Source of the DNA: a bacterium SCSIO 12741 | GTDB taxonomy: Bacteria; Bacteroidota; Bacteroidia; Flavobacteriales_G; Salibacteraceae | Assembly (NCBI GenBank): GCA_024398055.1 | Contig: CP073749.1 | Coordinates: forward strand, 558,001-622,000 | DNA length: 64,000 bases | Reading direction: 5' to 3' | In this document: positions 1 to 64,000 of the stretch, piece by piece | How positions within the stretch are numbered: position 1 is the stretch's first letter | Layout of the letters: the number at the start of each line of letters is the position of its first letter | Position numbers and translations under genes: made by a program | Notes under the pieces: generated by a model | The model's input: the letters and a program-made list of their open reading frames with translations, nothing else | Databases searched by the model: none | What the model was told of the DNA's origin: nothing

Positions 1-948
1 AACGAAGAAAAATACATTCGGGAGTTTTCCGAACGGTATGAGCTGCAGTGGCATCCCGTATTCCCAGACTCATCCGGATTGATTCAAGACCTCGAGGATT
101 TGGTTTATGCTCAGGACTTGCCCTTGCTATCCAGCAGCACCTTTGCTCAATACCGGGTGATGAAAAAGGCTCAGGAACAAAATGTAAAAGTACTATTGAA
201 CGGACAGGGTGCCGACGAACTGTTAGGTGGTTACGATCGGTACTTTGAAACAGCCAGTTGGAATTTTGCCCAACGTCTGGACTTTAAGAATGCCAAAGCT
301 TTCAGCAAATCCGGCTTCAATTTAGCTACCTTGAAATCGAGGTTAAAACCTGGAATTACCAACTTAAAACTCGATGGGGTTAGAAGCGCTCTCTTGGAAA
401 AAACCTTGCCCGAACCCGAATTACTGTCCACGGAATTTGCTCCTTTTGCCCAGCCTTCAGGCGATCCAGCCTATTCGACCGTCAACGAACACTTGTATGC
501 AGATTATTACCAAGGATTTCTCAGTACGCTATTGAGAGCTGAGGATCGCAACAGTATGAGATTTAGCATCGAGTCCCGGGTTCCCTTTGCTGATGACCTG
601 GAATTAGCTCGATGGGCTTTCGCTTTGCCCTCCGGGTTTAAGTTGAGGCCGGGTGAGAACAAACCCTTGCTTAGAAGTCTGTTGCAAAAAAAGAAGTGCC
701 TCCCTATTTCCTTCTTGCAGAGGAAGGATAAATTGGGTTTTGCCACTCCACATAATCAATGGCTCAAGGAAGAAAAAACAGCACTCCTGGAATACCTCGA
801 CTACATTCCCGATTCTTGGGTAAATAAGCAGAATTTGAGGCGATATTGGTCTCAAGCAGTGGATAATCCAGGTCCAGAAATGGAGAATTACCGCTTATTT
901 AAGTGGATTACCCTGGGAATTTGGTGTAATCGTTTTGGTATCTCCTAA
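1..948 (+). CDS. asnB: Asparagine synthase (glutamine-hydrolysing), C-terminal part; 5' end outside window
   Basis: The reading frame is open from base 1, so only the C-terminal synthetase domain (315 residues) is present; the N-terminal glutaminase domain lies upstream. The family makes asparagine from aspartate, glutamine and ATP through an aspartyl-AMP intermediate. Visible landmarks are NGQGADELLGGY at residues 67-78 of the visible part and a later block RAEDRNSMRFSIESRVPFAD that is standard for class B enzymes. In surface-polysaccharide loci such proteins can act as amidotransferases for sugars, and the missing upstream context prevents a choice. The gene ends in TAA, with 225 bases before the next gene. 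The family call is firm; the cellular role is less so. Confidence 0.9.
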   Translation, partial: NEEKYIREFSERYELQWHPVFPDSSGLIQDLEDLVYAQDLPLLSSSTFAQYRVMKKAQEQNVKVLLNGQGADELLGGYDRYFETASWNFAQRLDFKNAKAFSKSGFNLATLKSRLKPGITNLKLDGVRSALLEKTLPEPELLSTEFAPFAQPSGDPAYSTVNEHLYADYYQGFLSTLLRAEDRNSMRFSIESRVPFADDLELARWAFALPSGFKLRPGENKPLLRSLLQKKKCLPISFLQRKDKLGFATPHNQWLKEEKTALLEYLDYIPDSWVNKQNLRRYWSQAVDNPGPEMENYRLFKWITLGIWCNRFGIS

Positions 949-1173
949 TTCTGCTTGCTCGCCAAAAAACAAACCAAACACTTCAATAACAGCTAATTAC
1001 ACAAAATATCAATTCATTTTTTTTTCGATTCGGCCCACTTTTCGGAAAAAATTTCCCCTATTTGGGTAATCTGGTCTACCAACCGCTACAATTATTTTGC
1101 GTTAAAGGGTTGAATAATTATTTTTGAAGGCTTTTAACAATTCATAAACATTTCGTTAACTAAAACACAGGCT

Positions 1174-4100
1174 ATGAATAGAAAATTATCTCTGTTTATT
1201 ATGATGGCTGCGGGAGCACTTACAGCCACTGCCCAACAAAACGGGAAGGTGGATGTAAATACGTCCCACCCTGCATCCATTGATGAGGTAGTTAGACTGG
1301 ACCGTAATGGTTCCAAACCTACAGGATCCTCATCAGGAGTGATTCATTTGAACACAGGTGTCCGTGCCACTGCCAGTAATGGTACAAAACTCGGAACCTC
1401 TATTTACGACTTACAATCAAACGCCAGTATCGACAACCGGGTGAAGCGCCACTCAGACGGTACAATGACGGCAGCATATACCTTCTCTACTCAGGCTGAT
1501 CCTTATGCAGATCGTGGTACAGGTTACCTTTACTATGATGGTTCTACCTGGACTGTACAAAATCCTACTTCAAGAGAAGAAGGCGAGCGTATCGGTTGGC
1601 CATCAGTAGGCTATACCAAAAGCGGACGTGAGGTTATTCTTTCTCACTCTACTGACAATGACGAAATTCACTTAATTCACCGTAATGGTAAAGGTTCTGG
1701 AACCTGGACTGCTGTAAAGGATCCTACCGGAGCTAAAACCGATAACATCGGAACTGGTTACCTTCTATGGCCACGTATGGTTGTGGGTGGAAACAATGGA
1801 AACACCTTGCACATGATTGCTCTTACTGAGCCATCAACACTTCAAGGTTCTACTGGTTCTCTTCCTTACCAAGGATTGGATGGAGCATTGGTTTACAACC
1901 GCTCTACTGACGGTGGAAATACCTGGGACAGAAAGCACATTGTACTTCCTGGAATGGATTCTACAGTTTATGCAAACGTAAACGCTGACTCTTACTCTAT
2001 TACTTCTAGAGGAGATGTTGTAGCTGTTGTTTTGGCTCACCGTTTTGGAGACCTTACAGTAGCTAAGTCTATGGACAACGGATCTACCTGGACTTCTTAC
2101 AAAGTAATTGACTTCCCATACGATGCTTTCTCTTTGGGAGACAGATTGGTTGACACTACCATCACTTCAGACAACAACTGTGATGTTTTGATCGACAAGA
2201 ACGATCAATTGCACGTTTTCTTCGGAAGCTGGCAGTGGATGGACGATGATACTTCTGACCAGAGCTACTCTGTATTCCAGTTGGCTAACGGTTTGAACTA
2301 CTGGAGAGAAGATTTTGGTGAAGATAACCACCAAAGATTGGTTAGCTTGATTGATCAAGATGGTGACCCAACAAACTTCAACTTCGTAAACATCGGTAGC
2401 GGATTTGACGCTCTTACTGATTACGGTTCAAAATCTTTGAACTCTTACCCATCTGTGGGTATGGACGCTAACGGACACATTTACCTTCTTTTCATGGGTA
2501 TCATGGAAGATGGTTCTACTGGTCCTTCCGGAAAAGGATACAACGATGGTGTTAAGCACTACCGTCACCAATTCGTAATGAAGTCAGAAGACGGCGGATG
2601 TACCTGGGGTAAGCCTATGGACCTTACCGATGCTGGTAACGGATTTGAAGAGTGTGCTTACGGTTGTATGGCTAAAGACGTTGACAACAAAGTTCGCTTC
2701 ATCTACCAAGAAGATTTGACTCCTGGTACTGCTGTTGGACCTGAAGGTCAAAACGGTAACCACAGTGATGTAACTAACGAAATCGTATACGTAGAGCAAG
2801 CTACTTCAGCTATCCCTGCTACTGCTGATCGTTGTATCACTTTCATCTCTGGTGAAACTGAAATTTGCCCTGGTGATTCTGTAGAATTGACTGCTGCTTG
2901 TGCTTCTGCTTACAGCTGGAGTACTGGTGAGACTTCTGCTTCCATCTGGGTTAAAACTATCGGTACTTACACTTGTACCATGACTACTCCATGTGGATCT
3001 GTAACCGAAACAATTGACGTTAAAACTCCGGCTGTTGGTGTTGGTCCGAAAATTAACTTGACTACTTCTGCAACTGAGCTTTGTCCTTCAGGAAGCCAAG
3101 CTGTTGTTAAAGTACAGCACAGCTCAATCGGATCTTCAGGGTTCTACGAGTGGAACAACAACGGTATCTCTACTCAAGTTGATTCTTTCGTAACTACTGG
3201 TCCTGGTGTGGTAACTGTAAAAGTGACTAACTGTGTTGGTGGAATTTCCAGCTCTTCTATCACTATTGGTTCTGTTAGCAGCGCTGATGCTACTGTTTCT
3301 GGTCGTCCTTTCCTTTGCCCAGGTGAAACTGGAGTATTGGAAGTGCCAGATAACCCAGACGGAACTTATACTTGGACTCTTTCTGGTAGCGTTGTTGGAA
3401 ACAACCGTCAGTTGAACGTAACTCAAACAGGAACTTACGTTGCCACAGTTACTGCTTGTCAGGGAAGTTTCTCTGCAAAAGATTCTATTACGGTAGCCGT
3501 AGAGCCTGCTCCAAGTGCAACTATCTCTGCCAGTGGTGCAGTAGTATTGTGTAAAGGTGAGGCTGCATTGAGTCTTCTTGCTGTTGGTCAAACTGGTGCT
3601 ACTTTCAAGTGGAACACTGGAGCGACTTCTTCAAGCATCTCTATCAACACTGACTCTGTTCAAGTAGCTACTTACAACTGCTACTCTTACAATGCATGTA
3701 ACGACTCGGCTATCTCTAACGACATTACAGTAACTGTTAAGGCTTTGCCAAACGCTCCTGTAATTAGCCAGAACGCTGGTGTATTCACTGCTAACACAGC
3801 TAACGCTAAGTGGTACTTCTACGATGGTAACAGCTGGATTTACTCAGGTGTAACTGCTCAGACTTACGACGGTAATGCTGCTGGATTGAGCAACAACACT
3901 CGTGTTAAGGCAATCGTTGAAGACAACGGATGTGAGTCTGAAGATTCAAACGAAGAGACATTCAAGTCAAATATTGGTGTATCTGAAGTATTCGGAACAA
4001 ACACTTCTGTGAATGTTTACCCTAACCCTAACAACGGTAACTTCGAAGTAGCCTTCAGCGGAATTGAAATCGACGATATGACTATTGAGGTACGTAACTC

Positions 4101-4248
4101 TTTGGGTCAGTTGGTTTACCAAAACGTTGTAGCTGTTTCTGGAAACCAAGTTGAAGCTATTCAACTGAACGGTTTGGATAACGGCGTATACTTCCTGAAC
4201 ATTTCAGGAGACGGTGCATCCTTCACTGAAAGAGTGATGGTTCACTAA
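1174..4248 (+). CDS. Secreted BNR/Asp-box protein with Ig-like repeats and T9SS type A sorting domain
   Basis: A 1024-residue protein. Residues 1-20 form a signal peptide ending in ATAQ. The first half looks like a sialidase-type propeller, with Asp-boxes near residues 244-251 (STDGGNTW), 299 (SMDNGSTW) and 470 (SEDGGCTW); no sialidase active-site arginine triad was recognised, so enzymatic activity is not claimed. From about residue 555 follow cysteine-containing Ig/PKD-like modules with motifs such as CPGDSVEL and SWSTGET. The end (about 945-1024), with NVYPNPNNGNFEV and a terminal strand, is a type A sorting domain, so the product should cross the outer membrane through T9SS and be anchored or released. 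From roughly base 1800 onward the codons are strikingly uniform (GCT, ACT, GGT, AAC, TTC), which suggests very high expression. An own transcription unit closes with a strong terminator. Confidence 0.85.
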   Translation: MNRKLSLFIMMAAGALTATAQQNGKVDVNTSHPASIDEVVRLDRNGSKPTGSSSGVIHLNTGVRATASNGTKLGTSIYDLQSNASIDNRVKRHSDGTMTAAYTFSTQADPYADRGTGYLYYDGSTWTVQNPTSREEGERIGWPSVGYTKSGREVILSHSTDNDEIHLIHRNGKGSGTWTAVKDPTGAKTDNIGTGYLLWPRMVVGGNNGNTLHMIALTEPSTLQGSTGSLPYQGLDGALVYNRSTDGGNTWDRKHIVLPGMDSTVYANVNADSYSITSRGDVVAVVLAHRFGDLTVAKSMDNGSTWTSYKVIDFPYDAFSLGDRLVDTTITSDNNCDVLIDKNDQLHVFFGSWQWMDDDTSDQSYSVFQLANGLNYWREDFGEDNHQRLVSLIDQDGDPTNFNFVNIGSGFDALTDYGSKSLNSYPSVGMDANGHIYLLFMGIMEDGSTGPSGKGYNDGVKHYRHQFVMKSEDGGCTWGKPMDLTDAGNGFEECAYGCMAKDVDNKVRFIYQEDLTPGTAVGPEGQNGNHSDVTNEIVYVEQATSAIPATADRCITFISGETEICPGDSVELTAACASAYSWSTGETSASIWVKTIGTYTCTMTTPCGSVTETIDVKTPAVGVGPKINLTTSATELCPSGSQAVVKVQHSSIGSSGFYEWNNNGISTQVDSFVTTGPGVVTVKVTNCVGGISSSSITIGSVSSADATVSGRPFLCPGETGVLEVPDNPDGTYTWTLSGSVVGNNRQLNVTQTGTYVATVTACQGSFSAKDSITVAVEPAPSATISASGAVVLCKGEAALSLLAVGQTGATFKWNTGATSSSISINTDSVQVATYNCYSYNACNDSAISNDITVTVKALPNAPVISQNAGVFTANTANAKWYFYDGNSWIYSGVTAQTYDGNAAGLSNNTRVKAIVEDNGCESEDSNEETFKSNIGVSEVFGTNTSVNVYPNPNNGNFEVAFSGIEIDDMTIEVRNSLGQLVYQNVVAVSGNQVEAIQLNGLDNGVYFLNISGDGASFTERVMVH

Positions 4249-4270
4249 ATAACGAAAGTTTATGAAATAA

Positions 4271-4310
4271 AAATCCCGGTCGATCCAAATGGATGACCGG
4301 GATTTTTTTT
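4271..4310. terminator. Bidirectional intrinsic terminator
   Basis: Arms AAATCCCGGTC (4271-4281) and GACCGGGATTT (4295-4305) pair perfectly, with a further ATCC/GGAT pairing inside, followed by a T-run on the plus strand and preceded by an A-run that serves the minus strand. It sits between the convergent genes at 4248 and 4333 and can stop transcription from both. Confidence 0.85.
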
Positions 4311-4332
4311 GCTCTAAATTCTGATCAAAGGA

Positions 4333-5049
4333 TCAGAACAAATCTTTTAAGTCTCTTACACCAACCGGTCTTTCAACTACAAAACCTTCTCCATATTCCG
4401 CATGGATCAAGCGACCGAAATTTTGAGAACGTCCTTTTAGGTGATCCAAAAAAGATTGCCCGGATATGGGTGATTCTGGCTCTTTGGAAGCCGGATCAAA
4501 AAATTGCGACGAATAAGCCATAATGGATTCCATTCTCTTTTCCCAATAAGGAGAAATATCAACCACAAAGTCAGGTTCGATATAACGGTCCTGGATGTAG
4601 TGATAAACCGCCTTAGGACGCCAATGCTCCTGAACCTTTCCTTCCCACTTGGTTTCAATCTTTCTTAACCCAGAAAGAAAACAAGCCCTGGAAGCCAGCT
4701 CCGATCCACGTCCATGGTCCGGATGGCGATCGCTGGGAGCGTTGCACAAAACAATGTCTGGTTGAAAATAACGGATATGACGAATCAATTTTTTGAGGTT
4801 ATCCTCTGAAACTTCGAAGAACCCATCAGCCATTTCCAGGTTGTGCCTTTCCGTCAATCCCAAAACTTTTGCAGCAGCTGCCGCTTCTTTCAGGCGCAAC
4901 TCTGCACTTCCTCGGGTACCCAATTCACCCAAGGTCAAATCCACCACTCCTACAGAAGAGCCTTGCTCAATTTGTTTTAGAATGGTTCCTGATGCTCCCA
5001 ATTCCACATCATCGGGATGAGCGCCAATTGCTAAAATATCCAGTTTCAT
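4333..5049 (-). CDS. bshB1: Bacillithiol biosynthesis deacetylase BshB1
   Basis: A 238-residue protein of the LmbE/PIG-L zinc deacetylase family. Near the start is the metal motif AHPDDVE (AHPDD signature), followed by LTLGELGTRGS and the later NAPSDRHPDHGRG (HPDH metal/catalytic block), all typical of BshB1, which removes the acetyl group from GlcNAc-malate in bacillithiol synthesis. It acts in the cytoplasm. Two adjacent ATGs exist (5052 and 5049) behind an AAAAAAGGAA ribosome-binding stretch; I chose the second because known homologues begin MKLDILAIGAHPDD. It is transcribed away from the ccm operon and ends at the shared terminator. bshA and bshC are not in the window. Confidence 0.93.
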   Translation of the reverse strand: MKLDILAIGAHPDDVELGASGTILKQIEQGSSVGVVDLTLGELGTRGSAELRLKEAAAAAKVLGLTERHNLEMADGFFEVSEDNLKKLIRHIRYFQPDIVLCNAPSDRHPDHGRGSELASRACFLSGLRKIETKWEGKVQEHWRPKAVYHYIQDRYIEPDFVVDISPYWEKRMESIMAYSSQFFDPASKEPESPISGQSFLDHLKGRSQNFGRLIHAEYGEGFVVERPVGVRDLKDLF

Positions 5050-5071
5050 CATTTCCTTTTTTATTAGCACT

Positions 5072-5079
5072 TACCTTTG
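5072..5079 (+). promoter_or_regulatory. Putative -7 box (TACCTTTG) of the ccm operon promoter
   Basis: TACCTTTG is a perfect match to the Bacteroidota housekeeping -7 consensus TAnnTTTG and lies 29 bases before the proposed TTG start of ccmB, giving a predicted short leader. No clear TTG -33 element is seen at the usual distance, so the call rests on the -7 box and position only. Confidence 0.45.
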
Positions 5080-5108
5080 CAGGCTTTAAGTACAAAACAA
5101 CGCTGCTT

Positions 5109-5768
5109 TTGGTTTACCGCGAAGTCATATCGCTTACAAAGAAAGAATTCCTTTCAGAGTGGAAACAGAAGAACTCCCTTTCCGGGATTTTGATTTATGT
5201 TGTATCCAGTTTGTTCTTGTGCTCGCTGGCCTTTAAAAGGATTGTTCACGAAGATATGTATAACGCCCTTTTCTGGGTGCTCATGTTGTTTGCGGCAGTC
5301 AATACGGTCTCCCGCAGCTTTATCCGTGAAAACGATGAGCGGATGCTGTACTTCTATTCGGTCGTAAGTCCGCAAGGAGTAATTCTGAGCAAGATTATTT
5401 ACAACGGCATTTTGTTGTTGGTGTTGGCCTTATTATCGTTTGTGGTGTATACCCTGCTTCTGGGCAACCTCATTCAGGATATGCCCTTGTTTTTGCTCTG
5501 TTTGGTACTTGGTAGCCTGGGTTTCTCTTCCACCCTCACCCTGGTTTCGGCCATAGCAGCCAAGTCAGGAAACAATCCCACCTTGATGGCCATTTTGAGC
5601 TTTCCTATTATCCTTCCATTTCTCATCACTTTAATTGCCTTATCACGCAATGCAATTGGTGGAATTGACGCCGATATCAACCTCCGTTTGGTCCTTGTTT
5701 TGTCGGCCATCAATGTGATCGTCGTCATACTTTCCTATCTATTATTTCCCTACCTTTGGCGCGATTAA
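5109..5768 (+). CDS. ccmB: Heme exporter permease CcmB
   Basis: About 219 residues with six predicted membrane helices (for example YVVSSLFLCSLAF, ALFWVLMLFAAVNTV, ILLLVLALLSFVVYTLLL, LILPFLITLIAL). The segment FWVLMLFAAVNTVSRSF matches the CcmB family, the membrane partner of the CcmA ATPase in cytochrome c maturation System I. The frame is open well upstream, but this upstream part overlaps bshB1 on the other strand and is not protein-like, so I place the start at TTG 5109 (VYREVISLTKKEF follows), shortly after a good -7 box; the start is uncertain. It is first in a tightly packed operon with ccmC, a ccmD-like gene, ccmE and ccmF. No ccmA is present nearby. Confidence 0.85.
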   Translation: MVYREVISLTKKEFLSEWKQKNSLSGILIYVVSSLFLCSLAFKRIVHEDMYNALFWVLMLFAAVNTVSRSFIRENDERMLYFYSVVSPQGVILSKIIYNGILLLVLALLSFVVYTLLLGNLIQDMPLFLLCLVLGSLGFSSTLTLVSAIAAKSGNNPTLMAILSFPIILPFLITLIALSRNAIGGIDADINLRLVLVLSAINVIVVILSYLLFPYLWRD

Positions 5769-5779
5769 TTGAGGGGCTG

Positions 5780-6463
5780 ATGTTGCAAGCGAATTGGTGG
5801 AAAATCCTCGGTATTTTACTGGTTTTTTACTCGATCATTGGCGGACTTCTTATTGATGTTCCTGCCCGGGGTATTCTTAACGAAACCATCCGAAATACGT
5901 ATTACCATATTCCCATGTGGTTCTCCATGATGGCCCTCATGACTGTTTCCATTGTAAATAGTATTCGTTACCTGAGAACGGAAGATGAAAAGTATGATCG
6001 TCTTGCCAACGAAAGCGTTCAGGTATCATTGATGTTGGGTACACTTGGATTGCTTACTGGAATGGTATGGGCCCAATTTACCTGGAATAGTTTCTGGACC
6101 AACGATGTTAAACTGAACGGAACCGCTGTTTCCTTGTTAATCTATTTAGCTTACACCATCTTGCGAGGTTCTTTAGATGACGAGCAAAAGCGAGGCAAAG
6201 TAGCCGCTGTTTACAACATCTTTGCCTTTGTGCTGATGATCTTGTTCATCAACGTACTTCCCCGACTTACTGACTCACTGCATCCTGGAAACGGAGGTAA
6301 CCCTGCGTTTAGCCAATACGATATGGACAATACCATGAGAATGGTTTTTTATCCTGCCGTGGTCGGATGGATTTTGATCGGATGGTGGATTACCCAGCTT
6401 CGGGTCAAACTGAATCAAATTGAGAAACACTTGTTGTTGAATGGTTCAAAATCGAAACCATGA
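5780..6463 (+). CDS. ccmC: Heme lyase/handling membrane protein CcmC
   Basis: A 227-residue, six-helix protein of the CcmC/CcsA heme-handling family, which loads heme onto CcmE at the outer face of the inner membrane. Two external histidines expected to ligate heme are seen: His43 in YYHIPMWF and His168 in SLHPGN. Between them the tryptophan-rich stretch FTWNSFWTNDVKLNG is a relaxed WWD motif as found in Bacteroidota homologues. I chose ATG 5780 rather than the upstream TTG 5756 because GAGGGG precedes it and homologues start close to NWWKIL. It begins 12 bases after ccmB and its stop overlaps the next gene by four bases (ATGA), so translation is coupled. Confidence 0.9.
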   Translation: MLQANWWKILGILLVFYSIIGGLLIDVPARGILNETIRNTYYHIPMWFSMMALMTVSIVNSIRYLRTEDEKYDRLANESVQVSLMLGTLGLLTGMVWAQFTWNSFWTNDVKLNGTAVSLLIYLAYTILRGSLDDEQKRGKVAAVYNIFAFVLMILFINVLPRLTDSLHPGNGGNPAFSQYDMDNTMRMVFYPAVVGWILIGWWITQLRVKLNQIEKHLLLNGSKSKP

Positions 6464-6702
6464 TGAATAAAATAAACATTTCCCGAGGCTTGAAAACCTT
6501 TTTGGCGGTTGTCCTTCTTTGGATTGGCTCCATTCAGGCAGCTTTGGCGAACCCCAAAGTAGAAATGGCTGATACTTTTCGGGCAGAGGGAAAAATCTAT
6601 GTGGTAGTAGCTGTGATGAGTATCGTTTTTCTCGGCGTAGCGATCTACTTGTTTTACCTCGACAGAAAGGTAAAAAAACTTGAAAAGCATTTGGACTCAT
6701 GA
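6460..6702 (+). CDS. CcmD-like small membrane protein
   Basis: An 80-residue protein with an N-terminal hydrophobic signal-like helix (FLAVVLLWIGSIQAALA), a short external segment, and a second helix (IYVVVAVMSIVFLGVAIYLFYL) followed by a basic, helical tail DRKVKKLEKHL. Size, position between ccmC and ccmE and the helix-plus-charged-tail plan fit the CcmD family, which helps release heme-loaded CcmE from the CcmABC complex; sequence conservation in this family is low. The start overlaps the ccmC stop and its own stop overlaps the ccmE start by four bases, so the run is translationally coupled. Confidence 0.7.
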   Translation: MMNKINISRGLKTFLAVVLLWIGSIQAALANPKVEMADTFRAEGKIYVVVAVMSIVFLGVAIYLFYLDRKVKKLEKHLDS

Positions 6703-7121
6703 AAAAGACCCATATCATCGGTATCATCATTATTGCTGTCGCCATTGGTGTGATTTTCGGATCCATCGGTGATGCCGGTACTTATGCCGATTTTGGAGAA
6801 GCCTTTGGTCAACCTGGAACGGAGTTTCACGTGGTTGGCGAACTTAGCCCCGGAAGGGAAACTGAATACAATCCGGAAGTAGATCCGGATCGCTTTGTGT
6901 TTTACATGGTTGATAAGCAAGGCCAGGAGCGCAAAGTGGTTTTGCATAAAAACAAACCTCAGGATTTTGAGCATGCCGAGCAGATCGTGATCATCGGAGA
7001 AGCTCAAGGAGAAGACTTTCACGCCAGCCAGATTTTATTAAAATGCCCATCCAAATACAACGATGGAAATCCGGAATTCAAAACACCGGAAGAATACGAA
7101 TCCGAACGCAACAATGGCTGA
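6699..7121 (+). CDS. ccmE: Cytochrome c maturation heme chaperone CcmE, CxxxY type
   Basis: A 140-residue protein with an N-terminal membrane anchor (IIGIIIIAVAIGVIFGSI) and an OB-fold periplasmic domain. CcmE carries heme covalently from CcmC to CcmF. The classical attachment motif with histidine (as in LAKHDENY) is absent; at the same place the sequence reads LLKCPSKYND, giving Cys116 and Tyr120 in a CxxxY arrangement. Such variants are known from archaea and some bacteria and usually go with systems lacking CcmG and CcmH, in line with the gene set here. It overlaps the ccmD-like gene by four bases and ccmF follows after 12 bases. Confidence 0.9.
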   Translation: MKKTHIIGIIIIAVAIGVIFGSIGDAGTYADFGEAFGQPGTEFHVVGELSPGRETEYNPEVDPDRFVFYMVDKQGQERKVVLHKNKPQDFEHAEQIVIIGEAQGEDFHASQILLKCPSKYNDGNPEFKTPEEYESERNNG

Positions 7122-7133
7122 GGCCTGAAGTAG

Positions 7134-9530
7134 ATGGAATATCCCGGAGAGCACCTTTTACCAGGACAGGTAGGTAATTTTTTTGTCATTCTAAGTTTCT
7201 GCGCAGCACTGCTCGCAACCATTAGTTATTTCTTTGCCACTACCCGATCGGATGCCGGTTGGAAAGCGATTGGTCGCAAGGCCTTTTACCTGCATACTGC
7301 AGGAATCTTTGGAATTGTAGGCACCCTCTTCTACATGTTGTTCCAAGATATGTTTGAGTACCATTATGTTTGGTACCACTCCAGCTCGGAACTTCCGCTA
7401 CGTTATATTTTCTCCTGTTTCTGGGAAGGTCAGGAAGGGAGCTTTTTGCTTTGGGCTTTTTGGCATGCGGTGTTGGGAGTCATTTTAACCCGAACCTCCA
7501 AAACTTGGGAAGCCCCTGTAATGGCGGTAATCAGTTCTACCCAAGCATTCTTGATCTCGATGATTCTTGGAGTTTACCTATTCGAATACCGCCTGGGATC
7601 CAATCCATTTACCGTATTGCTACGAGAGCATCCTGACTTTATGTTCTTGCCTGCCTTTCAAAATCCGAATTACACCGATTTGATCGATGGCCGGGGACTC
7701 AATCCATTGCTTCAGAACTATTGGATGACGATTCACCCCCCTACTCTTTTCTTAGGATTTGCCTCTACCATCGTCCCCTTCGCTTATGCCATAGCAGGTA
7801 TGTGGAAGCAAGATTTTAACTCTTGGATAAAGCCTGCATTGCCCTGGACCGTATTTAGTATTTTCATTTTGGGGCTGGGTATTTTAATGGGTGGAGCCTG
7901 GGCATACGAAGCGCTAAGTTTTGGTGGGTTTTGGGCTTGGGATCCAGTAGAAAATGCTTCCCTCGTTCCCTGGATTATCATAGTAGGTGCTGCACACCTC
8001 ATGCTCATTCAGCAGAAGAAAGGTGGTGTTTTGGTAACCCTATTCTTACTTTCAACCTTAAGTTTTGTGCTGGTATTGTACTCTTCCTTCCTTACCCGAA
8101 GTGGTGTATTGGGAGAGTCTTCTGTTCATGCCTTTACCGACTTAGGAATGTCAGGTCAATTGTTGGTTTACCTGTTGTTCTATTTTTTCCTATCCGCCGG
8201 ACTTATCATTCGCAACTACCGCCGCTTTCCGCGGGTCAATCAGGATGAAGCCCTCTGGTCGAGAGAATTCTGGATGTTTACGGGTTCTTTGGTTTTATTG
8301 ATCTCTTCGTTCCAGATCACCTTTAGCACCTCCAAGCCGGTCATCAACAAAGTATTTGGAACCAACATGGCTCCTCCGGTAGATGCCATCGATCACTACA
8401 ACGCATGGCAAACGCCATTTATCTTGATCATTTTGATCTTGATCGGGTTTTCGCAATACCTCAATTACCGAAAAACGCCTTTCAAAAAATACCTCAACCG
8501 AACCTCAGTAGCAGGTATCATTAGTTTGTTACTGGGCATTGGCACGGGACTCTTGCTGGAAATATCAGATGCCTTCCATCTACTCTTAGTGGTAGCCTCC
8601 TGGTTTGCTGTAGTTGGAAATACTGATTACTGGCTTCGTATTCTCAAAGGAAAAATTCGCCACGCCGGTGCTTCTATTTCACACATTGGCTTTGGGCTGA
8701 TGATGCTCGGAATCGTCATTTCCATGGGTAAACAAGATAAGATTTCGGCCAATACTTCTCGCTATGACGTGAGCCAATTGGACAAGGAATTTAACAACCG
8801 GGAGAACATCTTATTGATGGAAAACGACACCCTCATGATGGGTGACTATTGGGTTCGCTATGGAGGTAAAGAACGAGATGGAGTAAACATCCTATTCGAA
8901 GTAGAGTACTTTGAAAAAGGAGAAAACAATCGTCCAGGTCCCTATGCCTTTACACTCAGACCTCGGGTGCAAACCAACCCTCGAATGGGTAATGTACCTG
9001 AGCCGGATACGCGCCATTTCCTGAACAAAGACATTTATACCCACGTTACCTGGGCTCGATTGGAAGATCCCATAGAAGGCGACTACGAAGAGCCTAAAAT
9101 GGTTACCCTTCAAATTGGGGATACCGCATTTGCCAGAAACGCGATAGTGGTACTGGATAGTGTAGCTCGCTACACAGACACCTCTTTGGGCCTAAAGCCT
9201 ACGGACCTATCTGTAGCTGCCCATCTTTCGGTCTGGGATTTTAATACGGATCACCATCACCTTTCACCGGTATTTGTACTTCGCGATTCAAGCTATGTCA
9301 TTCCGATTCCAGATGAATTGGAGCAGATTGGTATGCGCGTAACCTTCACGAAGATCAATCCGATGGAAAACAACTTTGAAATCGCCATTGAAGAGAAGAA
9401 GGGAATGAGTCGTGACTTCATCGTGATGCAGGCTATTGTGTTTCCTTACATCAATATTCTTTGGATTGGCAGTATTCTGATGTTTTTGGGTACTATCTTA
9501 GCGATCTATAACCGGATTCGGTTTCAATAA
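7134..9530 (+). CDS. ccmF: Cytochrome c heme lyase CcmF/CcsA family
   Basis: A 798-residue polytopic membrane protein. The WWD heme-handling signature GGFWAWDPVENASLVPW is seen near residues 264-280, and conserved surroundings include WMTIHPPTLFLGF and FLTRSGVLGESSVHAF. It is the synthase that joins heme to apocytochrome CxxCH motifs outside the inner membrane. A periplasmic domain near residues 530-770 (rich in charged and beta-type sequence) precedes the last helix, longer than in the shortest CcmF proteins but usual for Bacteroidota. It is last of the ccm genes; the next gene begins six bases after its stop, so transcription probably continues. Confidence 0.92.
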   Translation: MEYPGEHLLPGQVGNFFVILSFCAALLATISYFFATTRSDAGWKAIGRKAFYLHTAGIFGIVGTLFYMLFQDMFEYHYVWYHSSSELPLRYIFSCFWEGQEGSFLLWAFWHAVLGVILTRTSKTWEAPVMAVISSTQAFLISMILGVYLFEYRLGSNPFTVLLREHPDFMFLPAFQNPNYTDLIDGRGLNPLLQNYWMTIHPPTLFLGFASTIVPFAYAIAGMWKQDFNSWIKPALPWTVFSIFILGLGILMGGAWAYEALSFGGFWAWDPVENASLVPWIIIVGAAHLMLIQQKKGGVLVTLFLLSTLSFVLVLYSSFLTRSGVLGESSVHAFTDLGMSGQLLVYLLFYFFLSAGLIIRNYRRFPRVNQDEALWSREFWMFTGSLVLLISSFQITFSTSKPVINKVFGTNMAPPVDAIDHYNAWQTPFILIILILIGFSQYLNYRKTPFKKYLNRTSVAGIISLLLGIGTGLLLEISDAFHLLLVVASWFAVVGNTDYWLRILKGKIRHAGASISHIGFGLMMLGIVISMGKQDKISANTSRYDVSQLDKEFNNRENILLMENDTLMMGDYWVRYGGKERDGVNILFEVEYFEKGENNRPGPYAFTLRPRVQTNPRMGNVPEPDTRHFLNKDIYTHVTWARLEDPIEGDYEEPKMVTLQIGDTAFARNAIVVLDSVARYTDTSLGLKPTDLSVAAHLSVWDFNTDHHHLSPVFVLRDSSYVIPIPDELEQIGMRVTFTKINPMENNFEIAIEEKKGMSRDFIVMQAIVFPYINILWIGSILMFLGTILAIYNRIRFQ

Positions 9531-9536
9531 AACACA

Positions 9537-10328
9537 ATGAGTTTTAAAACGGCCACTTTGATTGGCTCAGGAAATGTGGCACACGTCCTGGGCAAAGCCT
9601 TGGTAAATGCTGGGCTTGAACTAAAGGCCGTGTATTCCAGAAATTCAGCACATTCAGCTGAACTGGCACAAACTCTTTCCACATCCGTCATCGATTCATT
9701 ATCGGACCTTCCTTCCAGCGATTTGATTTTTTTAGCCGTTAGCGACGATCAAATTGGCCCGGTTTCAGAACAATTGCCGGTAACTAACGCAATGGCCGTT
9801 CATTGCAGCGGTGCCAAGTCATTGGAAGAGATTCGCTATGCCGGACCCAAGGCTGTTTTTTATCCTTTCCAATCCTTTACCAAGGGGCGAGATATTGGTT
9901 TAAAACAGGTGCCTATTTTTCTGGAAGTATCGCAGGCCAATTTTTTGGAACCTTTGAGTCAGCTGGCTCTTTCTTTAGGAGCCAATCCTTATGAAGTGAG
10001 TTCTGAAAATCGTCGAAAGTTGCATCTGGCAGGAGTTATTGCCAACAATTTCACCAATCATTTGTTCCAATTATCCATGGATTGGTTAGAAAGTCAGCAA
10101 TTGCCTAAGGCGGTACTTTATCCTCTTTTGTTTGAAACCCTGTCGAAGGCCATTGAAATGGGGCCAGATAAGGCTCAAACCGGCCCTGCACGTAGAGGGG
10201 ATTCGCAAACCGTGGAAAAGCATTTGGCCATGTTGGCTGACGATCCTAATCTTCAGGGGCTCTATCAATCCTTTACTGAAAGTATTCAACGAGGACAATC
10301 AAGCGACCCCAATTCGCTATCTTCGTAA
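9537..10328 (+). CDS. Rossmann-fold DUF2520 protein
   Basis: A 263-residue protein starting with a dinucleotide-binding motif (TLIGSGNVAHVLGKAL) and a second half corresponding to the DUF2520 helical domain (RRKLHLAGVIANNFTNHL; TGPARRGD). The architecture resembles NADP-dependent oxidoreductases of the ProC/6PGDH group, but the substrate of this family is unknown. It is widespread in Bacteroidota and commonly sits next to a KdsC-like phosphatase, as here, where that gene starts seven bases downstream. Confidence 0.8.
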   Translation: MSFKTATLIGSGNVAHVLGKALVNAGLELKAVYSRNSAHSAELAQTLSTSVIDSLSDLPSSDLIFLAVSDDQIGPVSEQLPVTNAMAVHCSGAKSLEEIRYAGPKAVFYPFQSFTKGRDIGLKQVPIFLEVSQANFLEPLSQLALSLGANPYEVSSENRRKLHLAGVIANNFTNHLFQLSMDWLESQQLPKAVLYPLLFETLSKAIEMGPDKAQTGPARRGDSQTVEKHLAMLADDPNLQGLYQSFTESIQRGQSSDPNSLSS

Positions 10329-10334
10329 TCCATC

Positions 10335-10880
10335 ATGAAGGCAGGACTCGCCCATACACTAACCCAAATCAAATCGTTTTTTTTCGATGTAGATGGTGTG
10401 TTTACTAACGGCCATGTAAGGGTTATGGAAAATGGCCAACTGGTGAGAACCCTCAATGCTCGGGACAGTTACGCGGTTCAGTTAGCGGTAAAAAAGGGCT
10501 ATCATTTAGCCGTCTTTACCGGTGGAAATTCCGCCGCCGTTAAGGCTCAGCTCGAACAATTGGGGATTAAACACATTTACCTAAAATGCCATGACAAGCT
10601 CGAGGTATTTGAAGATCACATTACCGGTTATTCCATCGATCCTGCTCAATGTTCTTACATGGGAGACGATATTCCCGACTATCAGGTGATGCAGCGAGTT
10701 GGTTTGGCTGCTTGTCCTAAAGATGCTGCTCGCGAAATTCAGGGAATTAGCCAATATGTTTCTCCCTATGCTGGCGGAGAAGGGTGTGTTCGTGATTTGA
10801 TTCAAGGAGTCATGATGGCCCAGGGAACCTGGTTTAAAGAAGAAGAATCTCAACGTAACTTTAAAGACTTTATGTGGTAA
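10335..10880 (+). CDS. KdsC-like HAD phosphatase (3-deoxy-manno-octulosonate-8-phosphate phosphatase family)
   Basis: A 181-residue single-domain HAD phosphatase without cap. Motif I is FFDVDGVFTNG with Asp18 and Asp20, motif II includes FTGGN, and motif IV is YMGDDIPD. These match the KdsC/YrbI C0 subclass that dephosphorylates KDO-8-phosphate for lipopolysaccharide; homologues also act on other nine-carbon sugar phosphates, so the exact substrate is inferred. The stop codon overlaps the next start (TAATG). Confidence 0.85.
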   Translation: MKAGLAHTLTQIKSFFFDVDGVFTNGHVRVMENGQLVRTLNARDSYAVQLAVKKGYHLAVFTGGNSAAVKAQLEQLGIKHIYLKCHDKLEVFEDHITGYSIDPAQCSYMGDDIPDYQVMQRVGLAACPKDAAREIQGISQYVSPYAGGEGCVRDLIQGVMMAQGTWFKEEESQRNFKDFMW

Positions 10881-11854
10881 TGAATCCAGTAGTTGCCTAT
10901 ATAAAAGCCGTTCGATGGCAAAATCTCGCCATCATGGCGCTCATCATGTACTTGCTTAGATGGGCTGTTTTCAAACCTTATTTAGCGCTCCAAAGTTTAG
11001 AGCTTCAGTTCAGTGAACTCGACTTCTTCCTGCTCGTATTGTCCGTGATTTTGGTTGCTGGTGCCGGAAATATCATCAACGACTACTTCGACATTAAGAT
11101 TGACCGCGTAAATAAGCCTGACCGAATTATCGTGGGAAGGCACATTAAACGCCGGGTAGCCATGGCATCTCACATAGTCATGAATGGAATTGCGGTGGCC
11201 CTGGCAGGTTATGTTGCCATCAAAGCAGGTTCCTATCAGTTGGCACTTATCCATGTTATTCTTATTGCGACACTTTGGTTCTATTCCACGGATTTTAAAC
11301 GCCGGTTGGTTTGGGGAAACTTGGCAATTGCTCTTTGTGTGGCCATTGTCCCGCTAATGGTAAGCATATATGAAGTTCCTGCATTGGTAGACGAGTATCA
11401 TCCCTTCTTGGAGGAACATCCACAGGCTTACGGCCCTTTCATGCATACCATCAAAACTCTATTTTTCTGGACGTTGGCTTTTTCTGGCTTTGCCTTTCTC
11501 ATGACTTTTGCTCGGGAAATCACCAAGGATATTGTGGACATGAAGGGTGATAGTGCCTTTGGTTGCAAGACCATGCCAGTGGTTTTTGGAATTCGGAAAA
11601 CCTCCTGGATACTCATCACCATCTATCTTATTGTACTTGGCTTAGTGGTTTTTCTCCATGTAAACTATGTGTACGACCGACTCTCGGCCTTGTATTTTTA
11701 TGGATTCCTGGGGCCCTTGATTCTGTTTATCATGTGGCTCACCTATAGCGGAAAGGAATCCAAGCAGTTTCGTTTTCCGGCTGAGATGAACAAAATTGCC
11801 TCCGTGGTGGGCATCTTGTACATGCTTATCGTCTATTATCATTTATCTGCCTGA
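10880..11854 (+). CDS. UbiA-family prenyltransferase (geranylgeranylglycerol-phosphate synthase-like)
   Basis: A 324-residue membrane protein with about nine helices. The two Asp-rich motifs of UbiA enzymes are visible: NDYFDIKIDRVNKPDR near residue 67 and REITKDIVDMKGD near residue 212. Bacteroidota copies in this position are usually annotated as geranylgeranylglycerol-phosphate geranylgeranyltransferase; the real acceptor is not established by the sequence. I used ATG 10880, which overlaps the previous stop by one base, rather than GTG 10874. Maf follows two bases after its stop. Confidence 0.82.
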   Translation: MNPVVAYIKAVRWQNLAIMALIMYLLRWAVFKPYLALQSLELQFSELDFFLLVLSVILVAGAGNIINDYFDIKIDRVNKPDRIIVGRHIKRRVAMASHIVMNGIAVALAGYVAIKAGSYQLALIHVILIATLWFYSTDFKRRLVWGNLAIALCVAIVPLMVSIYEVPALVDEYHPFLEEHPQAYGPFMHTIKTLFFWTLAFSGFAFLMTFAREITKDIVDMKGDSAFGCKTMPVVFGIRKTSWILITIYLIVLGLVVFLHVNYVYDRLSALYFYGFLGPLILFIMWLTYSGKESKQFRFPAEMNKIASVVGILYMLIVYYHLSA

Positions 11855-11856
11855 TC

Positions 11857-12438
11857 ATGCCCCTATCCAACTTAACGAATCGTCGAATTGTATTGGCCTC
11901 TGGCTCTCCAAGACGCAAAGCTCTCATGGAGCAGTTAGGTATCGATTTTGAGGTATTGGTTAGATCAGTTGAAGAAGATTATCCTAAACATCTTAATCCA
12001 CGTCAAGTAGCAGAGTACCTGGCTCGCAAAAAAGCGGAAGCTTACGAGGATTTGGTCGATGAAAAAGCCATTGTGATTACAGCAGATACGCTGGTCACCT
12101 TTGAAGACGAAATCTTGAACAAACCAGCCAATCGTGATGAGGCGGTGCGAATGCTTTCGATGCTTTCTGACAAGACTCACGAGGTAATCACCGGAGTGAG
12201 TATTCAATCCGATGAACAGCAAGTGGTTTTTCATGCAGTCACCTACATTACCTTTTCTAAGCTAAGCCAAGAAGACATTGACTTTTATGTGGATACCTAT
12301 TCCCCATTTGACAAGGCTGGTTCTTACGGAATTCAGGAGTGGATAGGACTTACTGGCGTAAAAATGATGGAGGGAACTTACTACAATGTGGTGGGTCTGC
12401 CGATGAACGCCCTCTACCACCATCTACAAAAATTTTAA
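11857..12438 (+). CDS. maf: Maf-family nucleotide pyrophosphatase
   Basis: A 193-residue cytoplasmic protein with the Maf signature LASGSPRRKALMEQLG at the N-terminus, ITADTLV in the middle and DKAGSYGIQEWIG near the end. Maf proteins hydrolyse non-canonical or canonical nucleoside triphosphates to monophosphates as house-cleaning enzymes and have been linked to septum formation. It is the last gene of the run that starts at ccmB; a hairpin followed by eight T residues stands about 120 bases downstream. Confidence 0.92.
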   Translation: MPLSNLTNRRIVLASGSPRRKALMEQLGIDFEVLVRSVEEDYPKHLNPRQVAEYLARKKAEAYEDLVDEKAIVITADTLVTFEDEILNKPANRDEAVRMLSMLSDKTHEVITGVSIQSDEQQVVFHAVTYITFSKLSQEDIDFYVDTYSPFDKAGSYGIQEWIGLTGVKMMEGTYYNVVGLPMNALYHHLQKF

Positions 12439-12498
12439 GGCCCCATTTTTGCAGGGGAACTTCTGCACTCAATCGTATAAAGAGATTTTATCCTGACG

Positions 12499-12583
12499 AG
12501 GTCCGGATGATACGTATTGAATGCAGCGGATTTACATTCTTTCGGACCTTTATGATGGCGGACTTTGGTCCGTCATTTTTTTT
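12499..12583 (+). terminator. Structured terminator with mutually exclusive hairpins
   Basis: The terminator hairpin is TGGCGGAC (12556-12563) with GTCCGTCA (12568-12575), one G-U pair, followed by T-run 12576-12583. Upstream, AGGTCCG (12499-12505) pairs perfectly with CGGACCT (12543-12549), with an inner GAATG/CATTC stem (12519-12523/12535-12539). CGGACC (12543-12548) can instead pair with GGTCCG (12567-12572), which would break the terminator. The last-named pairing gives the layout of an attenuator, although it may simply be the end of the maf transcript. Confidence 0.65.
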
Positions 12584-12655
12584 GAATCGGTCCCCAAAAA
12601 ATAACCTTAGAACCATCTTTGAAATTCTCATCTTTGTACCGACTCGACCGATTCG

Positions 12656-14323
12656 ATGAAAAGAGACAAACTAAAATACTGGATACTCCCGGTGCTGGCC
12701 TTAGCTTTTATCGCCAGTATACTGCTCACGGTGTTTAAGGCCTCCACGATTCAGTCGCGAGTAGAAAAGCATCAAGTGACCCTCCGCTCCTTGGGCAAGC
12801 TAAATGAGGAGTTAAATCTACTTCGCCAGGACATAAGTCATATTGATGTGATGGATACAGAGCAGTTGCAGCAGGAATTCGCGCAACCCATTTGTAAACG
12901 CTGCATCCCTCCACAATTACTTGGTAAAATCACCCTGTTTCTCTCAAACCTGGATGTCAACACCTCCAAGCGGGAAGTCGCCAAATTTTATCAATTGACC
13001 AATGAGCTCATTCAGCAAGAAAACCAAAAGCTGTATGAAGATACTTTGAGTCTGAAAGATCAATGGATTCTGGTTGGAGTACTCAGTATCATCGCCTGTT
13101 TCTTTGCTTTACTTAGTTCCATCCTCTATGTCCAGAATCTTAACAAGAACCGAATTTTGAATGAGACCAACATCAAACTCAATGAGGCTCATTACGAGAT
13201 GGAGCGAAGCGTAAGTGCAAAAATTGCCTTTCTCAACATGCTTTCCCATGAGATAAGGACGCCGCTCAATGCCGTCATTGGCTTGACCAATATTATAACC
13301 ACGGAAAAATCGACGGACCAACAGGCCAAGAACCTGGATCTGCTCAAGTTTTCATCTGAAAGCTTACTCAGCCTGATTAATGATGTACTGGACTTCGGGA
13401 AAATTGAAGCAGGAAAACTGGTGTTAGAGGACCGGGAGTTTAACCTCAAGAAACTCCTAACTAAGATTATTGGATCGCTTGAGCCGAATGCGAATGCCAA
13501 GAACCTAAGCCTGCAACTGGAGTACGACAATACCATCCCCAATCAAGTAATTACCGACCCTACGCGAATAAGCCAAATTCTGTTTAATCTGATCATGAAC
13601 GGAATTAAGTTCACTCATTCCGGAAGCATCACTTTGCGCGTTGAACGGGTTGGCCCTCAGGAGGAGAAGGTGCCCGTGAAGTTTTCTGTTATGGATACAG
13701 GAATCGGGATTGAACCGAGTAAAATCGGAGCGATATTTAGTCAATTTGTTCAGGCCACAACAGACACCCCAAGACTCTATGGCGGAAGCGGACTTGGACT
13801 GGGAATTACTCAAAAGCTAATCAACCTTCTCGGAGGAGAAATTGAAGTGAACAGTGAATTGCAAAAAGGATCCACTTTTTACTTTACGTTGAACCTGAAA
13901 TGCGGGGCAGAAAAACTCCAGATTATCAAACCTGAAACCAAAGAACTCGATGGAAAACTCAAGACCGGAAGGGTGCTATTGGTAGAAGACAACCGAATTA
14001 ACCGATTAATTATTTCCAAGTACCTACAAGGCATCAATTGTGAGGTAGAATTTGCGGAAAATGGTCTTATAGCCTTGCAAAAAATCGAGCCGGACTACTA
14101 CGATTTGATTCTTATGGATCTGCAAATGCCCGAATTGGACGGTTATTCTACGGCTGAAAAAATCCGGCTAAAGTATTCTGAGCAGGAACTGCCCATCATC
14201 GCCATTAGTGCTACTTCGGGACACATGCTGCAACGGGATTATCGCGAATCGGGAATCAATGATTTCTTACCAAAGCCGGTTGATCACAGCGAACTCATCA
14301 ACAAGGTGCTTAAGTACCTTTAG
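12656..14323 (+). CDS. Hybrid sensor histidine kinase with receiver domain
   Basis: A 555-residue inner-membrane kinase. TM1 is near residues 9-28 and TM2 near 138-158; the external sensor between them matches no domain I know and contains a CxxC pair (Cys80, Cys83). The dimerisation box MLSHEIRTPLNAV carries His198, the ATPase domain shows the N box (NLIMNGIKF), G1 (DTGIGIEPSKI) and G2 (GGSGLGLGI), and a C-terminal receiver has Asp488 in LILMDLQMPELDG and a conserved KP near the end. Phosphate therefore moves His to Asp within the molecule; no DNA-binding output or partner regulator is adjacent. Its 3' end overlaps the convergent symporter gene by 14 bases. Confidence 0.9.
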   Translation: MKRDKLKYWILPVLALAFIASILLTVFKASTIQSRVEKHQVTLRSLGKLNEELNLLRQDISHIDVMDTEQLQQEFAQPICKRCIPPQLLGKITLFLSNLDVNTSKREVAKFYQLTNELIQQENQKLYEDTLSLKDQWILVGVLSIIACFFALLSSILYVQNLNKNRILNETNIKLNEAHYEMERSVSAKIAFLNMLSHEIRTPLNAVIGLTNIITTEKSTDQQAKNLDLLKFSSESLLSLINDVLDFGKIEAGKLVLEDREFNLKKLLTKIIGSLEPNANAKNLSLQLEYDNTIPNQVITDPTRISQILFNLIMNGIKFTHSGSITLRVERVGPQEEKVPVKFSVMDTGIGIEPSKIGAIFSQFVQATTDTPRLYGGSGLGLGITQKLINLLGGEIEVNSELQKGSTFYFTLNLKCGAEKLQIIKPETKELDGKLKTGRVLLVEDNRINRLIISKYLQGINCEVEFAENGLIALQKIEPDYYDLILMDLQMPELDGYSTAEKIRLKYSEQELPIIAISATSGHMLQRDYRESGINDFLPKPVDHSELINKVLKYL

Positions 14324-16120
14324 TCGTCACTTTTCCCAACATTCTGAAAAGAATAATTCCACTCACCAAGGCCAAACCAGCCCAAATCGCGAACAAGGAC
14401 CATTCTACGAACAATAAGTAGCCAATGGCAAAAAGAATGGAATAGGTCATGAGAACACCCATAATCCAGGCCGTAAATAAAGGCCAGGTTCCTTGCCAGC
14501 CTCTACTACCCTTGCGCTGATTCCAGAATCCTTCAGGCTTGACCCGATCACAAAAATGGTCCAAAGTTGTTTCCTTTTCAGGAGGTGTAAGCAGGGTTAC
14601 CAAAATCCATCCCACGGAGGTAACCGCTACGGTAAACAAAAAATCCATGGGCTCTGAAAGGAGAAGGACCTTTTTGGCTATGAGGTACCCCACCAATGGA
14701 AATAGTGAAGCACTAATTTCACTCCAGGCATTGATGCGCCACCAAAACCAGCGCAGGATTAGAACCATACCCAATCCAGCACCTGCGGCAATTAAGAATC
14801 GGACCGCTTCATCGATGGTACTGATCATGGTGGTGGTAAAAAACGCGATCACCATGATAAGCAGGGTAAACCAGCGAGCAACCTTTACATAGTGCTTTTG
14901 CGCTGCTTTTTCAGAATCATCGGATAGACCATCGTACTGCGCAAAGGATTCTTCCGGCCGAATAAAACGGCGGTAGAGGTCATTCGTTAAGAAGCTCGCT
15001 CCCCAGTTCAATTGAGTGGAAATGGTACTCATATAGGCCGAAAGAAAAGCCACCAAAAGCAGTCCTTTGACTCCTGCTGGTAAGTAGTGTTTCATGATGA
15101 GTACAAATCCCTTTCCGGCCTCTGAAGGAGCTAAATCCGGAAACAAGACCAGGGCACACAATCCAGTGATAATCCAAGGCCAAGGGCGTAAGCAATAATG
15201 GGCCACTTGAAAAAAGAGGGTTGCTTTCAAAGCATCCTTTTCGTTTCGGGTACTCATCATTCGTTGGGCTACATAACCACCACCACCCGGTTCAGCTCCT
15301 GGCATCCAGCTAGCCCACCATTGCACCAGAAAAAAGGTAAAAAAGGCCGCAATACTGATGCTATATACCCCCAATTGATCACTTACCGATGCCGAGCCAA
15401 TATCCGGGAAAAAGTTGAATCTCCATTCGGGCAACTGCTCTTTTAATCCAGCAATTCCCCCACCTGAGGTGTATCCAAGGCAAACCAGGCCAAGGCAATA
15501 CAGCCGGCCATGGCAATGAAAAACTGCACCATATCCGTAATTGCCACACCGATTAATCCGGACAAAGACGAGTATATGGCCACCAAAAGCATGGCCGCAC
15601 CAATGTACCAGAGCAGCTCATTTTCATAAAAGGGAATACTGGAATCGTAGGCCGGTATATCGAAAAATACATGCAGGATGGTCATCAAAGCAAAGTTGAC
15701 CCAGCCGATGATCACCACATTCAAAAAGAGCCCCATGTACACCGATTTGAAACCCCGCAGGATTTGGGCTGGAATACCGCTATATCGTAATTCGATGAAT
15801 TCCAACTCCGTCAATACATTTGCCCTTCTCCAAAGCTTGGAAAAGAAAAAAGTGGTGAGCATTCCACCGATCAAAGCGTTCCACCAGAGCCAGTTTCCGC
15901 TGATTCCATATTGTGCAATTTTCTCGCTTACCCACAATGGCGTATCGGCAGCAAACGTGGTCGCTACCATGGAAATACCGGCCACATACCAAGGCATGTT
16001 TCGGCCACCGAGAAAGAAATCGGCAAGGCTCTGTCCGGCTTGGTTTCGAAATCGAAATCCAATGAACAGGGTAAAAGCCAGGTACAAGCCTATTATGATC
16101 CAGTCAACCGTTGCAAGCAT
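14310..16120 (-). pseudogene. Sodium:solute symporter family gene, split by a frameshift in a C5 run
   Basis: Two minus-strand frames together give one ordinary SSF transporter of about 603 residues. The N-terminal part (16120 to 15443) starts MLATVDWIIIGLYLAFTLFIG and carries FLGGRNMPWYVAGISMVAT; it then ends early as DTPQVGELLD and stop. Adding one base in the run of five G (plus-strand C 15457-15461) restores the reading VGGIAGLKEQLPEWRF and joins smoothly to the C-terminal part (15434 to 14310; WASWMPGAEPGGGGYVAQRM, AFLSAYMSTISTQLNWGA). The substrate is unknown. It may be a real inactivation, a phase-variable tract or a sequencing error in a homopolymer; the rest of the gene shows no decay. 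Confidence 0.85.
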
Positions 16121-16236
16121 AGGAGAGTTTTGCCGGCAATTTAGCGGATTTGAGGTCTCCAATTCCAGTTGTTTCGCAAAAAACTCAACACATTTTCGTG
16201 AATACCAAAGGGTGATGATAGTGCCGGTCAAATGGT

Positions 16237-16244
16237 TATTTTTG
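16237..16244 (+). promoter_or_regulatory. Possible -7 box (TATTTTTG) before the membrane/TPR gene
   Basis: A perfect TAnnTTTG match 10 bases before the ATG at 16254, in the gap between divergent genes. It would give an almost leaderless transcript and there is no evident -33 TTG, so the call is tentative. Confidence 0.3.
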
Positions 16245-16253
16245 GTCCTGGCT

Positions 16254-18485
16254 ATGGCAAACAAACTATCATTTACCAAGAACCGAATCAGTGCAATATT
16301 TCTTTTTATTCTGGCCGTTGCCTTAGGATTTAAAAAGCTTTTGGAACCGGATATTTGGTGGTACCTGAGAACCGGAGAATGGATTCATCAAAATGGGTCG
16401 GCTCCAACGGTGGATGAGTTTTCATTCACGTTTCCCGGTACAGAATGGATTAACGTAAAATGGCTTTACGAGTGGATTCTTTATGCCTTTTCCCAAGTAT
16501 CTGGGCCCGAATTTGTCGGCGTTTTTCAATCGCTGGTTGCTGTTGGAATTGTTGGCTCCCTGCTTTGGATTTATCGAGAACTGTCTAACCATAGGCAGTC
16601 ACCACTAATCTATCTCATTGCCGCATTTGCGCTGCTTATTTGCTCCTACCGGATGACCGCTCGTCCGGAAACCATCAGCCATTTATTCACCTTACTGATG
16701 GTGGCTATCTACCTGGCTTACCGCCGAAAAAGAGATTGGGTCATTTTCCTTTGGGCACCGCTCATGGCTTTGTGGGTCAATTTGCACGAAGCTTATGGTA
16801 CCGGGTTCGTAATCATTGGACTATTATCGGCCAGCGAACTTTGGGATATCAGAAGGCGCCAAGAAAAAACGTGGGACAAAAAATGGCTGATGGCCGCCGC
16901 CGCTGCTGTGCTGGCTGTGATGATTAACCCACGTGGATGGTATATGCTCATTCATCCTTTGGAGATTTATGGTCAGCTTGGAGCCAATCAATTTACTACG
17001 GAGCTCCATTCCGTTTCTGCAGCTACCTGGTGGGAACCCTGGCAATCTTATGCCTTTCTCACCTGGATTGGCCTAACCGTTATCCTGCTGCTGCTCGATC
17101 TGAAAAAACAGGGACTCCGTTCCTTTCTCGGCCACCATTCCCTCGGTTACTTGGTTTTGCTGGCCGGACTGGCCTATTTGGGATTCACATCTCAACGGAA
17201 TGTTCCTTTTTTCGTTTTTGCAGCCACTCCCCTCCTGGCCTCTTTAGCTGGGTCCTATTCATTTTGGGAGAAAGAAAAGCTTAGCCGATTGATGAGTACG
17301 GCCACTCCGTTAGTGGTTTTGGCTTTGTACGTATTGGTGGTTACCGACTCCTTTTATCGGATGACGGATTCACGAGATCGTTATGGTTTGGAGGTGTATA
17401 AAGAATACGCCCCCGTTGGCATGACAGAAGCTCTCAAGAAAATAGACTACTCCAAGCCCCATTTTTCAGATTACCTAACCTCGTCCTATCCGCTATGGGC
17501 TTTGAGTCCGGATTACCGATCCTTTATCGATTTACGAGACTTGGATGTATTTCCTGAACAATTCTTTGCGGATGTATTGATCGCGAATCAAAACCCACGT
17601 TTTTTTGAAGACTTTGACAAACGCCATGACTTTCAATATGCCTACCTCAAACGAACAGATTTTGTCACACTCATTGGCTACCTGAACCAATCCGAAAATT
17701 GGACGATGATCTATGCCGATCCAATTAGTGTCCTTTTTCAAAAGAAACCCGATCAGGCCCACCAGGACATATTTTCTGATGCTCAAGCTCTGGAGCCGGG
17801 TACGCTTTCTAAGGTGTTGACCAAGGTTTTAAACCCCTTCCATCAGCCCCGGGAAGAGATAAACAGCCTGGACATGATGGCGGCCTATTTCTATCGAGAT
17901 GTAGGTGATGCTAACCTGTCGTTGAAACGTTGCGATCAATTGATTGCAAACCAAGAGGAACCCTATCTGGCTCGTTGCGTAAAGGCTGAAGTTTTGGACT
18001 ACCTCTCCTTAAACGAATCCAATCCTACCCGCAGTGATAGTCTTTATCGACTGGCTTGGAACGTTCTTCAGGAAGCTGCAAAAATTGACCGGGATCGACC
18101 TGAAGCCTATAAACAAATGGCGCTTAGCTATTACCAAAGAGGACAAGCTTCGCATGCGGTTGGTTACTTTGAACGAGCATTAAAAAATGACACAGAAGAT
18201 CCCGCACTCTATTCCTACCTGGCCGATTGCCAGAACATGATGATTCAGGACAATCCGAATGCCGCTGCTGGCTACCAAAAAAAGTGGTTTGATTACATGG
18301 AACAAGCCCTGGATTTGGATCCCGATAATCCCATCTATTTATACCGGCTTGGTGTTTCCTACTGTGAACGGGGTGAATGCGATAAGGCTCGTCCAATGCT
18401 AAAGAAAATTGGTCCTATGGCTCAATTATCAAAAGCGGATAATGATGCTTTGATTGGGTGTAAGAAACGCTGTCGGGCGGAGTGA
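16254..18485 (+). CDS. Polytopic membrane protein with C-terminal tetratricopeptide repeats
   Basis: A 743-residue protein. Residues 1-390 contain about ten hydrophobic helices with early acidic/aromatic loop EPDIWWYLRTGEWIHQNG, reminiscent of GT-C type membrane glycosyltransferases, but no catalytic signature is certain. A soluble region follows, and the last 150 residues show TPR-type pairs (KQMALSYYQRGQASHAVGYF; YLYRLGVSYCERGECDKA). The open frame extends far upstream, but that part overlaps the symporter on the other strand; ATG 16254 (MANKLSFTKN) is the sensible start. Function is unknown; a role in envelope assembly is only a guess from topology. Confidence 0.75.
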   Translation: MANKLSFTKNRISAIFLFILAVALGFKKLLEPDIWWYLRTGEWIHQNGSAPTVDEFSFTFPGTEWINVKWLYEWILYAFSQVSGPEFVGVFQSLVAVGIVGSLLWIYRELSNHRQSPLIYLIAAFALLICSYRMTARPETISHLFTLLMVAIYLAYRRKRDWVIFLWAPLMALWVNLHEAYGTGFVIIGLLSASELWDIRRRQEKTWDKKWLMAAAAAVLAVMINPRGWYMLIHPLEIYGQLGANQFTTELHSVSAATWWEPWQSYAFLTWIGLTVILLLLDLKKQGLRSFLGHHSLGYLVLLAGLAYLGFTSQRNVPFFVFAATPLLASLAGSYSFWEKEKLSRLMSTATPLVVLALYVLVVTDSFYRMTDSRDRYGLEVYKEYAPVGMTEALKKIDYSKPHFSDYLTSSYPLWALSPDYRSFIDLRDLDVFPEQFFADVLIANQNPRFFEDFDKRHDFQYAYLKRTDFVTLIGYLNQSENWTMIYADPISVLFQKKPDQAHQDIFSDAQALEPGTLSKVLTKVLNPFHQPREEINSLDMMAAYFYRDVGDANLSLKRCDQLIANQEEPYLARCVKAEVLDYLSLNESNPTRSDSLYRLAWNVLQEAAKIDRDRPEAYKQMALSYYQRGQASHAVGYFERALKNDTEDPALYSYLADCQNMMIQDNPNAAAGYQKKWFDYMEQALDLDPDNPIYLYRLGVSYCERGECDKARPMLKKIGPMAQLSKADNDALIGCKKRCRAE

Positions 18486-18486
18486 A

Positions 18487-18532
18487 CTTTTCAATCTCCA
18501 ATCTCCAATCTTGAATCCTCAATTTTGAAAAG
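18487..18532. repeat. Small repeat/hairpin between convergent genes
   Basis: CTTTTCAA (18487-18494) and TTGAAAAG (18525-18532) are inverted repeats enclosing tandem copies of a CCAATCT-like unit. Located between convergent stops, it may help termination in both directions, but the loop is long. Confidence 0.35.
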
Positions 18533-18537
18533 TGTAA

Positions 18538-19122
18538 TTATGTCCAGCTTGGGAGGCTTCCCCATTTTTTTTGGTGGACGGTGGTGAAAAGCCAGCCGGT
18601 AAAGCAGCCTATGGTTAGGCCTAACAAAATACCTCCGGCAATGTCGCCCGGATAGTGTACACCCAAATAGATACGGCTGTAGGATACGATGGCCGCCCAG
18701 ATATACATGGCTAAAGCAATTTTTCGGTTGCGGTACATCCAAGTCATGATGGTAGCAATTCCAAAAGACGTCGTGGCATGTGAACTAACGAATCCGAATT
18801 GGCCACCGCGGTAATCGCCCACGTAATGGAGCAAATCCTGAATCTCGAGATTATGAGAAGGACGATAGCGTTCAAAAACTTCTTTGAAAAGATTGACTGA
18901 AATCCAGTCGGTCATAGCTACCGTTAAAACGGGGGCCAAAACCCAAAGCCACCATCTGGACCAACCGTACTTTTTCCCGAGCCCATACAACAACAGTGCA
19001 TAAAGTGGAAACCAGGTAGCCACACCCGATATCAACTCCATTGGAAAATCAAGAAAGGGGGCGTGAAGACCGTTTAAAAACAGCATCAACTCCCTATCCC
19101 ATTGTTCCAAGGTCTCAATCAT
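18538..19122 (-). CDS. PAP2-superfamily membrane phosphatase
   Basis: A 194-residue protein with about five membrane helices and the three PAP2 motifs: [11 protein letters not shown] (motif 1), SSHATTSF (motif 2, with Ser-Ser-His in place of the common Pro-Ser-Gly-His) and [16 protein letters not shown] (motif 3). Such enzymes remove phosphate from lipids such as undecaprenyl pyrophosphate or phosphatidic acid at the outer side of the inner membrane; the substrate cannot be told here. Its start overlaps the end of obg by eight bases, so it is the last gene of the hpt-adk-obg operon. Confidence 0.87.
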
Positions 19123-20137
19123 GATCTTCAGAATCCAAAAGCGCCCAAAGGTTGTCCTTCAGCGTGTCTAAGCCGGTTTGTGCTACAGAAGAAATGAACA
19201 TCCATTCGGCATCGACATCGATCTCTTTAGCCATTTCTGCCTGAAGTTCGTCGTCCAGCATATCGGATTTGGTGATGGCCAAAAAGCGTTGTTTATCCAG
19301 CAGTTCGGGGTTGTATTTACGAAGTTCGTTGAGCAATATTTCGTACTCGGCATTGATATCATCGGCATCGGCCGGCACCAAAAACAGAAGTGCTGAATTT
19401 CGTTCGATGTGACGTAGAAACCGAACCCCTAATCCCTTTCCTTCCGCCGCTCCTTCGATAATTCCAGGAATGTCGGCCATCACGAATGAGCGATGATTGC
19501 GGTAAGAAACAATCCCCAAGTTGGGCACCAGGGTTGTAAAAGCGTAATTAGCAATCTCGGGCTTAGCTGCACTCAATACGGATAACAAAGTAGACTTTCC
19601 TGCATTGGGGAAACCCACAAGACCTACATCGGCAAGAACCTTCAGCTCAAGAATACGCCAAACTTCTACTCCATCTTCTCCTTCCTGCGCATAACGCGGA
19701 GTTTGGTTGACCGAACTTTTAAAGTGCCAGTTTCCAAGACCACCACGACCACCCTGAGCGATAACAAACTCTTCGCCTTCGTCCGTGATTTCGCAAAGAA
19801 TCTCCTCCGTTTCCGGATCCTTGACTATCGTACCCAAGGGAACATCAACATAGACGTCATCGCCGTCTTTTCCGGTAGACCGTTGCTTGCGACCATTGTC
19901 TCCATGACCAGCAGAAATATGCTTGCGGTACTTTAGGGGAAGTAAGGTCCAAAGTTGTTTGTTGCCTCGAATAATGATATGACCGCCACGGCCACCATCA
20001 CCACCATCCGGTCCACCTTTGGGAACGTATTTTTCACGTCTCAGGTGAGCCGAACCTGCCCCTCCATTACCGGATTTGCAGTTAATTTTGACGTAGTCGA
20101 CAAAATTCGAGGATGCGATTTTCCGGTTAAATGACAC
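19115..20137 (-). CDS. obg: GTPase Obg/CgtA
   Basis: A 340-residue protein with the glycine-rich Obg fold at the N-terminus ([20 protein letters not shown], then [12 protein letters not shown]), followed by a GTPase domain with G1 [10 protein letters not shown]3 DIPGIIEGA and a TKSD-type G4. Obg binds the 50S ribosomal subunit and couples ribosome assembly and stress signalling to guanine nucleotide levels. There is no long C-terminal Obg extension, usual for Bacteroidota. It follows adk by three bases and overlaps the PAP2 gene. Confidence 0.96.
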
Positions 20138-20140
20138 GGC

Positions 20141-20707
20141 TTAGGCTTCAAGGGCACTGCACAAACGCTCGAAGATTTCGTCGATAGAACCAACGCCATC
20201 AATCTCACGCAACTTGCCTTGCTTTTCGTAAAAAGCAGCAACAGGAGCAGTGCTATTGTTATAAGTATTAATACGATTTTGGATGATTTCCGGATCGGCA
20301 TCATCGGCACGGCCAGAAATCTCAGCTCGCTTGATCAAACGAGTTTTAAGCTCTTCTTCAGGAACAACCAAAGACAACATCATCGTAACTTCCGTTCCTT
20401 TCTTGCTTAGAAAAGTATCCAAAGCTTCTGCTTGTCCCGTGGTACGAGGAAACCCATCGTAAATCACTCCTTTGATATCCGCATGCTTTTGCACTTCTGA
20501 TTCGAGGATATCGATGGTAATCTCATCTGGCACCAAGTTTCCTTTGTCGGAATAGCTCTTAGCCAGTTTTGCCAAATCTGAGTTGGGGTCCAACCCTCTA
20601 AAAACATCTCCGGTAGAGATATGAACCAGTCCATATTTTTCTTTCAACTTATCAGACTGTGTTCCTTTACCGGCTCCCGGAGGGCCAAACAATACAATAT
20701 TCAGCAT
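20141..20707 (-). CDS. adk: Adenylate kinase
   Basis: A 188-residue enzyme interconverting ATP, AMP and ADP. The P-loop FGPPGAGKGTQ stands at residues 6-16, followed by HISTGDVFR and the AMP-site block YDGFPRTTGQAEAL; RAEISGRADD marks a short LID without the zinc-finger insertion. Length and features match the short Bacteroidota form. It lies 13 bases after hpt and three before obg, giving a nucleotide/GTPase operon. Confidence 0.97.
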   Translation of the reverse strand: MLNIVLFGPPGAGKGTQSDKLKEKYGLVHISTGDVFRGLDPNSDLAKLAKSYSDKGNLVPDEITIDILESEVQKHADIKGVIYDGFPRTTGQAEALDTFLSKKGTEVTMMLSLVVPEEELKTRLIKRAEISGRADDADPEIIQNRINTYNNSTAPVAAFYEKQGKLREIDGVGSIDEIFERLCSALEA

Positions 20708-20720
20708 AGTTTAACTTTAA

Positions 20721-21257
20721 TTACTGTTTTAACTTGTAAAGATCCTTCAGGTTTCTTCCCTCTCCTTCGTAGTCCAAACCATACCCTACAATAAAGTCAT
20801 TGGGTATTTCCATCCCAACATATTTTACCGGAATGGATTTGTGATACGCATCGGGTTTGAGGAAAAGACTGGCTATTTCTAATGAGGCCGGACGCAATTC
20901 AGAGAACCTTCCATACAGATATTCCAATGTATTTCCAGTATCTACAATGTCTTCAATTACGATGACATCTTTTCCCTCTAAACTCTCCTGGAGTCCCAAT
21001 TCTTCCGTAATCGTTCCGGTAGATTGAGTCCCCTCATAGGAGCGCACCTTTACAAAAGAAATCTCACAGGTTCTTTCGATTTGTTTGAGCAAATCCGAAG
21101 CGAACATGAACGATCCGTTTAGCACACCTATAAAGTAGATTTTACGGCCCTGGTAGTCCCGGTTAATTTTTTCGGCCAAAAGCGTGATGGCTTCCAAAAT
21201 TTCCTCCTTCGGAATGAAGGGTTCAAACTCAAGATTTCCCAATAAAACCGTTCCCAT
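20721..21257 (-). CDS. hpt: Hypoxanthine phosphoribosyltransferase
   Basis: A 178-residue purine-salvage enzyme that converts hypoxanthine or guanine plus PRPP to the nucleotide. The PRPP-binding motif VIVIEDIVDTGNT and the early GVLNGSFMFASDL are diagnostic. It is first in the minus-strand operon hpt-adk-obg-PAP2. A perfect -7 box lies eight to fifteen bases... upstream region (21272-21279), suggesting a very short leader. Confidence 0.95.
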   Translation of the reverse strand: MGTVLLGNLEFEPFIPKEEILEAITLLAEKINRDYQGRKIYFIGVLNGSFMFASDLLKQIERTCEISFVKVRSYEGTQSTGTITEELGLQESLEGKDVIVIEDIVDTGNTLEYLYGRFSELRPASLEIASLFLKPDAYHKSIPVKYVGMEIPNDFIVGYGLDYEGEGRNLKDLYKLKQ

Positions 21258-21271
21258 AGGCTAACCGGCGA

Positions 21272-21279
21272 CAAAGGTA
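21272..21279 (-). promoter_or_regulatory. Putative -7 box (TACCTTTG) for the hpt operon
   Basis: On the minus strand the bases read TACCTTTG, a perfect TAnnTTTG match, ending 15 bases before the hpt ATG. No convincing -33 TTG was found. Confidence 0.42.
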
Positions 21280-21566
21280 GTTATTTGAGCGTGGTTGGAT
21301 GAAATTGAGGGCCTTGAGATGCTAACAAAATATTTTTTTTCATCTTTTTTTTGAGCCTTCTCCGTTTGATGCCAAATTCCCAATACGCCCTATCTATCAG
21401 ACTTTTAGATGAAATAAAACCGTTATCTTTTGGATTCAAATCACTTATTGACAATTTGTTGGAAATAAGTTATTGAATCCTAAACACCATAAATACAGTA
21501 TAGGTAATAAGTTTGACCCTAGGAGATCTGATAACTGCGATGCAACCAGTTTTAACGGATTTGGGA

Positions 21567-21959
21567 ATGAAGGAAGATACGGTACTAATAATAGATGACA
21601 ACGAGGTTGATATTCTCATTGCGTCTAAAAACCTCGAACTATCGGGCAAATTCAGCAAGGTAGTTGTGGCTAAGAACGGACAGGAAGCTCTTGAAATCCT
21701 CAATGGTATGGAGGACGAAGAGCAGCCCTCTCATATATTGGTAGACATCAATATGCCCATCATGGATGGCTGGGCATTTTTGGATGAATTTAGCGAAAGA
21801 CAAACGGAAACGGAGGAAAAACCTCAGGTTTATATGTTGTCTTCCAGCATCAATCATACAGATACTGAGCGAGCTCGGAACAATCCTCATGTTTCTGAGT
21901 TTATCCCTAAGCCTCTTAACAACTCGAAGATCGAGTCCATCCTGTTGCAAAAGAAATAG
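21567..21959 (+). CDS. Single-domain response regulator (CheY-like)
   Basis: About 130 residues forming only a receiver domain: acidic pocket LIIDDNEVD, phospho-acceptor in HILVDINMPIMDGWAF, switch residues LSSS and a Lys-Pro near the C-terminus (FIPKPLNN). There is no output domain, so it should act by protein contact or in a phosphorelay. Possible starts are TTG 21513, ATG 21540 and ATG 21567; I chose the last because the domain begins right after it (KEDTVLIIDDN). The gene stands alone, followed by the dpp4 promoter. The family is of the type often seen with phytochrome-like or chemotaxis-like kinases; no partner is adjacent. Confidence 0.82.
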   Translation: MKEDTVLIIDDNEVDILIASKNLELSGKFSKVVVAKNGQEALEILNGMEDEEQPSHILVDINMPIMDGWAFLDEFSERQTETEEKPQVYMLSSSINHTDTERARNNPHVSEFIPKPLNNSKIESILLQKK

Positions 21960-21977
21960 CAGGATCGCTTACATTTG
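21945..21977 (+). promoter_or_regulatory. Promoter of the dipeptidyl peptidase gene
   Basis: TTG at 21945-21947 and TACATTTG at 21970-21977 are separated by 22 bases, matching the flavobacterial pattern TTG-N17..23-TAnnTTTG. The ATG follows 19 bases after the -7 box. The -33 element lies inside the end of the preceding regulator gene. Confidence 0.6.
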
Positions 21978-21996
21978 GCTTCCTAATTTTTACACC

Positions 21997-24138
21997 ATGA
22001 GACATTTCGTTATGGCGTTGGCTCTATTTGCCTGCGTACTTTCCTCTGTTGCCCAGAAAAAGGATTTAACACTGGACCAATCCATTATTGGTCAATGGAC
22101 CACTTTTCGTGCCCAAACTCCCAAACAACTTCATTGGATAGAGGGCAGCGATAATTATTCCTGGATCACCCTGGAAGATAGTGTGACTGTGCTAAAAATG
22201 GCAGCAGCAAACTCTAAAGAGGAAAGTACTCTGCTTTCTTTCGACGATTTGAAAAAGGCGGACGGATTGGCCGAGTTGAAAAGATTCCCCCGTCTTATGA
22301 AGCATACTAAAGAGGCCATCTGGTTTGTTCATCAGCAACAACTCATGCAATACACCTTCGCCGATAAGTCGGTAAAGTCTCTTTTAGCGATTCCTAAAAA
22401 TGCAGAGAATGCGGACTGGAATGTAGATCATTCCGCTTTGGCGTACACCTTGGATAATAACTTGTATTATACCGAAGCCAACAAACCCTACCAAATTACC
22501 AATGAGGGTGAAGGAATTGTTTGTGGGCAAGCTGTGCACCGTTTGGAATTTGGGATTCACAAAGGAACCTTTTGGTCACCAGATGGCAGCCAATTGGCTT
22601 TTTACCGCAAAGACGAAAGTCGGGTAACCCTCTACCCGCTCATGAGTATTAACGAAGTTCCTGCAACAGACGCCAGCGTAAGATACCCAATGGCCGGACA
22701 AACGAGTCATGAGGTTACTGTTTCCATTTTTAACCGGGAAACTAAAGGAGAGGTACTGATTAAAACTGGTCAACCGTTACAACAGTACTTGACGAATATC
22801 GCCTGGAGTCCTGATGGAAAATCCTTGTATATCGGAGTCCTCAACCGGGATCAAAATCACTTGAAAATGAACCGTTACAATGCGGCCACCGGTGAGTTTG
22901 AAAAAACGGTTTTTGAAGAAAGACATGAAAAGTACGTTCAGCCCCTACACCCCATTGAGTTCATTCCTGGCAACGCTGAGCAGTTTATCTGGCAAAGCGA
23001 ACGCGATGGATACAATCACCTGTACTTGTACAACACAGATGGCAAAATGCTTCGTCAAATCACCAAAGGCGAATGGGTGGTAACCGATGTTCACGGATTT
23101 GATGCATCGGGCAATGTTCTTTTTACCCGTACGGCAAACAATGGAATGGACAGATTACCGGCACGAGCCAGTCTTAAAGGATCGGTAACCCTGTTGTCTG
23201 AAGAAAGTGGTGTACATACTTCGAAGTTTTCTACTTCTGGAGCCTACCTTATTGACTACTTTACGTCTTTGAGCACACCTATGGATGTTAACCTGATTAA
23301 CGCCAAAGGAAAAACCTTGAAGACCTTGTCCAGCTCTCCAGATCTAATGGCTGATTACAACATGGCCAGACCTGAACTGGGAACACTCGAAGCTGCTGAC
23401 GGATCGGTTTTGAACTACCGTATAATTAAGCCAAGCAACTTTGACCCTTCCAAAAAATACCGCTCTCTGGTTTACGTTTACAACGGTCCTGGAGTGCAAT
23501 TGCTAACCAATCGCTGGTGGGCTGGAGCCTCTCTTTGGATGAACTACCTGGCCGAAAAAGGTTATGTAGTATTTACGGTTGACGGAAGAGGAACTGAAAA
23601 TCGTGGTCGTGAATTTGAGCAGCAAACCTTCCGTATGTTGGGCGAATTGGAAGTTGCCGATCAACTGCGCGGTGTGGATTTCTTGAAATCACAATCCTGG
23701 ATTGATCCAGATCGAATGGCCGTTCATGGTTGGAGCTACGGTGGATTTATGACTACCAGCTTGATGCTTAAGGCTCCAGGTATATTTAAAGTAGGTGTAG
23801 CAGGCGGTCCCGTGATCGATTGGAGCTTCTATGAGGTAATGTATACCGAGCGCTACATGGACATTCCGGAAGCCAACATCGATGGTTATGCTCGTGCCTC
23901 TTTGATTGACAAAATCGGAAACCTACAAGGCGATCTCCTTCTGATTCACGGAATGGATGATGATGTAGTCGTACCTCAACACTCGTTTGCACTGTTGAAG
24001 AGTGCGGTTGATAATGGTGTTCAAGTAGACTTCTTCATCTACCCTGGACACAAACACAACGTACGAGGCAAAGACCGTATCCATTTGATGGACAAGGTGA
24101 TTCGCTATATCGATGAAAAGCTCGATCGAGTACAGTAA
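21997..24138 (+). CDS. Dipeptidyl peptidase IV (S9B serine peptidase)
   Basis: A 713-residue exported enzyme with signal peptide MRHFVMALALFACVLSSVAQ. An N-terminal eight-bladed propeller (DPP_IV_N) precedes an alpha/beta hydrolase domain. The catalytic serine is Ser580 in GWSYGGF; Asp655 lies in HGMDDDVV and the histidine is probably His687 in PGHKHNVRG. The family removes X-Pro (or X-Ala) dipeptides from peptide N-termini in the periplasm, important for protein-degrading Bacteroidota. Glutamates of the substrate clamp lie in the segment around AVHRLEFGIHKG (DPP4-type double Glu is not resolved by eye). Its start follows a good promoter; frame upstream of 21997 overlaps the regulator and was rejected. 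Confidence 0.93.
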   Translation: MRHFVMALALFACVLSSVAQKKDLTLDQSIIGQWTTFRAQTPKQLHWIEGSDNYSWITLEDSVTVLKMAAANSKEESTLLSFDDLKKADGLAELKRFPRLMKHTKEAIWFVHQQQLMQYTFADKSVKSLLAIPKNAENADWNVDHSALAYTLDNNLYYTEANKPYQITNEGEGIVCGQAVHRLEFGIHKGTFWSPDGSQLAFYRKDESRVTLYPLMSINEVPATDASVRYPMAGQTSHEVTVSIFNRETKGEVLIKTGQPLQQYLTNIAWSPDGKSLYIGVLNRDQNHLKMNRYNAATGEFEKTVFEERHEKYVQPLHPIEFIPGNAEQFIWQSERDGYNHLYLYNTDGKMLRQITKGEWVVTDVHGFDASGNVLFTRTANNGMDRLPARASLKGSVTLLSEESGVHTSKFSTSGAYLIDYFTSLSTPMDVNLINAKGKTLKTLSSSPDLMADYNMARPELGTLEAADGSVLNYRIIKPSNFDPSKKYRSLVYVYNGPGVQLLTNRWWAGASLWMNYLAEKGYVVFTVDGRGTENRGREFEQQTFRMLGELEVADQLRGVDFLKSQSWIDPDRMAVHGWSYGGFMTTSLMLKAPGIFKVGVAGGPVIDWSFYEVMYTERYMDIPEANIDGYARASLIDKIGNLQGDLLLIHGMDDDVVVPQHSFALLKSAVDNGVQVDFFIYPGHKHNVRGKDRIHLMDKVIRYIDEKLDRVQ

Positions 24139-24156
24139 TTTTTGAAAGAGAATTTA

Positions 24157-24164
24157 TAGTTTTG
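24157..24164 (+). promoter_or_regulatory. Putative -7 box (TAGTTTTG) of the tRNA-Pro gene
   Basis: Perfect TAnnTTTG match ending nine bases before the first base of the tRNA, the spacing expected for a start site just ahead of the mature 5' end. Confidence 0.5.
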
Positions 24165-24173
24165 CCCCCCACT

Positions 24174-24248
24174 CGGGATGTAGCTTAGTCCGGTTAAAGT
24201 GCTGGTCTGGGGGACCAGAGATCGGAGGTTCGAATCCTCTCATCCCGA
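24174..24248 (+). tRNA. tRNA-Pro (anticodon GGG)
   Basis: A full cloverleaf can be folded: acceptor CGGGATG with CATCCCG, D-stem GCTT/AAGT, anticodon stem CTGGT/ACCAG with loop CTGGGGG (anticodon GGG after U33), T-stem GGAGG/CCTCT with TTCGAAT loop, and discriminator A at 24248. CCA is not encoded. It reads proline codons CCC and CCU. Confidence 0.95.
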
Positions 24249-24252
24249 CAAA

Positions 24253-24290
24253 CGAAAAGCCCTTCTGCCCTCGGCAGAGGGGCTTTTTCG
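24253..24290. terminator. Intrinsic terminator after tRNA-Pro
   Basis: CGAAAAGCCC and TTCTGCC (24253-24269) pair with GGCAGA and GGGGCTTTTTCG (24273-24290), giving a long GC-rich hairpin with a T-run. The A-run on the other arm means it may also stop the minus-strand operon that ends at 24486. Confidence 0.8.
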
Positions 24291-24405
24291 TAGAGGCGAG
24301 GAGCCAGCACGAGAGTGATCGTGTATCGGCTGTACGAAAAAGTACTGAATGAGGAGCGGAGCGAGGAGTGAGGCTTTTCGGTTGTCTACACTTCCTCAAT
24401 TGAGG

Positions 24406-24420
24406 ATCATGAAGTAATCC
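24406..24420. repeat. Direct repeat, left copy, flanking the four-gene surface operon
   Basis: The 15 bases ATCATGAAGTAATCC recur exactly at 29371-29385; similarity extends outward on both sides over about 35 bases (CTTCCTCAATTG against CTTCCCCAACTG upstream, CTCTCCC against CCTCACT downstream). The pair brackets the operon at 24486-29229. Confidence 0.6.
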
Positions 24421-24485
24421 TCTCCCGAACAGATTAAAAGCTCACCTGTCAGCCCAGGAGTCATCTAATCGAATGATAATAAACA

Positions 24486-25718
24486 TCACAACACCTGAAA
24501 CTTCAGGTATTCAGAACCAATCTGGATAAAATATACACCCGGAGCCAAAGCCGTAGTTTCAATAGTACCTTTAGGCGAATCAAAGCTTTTTATCTCTAAA
24601 ACTTTACCTGCCAAATCTCTAACGATTACTTGTTGATTGGATGCAAAATTTTCGATTGGTAAAACAATATTCAATTCATCTTTTGCTGGATTGGGATAAA
24701 TTTGAATGGCAATTGACTCTTCCTGACCTTCGTAAGGTTTTGTCCCGAGGAAATCACCACCTCCAGTTTCTGTATAGTAGATCTTTCCCGTTTTTTCGGC
24801 AACATAACCTTCATTACCCGATAGAAAATATGCTCCTGTAATGGGTTGGACAACATCGGCTGGAGTAATATCCGACCAGGTACTTCCAGCATCATAAGTG
24901 CTATAAATCTTCCCATTTTCATTCCCAACTTCAAATGAACCTCCATACACGAAGCCCGTATCCTTCGAAGTAAACTGGATTCCTATCAGATGATCTTGAA
25001 ACGGTGTTGGCATATTGCTCCAAGTCCTTCCTTGGTCACTTGATTTCAAAATCAATCCATTATCACCACAGATATAGGTCACATCTTCAACCTTCTTAAT
25101 CATAATGAGACCGTTATTAATTTGAAAAACTTTCGACCAAGAATTTCCTCCATCATTAGTTCTTAAAATGCCCCTATCATGACCATGAGTCAAGACTGTA
25201 GTCACTATACCTTCTTTGTCGGAATAGAATAGTATATCAAGAATGGCATTCGTGCTGTCCAATTGGAATGTGTCAAGTTTAGATAGCCAATTGGACCCTG
25301 CAACGAATTGATTGCTTTCTATATTGAAATACACCGTGCCAGAATCCGAAATAAACACCGTGGTATAACCTCCACCAGCTGACTTCGCCTTATAATTCCA
25401 TATACAGTTGTTTGAAGTACTTCCATATCCAGTCTGAACCTTATCGACATCGGTGTAAATAATGACTCCACTCAAATCATCAATAAAATCATATGCCCAA
25501 ACGTCATATGGATTAGAACAAAGTTGGAAAGACTGCCAGCCATCCTCTGTTTTTAACAGACCCGAATTCGTAGACAGGTACCCAATGTCCGCGCTGAACA
25601 TTTCTAAACCAAAATTGGCCCGCCCAGTTTGATTGATTTCTCTCCATTGACCAAAAACAGACTGGTTGATAGCCAGCAGGAAAAGAACAACCAGGAATAT
25701 ATCTCTTGATTTAATCAT
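24486..25718 (-). CDS. Secreted YCF48/BNR-like protein with T9SS type A sorting domain
   Basis: A 410-residue exported protein: signal peptide ending near SVFGQ, then repeats typical of YCF48-like propellers (LRTNDGGNSWSKVF, LKSSDQGRTWSNMP, YSTYDAGSTWSDIT), and a C-terminal sorting domain (IQIYPNPAKDELNIVLP, terminal YLKFQVL). It should be delivered to the cell surface by T9SS. It is last in a four-gene minus-strand operon and its ATG overlaps the stop of the preceding gene by four bases, so translation is coupled. The biochemical role is unknown; the propeller may bind a partner or glycan. Confidence 0.82.
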   Translation of the reverse strand: MIKSRDIFLVVLFLLAINQSVFGQWREINQTGRANFGLEMFSADIGYLSTNSGLLKTEDGWQSFQLCSNPYDVWAYDFIDDLSGVIIYTDVDKVQTGYGSTSNNCIWNYKAKSAGGGYTTVFISDSGTVYFNIESNQFVAGSNWLSKLDTFQLDSTNAILDILFYSDKEGIVTTVLTHGHDRGILRTNDGGNSWSKVFQINNGLIMIKKVEDVTYICGDNGLILKSSDQGRTWSNMPTPFQDHLIGIQFTSKDTGFVYGGSFEVGNENGKIYSTYDAGSTWSDITPADVVQPITGAYFLSGNEGYVAEKTGKIYYTETGGGDFLGTKPYEGQEESIAIQIYPNPAKDELNIVLPIENFASNQQVIVRDLAGKVLEIKSFDSPKGTIETTALAPGVYFIQIGSEYLKFQVL

Positions 25719-27523
25719 CGTATTAAGGTTATGGTTTGCGCCTGTGGAGCCAATGAATTGCCACAGCCGTGAATCTCTAAAATTACATTATATGTGCCAG
25801 CAACCATGTTCCCTCCATCCCAAAGGCAAGGTTTTTTTGAATCTATTTTTACACCGGTCACTGCAAAAACTGTGTTACCAAATCGATTTATAACATCAAA
25901 ATCATAAGTCTCTGCTCCACAAACCTCAATACAGTATTCATCATTATGTCCATCTCCGTCAGGTGTAAATACGGTTGGAAAATTGAGCAATTGAGGTTTA
26001 TCGGGTTGACAAAATGAACTTCGATTCCAATCCAGCGTATCAATAGCAATATGCGAATTGCATGAATTTTTGGTTTTGATTTCAATCCAGTAGTCATTGC
26101 AAACCGATGTTTCCGGGTGCAATGGAATACTCATGGCCAAAGTGTTCCCATAATTTTCCTCGTAATACATCCTATTGGTTGACCAAACCAACGAAGAATT
26201 GGCTTTTTCATAAACGTTTATTTCAGCCCATTCAGAAATGGATGGGAAGGTCAGATCAAAAGAAGCTTCGTATTCAGAAACCACTGTATTAGAGCGATTA
26301 ACTGTCGCCGGGGCACCCGTGTTATTATACTTTACAATTACCTCCTGTTGCGACATAATTCCACAGCTATTGGTAACCTCAACAGTGTAAATCAATACTC
26401 CAGATCCAGTAGAAGGTAAGGTCAAATTAACCGTCGATACTGAGGTGGAACTCAAACCAGTGGATGGGGACCATTTGATGGTGTTCTTTTCACTTTGCTG
26501 AAAATCAGTAGAAATTTGCACCTCAGTTCCTTGGGTTCCACAAAAGTCAAAATGCTTTTCTGACGCTGCTGAATTGGCCACACAGGGGTTTTCACTGCAT
26601 GGTGCGATGTAAGCCAAATAACGAGTACCCCAGAGCGTTGTAAATCCAGGCTCCATGGTAACTTCCTTTCCAGCTTTAAAGGTAACATCGTTCCAAGGGT
26701 TTATTTGAACATTTCCTGGAGTTGTTGGAAATGGAGCTCCTACCGCATATCCTGATCGAAGCAACGAATCAGCTTGATGAAGGCCTGAATGATCGATATG
26801 AAAGTTTTGTACGTGTCTGACTGGAGGGCAAGAGCCTTGAGGCTCTCCCAGATCAACAATTTTAAAATCGTCCCAAAGTATACTGTATTCATCAGCTTTA
26901 TCAGTATCCCTGAAAATTCCAACTATCAGCCAATGTGAGTTCTCGTTTGCAATAAACTTTCCTTCAATTTTCTGCCAAGTAGTATTCAGCGTAATGTTGT
27001 CTCCTATAAAATTCCCCTGCCCCTCTACCAAAGTCTTAAATCGTGCGGTTCCACATGCTGGAAAGGAAATTCGAGTTTGCTGCGCTTTTTTATCGGATAG
27101 AAAAAAGCCGATCATTTTATTTGCCGCTGATATCGTACTACCACCCGTTTTGACAAAGTATTCGTAGTGGTATTCATTTCCGGAAATAAGGTTTGAAGTA
27201 AGTATGCAGTTAACAATTTCTTTCTGTCCTTTTTCAGTCACCGCGGTATACAAATATCCCGCACCTGAATGTGCATTATTCGCATCGCAATACCGATCAG
27301 GAGAGGTTATTGAGCAATACCCCCTTCGATCGCACATATCCCAAGAGGACACTTTACTCCATCTGTTTTTTTGAGCCTCGTAGTTATCCGAAGCAGGCAA
27401 AAGGGCCGGCTCACAGGAGCTACCCGTAGTCGAAAGTTCAAAGCCGGGATTTGGCACCAAATTAGTCTGAGAATGACTGTAAAGTCCAATTGATACTGCA
27501 AGTATCAGTATTAGTTTTTTCAT
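25715..27523 (-). CDS. Large secreted protein with T9SS type B (gliding-associated) C-terminal domain
   Basis: A 602-residue protein: signal peptide MKKLILILAVSIGLYSHSQT, then a carbohydrate-binding-like region (residues about 20-230, starting NLVPNPGFEL, a pattern often seen in CBM-type jelly rolls), a middle part with cysteines and PKD/Ig-like segments, and an end matching the gliding motility-associated type B sorting domain: FPTVFTPDGDGHNDEYCI and WDGGNMVAGTYNV. Type B domains send proteins such as SprB adhesins through T9SS. It follows the small beta-barrel gene by three bases and overlaps the YCF48-like gene by four. Confidence 0.85.
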   Translation of the reverse strand: MKKLILILAVSIGLYSHSQTNLVPNPGFELSTTGSSCEPALLPASDNYEAQKNRWSKVSSWDMCDRRGYCSITSPDRYCDANNAHSGAGYLYTAVTEKGQKEIVNCILTSNLISGNEYHYEYFVKTGGSTISAANKMIGFFLSDKKAQQTRISFPACGTARFKTLVEGQGNFIGDNITLNTTWQKIEGKFIANENSHWLIVGIFRDTDKADEYSILWDDFKIVDLGEPQGSCPPVRHVQNFHIDHSGLHQADSLLRSGYAVGAPFPTTPGNVQINPWNDVTFKAGKEVTMEPGFTTLWGTRYLAYIAPCSENPCVANSAASEKHFDFCGTQGTEVQISTDFQQSEKNTIKWSPSTGLSSTSVSTVNLTLPSTGSGVLIYTVEVTNSCGIMSQQEVIVKYNNTGAPATVNRSNTVVSEYEASFDLTFPSISEWAEINVYEKANSSLVWSTNRMYYEENYGNTLAMSIPLHPETSVCNDYWIEIKTKNSCNSHIAIDTLDWNRSSFCQPDKPQLLNFPTVFTPDGDGHNDEYCIEVCGAETYDFDVINRFGNTVFAVTGVKIDSKKPCLWDGGNMVAGTYNVILEIHGCGNSLAPQAQTITLIR

Positions 27524-27526
27524 GGT

Positions 27527-28087
27527 TTAAAATCTGTATCCAAAGGATACCTCACCAAATAGAAATGAATATTCATACTTCCATTTGGGGAATTCCTTAT
27601 AAGATGGTGTTCTAGAATAAGATAAGGCTGCCTCAGTTTTCAAATACAGTCTTTGCGAGAGATTGAATCGAACTCCAGCTCCTCCTACCAAATGAGGCTC
27701 CACTGGAAAAGTTGGTTCTGCTCCAAAACTGTAATCCGGATTGTTCAGGTAGTCGTCACGTAAGGCCTTAGAAGAGTATTCAGGATCAATGATTATGGAA
27801 GTTCCAAAAAAAGCTTCCACGGCTACTTTTTTACCGTATCCGAAATGGGCATAAACAGGAACAGAAAAGTGGTAATAGTATCCAATACCTACACTTCCTG
27901 TAAAGTAGAAATTTTCATTCTTTAGCCTAAAAAAACGCTCATAGTTTATGGAATAAGGGTTCGATTTAAGGCCAACTGAAACCGATATGGTGTTCTTGTA
28001 TAAAACCTCATTTCCTTCCGTTTTTTCCTGACCCATAAATGTGAAAGGAAAGCACATCAACAATCCTATGATCAGCGATTTATTCAT
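27527..28087 (-). CDS. Small outer-membrane beta-barrel-like protein
   Basis: A 186-residue exported protein with signal peptide MNKSLIIGLLMCFPFTFMGQ. The rest alternates polar and aromatic/hydrophobic residues (YFTGSVGIGYYYHFSVPVYA; VGGAGVRFNLSQRLYLKTEAAL) and ends in FGEVSFGYRF, with the terminal phenylalanine typical of outer-membrane barrels. I do not recognise a named family. Its ATG overlaps the stop of the upstream gene by four bases; the next gene starts three bases after its stop. In this context it could be an anchor or channel for the secreted proteins made with it, which is inference only. Confidence 0.7.
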   Translation of the reverse strand: MNKSLIIGLLMCFPFTFMGQEKTEGNEVLYKNTISVSVGLKSNPYSINYERFFRLKNENFYFTGSVGIGYYYHFSVPVYAHFGYGKKVAVEAFFGTSIIIDPEYSSKALRDDYLNNPDYSFGAEPTFPVEPHLVGGAGVRFNLSQRLYLKTEAALSYSRTPSYKEFPKWKYEYSFLFGEVSFGYRF

Positions 28088-29229
28088 TGATTTTCAAAAC
28101 GACGTTTCAATTCTTCAATCTCCTTTTCTTGCTCAATCATGTATAAAGTTAATTCTTCAATCTTTTGAAGCAATAAGCGATTCATCTCACCAAGGTCGAT
28201 TCCTTGTTCTTCAACGCAATCCGAATTGGGTATACCCGGTAAATGCTGGTTGGTTTCAATATAGTCTTCTAATTCACTTAGACTAAGTCTTTCATAGTCT
28301 TTGGCAAAAACAAAATCCGGCCAATCACCATGAAGTTTAACCCTAACCAATTCGGCGATTAGGTGACCATCCACGGCCAACATATACTTCTGTCCAGTGG
28401 TTTGATCGTAGGTGTATTTTGTCTCGTCTTTATTACCGATCGCAACTGTTCCATCCCAATCGATACGCATTCCTCCCCAAGGTTTTCCGGGATTTCTGGG
28501 TCCAATCACCAGTCCCGGTTCAGAGCCATCGCCGTCCTCAGCCGTCGGGCCAAAAATGATTCCTAAGTCCCCTTCATTAGCCAAGAAAGTGTAGTCGGTG
28601 GAACCTAACCAAGGATCCAGAAATAAACTGTATGGTCGATTACCAATGTGAACCTCACCGTTATCGACATTTTGAATGTGACCAAACCCTGGTGAACTGC
28701 CAGTCATAGGTTCCCAAAATCCTACCCCAAACATGGAAGGACTTTGCCAGGTCATGGTTCCATCTGCCAACCCAACAATGATTTTTCCATCTCCGGCACC
28801 TGCCCGCATTCGAATATACCCACCTACATCTACATCCTGTGTAGGCTCAATATTATTCCCAATTCCTAAGCGACCATAGCCATCTATTCGAACCCTTAAA
28901 TTGCTTGCACCAGTACCTTGATGCCAAGTTTCAAAAACGTTCTTAGGAATACAGGATGTCAGTGGTGGCTGCTCTGGATCGGGAAGATCAAGTCCACTAA
29001 AAGATTCGAGTTTGAGTACGGTTGAGCCGCCACAATCAGTTTCAACGATGGACATGTAGTCGTTAATCGAACCATAAATGTGTGTATACGCGGATGGGTT
29101 TTGAAGTCCAATCCCGACATTACCGAAATTGGTGTTGTAAATGTGGTTTCCGTTCGTCTGCCACTGTTGAGCAAAAAGATTAAGGCACAACAAGGTAGCA
29201 AATAGCGATAAGGTGGATTTGATCATCAT
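28084..29229 (-). CDS. Fibre-like exported protein with coiled-coil C-terminus
   Basis: A 381-residue protein: signal peptide ending LNLFAQQ, beta-rich repeats such as NFGNVGIGLQNPSA and RMRAGAGDGKIIVGLADG, then the Bacteroidota tail-fibre signature WPDFVFAKDYERLSLSELED, HLPGIPN and LGEMNRLLLQKIEELTLYMI, and a final coiled coil EQEKEIEELKRRFENQ. Such proteins resemble phage tail-fibre/endosialidase-chaperone-type trimers but are common in chromosomes without phage. It is first in the four-gene minus-strand operon and is coupled to the next gene. No sorting domain is visible, so it is probably periplasmic or reaches the outer membrane by another route. Confidence 0.78.
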   Translation of the reverse strand: MMIKSTLSLFATLLCLNLFAQQWQTNGNHIYNTNFGNVGIGLQNPSAYTHIYGSINDYMSIVETDCGGSTVLKLESFSGLDLPDPEQPPLTSCIPKNVFETWHQGTGASNLRVRIDGYGRLGIGNNIEPTQDVDVGGYIRMRAGAGDGKIIVGLADGTMTWQSPSMFGVGFWEPMTGSSPGFGHIQNVDNGEVHIGNRPYSLFLDPWLGSTDYTFLANEGDLGIIFGPTAEDGDGSEPGLVIGPRNPGKPWGGMRIDWDGTVAIGNKDETKYTYDQTTGQKYMLAVDGHLIAELVRVKLHGDWPDFVFAKDYERLSLSELEDYIETNQHLPGIPNSDCVEEQGIDLGEMNRLLLQKIEELTLYMIEQEKEIEELKRRFENQ

Positions 29230-29678
29230 TCAAGGTGTTGAGTAAAAAAATAGAAGCTCCTCTGAATCAATACATTCACAGGCCTTCATAGGTTTGAACC
29301 AAAGATGGGAACTAGGGGTTGGTTTCTTTTCATCCAGTTGGATGAGGTCTATTCTCTTCCCCAACTGGGTATCATGAAGTAATCCCCTCACTCCATCGAG
29401 GATGGGAAATCCTGAAAATCAAGGCTTTTTTCTGCAATATCCTGACCTTATTCTTTCAAAATAAGTGATCACCTAACTACCAAGGATTTTAGGTGGTTCG
29501 AAATCCTTTCAGACTATAGCTTCTCGCGGCGAGTTGAATCAAAGACCAATGGAATAAAGTATCTGGACCTACTAATTCACGTACAATTACCTATTGGTTC
29601 AGATGCTACAAAACTCTAAATTGTTCGCTAAAAACATCAAAATCAATGACAACCATTTTAAACTAAACAAGATTTTAT
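29230..29678. other. Intergenic region with repeat and small hairpin
   Basis: 449 bases between divergent genes, no credible gene. It holds the right copy of the ATCATGAAGTAATCC direct repeat (29371-29385), a perfect TAnnTTTG box on the plus strand at 29289-29296 (far from any gene), and a hairpin of CACCTAA (29470-29476) with TTAGGTG (29489-29495). No promoter consensus for the minus operon is obvious. Confidence 0.6.
29371..29385. repeat. Direct repeat, right copy, flanking the four-gene surface operon
   Basis: Exact second copy of the 15 bases at 24406-24420, in the same orientation and with similar flanks. Confidence 0.6.
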
Positions 29679-30203
29679 ATGGAAGAAAAACATGAAATAA
29701 TCAAATTTTTGATTGAAAGAGCACATTCGGAAGCACAACTATTTTGGCAGAGAAATCACTTTCTTTTTTTCATGAACACATCTCTGATAGGAGCCTCCTA
29801 CTACCATTTTTTCCTCACTGATCCAACTCCTGATAATTTTTCACTTAAAATGATTGTTTGCCTAGGTGGTATATTCATTTCAATAATTTGGTGGTTCTTC
29901 AATAGAGCAGGAAGAAGATTGAACCATGTCTACGTGGAGGATGCAAAGTCGATCGCTCAAAGTGACAATGAGATACATAAATACTATAGCAACTCGTTGA
30001 GTGACAAAACGCCCTCCGAAGCCGTATTAAAACCACGAAAAATCATTGCATTCAATGTAAAGAAATACCTTGCTCCAACATGGTTAAACTACTATGTAAT
30101 CTACGGATTTAATATCGCTTGGATTATTCTTATGGTTTTCAAGCCAACTAAAGATGGGGTGGTAATTGAGAATTTCATGCGAAAACTCTTTGTGATTTGC
30201 TAG
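29679..30203 (+). CDS. Small membrane protein of unknown function
   Basis: A 174-residue protein I cannot assign. An acidic-amphipathic start (EEKHEIIKFLIERAHSEAQ) with WQRN leads into two close helices (residues about 27-46, NHFLFFMNTSLIGASYYHFF; and 57-74, MIVCLGGIFISIIWWFF); a cytosolic domain of about 60 residues follows, then a third helix near 138-154. The two-helix-plus-soluble-domain plan resembles several uncharacterised small membrane families. It is a lone gene and its neighbours give no clue. A terminator-like hairpin follows at 30286. Confidence 0.7.
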   Translation: MEEKHEIIKFLIERAHSEAQLFWQRNHFLFFMNTSLIGASYYHFFLTDPTPDNFSLKMIVCLGGIFISIIWWFFNRAGRRLNHVYVEDAKSIAQSDNEIHKYYSNSLSDKTPSEAVLKPRKIIAFNVKKYLAPTWLNYYVIYGFNIAWIILMVFKPTKDGVVIENFMRKLFVIC

Positions 30204-30595
30204 TTTGATAATTTCACTTTTCATTTCCCAAACCTTCTAAACACGACCTAAAACGATCCTACCTCATTCCTCCCCCCAACCCAACAAAAGCCCCACGGTT
30301 TTACAACAAGGCTTTTTCAGTTCTGAGTGTGATTAAAGCTTCGCTCCTACAAGTGCGCAAAAGCCTTAAAAGACTCTCCGCCAAAAGGACCAAAAAATGG
30401 GTTGGTTCGATGAATAAATCCTGTTTTCAAACTTAGAAAAGGTGGATTTCACAGATTAAAATCAATCTGTGCTTTACAAATAGCAAAATCATTCCAACAA
30501 CTTACAAAGAATGCTATACAGCCCATAAAAACCGGGATCTGATCTGTTTTTGCCCCTCCTAATTTTACAACCTGTTTAACTAAAAAATACGAACC
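30204..30595. other. Intergenic region with terminator and possible promoter
   Basis: 392 bases without a gene. The hairpin at 30286-30317 ends the upstream gene; TGTTTTTG at 30545-30552 is one base off the -7 consensus and sits 43 bases before the next ATG. The remainder shows nothing I can name. Confidence 0.5.
30286..30317 (+). terminator. Terminator-like hairpin
   Basis: AAAAGCC (30286-30292) pairs with GGCTTTTT (30310-30317), with a 17-base loop and T-run. The short stem makes this moderate. Confidence 0.5.
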
Positions 30596-31747
30596 ATGAA
30601 AAAAATACTGCTCGTATGGTTGGCCTTATTAGGAGTCTACCAAATCGGCTATTCTCAGACGAACCCGTTCTTTTTAGATGTTCATCAAACGTCTTCATCT
30701 ACCAATAACCAAATAACCAAAGATGCATTTGGAATATATCTAGAGGAATGCAAGAAGTACGTCATTACAATAGAAGGCACTTTTCGAATGCATGATAAAA
30801 CAGTATTTGAAAATATATGTAATACCTCTGGTGCAGCCAGCCAAGTCGAAGATCATCCCATGTACCCTATTGGAAACTTATTGGGCTCGGTAACACATGA
30901 TCCAGAGTATTTTTTTGCCAATTACGAAAACAACAAGATCTGCAGATATTCCGAAATTACTCGTCATGATCGATTTGAATATACATTAGATGGAGGAATA
31001 ACTTGGCAAGACCTCACTCCAATTAGCACAAATTACAATCCCCAACACTTCTACATTTATGAGGTTGTAGGTACCGGAGGGCAATTTGGCATTCATCAGA
31101 AGAGCACCTTAAATGGCGATGACTTTGGACATATAAAGGTCACCATAGAACCTGTGGATCCTTGCGAGGTCGCTTCCATTGAGCTAACAAGCTCAGCCTT
31201 AAGCGGAAGCTGTACGCCAAATATTGATGTTTCGTTCAGTGCACCCGCACCCATTGGATGTGATAAAATCCATTTAATCGGGGCGACCTATGACTGGGGT
31301 GATGGCACTACCTCAAAAGGGTTAGACCAAAATCACTTCTATGCCATGCCCGGCAATTACTTAATAGAGGCTGAATTTTGGTTAACGGACGGTGTTAGTT
31401 GCTGCAGAACAACCCGGAAAATCGACCATTTCGTTGAAGAACAAAACCCTTCGTGCAACCCTTGCGATCTGACTTCGTCAAGCGGATTTGTCGGCCAAGT
31501 AATCTATAATCATATGGGTATATTTAGTCGAACTGGTATTCAGAATCTTCCGGATAATTACACCATCGAATGGGATTTTGGTGATGGTCAAACCTATATC
31601 GGAAAAGACAAATTGGTTACCCACATCTATCCACCAGAAACGGGTATGTATGAAGCTAGCATGACCATTCACTTTATGGATGCACTTAGCGGACAATGCT
31701 GCAGCAAAACCACCTCTCAAATCATCTATATCATCGAGCCTCTATAG
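30596..31747 (+). CDS. Secreted cysteine-rich protein with PKD-like domains (no sorting domain)
   Basis: A 383-residue exported protein, signal peptide ending GYSQT. An N-terminal domain of about 190 residues (CKKYVITIEGTFRMHD; YTLDGGITWQDLTP) matches no family I know; two PKD-type modules follow (GATYDWGDGTTSKGL; IEWDFGDGQTYIG), each with a Cys-Cys pair (SCCRTTRK, QCCSKTT). It ends just after the second module with no T9SS domain. The next gene is a full paralogue that has the sorting domain, 24 bases downstream, so the pair is a tandem duplication. Roles as surface adhesin or binding protein are plausible but not shown. Confidence 0.78.
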   Translation: MKKILLVWLALLGVYQIGYSQTNPFFLDVHQTSSSTNNQITKDAFGIYLEECKKYVITIEGTFRMHDKTVFENICNTSGAASQVEDHPMYPIGNLLGSVTHDPEYFFANYENNKICRYSEITRHDRFEYTLDGGITWQDLTPISTNYNPQHFYIYEVVGTGGQFGIHQKSTLNGDDFGHIKVTIEPVDPCEVASIELTSSALSGSCTPNIDVSFSAPAPIGCDKIHLIGATYDWGDGTTSKGLDQNHFYAMPGNYLIEAEFWLTDGVSCCRTTRKIDHFVEEQNPSCNPCDLTSSSGFVGQVIYNHMGIFSRTGIQNLPDNYTIEWDFGDGQTYIGKDKLVTHIYPPETGMYEASMTIHFMDALSGQCCSKTTSQIIYIIEPL

Positions 31748-31771
31748 TCGAAAACAACTAAAACAAAAACC

Positions 31772-33232
31772 ATGAAATATTTAATTACCTATATGCTCTT
31801 TCTACTGAGCATTGCCCAAGCCTATGGTCAAGGTGGCCCCTATTATTACGACACTTATCAGCACAGTAGCTTGAATGATTCTTACAATGAACAGATGTTC
31901 TTTAGCACGAAATCCTGTCAAGAATATAAAATTACGATACAAGGTACGTTTAGAATACACATCGTAAGCAATTTTCATCCAGCCTGTACCAATGCGGGTT
32001 CAGCCAGTACTGCAGAGCCCAATCCCATGTTTCCCATTGGCAATCAACTGGGAAAAGTAGCGATGGACCCTGAATACTTTTTTGCCAATTATGCGGCCGG
32101 CTGTGATAATAATTCCCGAATTAGAGATCGCCGATTCGAGTATACAACTGATGGCGGAAATACCTGGGCCCTTCTTCCTCAGCCCATTAACTCAGCCTAT
32201 AATTTGAATCATTCTTATGAATACCTCATTACCGGAAATGGAGGCTTTTTTGGCCTTCGGCAGACTAGTACAGAAAATGGAGATGATGTGGGTGAGTTAA
32301 AAGTTACGGTCGAACATTTACCCAAACCCTGTGAGAATATGGACCTCGAAATTGTGAGTAATGCCGTACAGGGTAGCTGTACACCCAATATTGAGCCCGT
32401 TTGGTCTGACTGCGCTTATCGCATCATCGGAGCCAATTACAACTGGGGAGATGGAACTTCGTCAATGGGTCTCAACCTGGACCATAATTATACCTCTCCA
32501 GGTTTGTACAACATTTCGATCCGTTATTGGGCAACCAATGGGGTAGAATGCTGCTCATTCACAAGAGATATCCTTCACGAGGTTGCTTCACAGGATTGCA
32601 GTCCGTGTAATCAACTTGGTCAGAACCAATTCACAGCGAATGCCTTATACAACTACTTAGGTCATTTTATTCGTACCGGCCAGGTTCAACTGACGGATGA
32701 CCATGTTGTTGTTTGGGATTTTGGTGATGGACAATACCATGTAGGAAACGAACGGATGGTCACCCACCCTTACCTGACCGCCGGTTATTATACTGTAAAA
32801 ATGAAGATTTTTTATCTCGACGAAAGCAACAATACCTGCTGCAACCATGAATATGAACAAGAAATCTTCTCTTATGGGTTTCCACTTGCACAAGGGATTC
32901 AACCTACTACTGAAAATGATGGAGATGAAGCTCAAGAGCAAAGAGGAGCTGCCTCGGAAACCCTTCATTCAATCGATCGGGTTAAAGCGGAATCGACCTT
33001 TCAGGTTTTTCCAAACCCCGCTGATCAATTGGTCTCGATTAAAACGGATATCTCTATTAAAACCATTAGCATTATTAATATGAGTGGTCAAATCATTAGT
33101 AAGGTATCTAACATTCAACCTGAACGGGATATATATACCCTTGATGTTTCAGACTTAGAGAAAGGCTCCTACTTGTTGTCTCTCATCTCAGACACTGGTG
33201 AACGGCACATCAAACAGCTACTGATTGAATAA
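31772..33232 (+). CDS. Secreted cysteine-rich PKD protein with T9SS type A sorting domain
   Basis: A 486-residue paralogue of the preceding protein: same unknown N-terminal domain (CQEYKITIQGTFRIH; YTTDGGNTWALLP), two PKD-like modules (GANYNWGDGTSSMG; VVWDFGDGQYHVG) with Cys-Cys pairs, then a linker and a C-terminal sorting domain (FQVFPNPADQLVSIKTD; terminal IKQLLIE). The product should be exported through T9SS. Both genes are probably one transcript ending at the strong terminator 33271-33302. Confidence 0.82.
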   Translation: MKYLITYMLFLLSIAQAYGQGGPYYYDTYQHSSLNDSYNEQMFFSTKSCQEYKITIQGTFRIHIVSNFHPACTNAGSASTAEPNPMFPIGNQLGKVAMDPEYFFANYAAGCDNNSRIRDRRFEYTTDGGNTWALLPQPINSAYNLNHSYEYLITGNGGFFGLRQTSTENGDDVGELKVTVEHLPKPCENMDLEIVSNAVQGSCTPNIEPVWSDCAYRIIGANYNWGDGTSSMGLNLDHNYTSPGLYNISIRYWATNGVECCSFTRDILHEVASQDCSPCNQLGQNQFTANALYNYLGHFIRTGQVQLTDDHVVVWDFGDGQYHVGNERMVTHPYLTAGYYTVKMKIFYLDESNNTCCNHEYEQEIFSYGFPLAQGIQPTTENDGDEAQEQRGAASETLHSIDRVKAESTFQVFPNPADQLVSIKTDISIKTISIINMSGQIISKVSNIQPERDIYTLDVSDLEKGSYLLSLISDTGERHIKQLLIE

Positions 33233-33270
33233 AACCTTTTGCCACTTTCAGCGCAAATCCTGACCAACAC

Positions 33271-33302
33271 AAAAGCCCGTCCAAAATTGGACGGGCTTTT
33301 AT
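33271..33302. terminator. Strong intrinsic terminator
   Basis: A perfect 14-base inverted repeat AAAAGCCCGTCCAA (33271-33284) and TTGGACGGGCTTTT (33287-33300) followed by further T and A residues, closing the PKD gene pair. Confidence 0.88.
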
Positions 33303-33352
33303 TTAGCACAAGAAGCACTTACTCACAAACCAAAGAAAGCCGTGGTTACCCT

Positions 33353-33360
33353 TATATTTG
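33353..33360 (+). promoter_or_regulatory. Putative -7 box (TATATTTG) before the TTG-started lipoprotein gene
   Basis: Perfect TAnnTTTG, 29 bases before the TTG start at 33390. It supports that start position. No clear -33 TTG. Confidence 0.45.
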
Positions 33361-33389
33361 ACTAACTAATTATTGTAACCATTCGGAAA

Positions 33390-33992
33390 TTGAACAAATC
33401 AATTTTACTATTACCGCTTTTTATCCTCATCTCTTGTGTTGGAGAATCTGAAGATTTGAAAACCTACAATCAATTCTTAGGTCAAGAAAAAGCAGCCGCA
33501 TTGGATGCTGGCATGGACTCTTTTCATGAGTTCCTGGCAGACAACTTTACTGAGCATTCTACCAACGGTGAACGAACCAAAGCATTCTTAAAAAGGCTCA
33601 CCCAAAATCACGAGAGAATTGTACCTGATACAAATTGGAAATTCAATACCCAGAAAAATCGGCAAGTGCTTGAACTTTTGGAGACTTCAGGACTGAGAAA
33701 GGAAATTAGATTATACGGGTACGAAGACTATTCTTATGAACCAGATGCAATCGGAAGCATAAAGATCGAATTGGAAGAAGAGGAAACTTTTCCTGTTTTG
33801 GATCAGGAAGACTCATCCATCGCTGCTTCCCAACAAGAAGCAAGGTATAGCCAGATTCTTGAAAAACAGCAAAATCATCTTGACAGCGCTTTGTACCTCA
33901 ACATTCATGGTAAGTATCTTCAAGGCCTGAAACTCATTCAAAAAAGAGATAAACGAATTCAGGATTACATAGAAGCGGTCGAAGCTGTATGA
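33390..33992 (+). CDS. Putative lipoprotein, possibly truncated by an in-frame TGA
   Basis: A 200-residue protein started by TTG, with lipobox LLPLFILISC, so a lipid-anchored envelope protein. The remainder is charged and helical (KAFLKRLTQNHERIVPD; EARYSQILEKQQNHLDSALY). I do not recognise a family. After the TGA at 33990-33992 the same frame stays open for 54 more codons to TAA at 34155-34157, and the reading (for instance SRIVFAEIYWHIMLWEVERN) looks like real protein; the intact gene may have been 255 codons long. See the separate entry for the extension. Confidence 0.65.
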   Translation: MNKSILLLPLFILISCVGESEDLKTYNQFLGQEKAAALDAGMDSFHEFLADNFTEHSTNGERTKAFLKRLTQNHERIVPDTNWKFNTQKNRQVLELLETSGLRKEIRLYGYEDYSYEPDAIGSIKIELEEEETFPVLDQEDSSIAASQQEARYSQILEKQQNHLDSALYLNIHGKYLQGLKLIQKRDKRIQDYIEAVEAV

Positions 33993-34157
33993 GGTCCCAG
34001 TATTTCAACGGCCACAATGGGAGCCTTAGAGGGTTATGATTCAAAAGATTTCGAAGACCCATTCATTAGTCGAATAGTTTTTGCTGAAATCTACTGGCAC
34101 ATCATGCTGTGGGAGGTGGAAAGAAACAGAAAACCTGATCATGCACGGAAGCAATAA
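33993..34157 (+). pseudogene. In-frame continuation of the preceding lipoprotein gene after TGA
   Basis: 54 sense codons and a TAA in the frame of the gene at 33390, with amino-acid composition and amphipathic character like the upstream part. This suggests a recent nonsense change or, less likely, readthrough. A separate small gene from ATG 34020 (45 residues) is a weaker alternative. Confidence 0.45.
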
Positions 34158-34489
34158 CTAAAAACAATCTTGAATCTCAAAACCAAATCTTAAGGTTTCC
34201 CAATCAATGGTCTGATGATGAGTTCTGGCCCTGAGGTTAAAGGCATTCCCCCTTAAATTTGACCTCTAACTTCTCCACTTTTGATTCGCGGTCAGCTAAT
34301 TCATTTCCATATCAAAGGCCTTATTTCTTGAAAGAAATGTAGGCCATCCAAGTTTCAAAAATTTTGAATTTGAACGCTTATAGCTTGAATTTGAAGTTAA
34401 ATCCAGGCAATATGAATCACATCTAAATAGCACCAAACTCGGGTGGTAATTTTATTTTCAATAGTACCTAAAACTCAAACCATATAAGC
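34158..34489. other. Intergenic region upstream of the first DUF5060 gene
   Basis: 332 bases. From 34366 to the ATG the sequence matches, without gaps, the upstream region of the paralogue (41666-41789), with blocks TAGCTTGAATTTGAAGTTAA, AGGCAATATGAATC, GGTGGTAATTTTA and ACCTAAAACTCAAACCAT. This probably holds the shared promoter. A TAnnTTTG box also occurs at 34254-34261, too far off to be clearly relevant. Confidence 0.6.
34366..34489 (+). promoter_or_regulatory. Conserved upstream region of DUF5060 paralogue 1
   Basis: Ungapped similarity to 41666-41789 at the same distance from the start codon; conserved islands separated by diverged spacers, as expected for a retained promoter and leader. 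TAATTTTA within GGTGGTAATTTTA resembles a -7 box with the last base changed. Confidence 0.55.
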
Positions 34490-37400
34490 ATGAGAAAAAT
34501 TCCGCCCCTATTTGCAGTGATCATGATCCTCTGTATTTCTGGATGGTCACAAATCACTGAAAACACCAATACTCCAAAACAGTACGAGAGGTTTGAATTA
34601 ACCCTAAACCTTGATCATCAATCTTTTTCGGCTGCTGAGAAGGCCTTAATAATTTCCAAAAATGCGTATGACAAAAATTCAATCATTCTGGAAGCTCAAT
34701 TTACCGACCCTTCTGGCAACACTGTAACTGTTAATGGTTTTATGTATGAAGACTTTACGGTGACCAATACTCCTCAAAGTTCTGCTATATGCAACATTAG
34801 CGGTAACTCTATTCGAGACTTCCCCCATATTGATGAACAAACTTTAACCGAACCTGCCGGTGGGCCAAAACTCAATTGGAAAGTGAGATTTGCACCACAA
34901 CAAATGGGTACCTGGACCTATAATCTGAATTTCGTTTTTCCATTTAGCAGTAGTGCTTCCATACCGGCAGGCAGTGGGTCTTTTCAATGCATTAGTGGTA
35001 GTAATAAGGGATTTGTTCGAATGGTTAACAATGTTCTCCGGTACTCATCCGATCAAAGCGGCTTTATTCCACTTGGGTTAAATCTGGTTACCTGGTCTGA
35101 ATGGGATTGTGCTCATCAAGGAAGCAATTTTTATGATGTTTACTTTGATCGTTTAGCGGATGAGGGTGGTAATTTCTGCCGAATTTTTATTGACCACAAA
35201 ACTACCCTGACTCTAAATGGGCCGAAGAATCATTTTGAAAATCGGGTGTATTATGACGAGTTTAGACAAAAGGGTGCTTATCAATTGGATAAAATCATCG
35301 AAAAGGCTGAGCAAAGAGGAATAAAAATTCAAATCTGTTTGAATTATATGACCTTAAATCCAGGTGCTTGGAGCTACAATGCCTACAATTCAAACTGCCG
35401 ACTCACCCAGACGACGAACTGCGCATATAAAGGTCACTGTACCAAACCTGAAGACCTCTTGGATAGGCCCATTGCCTTGGATGTTCAAGTGGATCTAATG
35501 AAATACATCGTAGATCGCTGGGGATACTCAACAAGTGTTTTTTCCTGGGAAATGCTAAATGAGGCCGACTTAGTAACCAATGACATTGCAAAATTAGGAG
35601 TGCCTCCCAATGGCCTTTACAATGCATTGGTTCGTGTTACACCTAAAATGGTTTCTTGGCAAAGTACATTGATGTCAGCAGCACGAAACCATGATATCTA
35701 TGACCACATGGTCACAACAAGTTTTGGCAATAAGGACTTGAGCCCTTGTACCCAACATTTTGGTAATCCGCCAAGTTGGAACGATAACGTCAACTCCTTT
35801 CGCAACAGCATTGCTGCACTTGCTGATTATTTTGCCTTTAGCTTTTATACCTCTCCGGGCAGTAAAACAGCACCTGGAACACATGGAGATTACTCTGTTC
35901 CATCTTGGCCCATGCGAGATGAAAAAGTAAAGATGTATGACATTGTAGGAACCTTAAGAACCTACTTACCGAATAAACCTCTAATGATCGCCGAACATGG
36001 AGTAAACTACCATTACAATGAACTATCATCGGCCATTTTTAGCTATAATTTTCATGCCAATTTTGACCCCGGAGCACTGCAACAACATTCCACTCTATGG
36101 AGCTCTGTACTCAGTGGATTTATGGGTGGTCAATTGCATTGGGACAAGGAACCTTTCATTGTCCGCTCGAACCCCAATAATCCATCGTCCGATCACATGA
36201 AGGTATTCAAACCCGTTTCGGAGTTTATCAAAGAAATTGAAACCCTTGATTTTTCGGTTCAAACAGCCAATCATTACAAGGATCAATATCTTAGCAACTA
36301 CTATTTGGCTGATAGCAAGCGGAACAAAGTTTTTGGCTGGACACAAAGTGAGGCATTCGCTTTTCACAATCTCATCGGTGATTACTATCATGGTGGTCAG
36401 GGATCCGGAAATGGAACTTTTAGTGCAGCAGACCCCTACCTTACCTCGGGACTCAACCCTTCACATAAGCCAACTTGGTCAACCGATATCAACCACCGAA
36501 CCATAAAAGTGAATGTACCTGTTTCAGGAACCTATACCGTAGAGTGGTATGATACGTACACTGGACTACCTACCCGACACAACATCATTGAAGAATATGT
36601 AACCTGCGGCAATGAGTTGAACCTGATCATTCCCACCCAAATAATGGATTCAGAATATGGGGATGTAGCCTACATCGCCAGTCACAAAGGATTTGGGGAA
36701 GATGTGGCCAATCAAACCAGTATCATTTCTCCGGTAGTTAACCTAAATCAGGAATTCCATGGCAATAGCCAGTCAGGATTGTTTTATACCGATCAAGCAA
36801 CAGGAAAGTTTGGAAGATCCAGCGTTGGAAATAGCGGCTGGCAACAAACCCTGATCAACATATCAGCACCTCCAATCTATGCCAACACAGGGTTCTACGC
36901 CGACAACTCAGCCGATAAATCCATCTATTACTGTGGGATTGATAATGGTGTCAAAAATTTCTACCGGTTGTATCAAAACAACGGCTCCTGGCAATACCAG
37001 CAGCTTACCAACAAGACGAATCTCTCCATAAGCGGCACCACAAATATCAAAAAGCGAGGAAATCAATTTTACTTTACTCGAACCGATGGAAAGATAGCCG
37101 CTTTATATCCTTGTAATCAACCCTTTTGGTGCGTTAACTGGTTAACCCCAAATGCTCCAACGGTGATCGAAGATTGTGATATTGATGTGGCCTCCACTTC
37201 ACCAGTTAATATTTACTATGCCGGGAAGACTGCTTCACTCATCAAAAACATCTACAAAATTCATTACTCCAGTGGCTGGCAAAACCAGCAAATAACCAAT
37301 AGTTCCAATCTATTTATCAGAGCTGGGTCTAATGTTGGGGTTTGGCAAAGCAACTCCATTGGTTTCTACATTCGACAGGACGGTTTGATTAACGCCTTTT

Positions 37401-38038
37401 ACAACTGCGGACAGCCCTATTGGTGTGTGGATTGGCTAACAACCCCGGGCTCAATAACGGTAAAAGCAGGAACCAATCTGTTGGTTCCAGATGACGCAGA
37501 TTTGGTATTCTTCATTGGTGATGATGATCATATTTATCAGCTCTATTGGGAAACTACCTGGAAAACGAAACGGATTTCTACTGACAACTGCTTTGGTGGA
37601 GTGAAAGCCAATTCGAGTTTATTCTACTTCGACAACACGCTTTTTTATGTCGGCGCCGTTGATGGAAAAACGCATGCACTCCAAAAAACCGATCCCAACC
37701 AGCAGCTTAAATCTTCGGGTGGTCAGCCTTTCTTTCAGGATTATTCGGCCCTTACAACCGTTGAGCTGGAGGAAGAACAGCATGATCTTAACCTCTATCC
37801 AAATCCGTCAAACGGAACATTCACCATCGAATTTACCACTCAATCGTACGAATCTCCTATCCAGGTTACTCTTTCAAGTATGACCGGACAGGTACTTTAT
37901 GATGAGCTTCATACGCTTGAAAATGGAAATACTTTGGACTTTCACATGAAAGATCTGCCAAAAGGGGTGTATCATGTGAAGATAAATGTGGAAGATACTA
38001 CAGACCTGAATTGGGTTCGGAAGGTGGTTATTGAATAA
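34490..38038 (+). CDS. DUF5060 / clan GH-A-like secreted protein with propeller and T9SS domain (paralogue 1)
   Basis: A 1182-residue exported protein. After a signal peptide ending GWSQ, residues 30-190 form a DUF5060-type beta domain (NWKVRFAPQQMGTWTY). A TIM-barrel-like domain follows with clan GH-A hallmarks: Glu358 in WEMLNEAD (acid/base) and Glu502 in MIAEHGVNY (nucleophile). Residues about 690-1080 contain repeats such as GNSGWQQTL, NGSWQYQQL and SGWQNQQI with FWCVNWLTP, a lectin-like propeller. The end (LNLYPNPSNGTFTIEF, terminal VRKVVIE) is a type A sorting domain. It is probably a cell-surface glycoside hydrolase of unknown substrate. Residues about 565-1074 are nearly identical to paralogue 2 although the flanks are not. 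Confidence 0.85.
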   Translation: MRKIPPLFAVIMILCISGWSQITENTNTPKQYERFELTLNLDHQSFSAAEKALIISKNAYDKNSIILEAQFTDPSGNTVTVNGFMYEDFTVTNTPQSSAICNISGNSIRDFPHIDEQTLTEPAGGPKLNWKVRFAPQQMGTWTYNLNFVFPFSSSASIPAGSGSFQCISGSNKGFVRMVNNVLRYSSDQSGFIPLGLNLVTWSEWDCAHQGSNFYDVYFDRLADEGGNFCRIFIDHKTTLTLNGPKNHFENRVYYDEFRQKGAYQLDKIIEKAEQRGIKIQICLNYMTLNPGAWSYNAYNSNCRLTQTTNCAYKGHCTKPEDLLDRPIALDVQVDLMKYIVDRWGYSTSVFSWEMLNEADLVTNDIAKLGVPPNGLYNALVRVTPKMVSWQSTLMSAARNHDIYDHMVTTSFGNKDLSPCTQHFGNPPSWNDNVNSFRNSIAALADYFAFSFYTSPGSKTAPGTHGDYSVPSWPMRDEKVKMYDIVGTLRTYLPNKPLMIAEHGVNYHYNELSSAIFSYNFHANFDPGALQQHSTLWSSVLSGFMGGQLHWDKEPFIVRSNPNNPSSDHMKVFKPVSEFIKEIETLDFSVQTANHYKDQYLSNYYLADSKRNKVFGWTQSEAFAFHNLIGDYYHGGQGSGNGTFSAADPYLTSGLNPSHKPTWSTDINHRTIKVNVPVSGTYTVEWYDTYTGLPTRHNIIEEYVTCGNELNLIIPTQIMDSEYGDVAYIASHKGFGEDVANQTSIISPVVNLNQEFHGNSQSGLFYTDQATGKFGRSSVGNSGWQQTLINISAPPIYANTGFYADNSADKSIYYCGIDNGVKNFYRLYQNNGSWQYQQLTNKTNLSISGTTNIKKRGNQFYFTRTDGKIAALYPCNQPFWCVNWLTPNAPTVIEDCDIDVASTSPVNIYYAGKTASLIKNIYKIHYSSGWQNQQITNSSNLFIRAGSNVGVWQSNSIGFYIRQDGLINAFYNCGQPYWCVDWLTTPGSITVKAGTNLLVPDDADLVFFIGDDDHIYQLYWETTWKTKRISTDNCFGGVKANSSLFYFDNTLFYVGAVDGKTHALQKTDPNQQLKSSGGQPFFQDYSALTTVELEEEQHDLNLYPNPSNGTFTIEFTTQSYESPIQVTLSSMTGQVLYDELHTLENGNTLDFHMKDLPKGVYHVKINVEDTTDLNWVRKVVIE

Positions 38039-38457
38039 TGCCTCATGCTCCTCGACCTTAGCAAGGTTCCCCCCCTCAATCTAATGAGAACCAATTGGAC
38101 GAGAGCAAAAGTTTGACTTTATCTTCTGATTCAGGATTACAAAACACTCTTCCATCCTCACAAATCAGTTTCGAGTTCGAGAATAATGAACTCGAAGCTG
38201 ATTTTCTTTTTTTAAATACCTCTCCCATTTACCAACTTCAAAAAATCTATTTCAGCCGCTTTTCTTATCACATCTGAATGCCAAAAAACGCCACCCCTCG
38301 CAGGCTAAGATTAAACAATAATCCTATGTTTGGTTAGCCAACTATGTCTTTGCCATAGGAAAAACGAGAAAAGAGTAAAACACGACCAAAACATCATAAA
38401 TCCCCTCAAATGAACCGCACAACAAGTTTAAACCGTTTCCAATAACGCCTACCAAAA
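38039..38457. other. Intergenic region with strong terminator and small inverted repeats
   Basis: 419 bases. The terminator at 38162-38205 follows the DUF5060 gene. Further on, CCTATG (38323-38328) and CATAGG (38354-38359) enclose TGGTTAGCCA, a small structured element ahead of the next gene. A 60-codon TTG-started frame at 38095 overlaps the terminator and was not accepted. Confidence 0.6.
38162..38205 (+). terminator. Intrinsic terminator after DUF5060 paralogue 1
   Basis: 17-base arms AAATCAGTTTCGAGTTC (38162-38178) and GAACTCGAAGCTGATTT (38188-38204), one T-G wobble, nine-base loop, then a T-rich run. Confidence 0.85.
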
Positions 38458-39471
38458 ATGGAATTACTCAAAGATATTTTGCCATTAACTGACCCAAAGC
38501 TCGATCTCAATTCAATAACCGTTTTGGGAATTGGGCTCAATGATTCGTCAGAAAGTATACCACCAGAATTAATCACAGAGGATCCTCGCGGCGGCTGGCT
38601 AAACACCAGTAAAGGAGTTGCATTCAGAATCTCCGAAAACGAGCCTAAGGTGATTGTCGAGTTCATTCTTAAACCAGAGCTTCTAAAAGAATTGAAACTC
38701 ACCAAAAAAAGTAGAATAGAGCAACGATTTGGGGAGGCTTCTGCCATTGAGCATAAACTTGGGTCTACCTATTATTTCTATGAAAACCAAAAAATGGTGA
38801 TTAGCTGGAATAACTCCAACGATCAATTATTCGGCATTTACCTTGGGGAAAACGTAATTAAGCAAACTCAATTTAGAGTAAAGGACTTTTTGGATAAGTA
38901 CTATGAATTCAAGGCTATGACTCCCAACTATAATGAATGGAATGCTAAAAGCCTGAAGTATAATAAACCGAGGTTCTATCGATTTAAAGAATTAGAATCA
39001 TTGATGGTGGCTTTCGATATTGGAAATGACTTGCTGACAGATTTCAAAAACCGGAAATTCCTTAACCATCGAACTCTGGAAGATTTTCGGCCAATTGTCG
39101 AGGATATTGAAAGATATGTGAGTCAGAACGGGTTTGAAAAATTAAGGTGGGAAAGGGAACGCGAAAGGTTGAAGGACATCCGCAGTTTCGGAATGTTGGT
39201 TCAAATCTTTATGAGATTCTCAGAAGAAATGAGGAACCTATTAAACTTCAATAGTGGTTGGTTAGAATCCGGTTCGGTCACGTCAAGATACTCTATTCAT
39301 AAAACACATCAACTTTTGAAGAGTATTGATCTACAGGAACTCCATGAAATAGAGCATCTACTTTGCAAACTAATAGATCCCAAGGAAAGGACATTTACCA
39401 AAAGTGAGCTCATCAAAAATTATGAATTTCCCGATGTTGACCTACACTCCATTGACATGGATAACTATTAA
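38458..39471 (+). CDS. Hypothetical protein
   Basis: A 337-residue soluble protein without signal peptide or membrane helix, not recognised. The N-terminal half is mixed alpha/beta (LDLNSITVLGIGLNDSSES; EFILKPELLKELKL) and the C-terminal half is strongly helical and charged (RWERERERLKDIRSF; HKTHQLLKSIDLQELHEIEH). Base use is A/T-richer than the housekeeping genes, in keeping with accessory DNA. It lies between the two DUF5060 paralogues but shares nothing visible with them. Confidence 0.7.
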   Translation: MELLKDILPLTDPKLDLNSITVLGIGLNDSSESIPPELITEDPRGGWLNTSKGVAFRISENEPKVIVEFILKPELLKELKLTKKSRIEQRFGEASAIEHKLGSTYYFYENQKMVISWNNSNDQLFGIYLGENVIKQTQFRVKDFLDKYYEFKAMTPNYNEWNAKSLKYNKPRFYRFKELESLMVAFDIGNDLLTDFKNRKFLNHRTLEDFRPIVEDIERYVSQNGFEKLRWERERERLKDIRSFGMLVQIFMRFSEEMRNLLNFNSGWLESGSVTSRYSIHKTHQLLKSIDLQELHEIEHLLCKLIDPKERTFTKSELIKNYEFPDVDLHSIDMDNY

Positions 39472-39706
39472 ACATGAGCCATACAAAGCTCTTGAACCAC
39501 TTTCCAAGTCTTGGATTCTAAGTTTAATTCCAAATTCCGACTAAAGGAAATCCTAAAATTAACGAATCCCGTTACCAACCTGAGAATTGGATTCTTAATT
39601 TAAGTATGATCCGATTTAGAATCTATTACACTGAGAAGGATGATGGCATTCAAGGTTTTGATTCATCGCTAATCCATTCCTGTTTGTTAGCCGTTTGTTT
39701 CGAAAT

Positions 39707-39814
39707 ATGATCAACAAGCCACTCGCTTTAGTCCTTTTAATCATTGTATTCTGTGTTTCTATTGTAACCTTACTAGATAAAAATCAAAACACTTCCCAAG
39801 ATGGATGGGAATAA
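39707..39814 (+). CDS. Possible 35-residue single-helix membrane peptide
   Basis: ATG to TAA frame encoding NKPLALVLLIIVFCVSIVTL followed by a short polar tail. The plan (basic start, one helix, polar end) is like many bacterial membrane microproteins, but no ribosome-binding site or family supports it. Confidence 0.3.
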   Translation: MINKPLALVLLIIVFCVSIVTLLDKNQNTSQDGWE

Positions 39815-39888
39815 CCAATATCCTTGTTTCCCGTTGTTGTAATTCCCTCCAACCATCTACATAAGACCGTTTTCGAATGGGTAAATCC

Positions 39889-39896
39889 TATATTTG
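39889..39896 (+). promoter_or_regulatory. Putative -7 box (TATATTTG) before the DUF2200 gene
   Basis: Perfect TAnnTTTG, 45 bases before the ATG at 39941. TTTTC lies about where a -33 element should be. Confidence 0.45.
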
Positions 39897-39940
39897 ATTT
39901 GGCGTATAGTTAGCATCATTCAATTCAAAATCAGATAAAT

Positions 39941-40315
39941 ATGAAAGTAACAGCCGAAAAAGAAGAAAAAATTGCCAATATGGTCTTCTCGTCTATCTAT
40001 CCACTTTACCTGAACAGGTTGGAGAAAAATGGCCGGACGAAAGAAGAACTCGATCGAGTGATTAAATGGTTTACTGGTTTTGATCAAGAAACTCTGGAAG
40101 CACTTGTTGGTAAAAAAACGACCTACAGAGCCTTTTTCCAAAAAGCTAAAATTCACCCTAATGCACACCTGATCAAAGGAGTGGTTTGTGGTTATCGGAT
40201 TGAAGAAATTGAGGACGAATTTGAATTGTATAAACAATGCAGGCAAATGGAAAAGCTGATCGATGAATTGGCCAGAGGTCGAAAAATGGAGAAAATTTTA
40301 CGCCAGGAAAAGTAG
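39941..40315 (+). CDS. DUF2200 domain protein
   Basis: A 124-residue cytoplasmic protein that covers the whole DUF2200 family: IYPLYLNRLEKNGRTKEELD, VIKWFTGFD, then the best-conserved block LIKGVVCGYRIEEIED and a helical end. Function is unknown; homologues are scattered across bacteria, often as single genes likely moved by transfer. It stands alone here with its own promoter box. Confidence 0.88.
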   Translation: MKVTAEKEEKIANMVFSSIYPLYLNRLEKNGRTKEELDRVIKWFTGFDQETLEALVGKKTTYRAFFQKAKIHPNAHLIKGVVCGYRIEEIEDEFELYKQCRQMEKLIDELARGRKMEKILRQEK

Positions 40316-40631
40316 TAGGTAATGATGCTTACTAATTGCATCCACAATAATCACGAGGCTCCTAAACGGTTCGAAACCTAGATCGTTTGAGAATGAAAAT
40401 AGTGACGGTGGATAACAATCTTAAATCTTAAGGCTCAACTCTGAGCTCTATGAGCGATCACCGTGGGTAATCTCAATCTTAAATCTTAAGGCTAAATCTT
40501 AAATTTTAGATTAGAAGTGATGAAAAGGTGAATTTAGATCTCGCTTTGGCTCATAATTTGCACTCATCCAATGACAACCCGCAATAGTCCTAAGTTTGAT
40601 TATCTAAAACCAAATTCGAACAGTTCAGAGA
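40316..40631. other. Intergenic region with short direct repeats
   Basis: 316 bases without a gene. CAATCTTAAATCTTAAGGCT occurs at 40416-40435 and 40474-40493 (58-base period), with ACGGTG (40405-40410) and CACCGT (40459-40464) inverted around it. Related AATCTTAA words occur near 34190 and 41250. Confidence 0.55.
40416..40493. repeat. Two 20-base direct repeats, 58-base period
   Basis: Exact copies at 40416-40435 and 40474-40493. Each contains two AATCTTAA words. No gene overlaps them. Confidence 0.65.
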
Positions 40632-41249
40632 TTGAAATCAATCGTAAAATACACAGCGATCGCCGCGATTCTTTATGCAGGTCTTGTGGGAACCGCATTC
40701 CTGATTGAGGCCAATCAACAGAAAAAGTATTTGGCTCAATTCAACTCGTATAGAGAAGCTCAGGGAATACCTCTCCTCTACTCATTCAAGGATACGACAT
40801 CAGAAAACTGGCTCACCCACATTCAAAATCATCCGGGACTTTACTGGAAATGGATTCTTACCAATTCAGAAATAGGCACCCGAATTGACTTTGCTAACTA
40901 CGCCAAAGATCAGCCTTATCACGCTTCTAAATCTCTGTTCTTTGCCAACTATCTCTTCTTTTGGGACAATTACTACGCCGGAGAAAATGATGTATTCATA
41001 AATCCTCTTGACGATAGCACGGAAGTTTCATTGAATATCTGGTACATTTCAAAGGAGTTTCCAGATACAACAGGATTCTTTTGTACCCTGGATACGATCG
41101 ATATCCATAAACCTCATATTCACCTCTGTAGCCTTTCAGATGACTTCGACCCGGATGATCCGAAAACAATTTTCACAAGCAACCTTAGCAAATCGGAGGC
41201 TGACAGGATTATTGAATCATGGGAGTTGGATGGCTTGGAAGCCATGTAA
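40632..41249 (+). CDS. Hypothetical membrane-anchored protein
   Basis: A 205-residue protein started by TTG (no ATG precedes the hydrophobic segment). Residues 7-26 (YTAIAAILYAGLVGTAFLIE) are a membrane anchor; the rest is a polar domain, probably external, rich in aromatic residues and acidic ends (HICSLSDDFDPDDPKT-like stretch; SKSEADRIIESWELDG). No family recognised. Like its neighbours it is a single-gene unit in accessory DNA between the DUF5060 paralogues. Confidence 0.6.
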   Translation: MKSIVKYTAIAAILYAGLVGTAFLIEANQQKKYLAQFNSYREAQGIPLLYSFKDTTSENWLTHIQNHPGLYWKWILTNSEIGTRIDFANYAKDQPYHASKSLFFANYLFFWDNYYAGENDVFINPLDDSTEVSLNIWYISKEFPDTTGFFCTLDTIDIHKPHIHLCSLSDDFDPDDPKTIFTSNLSKSEADRIIESWELDGLEAM

Positions 41250-41789
41250 TCTTAAATATTAAGATCCACTTAGTCTATGTTCGAAGGAATGGGTTTGGCG
41301 GTGTTGCAACTTGGTGCGGAGATTTCGTGACCAAAGGGAATCAACTTTGCCTATAATAAGGCATTTCATTAGTGAGGGCCGACTCACGAGACTCGAAATC
41401 GGACAGACAAAAACGCTCTCAGCGAAGCCCTATTTCCTCTAAAATGGGAAATGGGAAAATCCGTGTTTTTTTTTTAGTGCCTGGCTAATCTACCATTATG
41501 GTCAAATCAGCTCTACATCAATTGTGCATTTTACTGCGCAGCCTTCAATGCTATTCTCAAAGAGTGGACGAGTATTCAAACTACCTACTTCAGTCCAAGA
41601 AACATGGTCTTATAATAGTTAAAACTTATTGGTATATCTTAACCAGAACCAGCCCAGCCTCCTGAGAATTTGAACTACTATAGCTTGAATTTGAAGTTAA
41701 ACTTAGGCAATATGAATCCCTCGAGAACACCCCCGTAGACAGGTGGTAATTTTAGTCTCATTTATACCTAAAACTCAAACCATTTAAGC
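41250..41789. other. Intergenic region ending in the paralogue 2 promoter block
   Basis: 540 bases. Starts with a small hairpin CTTAA-ATA-TTAAG; no gene accepted (a 56-codon frame from 41499 lacks protein-like character). The last 124 bases (41666-41789) match the region upstream of paralogue 1. Confidence 0.55.
41666..41789 (+). promoter_or_regulatory. Conserved upstream region of DUF5060 paralogue 2
   Basis: Counterpart of 34366-34489 with no net gap up to the ATG; the conserved blocks TAGCTTGAATTTGAAGTTAA, GGTGGTAATTTTA and ACCTAAAACTCAAACCAT are retained. Confidence 0.55.
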
Positions 41790-44700
41790 ATGAGAAAAAT
41801 TGCGTTCCTATTCGCCTTGATCCTGACCCTCAGTATTTCTGGATGGTCACAAATAACCCAAAACACTAATTCACCAGGACTCTATGAAAAAGTAGAGTTA
41901 ACATTAGACCTCAACCACTCGCATTTTACCGCTGCACAACGGGCTCAAATAAATTCAAAAAACCCCTATGATAAGAACTCCATTATTCTGGACGCGGTGT
42001 TTACCGACCCTAATGGAAATTCTATAAGTGTTAATGGATTTATGTTCGAAGATTTCACCGTTGTGAATTCTCCCCAAAATTCAACTATTTGTGGCCATAG
42101 CGGAACAGCCACTCGGATCTATCCTCATATTCAGAAGCAAACTTTAAATACGCCATCTGGCGGGCAAAAACTAAACTGGAAAGTTCGCTTCACTCCCGAA
42201 AAAATGGGGACATGGACCTACTCATTACAATTTGTTTTTCCCTTTAGTAGTATTCCTTCAATTACAGTTGGCAGTGGTACATTTCAATGTTCCAGTAGTA
42301 GTAACAACGGTTTCGTGAGAATGGAAAACAATGTGCTGCGCTACTCTTCAACGGGAGGCGGGTATATTCCGCTCGGAATAAATGCTGGAGCACCGGAATG
42401 GGATTGCTCAGAACTGGGAAGTAACTTTTATGATGTTTTCTTTGATCGAATGGCCGCAGAAGGAGGGAATTTTTGCCGAATTTTTATTGACAACAACTTT
42501 GCTATTAGCCTCAATGGTCCATACAACGATATCGACGCCGGGCAATTCTTCTACGACGAATTTCGACAACGAGGAGCCTACCAAATCGACAAAATCATTG
42601 AAAAAGCTGAGCAAAAAGGAATTAAAGTTCAACTCAGCTTTAATTATACCACGTTAGGCCAAACAAACTGGAGTCGAAACACCTATAACAACTCTTGTTA
42701 CTTCTGGGGAAACTGTGGTTATGGAACTTGCTCCAAGTTAGAGGATATGCTCGATGACCCAAGCGCTCTGGATGTACAAACGGACCTCGTTAAATATATC
42801 GTTGACCGATGGGGATATTCCACAAGTGTGTTTGCCTGGGAAATGGTCAACGAGGCAGATTTAGTCGCTAGAAGAATTGCGGAAGAAGGTACTCCCCAAA
42901 ATACCCTCTATAATGAAATGGTAAGGGTATGTCAAAAAATGGTAAACTGGCAAAGTAGTATGATGACTACTACCAGAAACCATGACGTTTACGACCATTT
43001 AGTCACCACTACTTTCGGATATAACAAGTTAAGTGCCCCTCAATGGCCGAATTCGAATCCCCCGACTTATGATGATAACATAAACTCATTTAGGAACAGT
43101 ATTATCGCCATGGCGGATTACTTTGCCTTTAGCTATTACCCTCTGCCCGCCCAGCATGGAAACTACAACGTTACTTCCTGGCCCATGGTAGATGAAAAAA
43201 CTAAAATCTTTGACAGGATTAGTTACAGCAGAGTCTATCTTCCAACCAAGCCAATCATGATGGCTGAACATGGAGTAAATTATTTCCATGGATACATAAG
43301 CTCTCCAGTATATGGAGGGTCGAGATTTGATGAAAATTTTGATCCTGGTGCTCTTCAGCAACATTCAACATTATGGAGCTCTCTACTTAGTGGGTACATG
43401 GGCCCTCAATTACATTGGGACAGAAGGCACTTTATAGTTCGATCTGATCCTAACAATCCATCGTCTGATCACATGAAGGTGTTCAAACCGGTTTCAGAGT
43501 TTATCAAAGAAATTGAAACCTTCGATTATTCGGTTCAAACAGCCAATCATTACAAGGATCAATATCTTAGCAACTACTATTTGGCTGATAGCAAACGGAA
43601 CAAAGTTTTTGGCTGGACACAAAGTGAGGCATTCTCATTTCACCATTTGCTCGGCGCTTATTATCACAATGGTCAAATTCCTGGTTATGGATACTTTAAT
43701 GATGTAGATCCTTACCTTACCTCGGGACTCAACCCTACGCATAAGCCAACTTGGTCAACCGATATCAACCACCGAACCATAAAAGTGAATGTACCTGTTT
43801 CAGGAACCTATACCGTAGAGTGGTATGATACGTATACTGGACTGCCTACCCGACACAACATTGTTGAAGAATATGTAACCTGCGGCAATGAGTTGAACCT
43901 GATCATTCCCACTCAAATAATGGATTCAGAATATGGGGATGTAGCCTACATCGCCAGTCACAAAGGATTTGGGGAAGATGTGGCCAATCAAACCAGTATC
44001 ATTTCTCCGGTAGTTAACCTAGACCAGGAATTCCATGGCAATAGCCAGTCAGGATTGTTTTATACCGATCAAGCAACCGGAAAGTTTGGAAGATCGAGCG
44101 TTGGAAATAGCGGCTGGCAACAAACCCTGATCAACATTTCAGCACCTCCCATCTACGCCAATACAGGGTTCTACGCCGACAACTCAGCCGATAAATCCAT
44201 CTATTACTGTGGGATTGATAATGGTATCAAAAATTTCTACCGGTTGTACCAGGACAACGGCTCCTGGCAATACCAGCAGCTTACCAACAAGACGAATCTC
44301 TCCATAAGCGGCACCACAAATATCAAAAAGCGAGGAAATCAATTCTATTTTACTCGAGCAGATGGAAAGGTCGCCGCTTTATATTCTTGCAATCAACCTT
44401 TTTGGTGCGTAGACTGGTTAACCCCAAATGCTCCAACGGTGATTGAAGATTGTGATATTGATGTGGCCTCCACTTCACCGGTTAATATTTACTATGCTGG
44501 AAAGAACTCTTCGCTCGTCAAAAACATCTACAAAATTCACTACGCCAGTGGCTGGCAAAATCAGCAAATGACCAATAGTTCCAATCTATTTATCAGAGCT
44601 GGGTCTAATGTTGGGATTTGGCAAAGTAATTCCATTGGTTTCTACATTCGACAGGACGGTTTGATTAACGCCTTTTACAACTGCGGACAGCCCTATTGGT

Positions 44701-45314
44701 GTGTGGATTGGCTAACAACCCCGGGCTCAATAACGGTAAAAGCAGGAACTAATCTATTGGTTCCAGACGACGAAGATTTGGTTTTCTTCATTGGTGATGA
44801 TGATCATATTTATCAGCTCTATTGGGAAACTACCTGGAAAACGAAACGGATTTCTACTGACAACTGCTTTGGTGGAGTGAAAGCCAATTCGAGTTTATTC
44901 TACTTCGACAACACGCTTTTTTATGTCGGTGCCGTTGATGGGAAAACGCATGCACTCCAAAAAACCGATCCCAACCAGCAGCTTAAAACTTCGGGAAGTA
45001 AGCCCTTTTTCCAGGATTACTCGCCAACTGCAACAGTTGAGAATGAGGAAGAATCCAATGGACTTAGCATCTATCCCAATCCTTCAAATGGAAGATTTAC
45101 CATTGACTTCTCCAATCAATCGTTCGAATCTCCCATTCGGATTACCCTATCGAGTATGAAAGGCCAAGTAATCTACAATGAACTTCATTCACTCGAAAAT
45201 GGTAATACCCTGAGTTTTCAAATGAATGACCTTCCTAAAGGAGTATATCATGTGCAGATAAATGTGGAAGATTCGCCAGATTTAAATTGGGTAAGAAAGG
45301 TGGTAATTAAATAG
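41790..45314 (+). CDS. DUF5060 / clan GH-A-like secreted protein with propeller and T9SS domain (paralogue 2)
   Basis: A 1174-residue exported protein with the same order of domains as paralogue 1: signal peptide to GWSQ, DUF5060-type domain (NWKVRFTPEKMGTWTY), GH-A-like barrel with Glu355 in WEMVNEAD and Glu493 in MMAEHGVNY, lectin-like propeller with WCVDWLTP repeats, and type A sorting domain (LSIYPNPSNGRFTIDF; VRKVVIK). The barrel differs clearly around the active site (for example AGAPEWDC in place of LVTWSEWDC), so the two enzymes may cut different glycans, while residues about 556-1066 are almost the same as in paralogue 1. It ends at a terminator-like hairpin near 45412. Confidence 0.85.
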   Translation: MRKIAFLFALILTLSISGWSQITQNTNSPGLYEKVELTLDLNHSHFTAAQRAQINSKNPYDKNSIILDAVFTDPNGNSISVNGFMFEDFTVVNSPQNSTICGHSGTATRIYPHIQKQTLNTPSGGQKLNWKVRFTPEKMGTWTYSLQFVFPFSSIPSITVGSGTFQCSSSSNNGFVRMENNVLRYSSTGGGYIPLGINAGAPEWDCSELGSNFYDVFFDRMAAEGGNFCRIFIDNNFAISLNGPYNDIDAGQFFYDEFRQRGAYQIDKIIEKAEQKGIKVQLSFNYTTLGQTNWSRNTYNNSCYFWGNCGYGTCSKLEDMLDDPSALDVQTDLVKYIVDRWGYSTSVFAWEMVNEADLVARRIAEEGTPQNTLYNEMVRVCQKMVNWQSSMMTTTRNHDVYDHLVTTTFGYNKLSAPQWPNSNPPTYDDNINSFRNSIIAMADYFAFSYYPLPAQHGNYNVTSWPMVDEKTKIFDRISYSRVYLPTKPIMMAEHGVNYFHGYISSPVYGGSRFDENFDPGALQQHSTLWSSLLSGYMGPQLHWDRRHFIVRSDPNNPSSDHMKVFKPVSEFIKEIETFDYSVQTANHYKDQYLSNYYLADSKRNKVFGWTQSEAFSFHHLLGAYYHNGQIPGYGYFNDVDPYLTSGLNPTHKPTWSTDINHRTIKVNVPVSGTYTVEWYDTYTGLPTRHNIVEEYVTCGNELNLIIPTQIMDSEYGDVAYIASHKGFGEDVANQTSIISPVVNLDQEFHGNSQSGLFYTDQATGKFGRSSVGNSGWQQTLINISAPPIYANTGFYADNSADKSIYYCGIDNGIKNFYRLYQDNGSWQYQQLTNKTNLSISGTTNIKKRGNQFYFTRADGKVAALYSCNQPFWCVDWLTPNAPTVIEDCDIDVASTSPVNIYYAGKNSSLVKNIYKIHYASGWQNQQMTNSSNLFIRAGSNVGIWQSNSIGFYIRQDGLINAFYNCGQPYWCVDWLTTPGSITVKAGTNLLVPDDEDLVFFIGDDDHIYQLYWETTWKTKRISTDNCFGGVKANSSLFYFDNTLFYVGAVDGKTHALQKTDPNQQLKTSGSKPFFQDYSPTATVENEEESNGLSIYPNPSNGRFTIDFSNQSFESPIRITLSSMKGQVIYNELHSLENGNTLSFQMNDLPKGVYHVQINVEDSPDLNWVRKVVIK

Positions 45315-45620
45315 TATTTCCCTTCAAATGAAAAGCTCAAATAAGTAACATCTGGATAGGTTCTTACTCGCTTTTGAGCTGATAATAATATCCTGTTATC
45401 CAGCCAAATTGAAAAGTCCTGTCGCCTTCGGTAGTTATTGGAATGGTGATGGGACTTTTTTCTCTTGACCAGATCCGAGTTCCGAGATCGAGACACTTCC
45501 TGTACACAATTAAACACGCACCAGGATTAAACCTAAGAAAACGAACACTGAATATTTTACTTTCTATTTTTACTCCTCGAAAGCTCGCTTCCATCCATAA
45601 AGGGGTGCTATAAATAGAAC
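45315..45620. other. Intergenic region before GH92
   Basis: 306 bases. Holds the terminator-like hairpin at 45412-45461 and an inverted AGCTCAAA/TTTTGAGCT pair near 45334 and 45372. No gene. Confidence 0.5.
45412..45461. terminator. Terminator-like hairpin
   Basis: AAAAGTCC (45412-45419) pairs with GGACTTTT (45452-45459), supported by inner GCC/GGT-type pairing and a T-run. The long loop makes it moderate. Confidence 0.45.
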
Positions 45621-47936
45621 ATGAGAAAACTATTCCTATTACTTCCGCTTATCGCCATGATGGCTTCTTGCCAGGACGGTGAAAAGCAACGACCTCTTCC
45701 TAAAAAATCGAAAACTAATTACACCCAATACGTCAATCCTTTTATTGGAACGAGTAAAATGGGGCATGTTTTTCCAGGTGCTACTGCCCCTTTTGGAATG
45801 GTGCAATTGAGCCCACAAACGAACTTTGAAGTCCTGTTTACGGATGAGGGGAAATACAATAAGGAGACTTATGAATACTGTGCGGGTTACCAGCATCGCG
45901 ACACGACTATTATTGGATTCGCGCACACCAATTTTAGCGGTACGGGTCACTCGGATTTAGGGGATTTTTTGGTCATGCCTACTCATGGTAAATTGGTGCT
46001 CGACCCGCTAAAAACCAGCGAAGGCGACAAGGGTTTTTACTCCACATTTTCTCACGACAAGGAGGAAGCCTCACCCGGCTATTACAAAGTGGACCTTGAG
46101 AGCTACAACATCCAGGCAGAACTAACGGCCAGTGATCGGGTTGGTTTTCACCGATACACTTTTCCTCGATCCAATGATGCGCATATTATTTTGGATTTGG
46201 TGTACAACGTGTATCACCACGACAACAAAAATGTTTGGACTTTTATTCGCGTAGAAAACGATTCTACCATCACGGGCTATCGACAAACCAAGGGCTGGGC
46301 AAGAGACAAGAAAGTGTTTTTTGCTGCTACCTTCTCCAAGCCGTTTAAGAGCTACGGTCATAAAAAGTACGATCAGGTAAAATACGACGGCTTCTACCGA
46401 CGCTTCAAACAGGGTGAAAATTTCCCTGAAATGGCCGGAAAGAATCTACGTGCCTATTTCAATTTTGACACCGAACAAGGCGAGGTTATTCAATTAAAAT
46501 TTGCCCTATCCAACGTTAGTTCAGCGGGTGCCCTAAAAAATCTGCAGGCTGAAATTCCTCATTGGGACTTTGCCAAGACCAAGGCTGAAACGGAAGCTAA
46601 ATGGGAAAAGGAACTTTCTAAAATCGAGGTAGAAACCTTGACTGAAGAGGATAAGATCACCTTCTACACGGCTCTTTACCATACTAACCTCTCCCCTATT
46701 ATTTACGAAGATGTGGATGGGCAGTATCGAGGTTTGGATCAAAACATTCATCTATCGAAAGGATTTAAGAACTACAGCATTTTTTCGCTTTGGGATACCT
46801 ACCGGGCCTTACATCCTCTGTTTAACATTACGCAGCCGAATCGTAATAACGACATGATAAAAAGCATGTTGGCCCACCACGATGAGAGTGTGCACGATAT
46901 GTTACCCATCTGGTCTCATTATGCCAACGAAAATTGGTGTATGATTGGCTACCACGCCACCTCGGTCATTGCCGATGCTATGGCCAAAAATGTGGGCGAC
47001 TTTGATCAAAAGCATGCCCTCCAGGCTTCCGTCAATACAGCTTCGGTTCGCTACTTTGATGGTTTGGGAGAATACATCGATTACAAATATGTACCTGATG
47101 ATCTAAGCCATTCATCGGTGTCCAAAACGCTGGAGTACTCCTACAACGACTGGTGTATCGCTCAAATGGCCAAACAACTGGGCAACGCCGAAATAGACCA
47201 TCAATTTTCCCAGAGAGCCGGGTATTATAAGAATGTCTACGATCCTTCCATCGGGTTTATGCGTCCCAAGTTGTCCAATGGTGAATTCCGGGAAGAGTTT
47301 GACCCCATGGATACGCATGGCCAGGGATTTATTGAGGGCAATGCCTGGAATTATGGTCTGTATGTACCTCAGGATGTTGATGCCATGGTTGCAATGATGG
47401 GTGGCAAAGAGCGAATGACTCAGCAGCTGGATGACCTGTTTACGATGGAAATTGACGACAAGTACATTGAAAAGCATGAGGATATTACCCGCGACGGCAT
47501 AATCGGCAACTATGTTCATGGAAATGAACCTGGGCATCATATTCCCTACTTATACAATTGGACGGGCCACCCCGCAAAAACACAAGCACGGGTACGTATG
47601 ATCATGCAAACGATGTATGGTCCAACGGTTAACGGATTGTGTGGTAACGATGATGCGGGACAAATGAGCGCCTGGTATATTTTTAGCAGTTTAGGTTTTT
47701 ATCCGGTAACGCCAGGTTCTTCTGAATATGCCTTGGGTAGCCCATTGGTTAAGGAAGCCAAAATTCATTTGGAGAATGGAAAAACACTCACGATTAAAGC
47801 CCAAAACCAAAGCCCAGAGAATGTATATGTCAAGAGTGTATCGGTGAACGGAAAGAAGATTGAAAACAATTTTCTAAGCCATGACGACATCGTTCAAGGC
47901 GGTGAAATCATTTTTGAAATGGGTGCTACCCTTTGA
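45621..47936 (+). CDS. GH92 family alpha-mannosidase, lipoprotein
   Basis: A 771-residue protein with lipobox LIAMMASC at the N-terminus. The GH92 pattern is complete: NPFIGTSKMGHVFPGATAPF near the start, the block YVHGNEPGHHIPYLYNW and the metal/catalytic stretch GLCGNDDAGQMSAWYIFSSL, then LGFYPVTPG. GH92 enzymes are calcium-dependent exo-alpha-mannosidases that trim N-glycans or fungal mannan, here at the cell surface or in the periplasm. The MFS transporter starts 11 bases after its stop, so the two form an operon for release and uptake of mannose-like sugars; no SusC/SusD pair is present. Confidence 0.92.
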   Translation: MRKLFLLLPLIAMMASCQDGEKQRPLPKKSKTNYTQYVNPFIGTSKMGHVFPGATAPFGMVQLSPQTNFEVLFTDEGKYNKETYEYCAGYQHRDTTIIGFAHTNFSGTGHSDLGDFLVMPTHGKLVLDPLKTSEGDKGFYSTFSHDKEEASPGYYKVDLESYNIQAELTASDRVGFHRYTFPRSNDAHIILDLVYNVYHHDNKNVWTFIRVENDSTITGYRQTKGWARDKKVFFAATFSKPFKSYGHKKYDQVKYDGFYRRFKQGENFPEMAGKNLRAYFNFDTEQGEVIQLKFALSNVSSAGALKNLQAEIPHWDFAKTKAETEAKWEKELSKIEVETLTEEDKITFYTALYHTNLSPIIYEDVDGQYRGLDQNIHLSKGFKNYSIFSLWDTYRALHPLFNITQPNRNNDMIKSMLAHHDESVHDMLPIWSHYANENWCMIGYHATSVIADAMAKNVGDFDQKHALQASVNTASVRYFDGLGEYIDYKYVPDDLSHSSVSKTLEYSYNDWCIAQMAKQLGNAEIDHQFSQRAGYYKNVYDPSIGFMRPKLSNGEFREEFDPMDTHGQGFIEGNAWNYGLYVPQDVDAMVAMMGGKERMTQQLDDLFTMEIDDKYIEKHEDITRDGIIGNYVHGNEPGHHIPYLYNWTGHPAKTQARVRMIMQTMYGPTVNGLCGNDDAGQMSAWYIFSSLGFYPVTPGSSEYALGSPLVKEAKIHLENGKTLTIKAQNQSPENVYVKSVSVNGKKIENNFLSHDDIVQGGEIIFEMGATL

Positions 47937-47946
47937 AACTCCGGGC

Positions 47947-49353
47947 ATGAATAAATTGACTTCCAACTACAAGGCACATTTCTCCCTGCTTTCCTCTCTG
48001 TTTTTTATGTGGGGATTCATTACCGTGATGAACGACGTTTTGATCAATACCTTCAAGGGCGTTTTTGATCTTACTGCTCCACAAAGAGCCCTGGTACAGT
48101 TTTCCTTTTTTGGTGCGTTTTTTATCGTTTCGCTGATCTACTTTATCCTGTCCTCCTCCACCGGTAGAGATCCCATTAATACCATTGGGTATAAAAAGGG
48201 AATGTTCTATAGCCTGCTCATTTGTGGAATTGGGTGTTTGTTGTTTTACCCGGCTTCATTAATTCACTCCTATTATGCCTTTTTATTGGCTCTGTTTACC
48301 CTGGCCTCAGGAGTAACCATGCTGCAAATCTGTGCCAATCCTTACGCTACTATTTTGGGAGATAAGGAAAGTGCTTCCAGTAGATTGAATCAAGCTCAGG
48401 GACTGAATTCCTTGGGAACCACCTTAGGTCCTATTGTAGGTACGATATTGATTTACAAAGTCTTTTCGAAGGGAACTCTCACCGTAGAAAGTATCGCCAA
48501 CACCTACCTGATCTATGGCCTTGCCTTTATTCTTTTGGCCCTGGTGGTGCTAAAAAGTAAAATGCCTGCCTTTAGAAATAGGGAGAACATTCCTCCTGGC
48601 CTGGGAGTGTTAAAACACAAGCACCTCGTTTTTGGGATTCTTGGAATTGCCTTCTATGTAGGGTCCGAAGTAGCTATTGGAAGCTGGATTGTTGAATTCA
48701 TTAAACTCGATCACATTGCCGGGTTGGCCGAAGACGATGCCAGCTATTTCCTTTCCTTCTTTTGGGGTGGTTTGATGATTGGGCGTTTAATGGCGGGAAT
48801 ATCCTTAAACAGCTCCCTTACAAAAGCGAAAAAGTACCAATACATGCTTCTCTCCTCTTTGGGAGCCTTTGCCGTTATTTACCTGGCGACCAGCTTAAAG
48901 TATAGCGACGGAACTTTTCATTTCAGTCCTATTCATCCCGAGCAAATTGCCATCTATTTGGTTCTCATTGCACTCAATTTTGGTTCCTTCCTACTGACGT
49001 TTAATAAGCCTGCGAAGGGGCTGGTCCTTTTTTCGGCCATCAACGCTGTATTAATTTCCATTGGAATTTGGGGAAGCGGTGAGTTGGCATTTTGGGCCAT
49101 GATCGGTACCGGTCTGTTCTTTTCCATTGGCTGGTCCAATATCTTTTCTCTGGCCATTAAGGATTTAGGCAACCTTACCAGTCAAGGGTCCTCCTTACTC
49201 GTTATGGCCATTGTAGGTGGCGCTGTCCTTCCTGGAATACAAAGTTTTATCATCGAATACCAGGGCGTTCAGATTTCATTTGTTGTCCCCCTAATTGGTA
49301 TTTTTTACCTGATATTTTATGGGTTGAAGGGGCATAAAATAAAGGTCCGATAG
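47947..49353 (+). CDS. Sugar MFS transporter (FucP/GluP-like)
   Basis: A 468-residue protein with 12 predicted helices, starting NYKAHFSLLSSLFFMWGFIT and containing LINTFKGVF and the early block MLQICANPYATILGD that is characteristic of the FucP/glucose-galactose MFS group; NQAQGLNSLGTTLGP is likewise typical. It takes up a hexose by proton symport. I used ATG 47947 because the upstream frame overlaps the GH92 gene. It is co-transcribed with GH92. A decayed copy of its last 16 codons is found at 51024-51071. Confidence 0.9.
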   Translation: MNKLTSNYKAHFSLLSSLFFMWGFITVMNDVLINTFKGVFDLTAPQRALVQFSFFGAFFIVSLIYFILSSSTGRDPINTIGYKKGMFYSLLICGIGCLLFYPASLIHSYYAFLLALFTLASGVTMLQICANPYATILGDKESASSRLNQAQGLNSLGTTLGPIVGTILIYKVFSKGTLTVESIANTYLIYGLAFILLALVVLKSKMPAFRNRENIPPGLGVLKHKHLVFGILGIAFYVGSEVAIGSWIVEFIKLDHIAGLAEDDASYFLSFFWGGLMIGRLMAGISLNSSLTKAKKYQYMLLSSLGAFAVIYLATSLKYSDGTFHFSPIHPEQIAIYLVLIALNFGSFLLTFNKPAKGLVLFSAINAVLISIGIWGSGELAFWAMIGTGLFFSIGWSNIFSLAIKDLGNLTSQGSSLLVMAIVGGAVLPGIQSFIIEYQGVQISFVVPLIGIFYLIFYGLKGHKIKVR

Positions 49354-49456
49354 CATTCGATATTGCAGTAATCTGAAGCTCACCACCTACCTCTTCCAAG
49401 AAGCTTTTCCAACTTAGACCTTTAATCCAAGTTCCAAAATAATTACCCTGAAATAC

Positions 49457-49503
49457 GAAACCAGTTTCATTTTATTTTTACACTTTTGTGAAACCAGTTT
49501 CAT
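49457..49503. promoter_or_regulatory. Twin palindromic operator before the marR gene
   Basis: GAAACCAGTTTC occurs twice, at 49457-49468 and 49490-49501, each a 5-2-5 palindrome, followed in both copies by AT. Centres are 33 bases apart (three turns of helix), with TACACTTTTG, a promoter-like stretch, between them. This is the expected layout for an autoregulating MarR repressor. Confidence 0.7.
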
Positions 49504-49524
49504 AAATGGAATGATTTATGGGGA

Positions 49525-50052
49525 ATGGAATTAGCTCAAAACATAAACGAAAGGAAGGCTTATTCACCAATGGAAGAGGACTTTATAAAAAGCTTAGATC
49601 TAATAGGATATACAGCGAGAATTAGAAGGCTCAGTGACAATCTCAATAAAATGGGCAAAGTGGTTTATAAAGATTTAGACCTTGAGATCGAGCCCAATTG
49701 GCACCTTGTTCTACTGATATTAGAAAGAGAGGAAGAGTTAACAGCTACTGAAATTGCTGAGCACTTATCATTCTCACACACGGCGATCATTAAGATTACC
49801 AAAAAAATGGTGCGCTCTAATTTCTTAAATGCCCAAAAGTCCCCAACTGATGGTCGAAAGCAACTTTATTCTCTATCTGACAAAGCCATCAAACAACTTC
49901 CAAAACTCAAACAAATATGGAATGACATTGCCGAGGTCCATCAACAATATGTGAGCAAAACATTCCTAAAGGAGCTTACCAAAATAGAAAACTCACTGAC
50001 TCAAAAGTCAACCATAATTAGGGTAAAAGAACTGTATGATAAGCGTAAATAA
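49525..50052 (+). CDS. MarR-family transcriptional regulator
   Basis: A 175-residue winged-helix protein: long N-terminal helix, then EELTATEIAEHLSFSHTAII (helix-turn-helix) and KSPTDGRKQLYSLSDKA (wing). Such dimers repress their own operon and release DNA on binding a small ligand. The twin palindrome 22-68 bases upstream is the likely target. It overlaps the GNAT gene by 17 bases. Confidence 0.9.
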   Translation: MELAQNINERKAYSPMEEDFIKSLDLIGYTARIRRLSDNLNKMGKVVYKDLDLEIEPNWHLVLLILEREEELTATEIAEHLSFSHTAIIKITKKMVRSNFLNAQKSPTDGRKQLYSLSDKAIKQLPKLKQIWNDIAEVHQQYVSKTFLKELTKIENSLTQKSTIIRVKELYDKRK

Positions 50053-50554
50053 TCATATCCAGTTAAAACCTCTCAAAGTGATGGATCGGGATAAACTTAT
50101 CTCTATAATAAATGAGATCTATCCTTCGACTTATGGTTATTTATGGACAGATCAGGGCGAGAAGTATTTATCCCAAATCTATTCAATGGAAAACCTCACC
50201 CTTGAACTTAAAGATTCAGAATCACCATATTACTTCATAACTCATCATTCAGAGATCGTAGGTATTTTGAAATTCAGGAAAGAGCTTCCTAAACAACATA
50301 TTCGTTTACAACGAATTTATATTCATCCAAAACATCAAGGTAAGAGTATTGGAAAGGCTCTTTTTGGTTGGATAGAAAAAACCTATCAATCCGACTTTCA
50401 AACGGTAAGTTTAGAAGTCATGAAATCTGAAAGCAAGGCAATCCGGTTCTACGAAAAAATGGGAATGCAATTAGTTGGAAATTCCTCATTGAATTTCAAC
50501 CACCTAATACCAGAATTCAAACAAACATTGATTTACCAAAAACAATTGAAATGA
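50036..50554 (+). CDS. GNAT-family N-acetyltransferase
   Basis: A 172-residue protein with the acetyl-CoA site in IYIHPKHQGKSIGKALFGWI and the C-terminal FYEKMGMQLVGN block of GNAT enzymes. The acceptor is unknown; in a MarR operon, modification of a small toxic molecule or an amino acid is plausible. It overlaps marR by 17 and the cupin gene by four bases, so all three are translated together. Confidence 0.88.
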   Translation: MISVNNHIQLKPLKVMDRDKLISIINEIYPSTYGYLWTDQGEKYLSQIYSMENLTLELKDSESPYYFITHHSEIVGILKFRKELPKQHIRLQRIYIHPKHQGKSIGKALFGWIEKTYQSDFQTVSLEVMKSESKAIRFYEKMGMQLVGNSSLNFNHLIPEFKQTLIYQKQLK

Positions 50555-50928
50555 GTAATAAATACGATTACAACCAACAAATGAACGTGTTATACAACCA
50601 TCACGAATTAATCGATGTGCCAAAAATTGTATCAACTTGCAAGGACAAATGGTTTAACCAGACACTAACTAAGGTTAATGACAGTGTGGTAAGAATTGGA
50701 ATAGTGGAAGGTGAATACCACTGGCATAAACACGACAATGATGATGAATTTTTCTTTGTTCTAAGTGGCCAATTAATCATCGAGTTAGAGGATAAGACTA
50801 TTGAACTCAATCCGAATGAAGGAACAACCATAAGCAAGGGAGTTATGCATAAACCCATAGCCCCTGAAAAAACAGTTATGCTAATGGTTGAAACCGCAGA
50901 AATCGATCCCATCGGAGAAGAGAAGTGA
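50551..50928 (+). CDS. Cupin-domain protein
   Basis: A 125-residue single cupin: motif 1 YHWHKHDNDDEFFFVLSG with the metal-type His-x-His and Glu, and motif 2 GVMHKPIAPEK with His. Many small cupins like this are unassigned metal-binding enzymes or sensors. It closes the marR-GNAT-cupin operon. Confidence 0.85.
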   Translation: MSNKYDYNQQMNVLYNHHELIDVPKIVSTCKDKWFNQTLTKVNDSVVRIGIVEGEYHWHKHDNDDEFFFVLSGQLIIELEDKTIELNPNEGTTISKGVMHKPIAPEKTVMLMVETAEIDPIGEEK

Positions 50929-51023
50929 TGGCTGTTTGAACATTATCAGCGCACCTACCAAACAAGATCTTATTATCGAAAATCATAGTCTTCAAATTCC
51001 ACTTTAGTTCCTTTAAGCGACGC

Positions 51024-51071
51024 TTTTACTTGATATTTTTGAGGTTGAAGGGCCATAAGATTAAGACTTAA
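51024..51071 (+). pseudogene. Remnant of a second MFS transporter 3' end
   Basis: In one frame this reads FYLIFLRLKGHKIKT and stop, close to the last residues of the intact transporter (FYLIFYGLKGHKIKVR and stop, 49304-49353). At base level about three-quarters of 51 positions agree. Nothing further upstream is clearly related. It brackets the marR-GNAT-cupin cassette together with the true 3' end. Confidence 0.6.
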
Positions 51072-51125
51072 TAGATATTTGATTCGAAACACAATTCAAA
51101 CCTCACAATTAATCACTCAATCCCG

Positions 51126-51692
51126 ATGTCTTCATTCAAAACGATTTTCTCAGAAAAGTATTCGCTAAGCCCAGTGGCCTGTGATACCCTCTTTTCCGAA
51201 ATGAAGGAAGTGGAAAAGAAAAAGGGAGAAATTCTGATCCGGGAAGGCGAGGTACATTCTTCTATCTACTTTATCAAAAAAGGTGCGCTCAGGAGTTTCT
51301 ACATCAATGATGAAGGTAAGGATGTAACACTCTGGTTCGGATTTGAGGCCGATGTGGCCGCATCGCTCAGCAATGTTATTGAGCTAAAACCATCGGTTGA
51401 AAACATTGAATTTCTGGAAGACTCGACCATTCTTAAGATCCAGCGATCGGTGCTGTTTGACTTGTATCACTCCAATTTGGAACTGGCCAATTTTGGTAGA
51501 CACCTGGCCGAAATTGCCCTGATCGAGATGGAACAACAGATTTTATCCACCCAATTCGTCGATGCCAAAAGCCGGTATAAAGCCCTGATTCAAAAATCCC
51601 CTCACGTTCTTCAACGGGTCAAATTGGGGCATATCGCATCCTACCTGGGCATCTCACAAGTAACGCTTAGCAGAATACGAGCGGAGAGCTGA
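51126..51692 (+). CDS. Crp/Fnr-family transcriptional regulator
   Basis: A 188-residue protein with an N-terminal cyclic-nucleotide-binding-type jelly roll (KKGEILIREGEVHSSIYFIKKGALRSF) and a C-terminal helix-turn-helix (KLGHIASYLGISQVTLSRIR). The residues that would bind cAMP are not clearly conserved, as in most Bacteroidota members. It is followed by SMR and SDR genes, which it may control. Confidence 0.87.
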   Translation: MSSFKTIFSEKYSLSPVACDTLFSEMKEVEKKKGEILIREGEVHSSIYFIKKGALRSFYINDEGKDVTLWFGFEADVAASLSNVIELKPSVENIEFLEDSTILKIQRSVLFDLYHSNLELANFGRHLAEIALIEMEQQILSTQFVDAKSRYKALIQKSPHVLQRVKLGHIASYLGISQVTLSRIRAES

Positions 51693-51764
51693 CCGTTTTT
51701 TAACATAGGTAAAAGGAATAGTCATTTTCCATCCCCTCCTTTGCATGGTCATTAAAAAACATCC

Positions 51765-52082
51765 ATGATGAGTTGGGTTTATTTAGTACTCGCTGGTTTA
51801 TTTGAGGTAGGATTCACCACCTCTATGAAACTTTCAAACGGCTTTACCAATTGGAAGGGTATTGTTGGATTTTTCCTGTTTGGCGCTTTGAGTTTTGGAC
51901 TTCTTCTCAAATCCATGCAAAGTATAGAAACCGGAACGGCCTATGCAGTTTGGGCAGGCATCGGAGCCAGTGGAACCATACTAATGGGAGCCCTGCTATT
52001 CGATGATTCGCTAAGCGGATTAAAGTTGCTCTTTTTAAGCCTGATCATCATCGGAATTATTGGAATCAAATGGAGTCATTAA
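51765..52082 (+). CDS. SMR-family transporter, Gdx/SugE-like
   Basis: A 105-residue protein with four helices. The essential membrane glutamate is at residue 14 of AGLFEVGFTTSMKLSNGFT, and GTAYAVWAGIGASGT is the Gdx/SugE-type signature rather than that of EmrE drug pumps. Gdx proteins export guanidinium. No guanidine riboswitch fits in the 72 bases ahead. The SDR gene follows 10 bases downstream. Confidence 0.87.
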   Translation: MMSWVYLVLAGLFEVGFTTSMKLSNGFTNWKGIVGFFLFGALSFGLLLKSMQSIETGTAYAVWAGIGASGTILMGALLFDDSLSGLKLLFLSLIIIGIIGIKWSH

Positions 52083-52092
52083 ATTGTAGAAA

Positions 52093-52977
52093 ATGAAAAC
52101 ACTTACGATTATCGGAGCCACTGGATTACTCGGCTCATCTGTAACCCGGGAATTGATTAAAAAAGGCGTACACATAAAAGCGGTCGTCCGGGATATTGAA
52201 AAGGCCGAAGACCTTCTTCCTGAGCAGGTAGAAATCGTGTACGGAGACGTAGCCAACAAGGAGAGCTTGAAGGAAGCCCTACAGGGAGCGGAGACCGTCT
52301 ATTTAAGCTTGAACACGACGGGCTGGAATGTAGATGCTCCCTTTCATACGGAAAGAGAAGGAATCATGAATGTGATCGACGTGAGTAAGGAGCTTGGGGT
52401 CAAGCACATTATGCAAATTGTGGGGATTGATCTTTCCAATCCGGAGTTTGCTGTGAAAGGCTTAACCTACAAAACCAACCTGATCCGAAAGCCGGCTATG
52501 GATTACCTAAAAGCCTCAGGAATCAACTACACGTACTTCCATGGATCCTTTTTCCTGGACTCTTTCCCGGTGTTCATTCAGGGCGGCGAATTTGCCATCA
52601 TTGGTGATCATAAATACCCGATGTTTTATACCAATACCCTGGATTTAGCAGAGAACATCTACCATGCTCTAAATAATGAACTTGCCTACAACCAATCCTT
52701 TACCGTTCAGGGATTAGAGGGGCTAAGTTTTCCGGAAGCAGCCAAAAGATTCTTAAGCCTTTATGATCCATCGGTAACCGTGAAAGAATATCCCATGGAA
52801 ACCATTAAACACTTGGGTTTACCGAGCCGGGAGGAAGAAGCCTTTATGGAACATCTACTCACCTATGTAGAGCAACTAAAGGAAGAACAAGTTTCTGAAA
52901 AAACCTGGAAGGTACTCGGCAAACCAAGTCACACCATCGAAGATGTGGCGAGCAAAATGTTAGAGAATGGGCGCTAA
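52093..52977 (+). CDS. NmrA-like atypical SDR family protein
   Basis: A 294-residue Rossmann protein beginning TLTIIGATGLLGSSVTREL (GxxGxxG NAD(P) motif); it lacks the YxxxK catalytic pair of classical SDR enzymes, as usual for the NmrA/atypical group, which includes redox sensors and quinone or isoflavone reductases. Substrate unknown. Probably the last gene of the crp-SMR-SDR unit. Confidence 0.82.
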   Translation: MKTLTIIGATGLLGSSVTRELIKKGVHIKAVVRDIEKAEDLLPEQVEIVYGDVANKESLKEALQGAETVYLSLNTTGWNVDAPFHTEREGIMNVIDVSKELGVKHIMQIVGIDLSNPEFAVKGLTYKTNLIRKPAMDYLKASGINYTYFHGSFFLDSFPVFIQGGEFAIIGDHKYPMFYTNTLDLAENIYHALNNELAYNQSFTVQGLEGLSFPEAAKRFLSLYDPSVTVKEYPMETIKHLGLPSREEEAFMEHLLTYVEQLKEEQVSEKTWKVLGKPSHTIEDVASKMLENGR

Positions 52978-53030
52978 CTCTGCCTTATAAACTTTGGCCA
53001 GAACTTTGCATCCAATCGGAAAAAAGAAGG

Positions 53031-53414
53031 ATGAAACTCTTCCCGGTATTCTTGGCGGCCTTGGTCTTGTCCGGATGCATTGGAGACCAAGTGGTCATGG
53101 TCCGCTATGAATTTCAAAACAAATCTTTGGACACCCTCTATGTCCATGGACCGATTTTAAAATCCGAGTCAAGCCATCACGGAGATTCAGCCTATGTGAT
53201 CCTTCCTAAAACCAGTCAAACGATTCTGACCTCTCGAAAAGTTTGCTGGTTTGGCGATTGCCGGATACATCTAAAAAATGATCCCCTTTTGGAGGCTATG
53301 AGCATTCATCAAAATTCCTTGAATGCTCCCCCAATCCCACTTGATAAAAGGGATTGGAAATTGAAGCGGAGGCGAGCCATTCTAAAAATAGCTACCTTTA
53401 CTAATCACCATTGA
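53031..53414 (+). CDS. Hypothetical lipoprotein
   Basis: A 127-residue protein with lipobox LAALVLSGC. The mature part is beta-like with a few cysteines (SRKVCWFGDCRIHLKND) and a basic end. No family recognised. It stands 53 bases after the SDR gene. Confidence 0.65.
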   Translation: MKLFPVFLAALVLSGCIGDQVVMVRYEFQNKSLDTLYVHGPILKSESSHHGDSAYVILPKTSQTILTSRKVCWFGDCRIHLKNDPLLEAMSIHQNSLNAPPIPLDKRDWKLKRRRAILKIATFTNHH

Positions 53415-53441
53415 TTCTCATTTTGAAAGTGATTCTAAAAC

Positions 53442-53570
53442 TTATAGTGGTCTAATAATTAGTCTCCCCTCATCGGGATCAACGACTAATTCTTCTTGGT
53501 TCGGATACTCTTCCGTACCTGTTTCATTACATCCATAATATCGTGTGTTGAGGTTTTGATCTTGCCCCAT
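53442..53570 (-). CDS. Possible 42-residue protein
   Basis: ATG to TAA on the minus strand, preceded by GAGGGG at a suitable distance. It reads MGQDQNLNTRYYGCNETGTE and ends PDEGRLIIRPL, an acidic, compact composition that looks coding. No known family; it sits in an otherwise empty gap between convergent-looking genes. Confidence 0.4.
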   Translation of the reverse strand: MGQDQNLNTRYYGCNETGTEEYPNQEELVVDPDEGRLIIRPL

Positions 53571-53620
53571 TTGGCCCCTCTATCACACAAATCTTAAATC
53601 CATTTAGAATAGAATTATTC

Positions 53621-54142
53621 ATGAAAAATCAAGAAGTAAAAAAGGACCCTGAGTTTTTAAAATACGTTTTGGAGTTAAACGGCGATACACCGCTCGAAGA
53701 AGCCCTGCAAATAAGCCTGAATCATATTGATGAACTGGATTTAGTCCAACTTAATCGCATAGGTTTGAAAGTATACGAAGCTGACAAATGGACTATAAAC
53801 CGCATACTGCAGCACCTCATTGACTGGGAAAGAATCTGGTGCTTTCGAGCCATACTCTTTGCCCGCCGAGAAGGAAGCATACCGGAAGGTCATGATCAGG
53901 AAATCATGGGCAATCATTCCAATGCGGATGAACTACCGATAGAACAATTAGTAGAGGAACTTCGAATCGTTCGTCAATCTACCATGGCGATGTTCAGGTC
54001 CTTTAATTCGGAAATCCTCGAGACTAACTGCGTATTTTTTGAATATGAAATGCCATTATCTGCCATTGGCTTGACGATAACGGCCCATCAAATTCATCAT
54101 TTCAAAGTGATTAAGGAACGATATATGCCCTTGATCTCTTGA
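53621..54142 (+). CDS. DinB-family protein
   Basis: A 173-residue four-helix protein with the DinB metal-site pattern: TINRILQHLIDWERIWCFRA around the first histidine and ITAHQIHHFKVIKERY at the end. Many DinB proteins are bacillithiol- or mycothiol-dependent transferases, which would fit the presence of bshB1 in this genome, but the substrate is not known. Confidence 0.8.
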   Translation: MKNQEVKKDPEFLKYVLELNGDTPLEEALQISLNHIDELDLVQLNRIGLKVYEADKWTINRILQHLIDWERIWCFRAILFARREGSIPEGHDQEIMGNHSNADELPIEQLVEELRIVRQSTMAMFRSFNSEILETNCVFFEYEMPLSAIGLTITAHQIHHFKVIKERYMPLIS

Positions 54143-54260
54143 TTTGAAAACCGGAAATCATTCTTTCCAACAAAACGGACAAGTCTTGAACTTGAGAGCA
54201 AATACTTTCAATCCGATATAAACTGAATAATTCACAATTTTGTGGAAGCCTATTGCTCTC

Positions 54261-54827
54261 ATGAACTTCGTGTATTTGCATATTAAGAATATGGTGTGTC
54301 CCAGATGCATTCAACGCGTCGTTCAAATCATGGAAGAACTGCAGCTGCCCTATGTTTCGGTGGAACTTGGGCAGGTTACGCTGCAAAAAAACTTAAGCCA
54401 AGAGGAGAGAGAAGGTTTTCGTGTTGAATTAATGAATTCAGGATTTGAACTGTTGGAAGATCGTAAATCACAACTCATCGATCAGATCAAACGGTTGGTT
54501 TTAAGCTATGTTCGTGCCGATAATTCGGAATCTCAAAAACTCTCGGACTACCTAACCGAACATCTCCATATCAACTATACCTCCATCAGTAAATTGTTTT
54601 CTTCTGTGGAAGGTAAAACCCTGGAGAGGTACTTGGTTACCCAGCGAATGGAACGCGTAAAAGAGCTTCTTTTCTACGATGAATTCACCCTCAACGAAAT
54701 TGCTCATCAGCTCAACTTTAGTAGCGTAGCTTATTTATCCGCCCAATTCAAAAAGGAAACCGGAATGACCCCAACGGCGTTTAAAGATCTAAGAACGCCT
54801 GGCCATCAATCATTGGACAAGATTTAG
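54261..54827 (+). CDS. AraC-family regulator with HMA-like metal-binding N-terminus
   Basis: A 188-residue protein. Residues 1-75 are an HMA-like ferredoxin fold beginning NFVYLHIKNMVCPRC, with Cys13 and Cys16 in a CPRC metal site; residues 85-188 are an AraC DNA-binding domain (KLFSSVEGKTLERYLV; FTLNEIAHQLNFSSVAYLSA; FKKETGMTPTAF). The metal site next to DNA-binding suggests direct sensing of copper or a similar soft metal and control of the Cus genes downstream. ATG 54261 is preferred to TTG 54240, as homologues begin close to this point. Confidence 0.88.
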   Translation: MNFVYLHIKNMVCPRCIQRVVQIMEELQLPYVSVELGQVTLQKNLSQEEREGFRVELMNSGFELLEDRKSQLIDQIKRLVLSYVRADNSESQKLSDYLTEHLHINYTSISKLFSSVEGKTLERYLVTQRMERVKELLFYDEFTLNEIAHQLNFSSVAYLSAQFKKETGMTPTAFKDLRTPGHQSLDKI

Positions 54828-54899
54828 TCTGAATCCCACAACATTCCCTCTGAATAGTATAACACCTTCCCGCGGCATAGTGAGGACCTTTGTATCATT

Positions 54900-55628
54900 A
54901 TGCAAAAACAGTATACCATATCCGGAATGACCTGTGGAGGCTGCGTTGCCAAGGTTCAAAAATCTCTAGAGCGCATACCCGGAGTTATCTCCGCTCAAGT
55001 TCAATTGGATACACCTCAAGGAGTCATTACCACAACGAAAGAAATACCAGTTGAACAACTGCAAAATGAATTGCAAACCGCAGGTAGCTACACCATTCAA
55101 GAAATAGCCCCACCTGCCCATAACGAAGTAGAGGTCGATCTACCCGAGAAATCTATCCTCACCTATAAACCGCTTATTCTGATCGTGTCGTTTGTCGCCG
55201 GAATCAGCATGGTTGTTCAATATCCCTTTGAAGAATTCTCGGGAATGCTTTGGATGAGGTATTTTATGGCTGGATTTTTTATCGTGTTTTCCTTTTTCAA
55301 GCTTTTGAATTTGGAAGGGTTTGCCAATTCTTACCGAATGTATGATCTGGTCGCAGCCAAATGGAATGGCTGGGGGTATATCTATCCTTTTGTCGAGTTG
55401 GTGCTCGGCTTATTGTATCTAACGAATATGTTTCCTTTTGAAACCAACCTGGCTACAGCTATCATTCTCGGAATAAGCAGTATTGGGGTAATAAAAAGCA
55501 ATTTGAACAAGCAAAAAATAAAATGTGCCTGTTTAGGTGATGTATTCAACCTTCCCATGAGTACAGTTACTGTCGTGGAAGATTTAACCATGGTGGGCAT
55601 GGCAGTCTGGATGCTAATCATCATGTAA
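54900..55628 (+). CDS. HMA domain-MauE membrane fusion protein
   Basis: A 242-residue protein. The N-terminal 70 residues are an HMA domain with Cys12 and Cys15 in SGMTCGGCVAKVQKSLERIP; the rest is a four-helix MauE/DoxX-type unit (FFIVFSFFKLLNLEGFANSY; PFVELVLGLLYLTNMF) ending in the conserved KIKCACLGDVFNLPMSTVTV with a Cys-x-Cys pair. In Bacteroidota it accompanies copper/silver efflux genes and may shuttle metal or reducing equivalents at the inner membrane. It lies between the regulator and the HYC_CC_PP gene. Confidence 0.85.
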   Translation: MQKQYTISGMTCGGCVAKVQKSLERIPGVISAQVQLDTPQGVITTTKEIPVEQLQNELQTAGSYTIQEIAPPAHNEVEVDLPEKSILTYKPLILIVSFVAGISMVVQYPFEEFSGMLWMRYFMAGFFIVFSFFKLLNLEGFANSYRMYDLVAAKWNGWGYIYPFVELVLGLLYLTNMFPFETNLATAIILGISSIGVIKSNLNKQKIKCACLGDVFNLPMSTVTVVEDLTMVGMAVWMLIIM

Positions 55629-55686
55629 ACAAAACCTTACGACTTGTAGACTCATTCGGGCTGAGGGAGATAAAATTCAAAATCTC

Positions 55687-55694
55687 TAATTTTG
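55687..55694 (+). promoter_or_regulatory. Putative -7 box (TAATTTTG) for the HYC_CC_PP/cus genes
   Basis: Perfect TAnnTTTG, 64 bases before ATG 55758. It may start the transcript hyc-cusA-cusC-cusB. No -33 TTG at normal spacing. Confidence 0.42.
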
Positions 55695-55757
55695 ACAAAA
55701 TAAGTCCTCTTGAAGAAGAGCTAAAACAAAACAGGCAATACAGCGTTGTCGAAGCAG

Positions 55758-56177
55758 ATGAAAACAATTCTTGCCTTATTTCTATCCGTCATACTTGTGG
55801 CTTCTCAAATGGGAATCACCTTTGCCACGCACTATTGCGGCGGAAAGGCGGTTAAAGCCAGCATCTCAATTGGAATGGAAGACTTAAGCTGTGGAATGAA
55901 CCTACAAAAGTCTTCTTGTGAAAATCATCCGTTTTCATCGACAACCCTATCCAAAAAATGTTGCGAAAATCAATACCTACAGCTTGGAATTGAAGATAGC
56001 TATAAGACCTCTTCCCAAGAAGTATTGCCAGAGCAGCTAAAATGGGTTGCTGCCTTTGTCATCAGCTACATCAACCTCTACCTGTATACTAATTCGGCGG
56101 AAGTTGCTTATTTAAACTACCTCCCGCCTTTACTGGATTTGGACATCCCCGTTCTGATTCAGTCCTTCCTACTATAG
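55758..56177 (+). CDS. HYC_CC_PP family protein (copy 1)
   Basis: A 139-residue exported or anchored protein: hydrophobic start (ILALFLSVILVASQMGITFA), then the family marks THYCGGK (His-Tyr-Cys), KKCCENQ (Cys-Cys) and YLPPLL (Pro-Pro), plus further cysteines (CGM, CENH). The family has no known function but is found beside heavy-metal efflux genes in Bacteroidota. ATG 55758 follows a TTG at 55746; the ATG is preferred. CusA starts 99 bases downstream. Confidence 0.85.
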   Translation: MKTILALFLSVILVASQMGITFATHYCGGKAVKASISIGMEDLSCGMNLQKSSCENHPFSSTTLSKKCCENQYLQLGIEDSYKTSSQEVLPEQLKWVAAFVISYINLYLYTNSAEVAYLNYLPPLLDLDIPVLIQSFLL

Positions 56178-56225
56178 GATACATACCATTTCTCTAATAG
56201 TCTGCACCAATCCTGCTGCAGAAAC

Positions 56226-56243
56226 TGGAACCATCGTGTTCCA
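56226..56243. repeat. Small inverted repeat before cusA
   Basis: TGGAAC (56226-56231) and GTTCCA (56238-56243), six-base perfect arms with a six-base spacer, 34 bases before the cusA ATG. It could be an operator or RNA hairpin. Confidence 0.35.
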
Positions 56244-56276
56244 AAACCCAATTATTATTCATCGTATTGGTATGTC

Positions 56277-59200
56277 ATGTTAAACAAAGTAATCCGTTAC
56301 TTCCTTGAGAATAAGTTAGTAACACTCATCATCATCCTCTTTTTTGTGGGATGGGGTCTGATCACCGCCCCCTTCGGCTGGAAAATCGGAGCGCTCCCTT
56401 CCGATCCAGTAGCCGTGGATGCTATTCCTGATATAGGAGAAAACCAACAGATCGTTTTTACCCCTTGGAGTGGCCGATCTCCTCAGGACATTGAAGATCA
56501 AATTAGTTATCCCCTAACCACTTCCCTATTAGGAATTCCCGGAGTCAAATCCATTCGTAGCAGCTCCATCTTCGGATTTAGCAGCATCTATATCATCTTC
56601 CAGGAGGACATCGATTTCTACTGGTCGCGTTCGCGAATTCTGGAAAAACTAAACTCGCTGCCGGCCGGCTTACTCCCGGAGGGCGTGCAACCTTCGTTAG
56701 GTCCGGACGCAACCGCCTTGGGCCAGGTATACTGGTATACCCTTGAGGGGCGGGATAAAAATGGCAACCCTATCGGAGGATGGGATTTACACGAAACCCG
56801 GACCGTACAGGATTTCTATGTCAAATACGCACTCAATGCCGTGGACGGTGTTTCAGAAGTGGCTTCCATAGGCGGCTTTGTTCAGGAATACCAGGTGGAC
56901 GTTAATCCGGATGCCTTGAAGGTTTATGGGATTCCCTTGCACCAGGTAATGATGGCGGTTAAAAAGTCGAACAAAGATGTGGGAGCCAAAACCATTGAGA
57001 TCAATCAAGTGGAATACCTGGTTCGAGGCATTGGTTACATTAAGTCTGTCGAAGATTTGGAAAAAGCGGTGGTGGCTGTCCACGAAAATGTTCCCATTCG
57101 CATCCAGGATATCGGTAAGGTTACCTTGGGGCCAGCCACACGCAGAGGTTTGTTAGACAAGGATGGTGCAGAAGTAGCTGGCGGTGTAGTCGTTGCGCGA
57201 TACGGTTCTAACCCTTTAATGGTCATTGAAAATGTAAAAGAAAAGATCCAGGAAATAGCTTCCGGGCTCCCTAAAAAGACCTTGGCTAATGGAGTAGAAA
57301 GTCAGTTGACCATTGTTCCCTTCTACGACCGTACTCAGCTCATCCATGAAACCTTGGGCACTCTGGAGGAAGCCTTATCCCTGGAGCTCCTTATTACCAT
57401 TCTGGTCGTCATCGTTATGGTACTCAACTTACGAGCGTCGATTCTCATTTCCAGCTTATTGCCAATTGCTGTTCTAATGGTCTTCATTGCCATGCGCTAC
57501 TTTCAGGTGGATGCCAACATCGTGGCCTTATCTGGTATAGCCATTGCCATAGGAACGATGGTTGACTTAGGGATTGTGTTATCCGAAAATGTGATCAAAC
57601 ACCTCAAAGAATCTCCGCCTGGGCAAAAACTAATTGATACCATTTATCAGGCATCTGCCGAAGTAAGTTCGGCCATTTTGACTGCGGTAACCACTACCAT
57701 CGTAAGTTTTATTCCCGTATTCGCCATGGAGGCTGCAGAGGGCAAGTTATTTCGTCCCTTGGCCTTTACCAAAACGTTTGCTCTGTTAGCCTCGCTTGTG
57801 GTAGCCTTGATCATATTACCCACCTTGGCACATTGGATCTTTGGTTTCAAACTTCAAAAAAATGCCAAGGGCAAACTGCTCAATTCACTTTTGCTGGCTG
57901 GGGGATTAATTATCGCCATTTGGGTCAGCACCTGGGGTGGTCTATTTCTAATGATGTTCGCTACGGCCTGGTTTATTTCAGAATACAGCCCGAAACAAAA
58001 CTTTGTTACCCGCAACCTTTACTCCCTGATTACTGTGCTAGCCATCACCTGGATATTGGCCAATTATTGGATGCCTTTGGGAGCTGGTGAATCTCTATTG
58101 TGGAACTTCCTTTTTGTTAGTCTGCTCGTTTCCGGAATTTTGGGTGCGTTCTACCTCCTGGAGCACAACTATACCCAAATTCTTAATTGGTGCCTGGCCC
58201 ACAAAAAGAAGTTTCTACTCCTGCCCACCTTAGTCATTCTATGGGCTTCGGTTATTTGGATGGGTTTTGATGGAGTATTTGGTTTTATCGCCCGTGGATT
58301 TGACAAGCTGGATGTGCCAATCCGGTCCACGTCCGTATGGTCAGGTTTGAGTCATTCGTTTCCGGGAATAGGAAAGGAATTTATGCCTTCCCTGGATGAG
58401 GGAAGCTATTTGCTTATGCCTACCTCTATGCCCCATGCAGGTGTTGAGCAAAACAAACGGGTGGTTCAGCAACTGGATATGCTGTTGGCCAATATACCGG
58501 AAGTGGAGCTGGCCGTGGGAAAAATGGGCCGAGTTGAATCAGCTCTGGACCCTGCTCCTATTTCTATGTATGAAAACATTATCAACTACAAACCCGAATA
58601 CAAGCTGAACAAAAAAGGCCGTCGAGTTCGATTTAAAGTAAATGATGACAACCTCTTCATTTTGGCTTCGGGAGACACTCTTTCCAATGAAGATGCCCTC
58701 AACCAGGGAATAGAAGGAGATGATCTGATCCCCGATGAATCAGGACAATATTTCCGCAATTGGCGATCTCATATTAAAAGCCCCGATGATATCTGGAAGG
58801 AAATTGTAAAAGTGACCCAAATTCCCGGCGTTACTTCTGCTCCCAAGCTACAGCCCATCGAAACCCGATTGGTCATGCTTCAAACGGGAATGAGAGCGCC
58901 AATGGGTATTAAGGTGTTTGGCCCTGATCTAAAATCTATCGAGGACTTTGGGATGAAGCTTGAACGGCTCCTAAAGGAAGTTCCATCGGTCAAAAAAGAG
59001 GCTGTTTTCGCCGATCGAATTGTGGGCAAACCCTACATCCATCTCAATATAGATCGAGAGGCGATCGCAAGGTATGGACTTCACATTGAGGACGTTCAAC
59101 AAACCATTGAAATTGCTATTGGAGGCTCTAAAATCACTTCTACTGTTGAGGGGCGGGAACGTTTTCCCGTTCGGGTACGCTATCCCAGAGAGCTACGAGA

Positions 59201-60077
59201 CGATCCTGAAAAACTTAAGAAGATATTCCTTCCTACCCCGACCGGGGCCCAAATCCCTTTAACTGAGGTGGTGGATATTGAATACATCCGAGGCCCACAG
59301 ATGATAAGGAGCGAAAACACCTTTTTGGTCGGCTACGTCTTGTTGGACAAAAAAGAGGGCTATGCGGAGGTAGATGTTGTAGAAGATGCGCAACGCTACA
59401 TTCAAACCCAAATAGATCAGGGCGAATTGGTGGTCCCTACCGGGGTGAGTTATCGGTTTTCCGGGAGTTATGAAAATCAGATTCGTGCAGAAAAACGACT
59501 GTCCATTATAGTACCCGTGGTACTTGCCATCATCTTTTTGATCCTCTACTTTCAGTTTAAATCGGTGAGTACTTCACTTATGATTTTCACGGGTATTGCC
59601 ATGGCCTTTAGCGGTGCCTTTGTGATGCTCTGGTTATATGGAGAAGGTTGGTTTCTCAATTTCTCGGTATTCGGAACGAATATGAGGGACCTGTTTCAAA
59701 TCCATCCGATCAACCTGAGCGTGGCGGTTTGGGTCGGTTTCATTGCACTATTCGGAATTGCCACTGATGACGGTGTACTGATGGGTACTTACCTCGACCA
59801 GAGCATTGCCCAAAACACCACTACTACAATTCCTGAAATACGCTCCGCTGTGGTTAAAGCTGGTCAGCGACGAATTAAGCCGGCCATTATGACCTCCACA
59901 ACTACCATCATTGCGCTTCTCCCGGTACTAACCTCCACGGGAAGAGGAGCGGATATCATGATTCCCATGGCGATTCCTGCTTTTGGAGGAATGGTCGTAG
60001 CCTGCATTACTTATTTCATCGTTCCGGTACTCTACTGCATGAGAGAAGAACGAAAACTCAATAAAAAAACGCCATGA
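56277..60077 (+). CDS. cusA: CusA/CzcA-family heavy-metal RND efflux pump
   Basis: A 1266-residue inner-membrane proton-driven pump. Near the start is AIPDIGENQQIVFTPWSGRS, typical of CusA, and the transmembrane proton-relay segment GTMVDLGIVLSENVIKHL is present; EFMPSLDEGSYLLMPTSMP and RLVMLQTGMRAPMG hold methionines expected for Cu(I)/Ag(I) passage. It is about 200 residues longer than E. coli CusA: an insert near residues 524-641 adds about four hydrophobic helices, and another short insert precedes PGIGKEFMP. It forms the tripartite pump with the CusC and CusB products downstream and overlaps cusC by four bases. Confidence 0.93.
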   Translation: MLNKVIRYFLENKLVTLIIILFFVGWGLITAPFGWKIGALPSDPVAVDAIPDIGENQQIVFTPWSGRSPQDIEDQISYPLTTSLLGIPGVKSIRSSSIFGFSSIYIIFQEDIDFYWSRSRILEKLNSLPAGLLPEGVQPSLGPDATALGQVYWYTLEGRDKNGNPIGGWDLHETRTVQDFYVKYALNAVDGVSEVASIGGFVQEYQVDVNPDALKVYGIPLHQVMMAVKKSNKDVGAKTIEINQVEYLVRGIGYIKSVEDLEKAVVAVHENVPIRIQDIGKVTLGPATRRGLLDKDGAEVAGGVVVARYGSNPLMVIENVKEKIQEIASGLPKKTLANGVESQLTIVPFYDRTQLIHETLGTLEEALSLELLITILVVIVMVLNLRASILISSLLPIAVLMVFIAMRYFQVDANIVALSGIAIAIGTMVDLGIVLSENVIKHLKESPPGQKLIDTIYQASAEVSSAILTAVTTTIVSFIPVFAMEAAEGKLFRPLAFTKTFALLASLVVALIILPTLAHWIFGFKLQKNAKGKLLNSLLLAGGLIIAIWVSTWGGLFLMMFATAWFISEYSPKQNFVTRNLYSLITVLAITWILANYWMPLGAGESLLWNFLFVSLLVSGILGAFYLLEHNYTQILNWCLAHKKKFLLLPTLVILWASVIWMGFDGVFGFIARGFDKLDVPIRSTSVWSGLSHSFPGIGKEFMPSLDEGSYLLMPTSMPHAGVEQNKRVVQQLDMLLANIPEVELAVGKMGRVESALDPAPISMYENIINYKPEYKLNKKGRRVRFKVNDDNLFILASGDTLSNEDALNQGIEGDDLIPDESGQYFRNWRSHIKSPDDIWKEIVKVTQIPGVTSAPKLQPIETRLVMLQTGMRAPMGIKVFGPDLKSIEDFGMKLERLLKEVPSVKKEAVFADRIVGKPYIHLNIDREAIARYGLHIEDVQQTIEIAIGGSKITSTVEGRERFPVRVRYPRELRDDPEKLKKIFLPTPTGAQIPLTEVVDIEYIRGPQMIRSENTFLVGYVLLDKKEGYAEVDVVEDAQRYIQTQIDQGELVVPTGVSYRFSGSYENQIRAEKRLSIIVPVVLAIIFLILYFQFKSVSTSLMIFTGIAMAFSGAFVMLWLYGEGWFLNFSVFGTNMRDLFQIHPINLSVAVWVGFIALFGIATDDGVLMGTYLDQSIAQNTTTTIPEIRSAVVKAGQRRIKPAIMTSTTTIIALLPVLTSTGRGADIMIPMAIPAFGGMVVACITYFIVPVLYCMREERKLNKKTP

Positions 60078-61309
60078 TCACACTCAGCAAATATTTTCTC
60101 AGTATCCTGATTGTGTGCCTATCAGGAGTCTTACCTGCGCAAACCCTGGAGGATTATTTAAAATTAGCCGCTGAAAATAATCCTGGGCTCAAGGCCAGGT
60201 ATGCCGAATTTGAAGCAGCTATGCAACGGGTTGCCCAAGTCAATACCCTGCCTGATCCCCAGTTGTCTTTTGGCTATTTCATCAGTCCGGTTGAAACAAG
60301 GGTGGGTCCACAACAAGCCAAAATAGGTTTGTCTCAAATGTTTCCCTGGTTTGGAACCCTTAGGGCCAAAGGAGAAATGGCTACCCTCCTGGCAGAATCA
60401 AAGTACCAGGAATTCTTAAATGCCAGAAACGAATTGAACTTTAAGGTAAAGGAAGCCTGGTATCCGCTCTATGAAGTCAATCGAACACTCCGATTGCAAG
60501 AGAAAAACAGGGAGATTCTTCACACCTATAAGCAACTGGCCACGGTAGGATTTAAGAATGATAAAGGAAGTATGGTAGACGTCATCCGTGTCGATATACT
60601 GATTGAGAATACGGATACGGAAATCAGACTTCTGCAGGCCAAACAAGCCCCTTTACGTTCAAGGTTCAACTCCTTGTTAAACAGAGCAGATACTTTTCCA
60701 GTTTTTGTTCCTGATTCAATATCCCTACGTACTGTGGAAATGGCTTATAGAAGGGATAGCCTGCTCACGGCACACCCGCTGTTGGAAGCCTATAACCTGA
60801 AGATGCTTTCAGCACAAGCTCAGGAAGATGTTGCTCGAAAAATGGGTTCACCCAATTTCGGTATCGGTTTGGATTATGTAATTGTAGGTAAAGGGCAATC
60901 TAACCTTCCCGATAACGGCAAAGATGCGTTGATGCCTATGGTAACCATGAGCCTACCTCTATTCAGGGGTAAGTACAAGGCCGCTATTCAGGAAGCCCAA
61001 TTTACTCAATTGGCTATAGCCTCTTCCAAAAAGGATTTTGAAAATCAACTCCTCAGTTCCTATGAGCTTTTCTGGTACGAGTTGGACGAGGCATATCAGC
61101 TTATAGCGCTCTATCAAAAACAAATCCGTCAAATCAATCAGGCGCAGAGATTATTAGTTACCTCCTACAGCCACACAGGAGAAGATTTTGAAGAAGTCCT
61201 CCGGATGCAACAGGAATTACTCGATTATCAAATCGCCGAAGCGTCGGCTTTGAAGAATTACTACACCGCCTTAGCCAAGCTCGATTATTTAACGGCAAAA
61301 TCTGAATGA
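60074..61309 (+). CDS. cusC: TolC-family outer-membrane efflux protein (CusC)
   Basis: A 411-residue protein with signal peptide ending LPAQT. It carries two long helical-hairpin halves (LPDPQLSFGYFISPVETRVG; EEVLRMQQELLDYQIAEASA) of the TolC fold, which makes the outer-membrane channel for metal exported by CusA. It is shorter than E. coli TolC, usual for CusC-like proteins in this phylum. It overlaps cusA by four bases and is one base away from cusB. Confidence 0.92.
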   Translation: MITLSKYFLSILIVCLSGVLPAQTLEDYLKLAAENNPGLKARYAEFEAAMQRVAQVNTLPDPQLSFGYFISPVETRVGPQQAKIGLSQMFPWFGTLRAKGEMATLLAESKYQEFLNARNELNFKVKEAWYPLYEVNRTLRLQEKNREILHTYKQLATVGFKNDKGSMVDVIRVDILIENTDTEIRLLQAKQAPLRSRFNSLLNRADTFPVFVPDSISLRTVEMAYRRDSLLTAHPLLEAYNLKMLSAQAQEDVARKMGSPNFGIGLDYVIVGKGQSNLPDNGKDALMPMVTMSLPLFRGKYKAAIQEAQFTQLAIASSKKDFENQLLSSYELFWYELDEAYQLIALYQKQIRQINQAQRLLVTSYSHTGEDFEEVLRMQQELLDYQIAEASALKNYYTALAKLDYLTAKSE

Positions 61310-61310
61310 G

Positions 61311-63074
61311 ATGAAAAATAAAAACACAATCTATACGGCAATAGGAACCCTCATTCTTGGGATTCTCATAGGCTGGTTGCTCTTTGGCAACACCACCGAA
61401 CAACCTGTACATGAACACCAGGAATCCTCGGAATCAACCACCTGGACATGCTCCATGCATCCTCAGATAAAGCGACCCGAACCGGGCCAATGCCCCATTT
61501 GTGGAATGGATTTAATTCCATTGAATTCAGAATCCTCGGATCAAGATAATCCAATGGATATTAAGATGTCGCCAACGGCGATGCAATTGGCCAACATTCA
61601 AACTTCCATTCTAACCAGGCAAAAACCGGTAAAAGAGGTACGAATGAATGGCAAAGTAAAATTGGATGAACGAAAGGTGTACTCTCAATCCACACATATT
61701 CCGGGTCGTATTGAAAAACTCATGGTCAGCTTTACAGGAGAATCGGTTTCCAAAGATCAGATTTTAGCCTTTGTCTATTCTCCCGAATTGGTAACGGCCC
61801 AGGAAGAACTTTTTGAGGCCTTCAAAATCAAAACAGAACAACCCGAACTGTACCAGGCCGCCAGAGGTAAACTACTCAATTGGAAACTTACAGATCAACA
61901 AATTGACGAGATACTAAGGACTGGAAAACCTCAGGAACAATTTCCAATACGAGCGGATGTATCGGGCGTGGTTCTGAGCAAAAAAGTCAACCTCGGCGAT
62001 TACATCAAGAAAGGCCAGGCTCTCTACGAAGTAGGTGACTTATCCAAAATTTGGGTTCTGTTTGATATATACGAAAGTGATCTACCCTGGATAAAAGAAG
62101 GGCACGAAGTACAATTTAGTATCCAATCGCTACCGGGTGAATCTTTTGAAGGTAAAATCACTTTCGTTGATCCAATAATCAATCCTAAAACCCGGGTTGC
62201 TACCGCGAGGTTGGAACTAATCAACGTAGGCTTGAAACTCAAACCTGACATGTTTGCTGTGGGTATCGCAAAGAGTCCCATTAAGGAACTGAACGAAGAA
62301 CTAATCATACCCAAATCCGCCGTGCTATGGACGGGTGAGCGTTCGGTAGCTTATGTAAAACAAAATCAGGCTTCCGGAGTGAGTTTTGCCATGCGGGAAA
62401 TTACACTTGGTCCCGCTTTAGGAGATGGTTACATCGTTGTGGAGGGACTTGAAGAAGGTGAAGAGATTGCCACAAATGGTACTTTTAGTATCGATGCTGC
62501 AGCTCAACTCGCCGGAAAACCAAGTATGATGAACCCGGCAGGTGGTCCAACTTCGCAAGGACACAATCATGGCCAAAAGTCTGATCAAGCCGCCCAGCAA
62601 CCCGCTCAACATGCCAAGACTGTGGCCATAAACAAAAGAGCCAAACAAACCCTGGGCGCTCTCATCGATGCCTACCTGGATTTAAAAAACGCACTGGTAA
62701 ATGATGATCTTGAGAAAGCGAAATCCACCTCTGCTAAACTTCAAAACCAAATGAGCAGCGTTAGTATGAATTTGTTCAAAGGTGAATCGCATAACCTCTG
62801 GATGGAGCACAATCATCAAGCAGAGAAAGCCCTTAAAACAGTTTCGAGTGCAGAAAACCTGGATCAGACGCGACAAGGGTTCAAGCTCCTTTCCGATCAA
62901 TATGTAGAGTTGGTTAAGTCTTTCGGTCCGTTTCAGGAGACACTTTACATTCAATACTGTCCCATGGCCAGTAATAACGAAGGTGCTTTTTGGATCAGTA
63001 AGGGGGAGGATGTAAAAAATCCCTATTTCGGTCAGGATATGCTTACCTGCGGATCAGTAAAACAGAAGATTTAA
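61311..63074 (+). CDS. cusB: RND periplasmic adaptor CusB with HMBD and DUF3347 domains
   Basis: A 587-residue adaptor. After a membrane anchor comes a heavy-metal-binding domain (TWTCSMHPQIKRPEPGQCPI, then CGMDLIPL), followed by barrel-sandwich, hairpin and beta-barrel parts of the membrane-fusion fold (VLSKKVNLGDYIKKGQALYE; LLPGESFEGKITF-like region), a His-rich linker (GHNHGQKSD) and a C-terminal DUF3347 domain ending YIQYCPMA and NPYFGQDMLTCG. It links CusA and CusC and delivers metal; the extra cysteine/methionine/histidine sites fit copper or silver. It is the last gene of the pump operon. Confidence 0.93.
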   Translation: MKNKNTIYTAIGTLILGILIGWLLFGNTTEQPVHEHQESSESTTWTCSMHPQIKRPEPGQCPICGMDLIPLNSESSDQDNPMDIKMSPTAMQLANIQTSILTRQKPVKEVRMNGKVKLDERKVYSQSTHIPGRIEKLMVSFTGESVSKDQILAFVYSPELVTAQEELFEAFKIKTEQPELYQAARGKLLNWKLTDQQIDEILRTGKPQEQFPIRADVSGVVLSKKVNLGDYIKKGQALYEVGDLSKIWVLFDIYESDLPWIKEGHEVQFSIQSLPGESFEGKITFVDPIINPKTRVATARLELINVGLKLKPDMFAVGIAKSPIKELNEELIIPKSAVLWTGERSVAYVKQNQASGVSFAMREITLGPALGDGYIVVEGLEEGEEIATNGTFSIDAAAQLAGKPSMMNPAGGPTSQGHNHGQKSDQAAQQPAQHAKTVAINKRAKQTLGALIDAYLDLKNALVNDDLEKAKSTSAKLQNQMSSVSMNLFKGESHNLWMEHNHQAEKALKTVSSAENLDQTRQGFKLLSDQYVELVKSFGPFQETLYIQYCPMASNNEGAFWISKGEDVKNPYFGQDMLTCGSVKQKI

Positions 63075-63191
63075 GTTTTCAATGGGCACAAAACGGCCTC
63101 AGGAAGATTACCCAAAATGGGAGTTAAACGCCAGATATTCGTGCCCTTTGATCTACCAACCCTACAGTTATAAATCTGTTATATTTGAAGT

Positions 63192-63605
63192 ATGCCTCGG
63201 GTAAAAGCTTTCGTTTCCTTTGTTCTTACGTTCCTGATATTGATCTCCTCGATCAACTGGAAAATAAGCGCTCACTATTGTGGGGATAAGCTGGTAAGCA
63301 TTGGAATACAAAAGAGCGCACCCGATTGCGGAATGGAATCCGCAGATGGCTTTTGCCCCTCGTCCAACAAGATAAAAAATCAGTGTTGCCAGCAGATTGA
63401 TCAGTTGATTGATGCGGAAGAAACGGTTCGAATCCCGCTTCGCTCTCATCCACCAGCTTCCTTCGTTTCGGCCACCTTTCCCCTTCTTGTTTCGAGTCCA
63501 GAGTTGTTTAACGTTTATCGAAAGTTAACTTCTCAATTTTGGGGTTCCTCGCCCCCTTACCTGATGCCCAGGGTCTACTCCCTGATTCAGGTCTTTCGTC
63601 TATAG
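63192..63605 (+). CDS. HYC_CC_PP family protein (copy 2)
   Basis: A 137-residue protein with hydrophobic start (FVSFVLTFLILISSINW) and the family marks SAHYCGDKL, NQCCQQI and SSPPYL. Distant paralogue of the copy at 55758, and together they flank the cusA-C-B genes. A TATATTTG box lies at 63180-63187, but it ends only five bases before the ATG, so it is unlikely to be its promoter unless the message is leaderless. Confidence 0.82.
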   Translation: MPRVKAFVSFVLTFLILISSINWKISAHYCGDKLVSIGIQKSAPDCGMESADGFCPSSNKIKNQCCQQIDQLIDAEETVRIPLRSHPPASFVSATFPLLVSSPELFNVYRKLTSQFWGSSPPYLMPRVYSLIQVFRL

Positions 63606-63632
63606 CCGCGCCCATTTGATTTTTTGACAACC

Positions 63633-63660
63633 GATCGTCGGAATTCCTTTCCGGACGGTC
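63633..63660. repeat. Inverted repeat between HYC_CC_PP copy 2 and the thioredoxin-like gene
   Basis: GATCGTC (63633-63639) pairs with GACGGTC (63654-63660) with one G-U pair, and GGAA with TTCC inside; no T-run follows. Confidence 0.35.
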
Positions 63661-63688
63661 ATTCATTCATGAATTTCAAATCTTAATT

Positions 63689-64000
63689 ATGATTGTAAAA
63701 TCACTAATTTATACATGCGGTGTTTTGCTTTGGTCGCTCTATTCATTGGGCCAAACAGAAACGACCTCCTCTTTTACTTTTCCATCTTGCGACATTTTTG
63801 ATCCCCAAGGAAACCAGGTATCCTCCGATCAAATTACCAATGATCAGCAACCTATTCTGGTCATTATCTGGGCTACCTGGTGTCATCATTCATTGGATGG
63901 TATGAACTCCATTATGGAAGATTACTACGACGATTGGCAAGAGCAATATGGATTAAAAATCGTAGCCATTTCTGTTGATGATTCCAGAAATACCCAAAAA
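63689..64000 (+). CDS. Thioredoxin-fold protein with WCHH in place of WCxxC; 3' end outside window
   Basis: 104 codons are visible. A signal peptide (MIVKSLIYTCGVLLWSLYSL, cut near GQ) leads to a TlpA/ResA-like start (FTFPSCDIFDPQGNQVSSDQ; PILVIIWATWCHH) and IVAISVDDS. The normal CxxC disulfide site is Cys-His-His-Ser, so only one cysteine stays; it may bind metal or act differently from a usual thiol reductase. It follows the copper locus by 83 bases, whose context suggests a role in copper handling. Confidence 0.75.
   Translation, partial: MIVKSLIYTCGVLLWSLYSLGQTETTSSFTFPSCDIFDPQGNQVSSDQITNDQQPILVIIWATWCHHSLDGMNSIMEDYYDDWQEQYGLKIVAISVDDSRNTQK

Follow-up and report, generated by a model that had tools for sequence, protein, structure and literature searches.

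A decayed copy of a sugar transporter gene end beside a marR-GNAT-cupin operon in a member of the Salibacteraceae

In the genome of the bacterium SCSIO 12741 (Bacteroidota, Salibacteraceae; assembly GCA_024398055.1), the last codons of a gene encoding an MFS sugar transporter appear to return downstream of a compact marR-GNAT-cupin operon. This raises the question of whether the operon entered at the end of the transporter gene and left a duplicate of that end behind, or whether the second copy is the remainder of a former neighboring transporter gene. We have addressed this question in a window of 64,000 nucleotides (positions 558,001 to 622,000 of contig CP073749.1, forward strand), to which all positions below refer. 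The features of the locus are collected in Table 1.

Table 1. Coordinates of genes, repeat copies and palindromes at the locus.
Feature	Position	Strand	Evidence or remark
GH92 glycosidase gene	45621..47936	+	directly upstream of the transporter gene; both GH92 domains (catalytic, N-terminal) exceed the Pfam cut-off
Intact sugar MFS transporter gene (GluP/FucP-like)	47947..49353	+	NCBIfam TIGR01272 gluP, 222.7 bits (cut-off 202.55)
First repeat copy (last MFS codons and 8 nt past the stop)	49239..49361	+	gapped alignment
Distal palindrome GAAACCAGTTTC	49457..49468	+	probable MarR operator; exact 14-nt repeat, 5-2-5 palindrome
Proximal palindrome GAAACCAGTTTC	49490..49501	+	probable MarR operator; identical to the distal copy, at a distance of 33 nt
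MarR-family regulator gene	49525..50052	+	Pfam MarR_2 39.0 bits (cut-off 27), MarR 36.3 bits (cut-off 24.6)
GNAT acetyltransferase gene	50036..50554	+	Pfam Acetyltransf_1 56.7 bits (cut-off 20.7)
Cupin gene	50551..50928	+	Pfam Cupin_2 40.9 bits (cut-off 27.2)
Second repeat copy (decayed MFS gene end)	50962..51083	+	gapped alignment and shuffled controls
Crp/Fnr-type regulator gene, downstream flank	51126..51692	+	Pfam cNMP_binding above cut-off

The transporter gene and the second copy of its end

The transporter gene is intact, with an uncertain start codon (the list of open reading frames begins at 47881). Its product, which scores below the cut-off of the Pfam model MFS_1, is 61–66% identical to homologues from five named Bacteroidota loci and has one match in its own genome at E ≤ 0.001. 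The earlier note had described the return of the last transporter codons, including the stop, behind the cupin gene. This observation is real, and the repeat is longer than claimed, with a gapped alignment extending over about 122 nt, in which some 40 codons, the stop codon and a few following bases are present twice and in codon phase. The identity of three-quarters given in that note is slightly low for the ungapped core, where 42 nt in direct orientation are 83% identical (49303–49344 and 51024–51065), and a little high for the coding part of the long alignment, where 75 of 110 pairs are the same (68%). Mismatches are found throughout and the longest identical run measures 10 nt. The second copy carries two deletions of 1 nt in its coding part and one 1-nt insertion past the stop.

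The similarity between both copies is far above what is obtained with controls. When compared with the following 1752 nt, the end of the transporter gene (49254–49373) reaches a local score of 65, whereas none of 500 dinucleotide shuffles exceeded 37 and the best of 68 other segments of the window, searched on both strands, scored 36. Similarly, the last 123 nt of the gene, used as query against 4 kb of downstream sequence, give a score of 78 compared to a maximum of 40 in 300 shuffles preserving adjacent letter pairs. Thus, in neither series did a shuffle attain the observed score (0/500 and 0/300), which settles the concern, raised together with the original proposal, that the alignment might be no better than chance. 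The 95 nt preceding the core, taken alone, match the body of the transporter gene with a score of 37, which was reached in none of 300 single-letter shuffles (maximum 35), and this match falls at the colinear place. Among seven families of direct repeats in the 64-kb window (at least 35 nt, copies within 6 kb), this repeat shows the highest similarity, while copies in the remaining six are 68–76% identical to their reference. A third copy was not found in the window, where the best score elsewhere was 42, compared to 78 for the second copy with a nearly equal query. A DNA search of the whole genome with the first copy revealed no other close copy, although the same search also missed the known second one, so that diverged copies may exist elsewhere in the genome. 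It is true that both copies are rich in AT and that an AT-rich control locus from Lutibacter maritimus (L032) showed a self-repeat with a score of 50; the latter is spurious, since 31 of 300 shuffles of that locus reach the same value. In light of the scores in the window, its colinear upstream extension and the low scores elsewhere, chance or low-complexity similarity can hardly account for the resemblance.

Two further candidate features in the vicinity were rejected. An extension of the second copy up to the stop codon of the cupin gene is suggestive by eye and was equaled by 21.8% of 1000 shuffles. On the minus strand, an open frame of 42 codons (49343–49468) runs across the transporter stop; it has no match in Pfam and was discarded as a remnant of a reverse-strand gene between this stop and the palindromes.

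The second of the two copies is the decayed one. Near the C-terminus of the transporter, a Tyr/Phe-Gly motif contains a glycine in all 80 named homologues, which is retained in the first copy, while the second shows Leu-Arg in its place. With an X placed at its two broken codons, the peptide encoded by the second copy agrees with the transporter of this locus at 21 of 34 positions and with any of the 80 homologues at no more than 14, whereas the transporter itself agrees with homologues at up to 22 positions among the 20 matches listed. As the peptide is closer to this protein than to any of the homologues, the second copy most likely is a relic from the lineage of this transporter, though 34 residues are few.

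The distribution of differences over codon positions provides a glimpse on how the copies may have diverged. Of the 35 differences, 14 are found at first, 5 at second and 16 at third positions. The resulting share of second positions (0.14) falls into the range found in five pairs of orthologues (0.12–0.18) and deviates from one third with a P of 0.02 (calculated on 6/36, with one pair located just outside the alignment), which hints that both copies had perhaps already diverged as coding genes. This scarcity would be expected if the locus had once contained two transporter genes in a row, the second of which was either replaced by the operon or lost in a deletion except for its last 40 or so codons, and such an old tandem paralogue accounts for it no less well than a duplication that arose upon insertion. 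We consider this scenario possible, if somewhat short of probable. Unlike in the pairs of orthologues, differences are almost as frequent at first as at third positions, which speaks against it and fits a history where part of the divergence is decay. It is also at odds with the fact that no body of a second gene is detectable beyond the approximately 122 nt of the repeat.

The operon and its predicted regulation

The three genes located between both copies are as had been described, with open frames and Pfam domains above cut-off, and the idea of a compact cassette beside a decayed transporter end holds: marR and the GNAT gene share 17 nt, the GNAT and cupin genes share 4 nt, and paired palindromes precede marR, for which a later start codon is possible. 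Compared to 48 mechanically picked open reading frames of the window, which include the three genes themselves (mean GC 0.427, standard deviation 0.032), the GC content is low in marR (0.368, z −1.9), the GNAT gene (0.333, z −3.0) and the cupin gene (0.373, z −1.7), whereas it is ordinary in the flanking transporter (0.435) and Crp-type (0.447) genes. Only the GNAT gene is lower than the mean by more than two standard deviations. Since marR and the cupin gene remain within this limit, and since another frame of the window (29679–30203) has a GC content of 0.358, which is below that of either, the low values are no proof of a foreign origin.

A truncation of the cupin marking the site of junction was ruled out, as the alignments with five homologues of 54–79% identity extend to residue 123 or 125 out of 125, in one case (L182) with the N-terminal part missing in the frame of the homologue. 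The cupin thus appears full length, and the lack of a broken junction at the right-hand join counts against an insertion at this place. The genome contains a second cupin gene (L002, C1:65768–66097) that is 44% identical and that has neither a MarR nor a GNAT gene beside it (locus L202), and it contains no second match to MarR at E ≤ 0.001. With 37% identity of the closest GNAT found, compared to the 54–79% of the closest cupins, our sample contains no common close donor of the genes.

The paired palindromes suggest how the operon might be controlled. Among the 11 best MarR relatives, to which this survey was confined out of 25 MarR loci (the other 14 being L141–L154), six show two 5-2-5 palindromes with similar sequences in front of marR, four have a single one, two of which are accompanied by further AT-rich palindromes, and one has none, while shuffling gives 0.08–0.55 palindromes per stretch. 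The pairs upstream of marR in L130, L131 and L134–L137 consist of half-sites GTAGT/ACTAC or GTAAC/GTTAC, which resemble the GAAAC/GTTTC pair of the window in their form, and suggest a subgroup of MarR regulators whose operator code can be read. The presence of such pairs here and in six of the 11 relatives supports autorepression from two operators, and the operon is probably autoregulated, in that MarR would bind to its own palindromes. MarR would repress from both sites until released by a small ligand and, more speculatively, the GNAT and cupin proteins may handle this ligand. Judging from their families, our guess would be that the two proteins act on a small toxic molecule.

The motif TAnnTTTG, the −7 promoter element of Bacteroidota, is located just before the palindrome nearest to the gene in seven of the 11 relatives and after it in one; the window contains no exact match. 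A promoter scan restricted to sigma-70 types found three sites compared to 6.6 in shuffled sequences, hence fewer, and no terminator. The sequence of the palindrome occurs four times in the genome, two of which are the sites before marR, and since its reversed control is found equally often it does not appear to be a regulon-wide signal.

The neighborhood in other genomes

A comparison with the best 80 named loci of the transporter, with flanks of at most 6 kb that are shorter in several cases, did not reveal any relative of MarR, GNAT or cupin at E ≤ 1e-4 (0/80). Other neighbors recur: relatives of the GH92 gene are found in nine of these loci and a Crp-type relative just downstream of the transporter in one (L076). 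The GH92 gene, which precedes the transporter in the window (45621–49353), follows it in L029, L031 and L033, such that the pair is kept with its order swapped. Tandem relatives of the transporter were detected in a single locus, from Mucilaginibacter polytrichastri (L056), which provides a precedent for two neighboring transporter genes and at the same time illustrates that such pairs are rare in this sample (1/80). In the 76 loci with at least 500 nt downstream of the transporter, the best score of a self-repeat was 50, compared to 78 in the window. Closer to the organism, the family is represented by 35 genomes including its own, with no other genome of the same genus, and a search of 24 family genomes with the transporter matched six. 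Identities were 43–48% in the matching segments that span 300 residues or the C-terminal part, and lower in some segments.

The earlier note had also suggested looking for the marR-GNAT-cupin trio elsewhere. This search found none in the sampled genomes, where only pairs of MarR with GNAT and of MarR with cupin were encountered. The trio was absent from 1.5-kb flanks of seven GNAT relatives (L110–L115, L208; E ≤ 1e-22 in 395 genomes, own excluded), in two of which (L112, L208) weak matches to MarR (E 0.03–0.05) lie inside the frame of another gene and were taken as chance. It was equally absent from 1.5-kb flanks of eight close cupin relatives (L179–L183, L209–L211), one flank of L209 being ended by the end of its contig, and from the surroundings of the 25 MarR loci L130–L154, of which L153 gave no match; MarR relatives at E ≤ 1e-15 were found in 25 of 395 genomes, own included. 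A literature search for such an operon in Bacteroidetes retrieved a review of jumbo phages as its only match.

The pairs share certain features with the operon of the window. In L130, L134 and L136, marR is closely followed, as here, by a gene whose GNAT domain exceeds the Pfam cut-off, L135 appears similar on visual inspection, and paired palindromes are found just before marR in all four loci. In contrast, their GNAT proteins have no tblastn match to the one of the window at E ≤ 1, and no cupin relative is found alongside. Weak matches to GNAT beside MarR were obtained in L136, L141, L143, L150 and L151 (E 1.5e-4 to 0.02). In three of them (L143, L150, L151) the MarR frame has a length of 315–340 codons and shows weak similarity to GNAT beside its MarR part, and these frames probably encode MarR-GNAT fusions. 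In a genome of the same family (L139), MarR (32% identity) and cupin (36%) are adjacent on one strand, with no GNAT gene between them as there is in the window, and a gene with a Glyoxalase domain and a PNPOx_N gene follow. Next to two of the cupin relatives (L180 and L182, 67% and 79% identical), there is an RloB gene (Pfam PF13707), which is preceded by a gene that by eye resembles an AAA ATPase; both could possibly constitute a defense pair. In L210, the cupin frame also contains a part resembling a methyltransferase, again by eye.

Origin of the arrangement

Our preferred interpretation of these observations is that an operon of low GC content was acquired and now resides between the intact transporter gene and the relic of a second copy of its end, to which we assign a probability of about one half. 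We infer this acquisition and its mechanism from a repeat that stands above all controls, from the closeness of the relic to the transporter of the same locus, and from the low GC content of the operon compared to its ordinary flanks, in conjunction with the absence of MarR, GNAT and cupin relatives from the 80 transporter loci and of any comparable self-repeat there. In the proposed event, foreign DNA would have recombined with the 3′ end of the transporter gene and thereby become part of the chromosome, for example if a circular or end-joined molecule carrying a transporter end had undergone a single crossover there. The gene would then remain whole to one side of the insert, and an incomplete duplicate of its end, decayed later, would lie to the other.

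A related outcome has been observed in Escherichia coli. There, 56 of 60 analyzed clones yielded the PCR product that indicates a partially duplicated lacZ, and in 14 sequenced clones 109–950 bp of the lacZ end were duplicated, which was ascribed to a single crossover (PMC3240628). This Campbell-type integration, found alongside homology-facilitated illegitimate recombination (HFIR), likewise places foreign DNA between a complete gene and a direct repeat of part of its end, and the size of the duplication is about that found here (PMC3240628). In our case, the coding part of the copies is no more than about 68% identical, and the event is read from sequence instead of being observed. HFIR proper generally leaves a deletion and not a duplication (PMC3240628). 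Tandem duplications are also known to arise when merodiploids form by transformation (PMC3784515).

The position of the repeat at the 3′ end of a gene, spanning the stop codon, could also be the work of a site-specific element or transposon, which left attachment sites or a target duplication behind and whose recombinase was subsequently lost. Many integrase attachment sites are located at such gene ends. Yet a repeat of about 122 nt that keeps codon phase and shows decay along its length, with identical runs of up to 10 nt, is not what such an element would be expected to leave, even if decay could have blurred the identity between the ends of a short attachment core. In a search confined to Phage_integrase, and thus to one among the recombinase and transposase families, the three matches of the genome map to about 2.6, 2.9 and 4.6 Mb, remote from the window at 0.56–0.62 Mb. 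Moreover, neither GNAT nor MarR, the two proteins searched, has a relative in IMG/VR, a DNA search gave no plasmid match, and the GNAT relatives in nine plasmid records are only 26–32% identical. We therefore regard an origin of this kind as improbable. Of the two origins that the earlier note had considered, a short target duplication at the site of entry agrees poorly with these properties of the repeat and with the lack of a tyrosine integrase nearby, whereas a duplication of the gene end would fit if brought about by recombination, as would the replacement of a former second copy.

A more general version of the preferred interpretation, in which the 3′ end of the transporter gene would be a recurrent landing place where lineages of the group pick up small regulated operons, through recombination that restores the gene and leaves behind a duplicate of its end in decay, appears very unlikely.

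The kind of event considered here is already known and is an ordinary scar of gene acquisition or gene duplication, and neither this fossil nor the arrangement of operators alters current views. For the respective MarR subgroup, the clear operator arrangement makes regulation easy to test. The locus itself offers a fossil from which one can read how a small operon with its own regulation would have come to lie beside a sugar-transport gene without harming it, with the gene remaining whole and the decaying copy of its end as the only trace.
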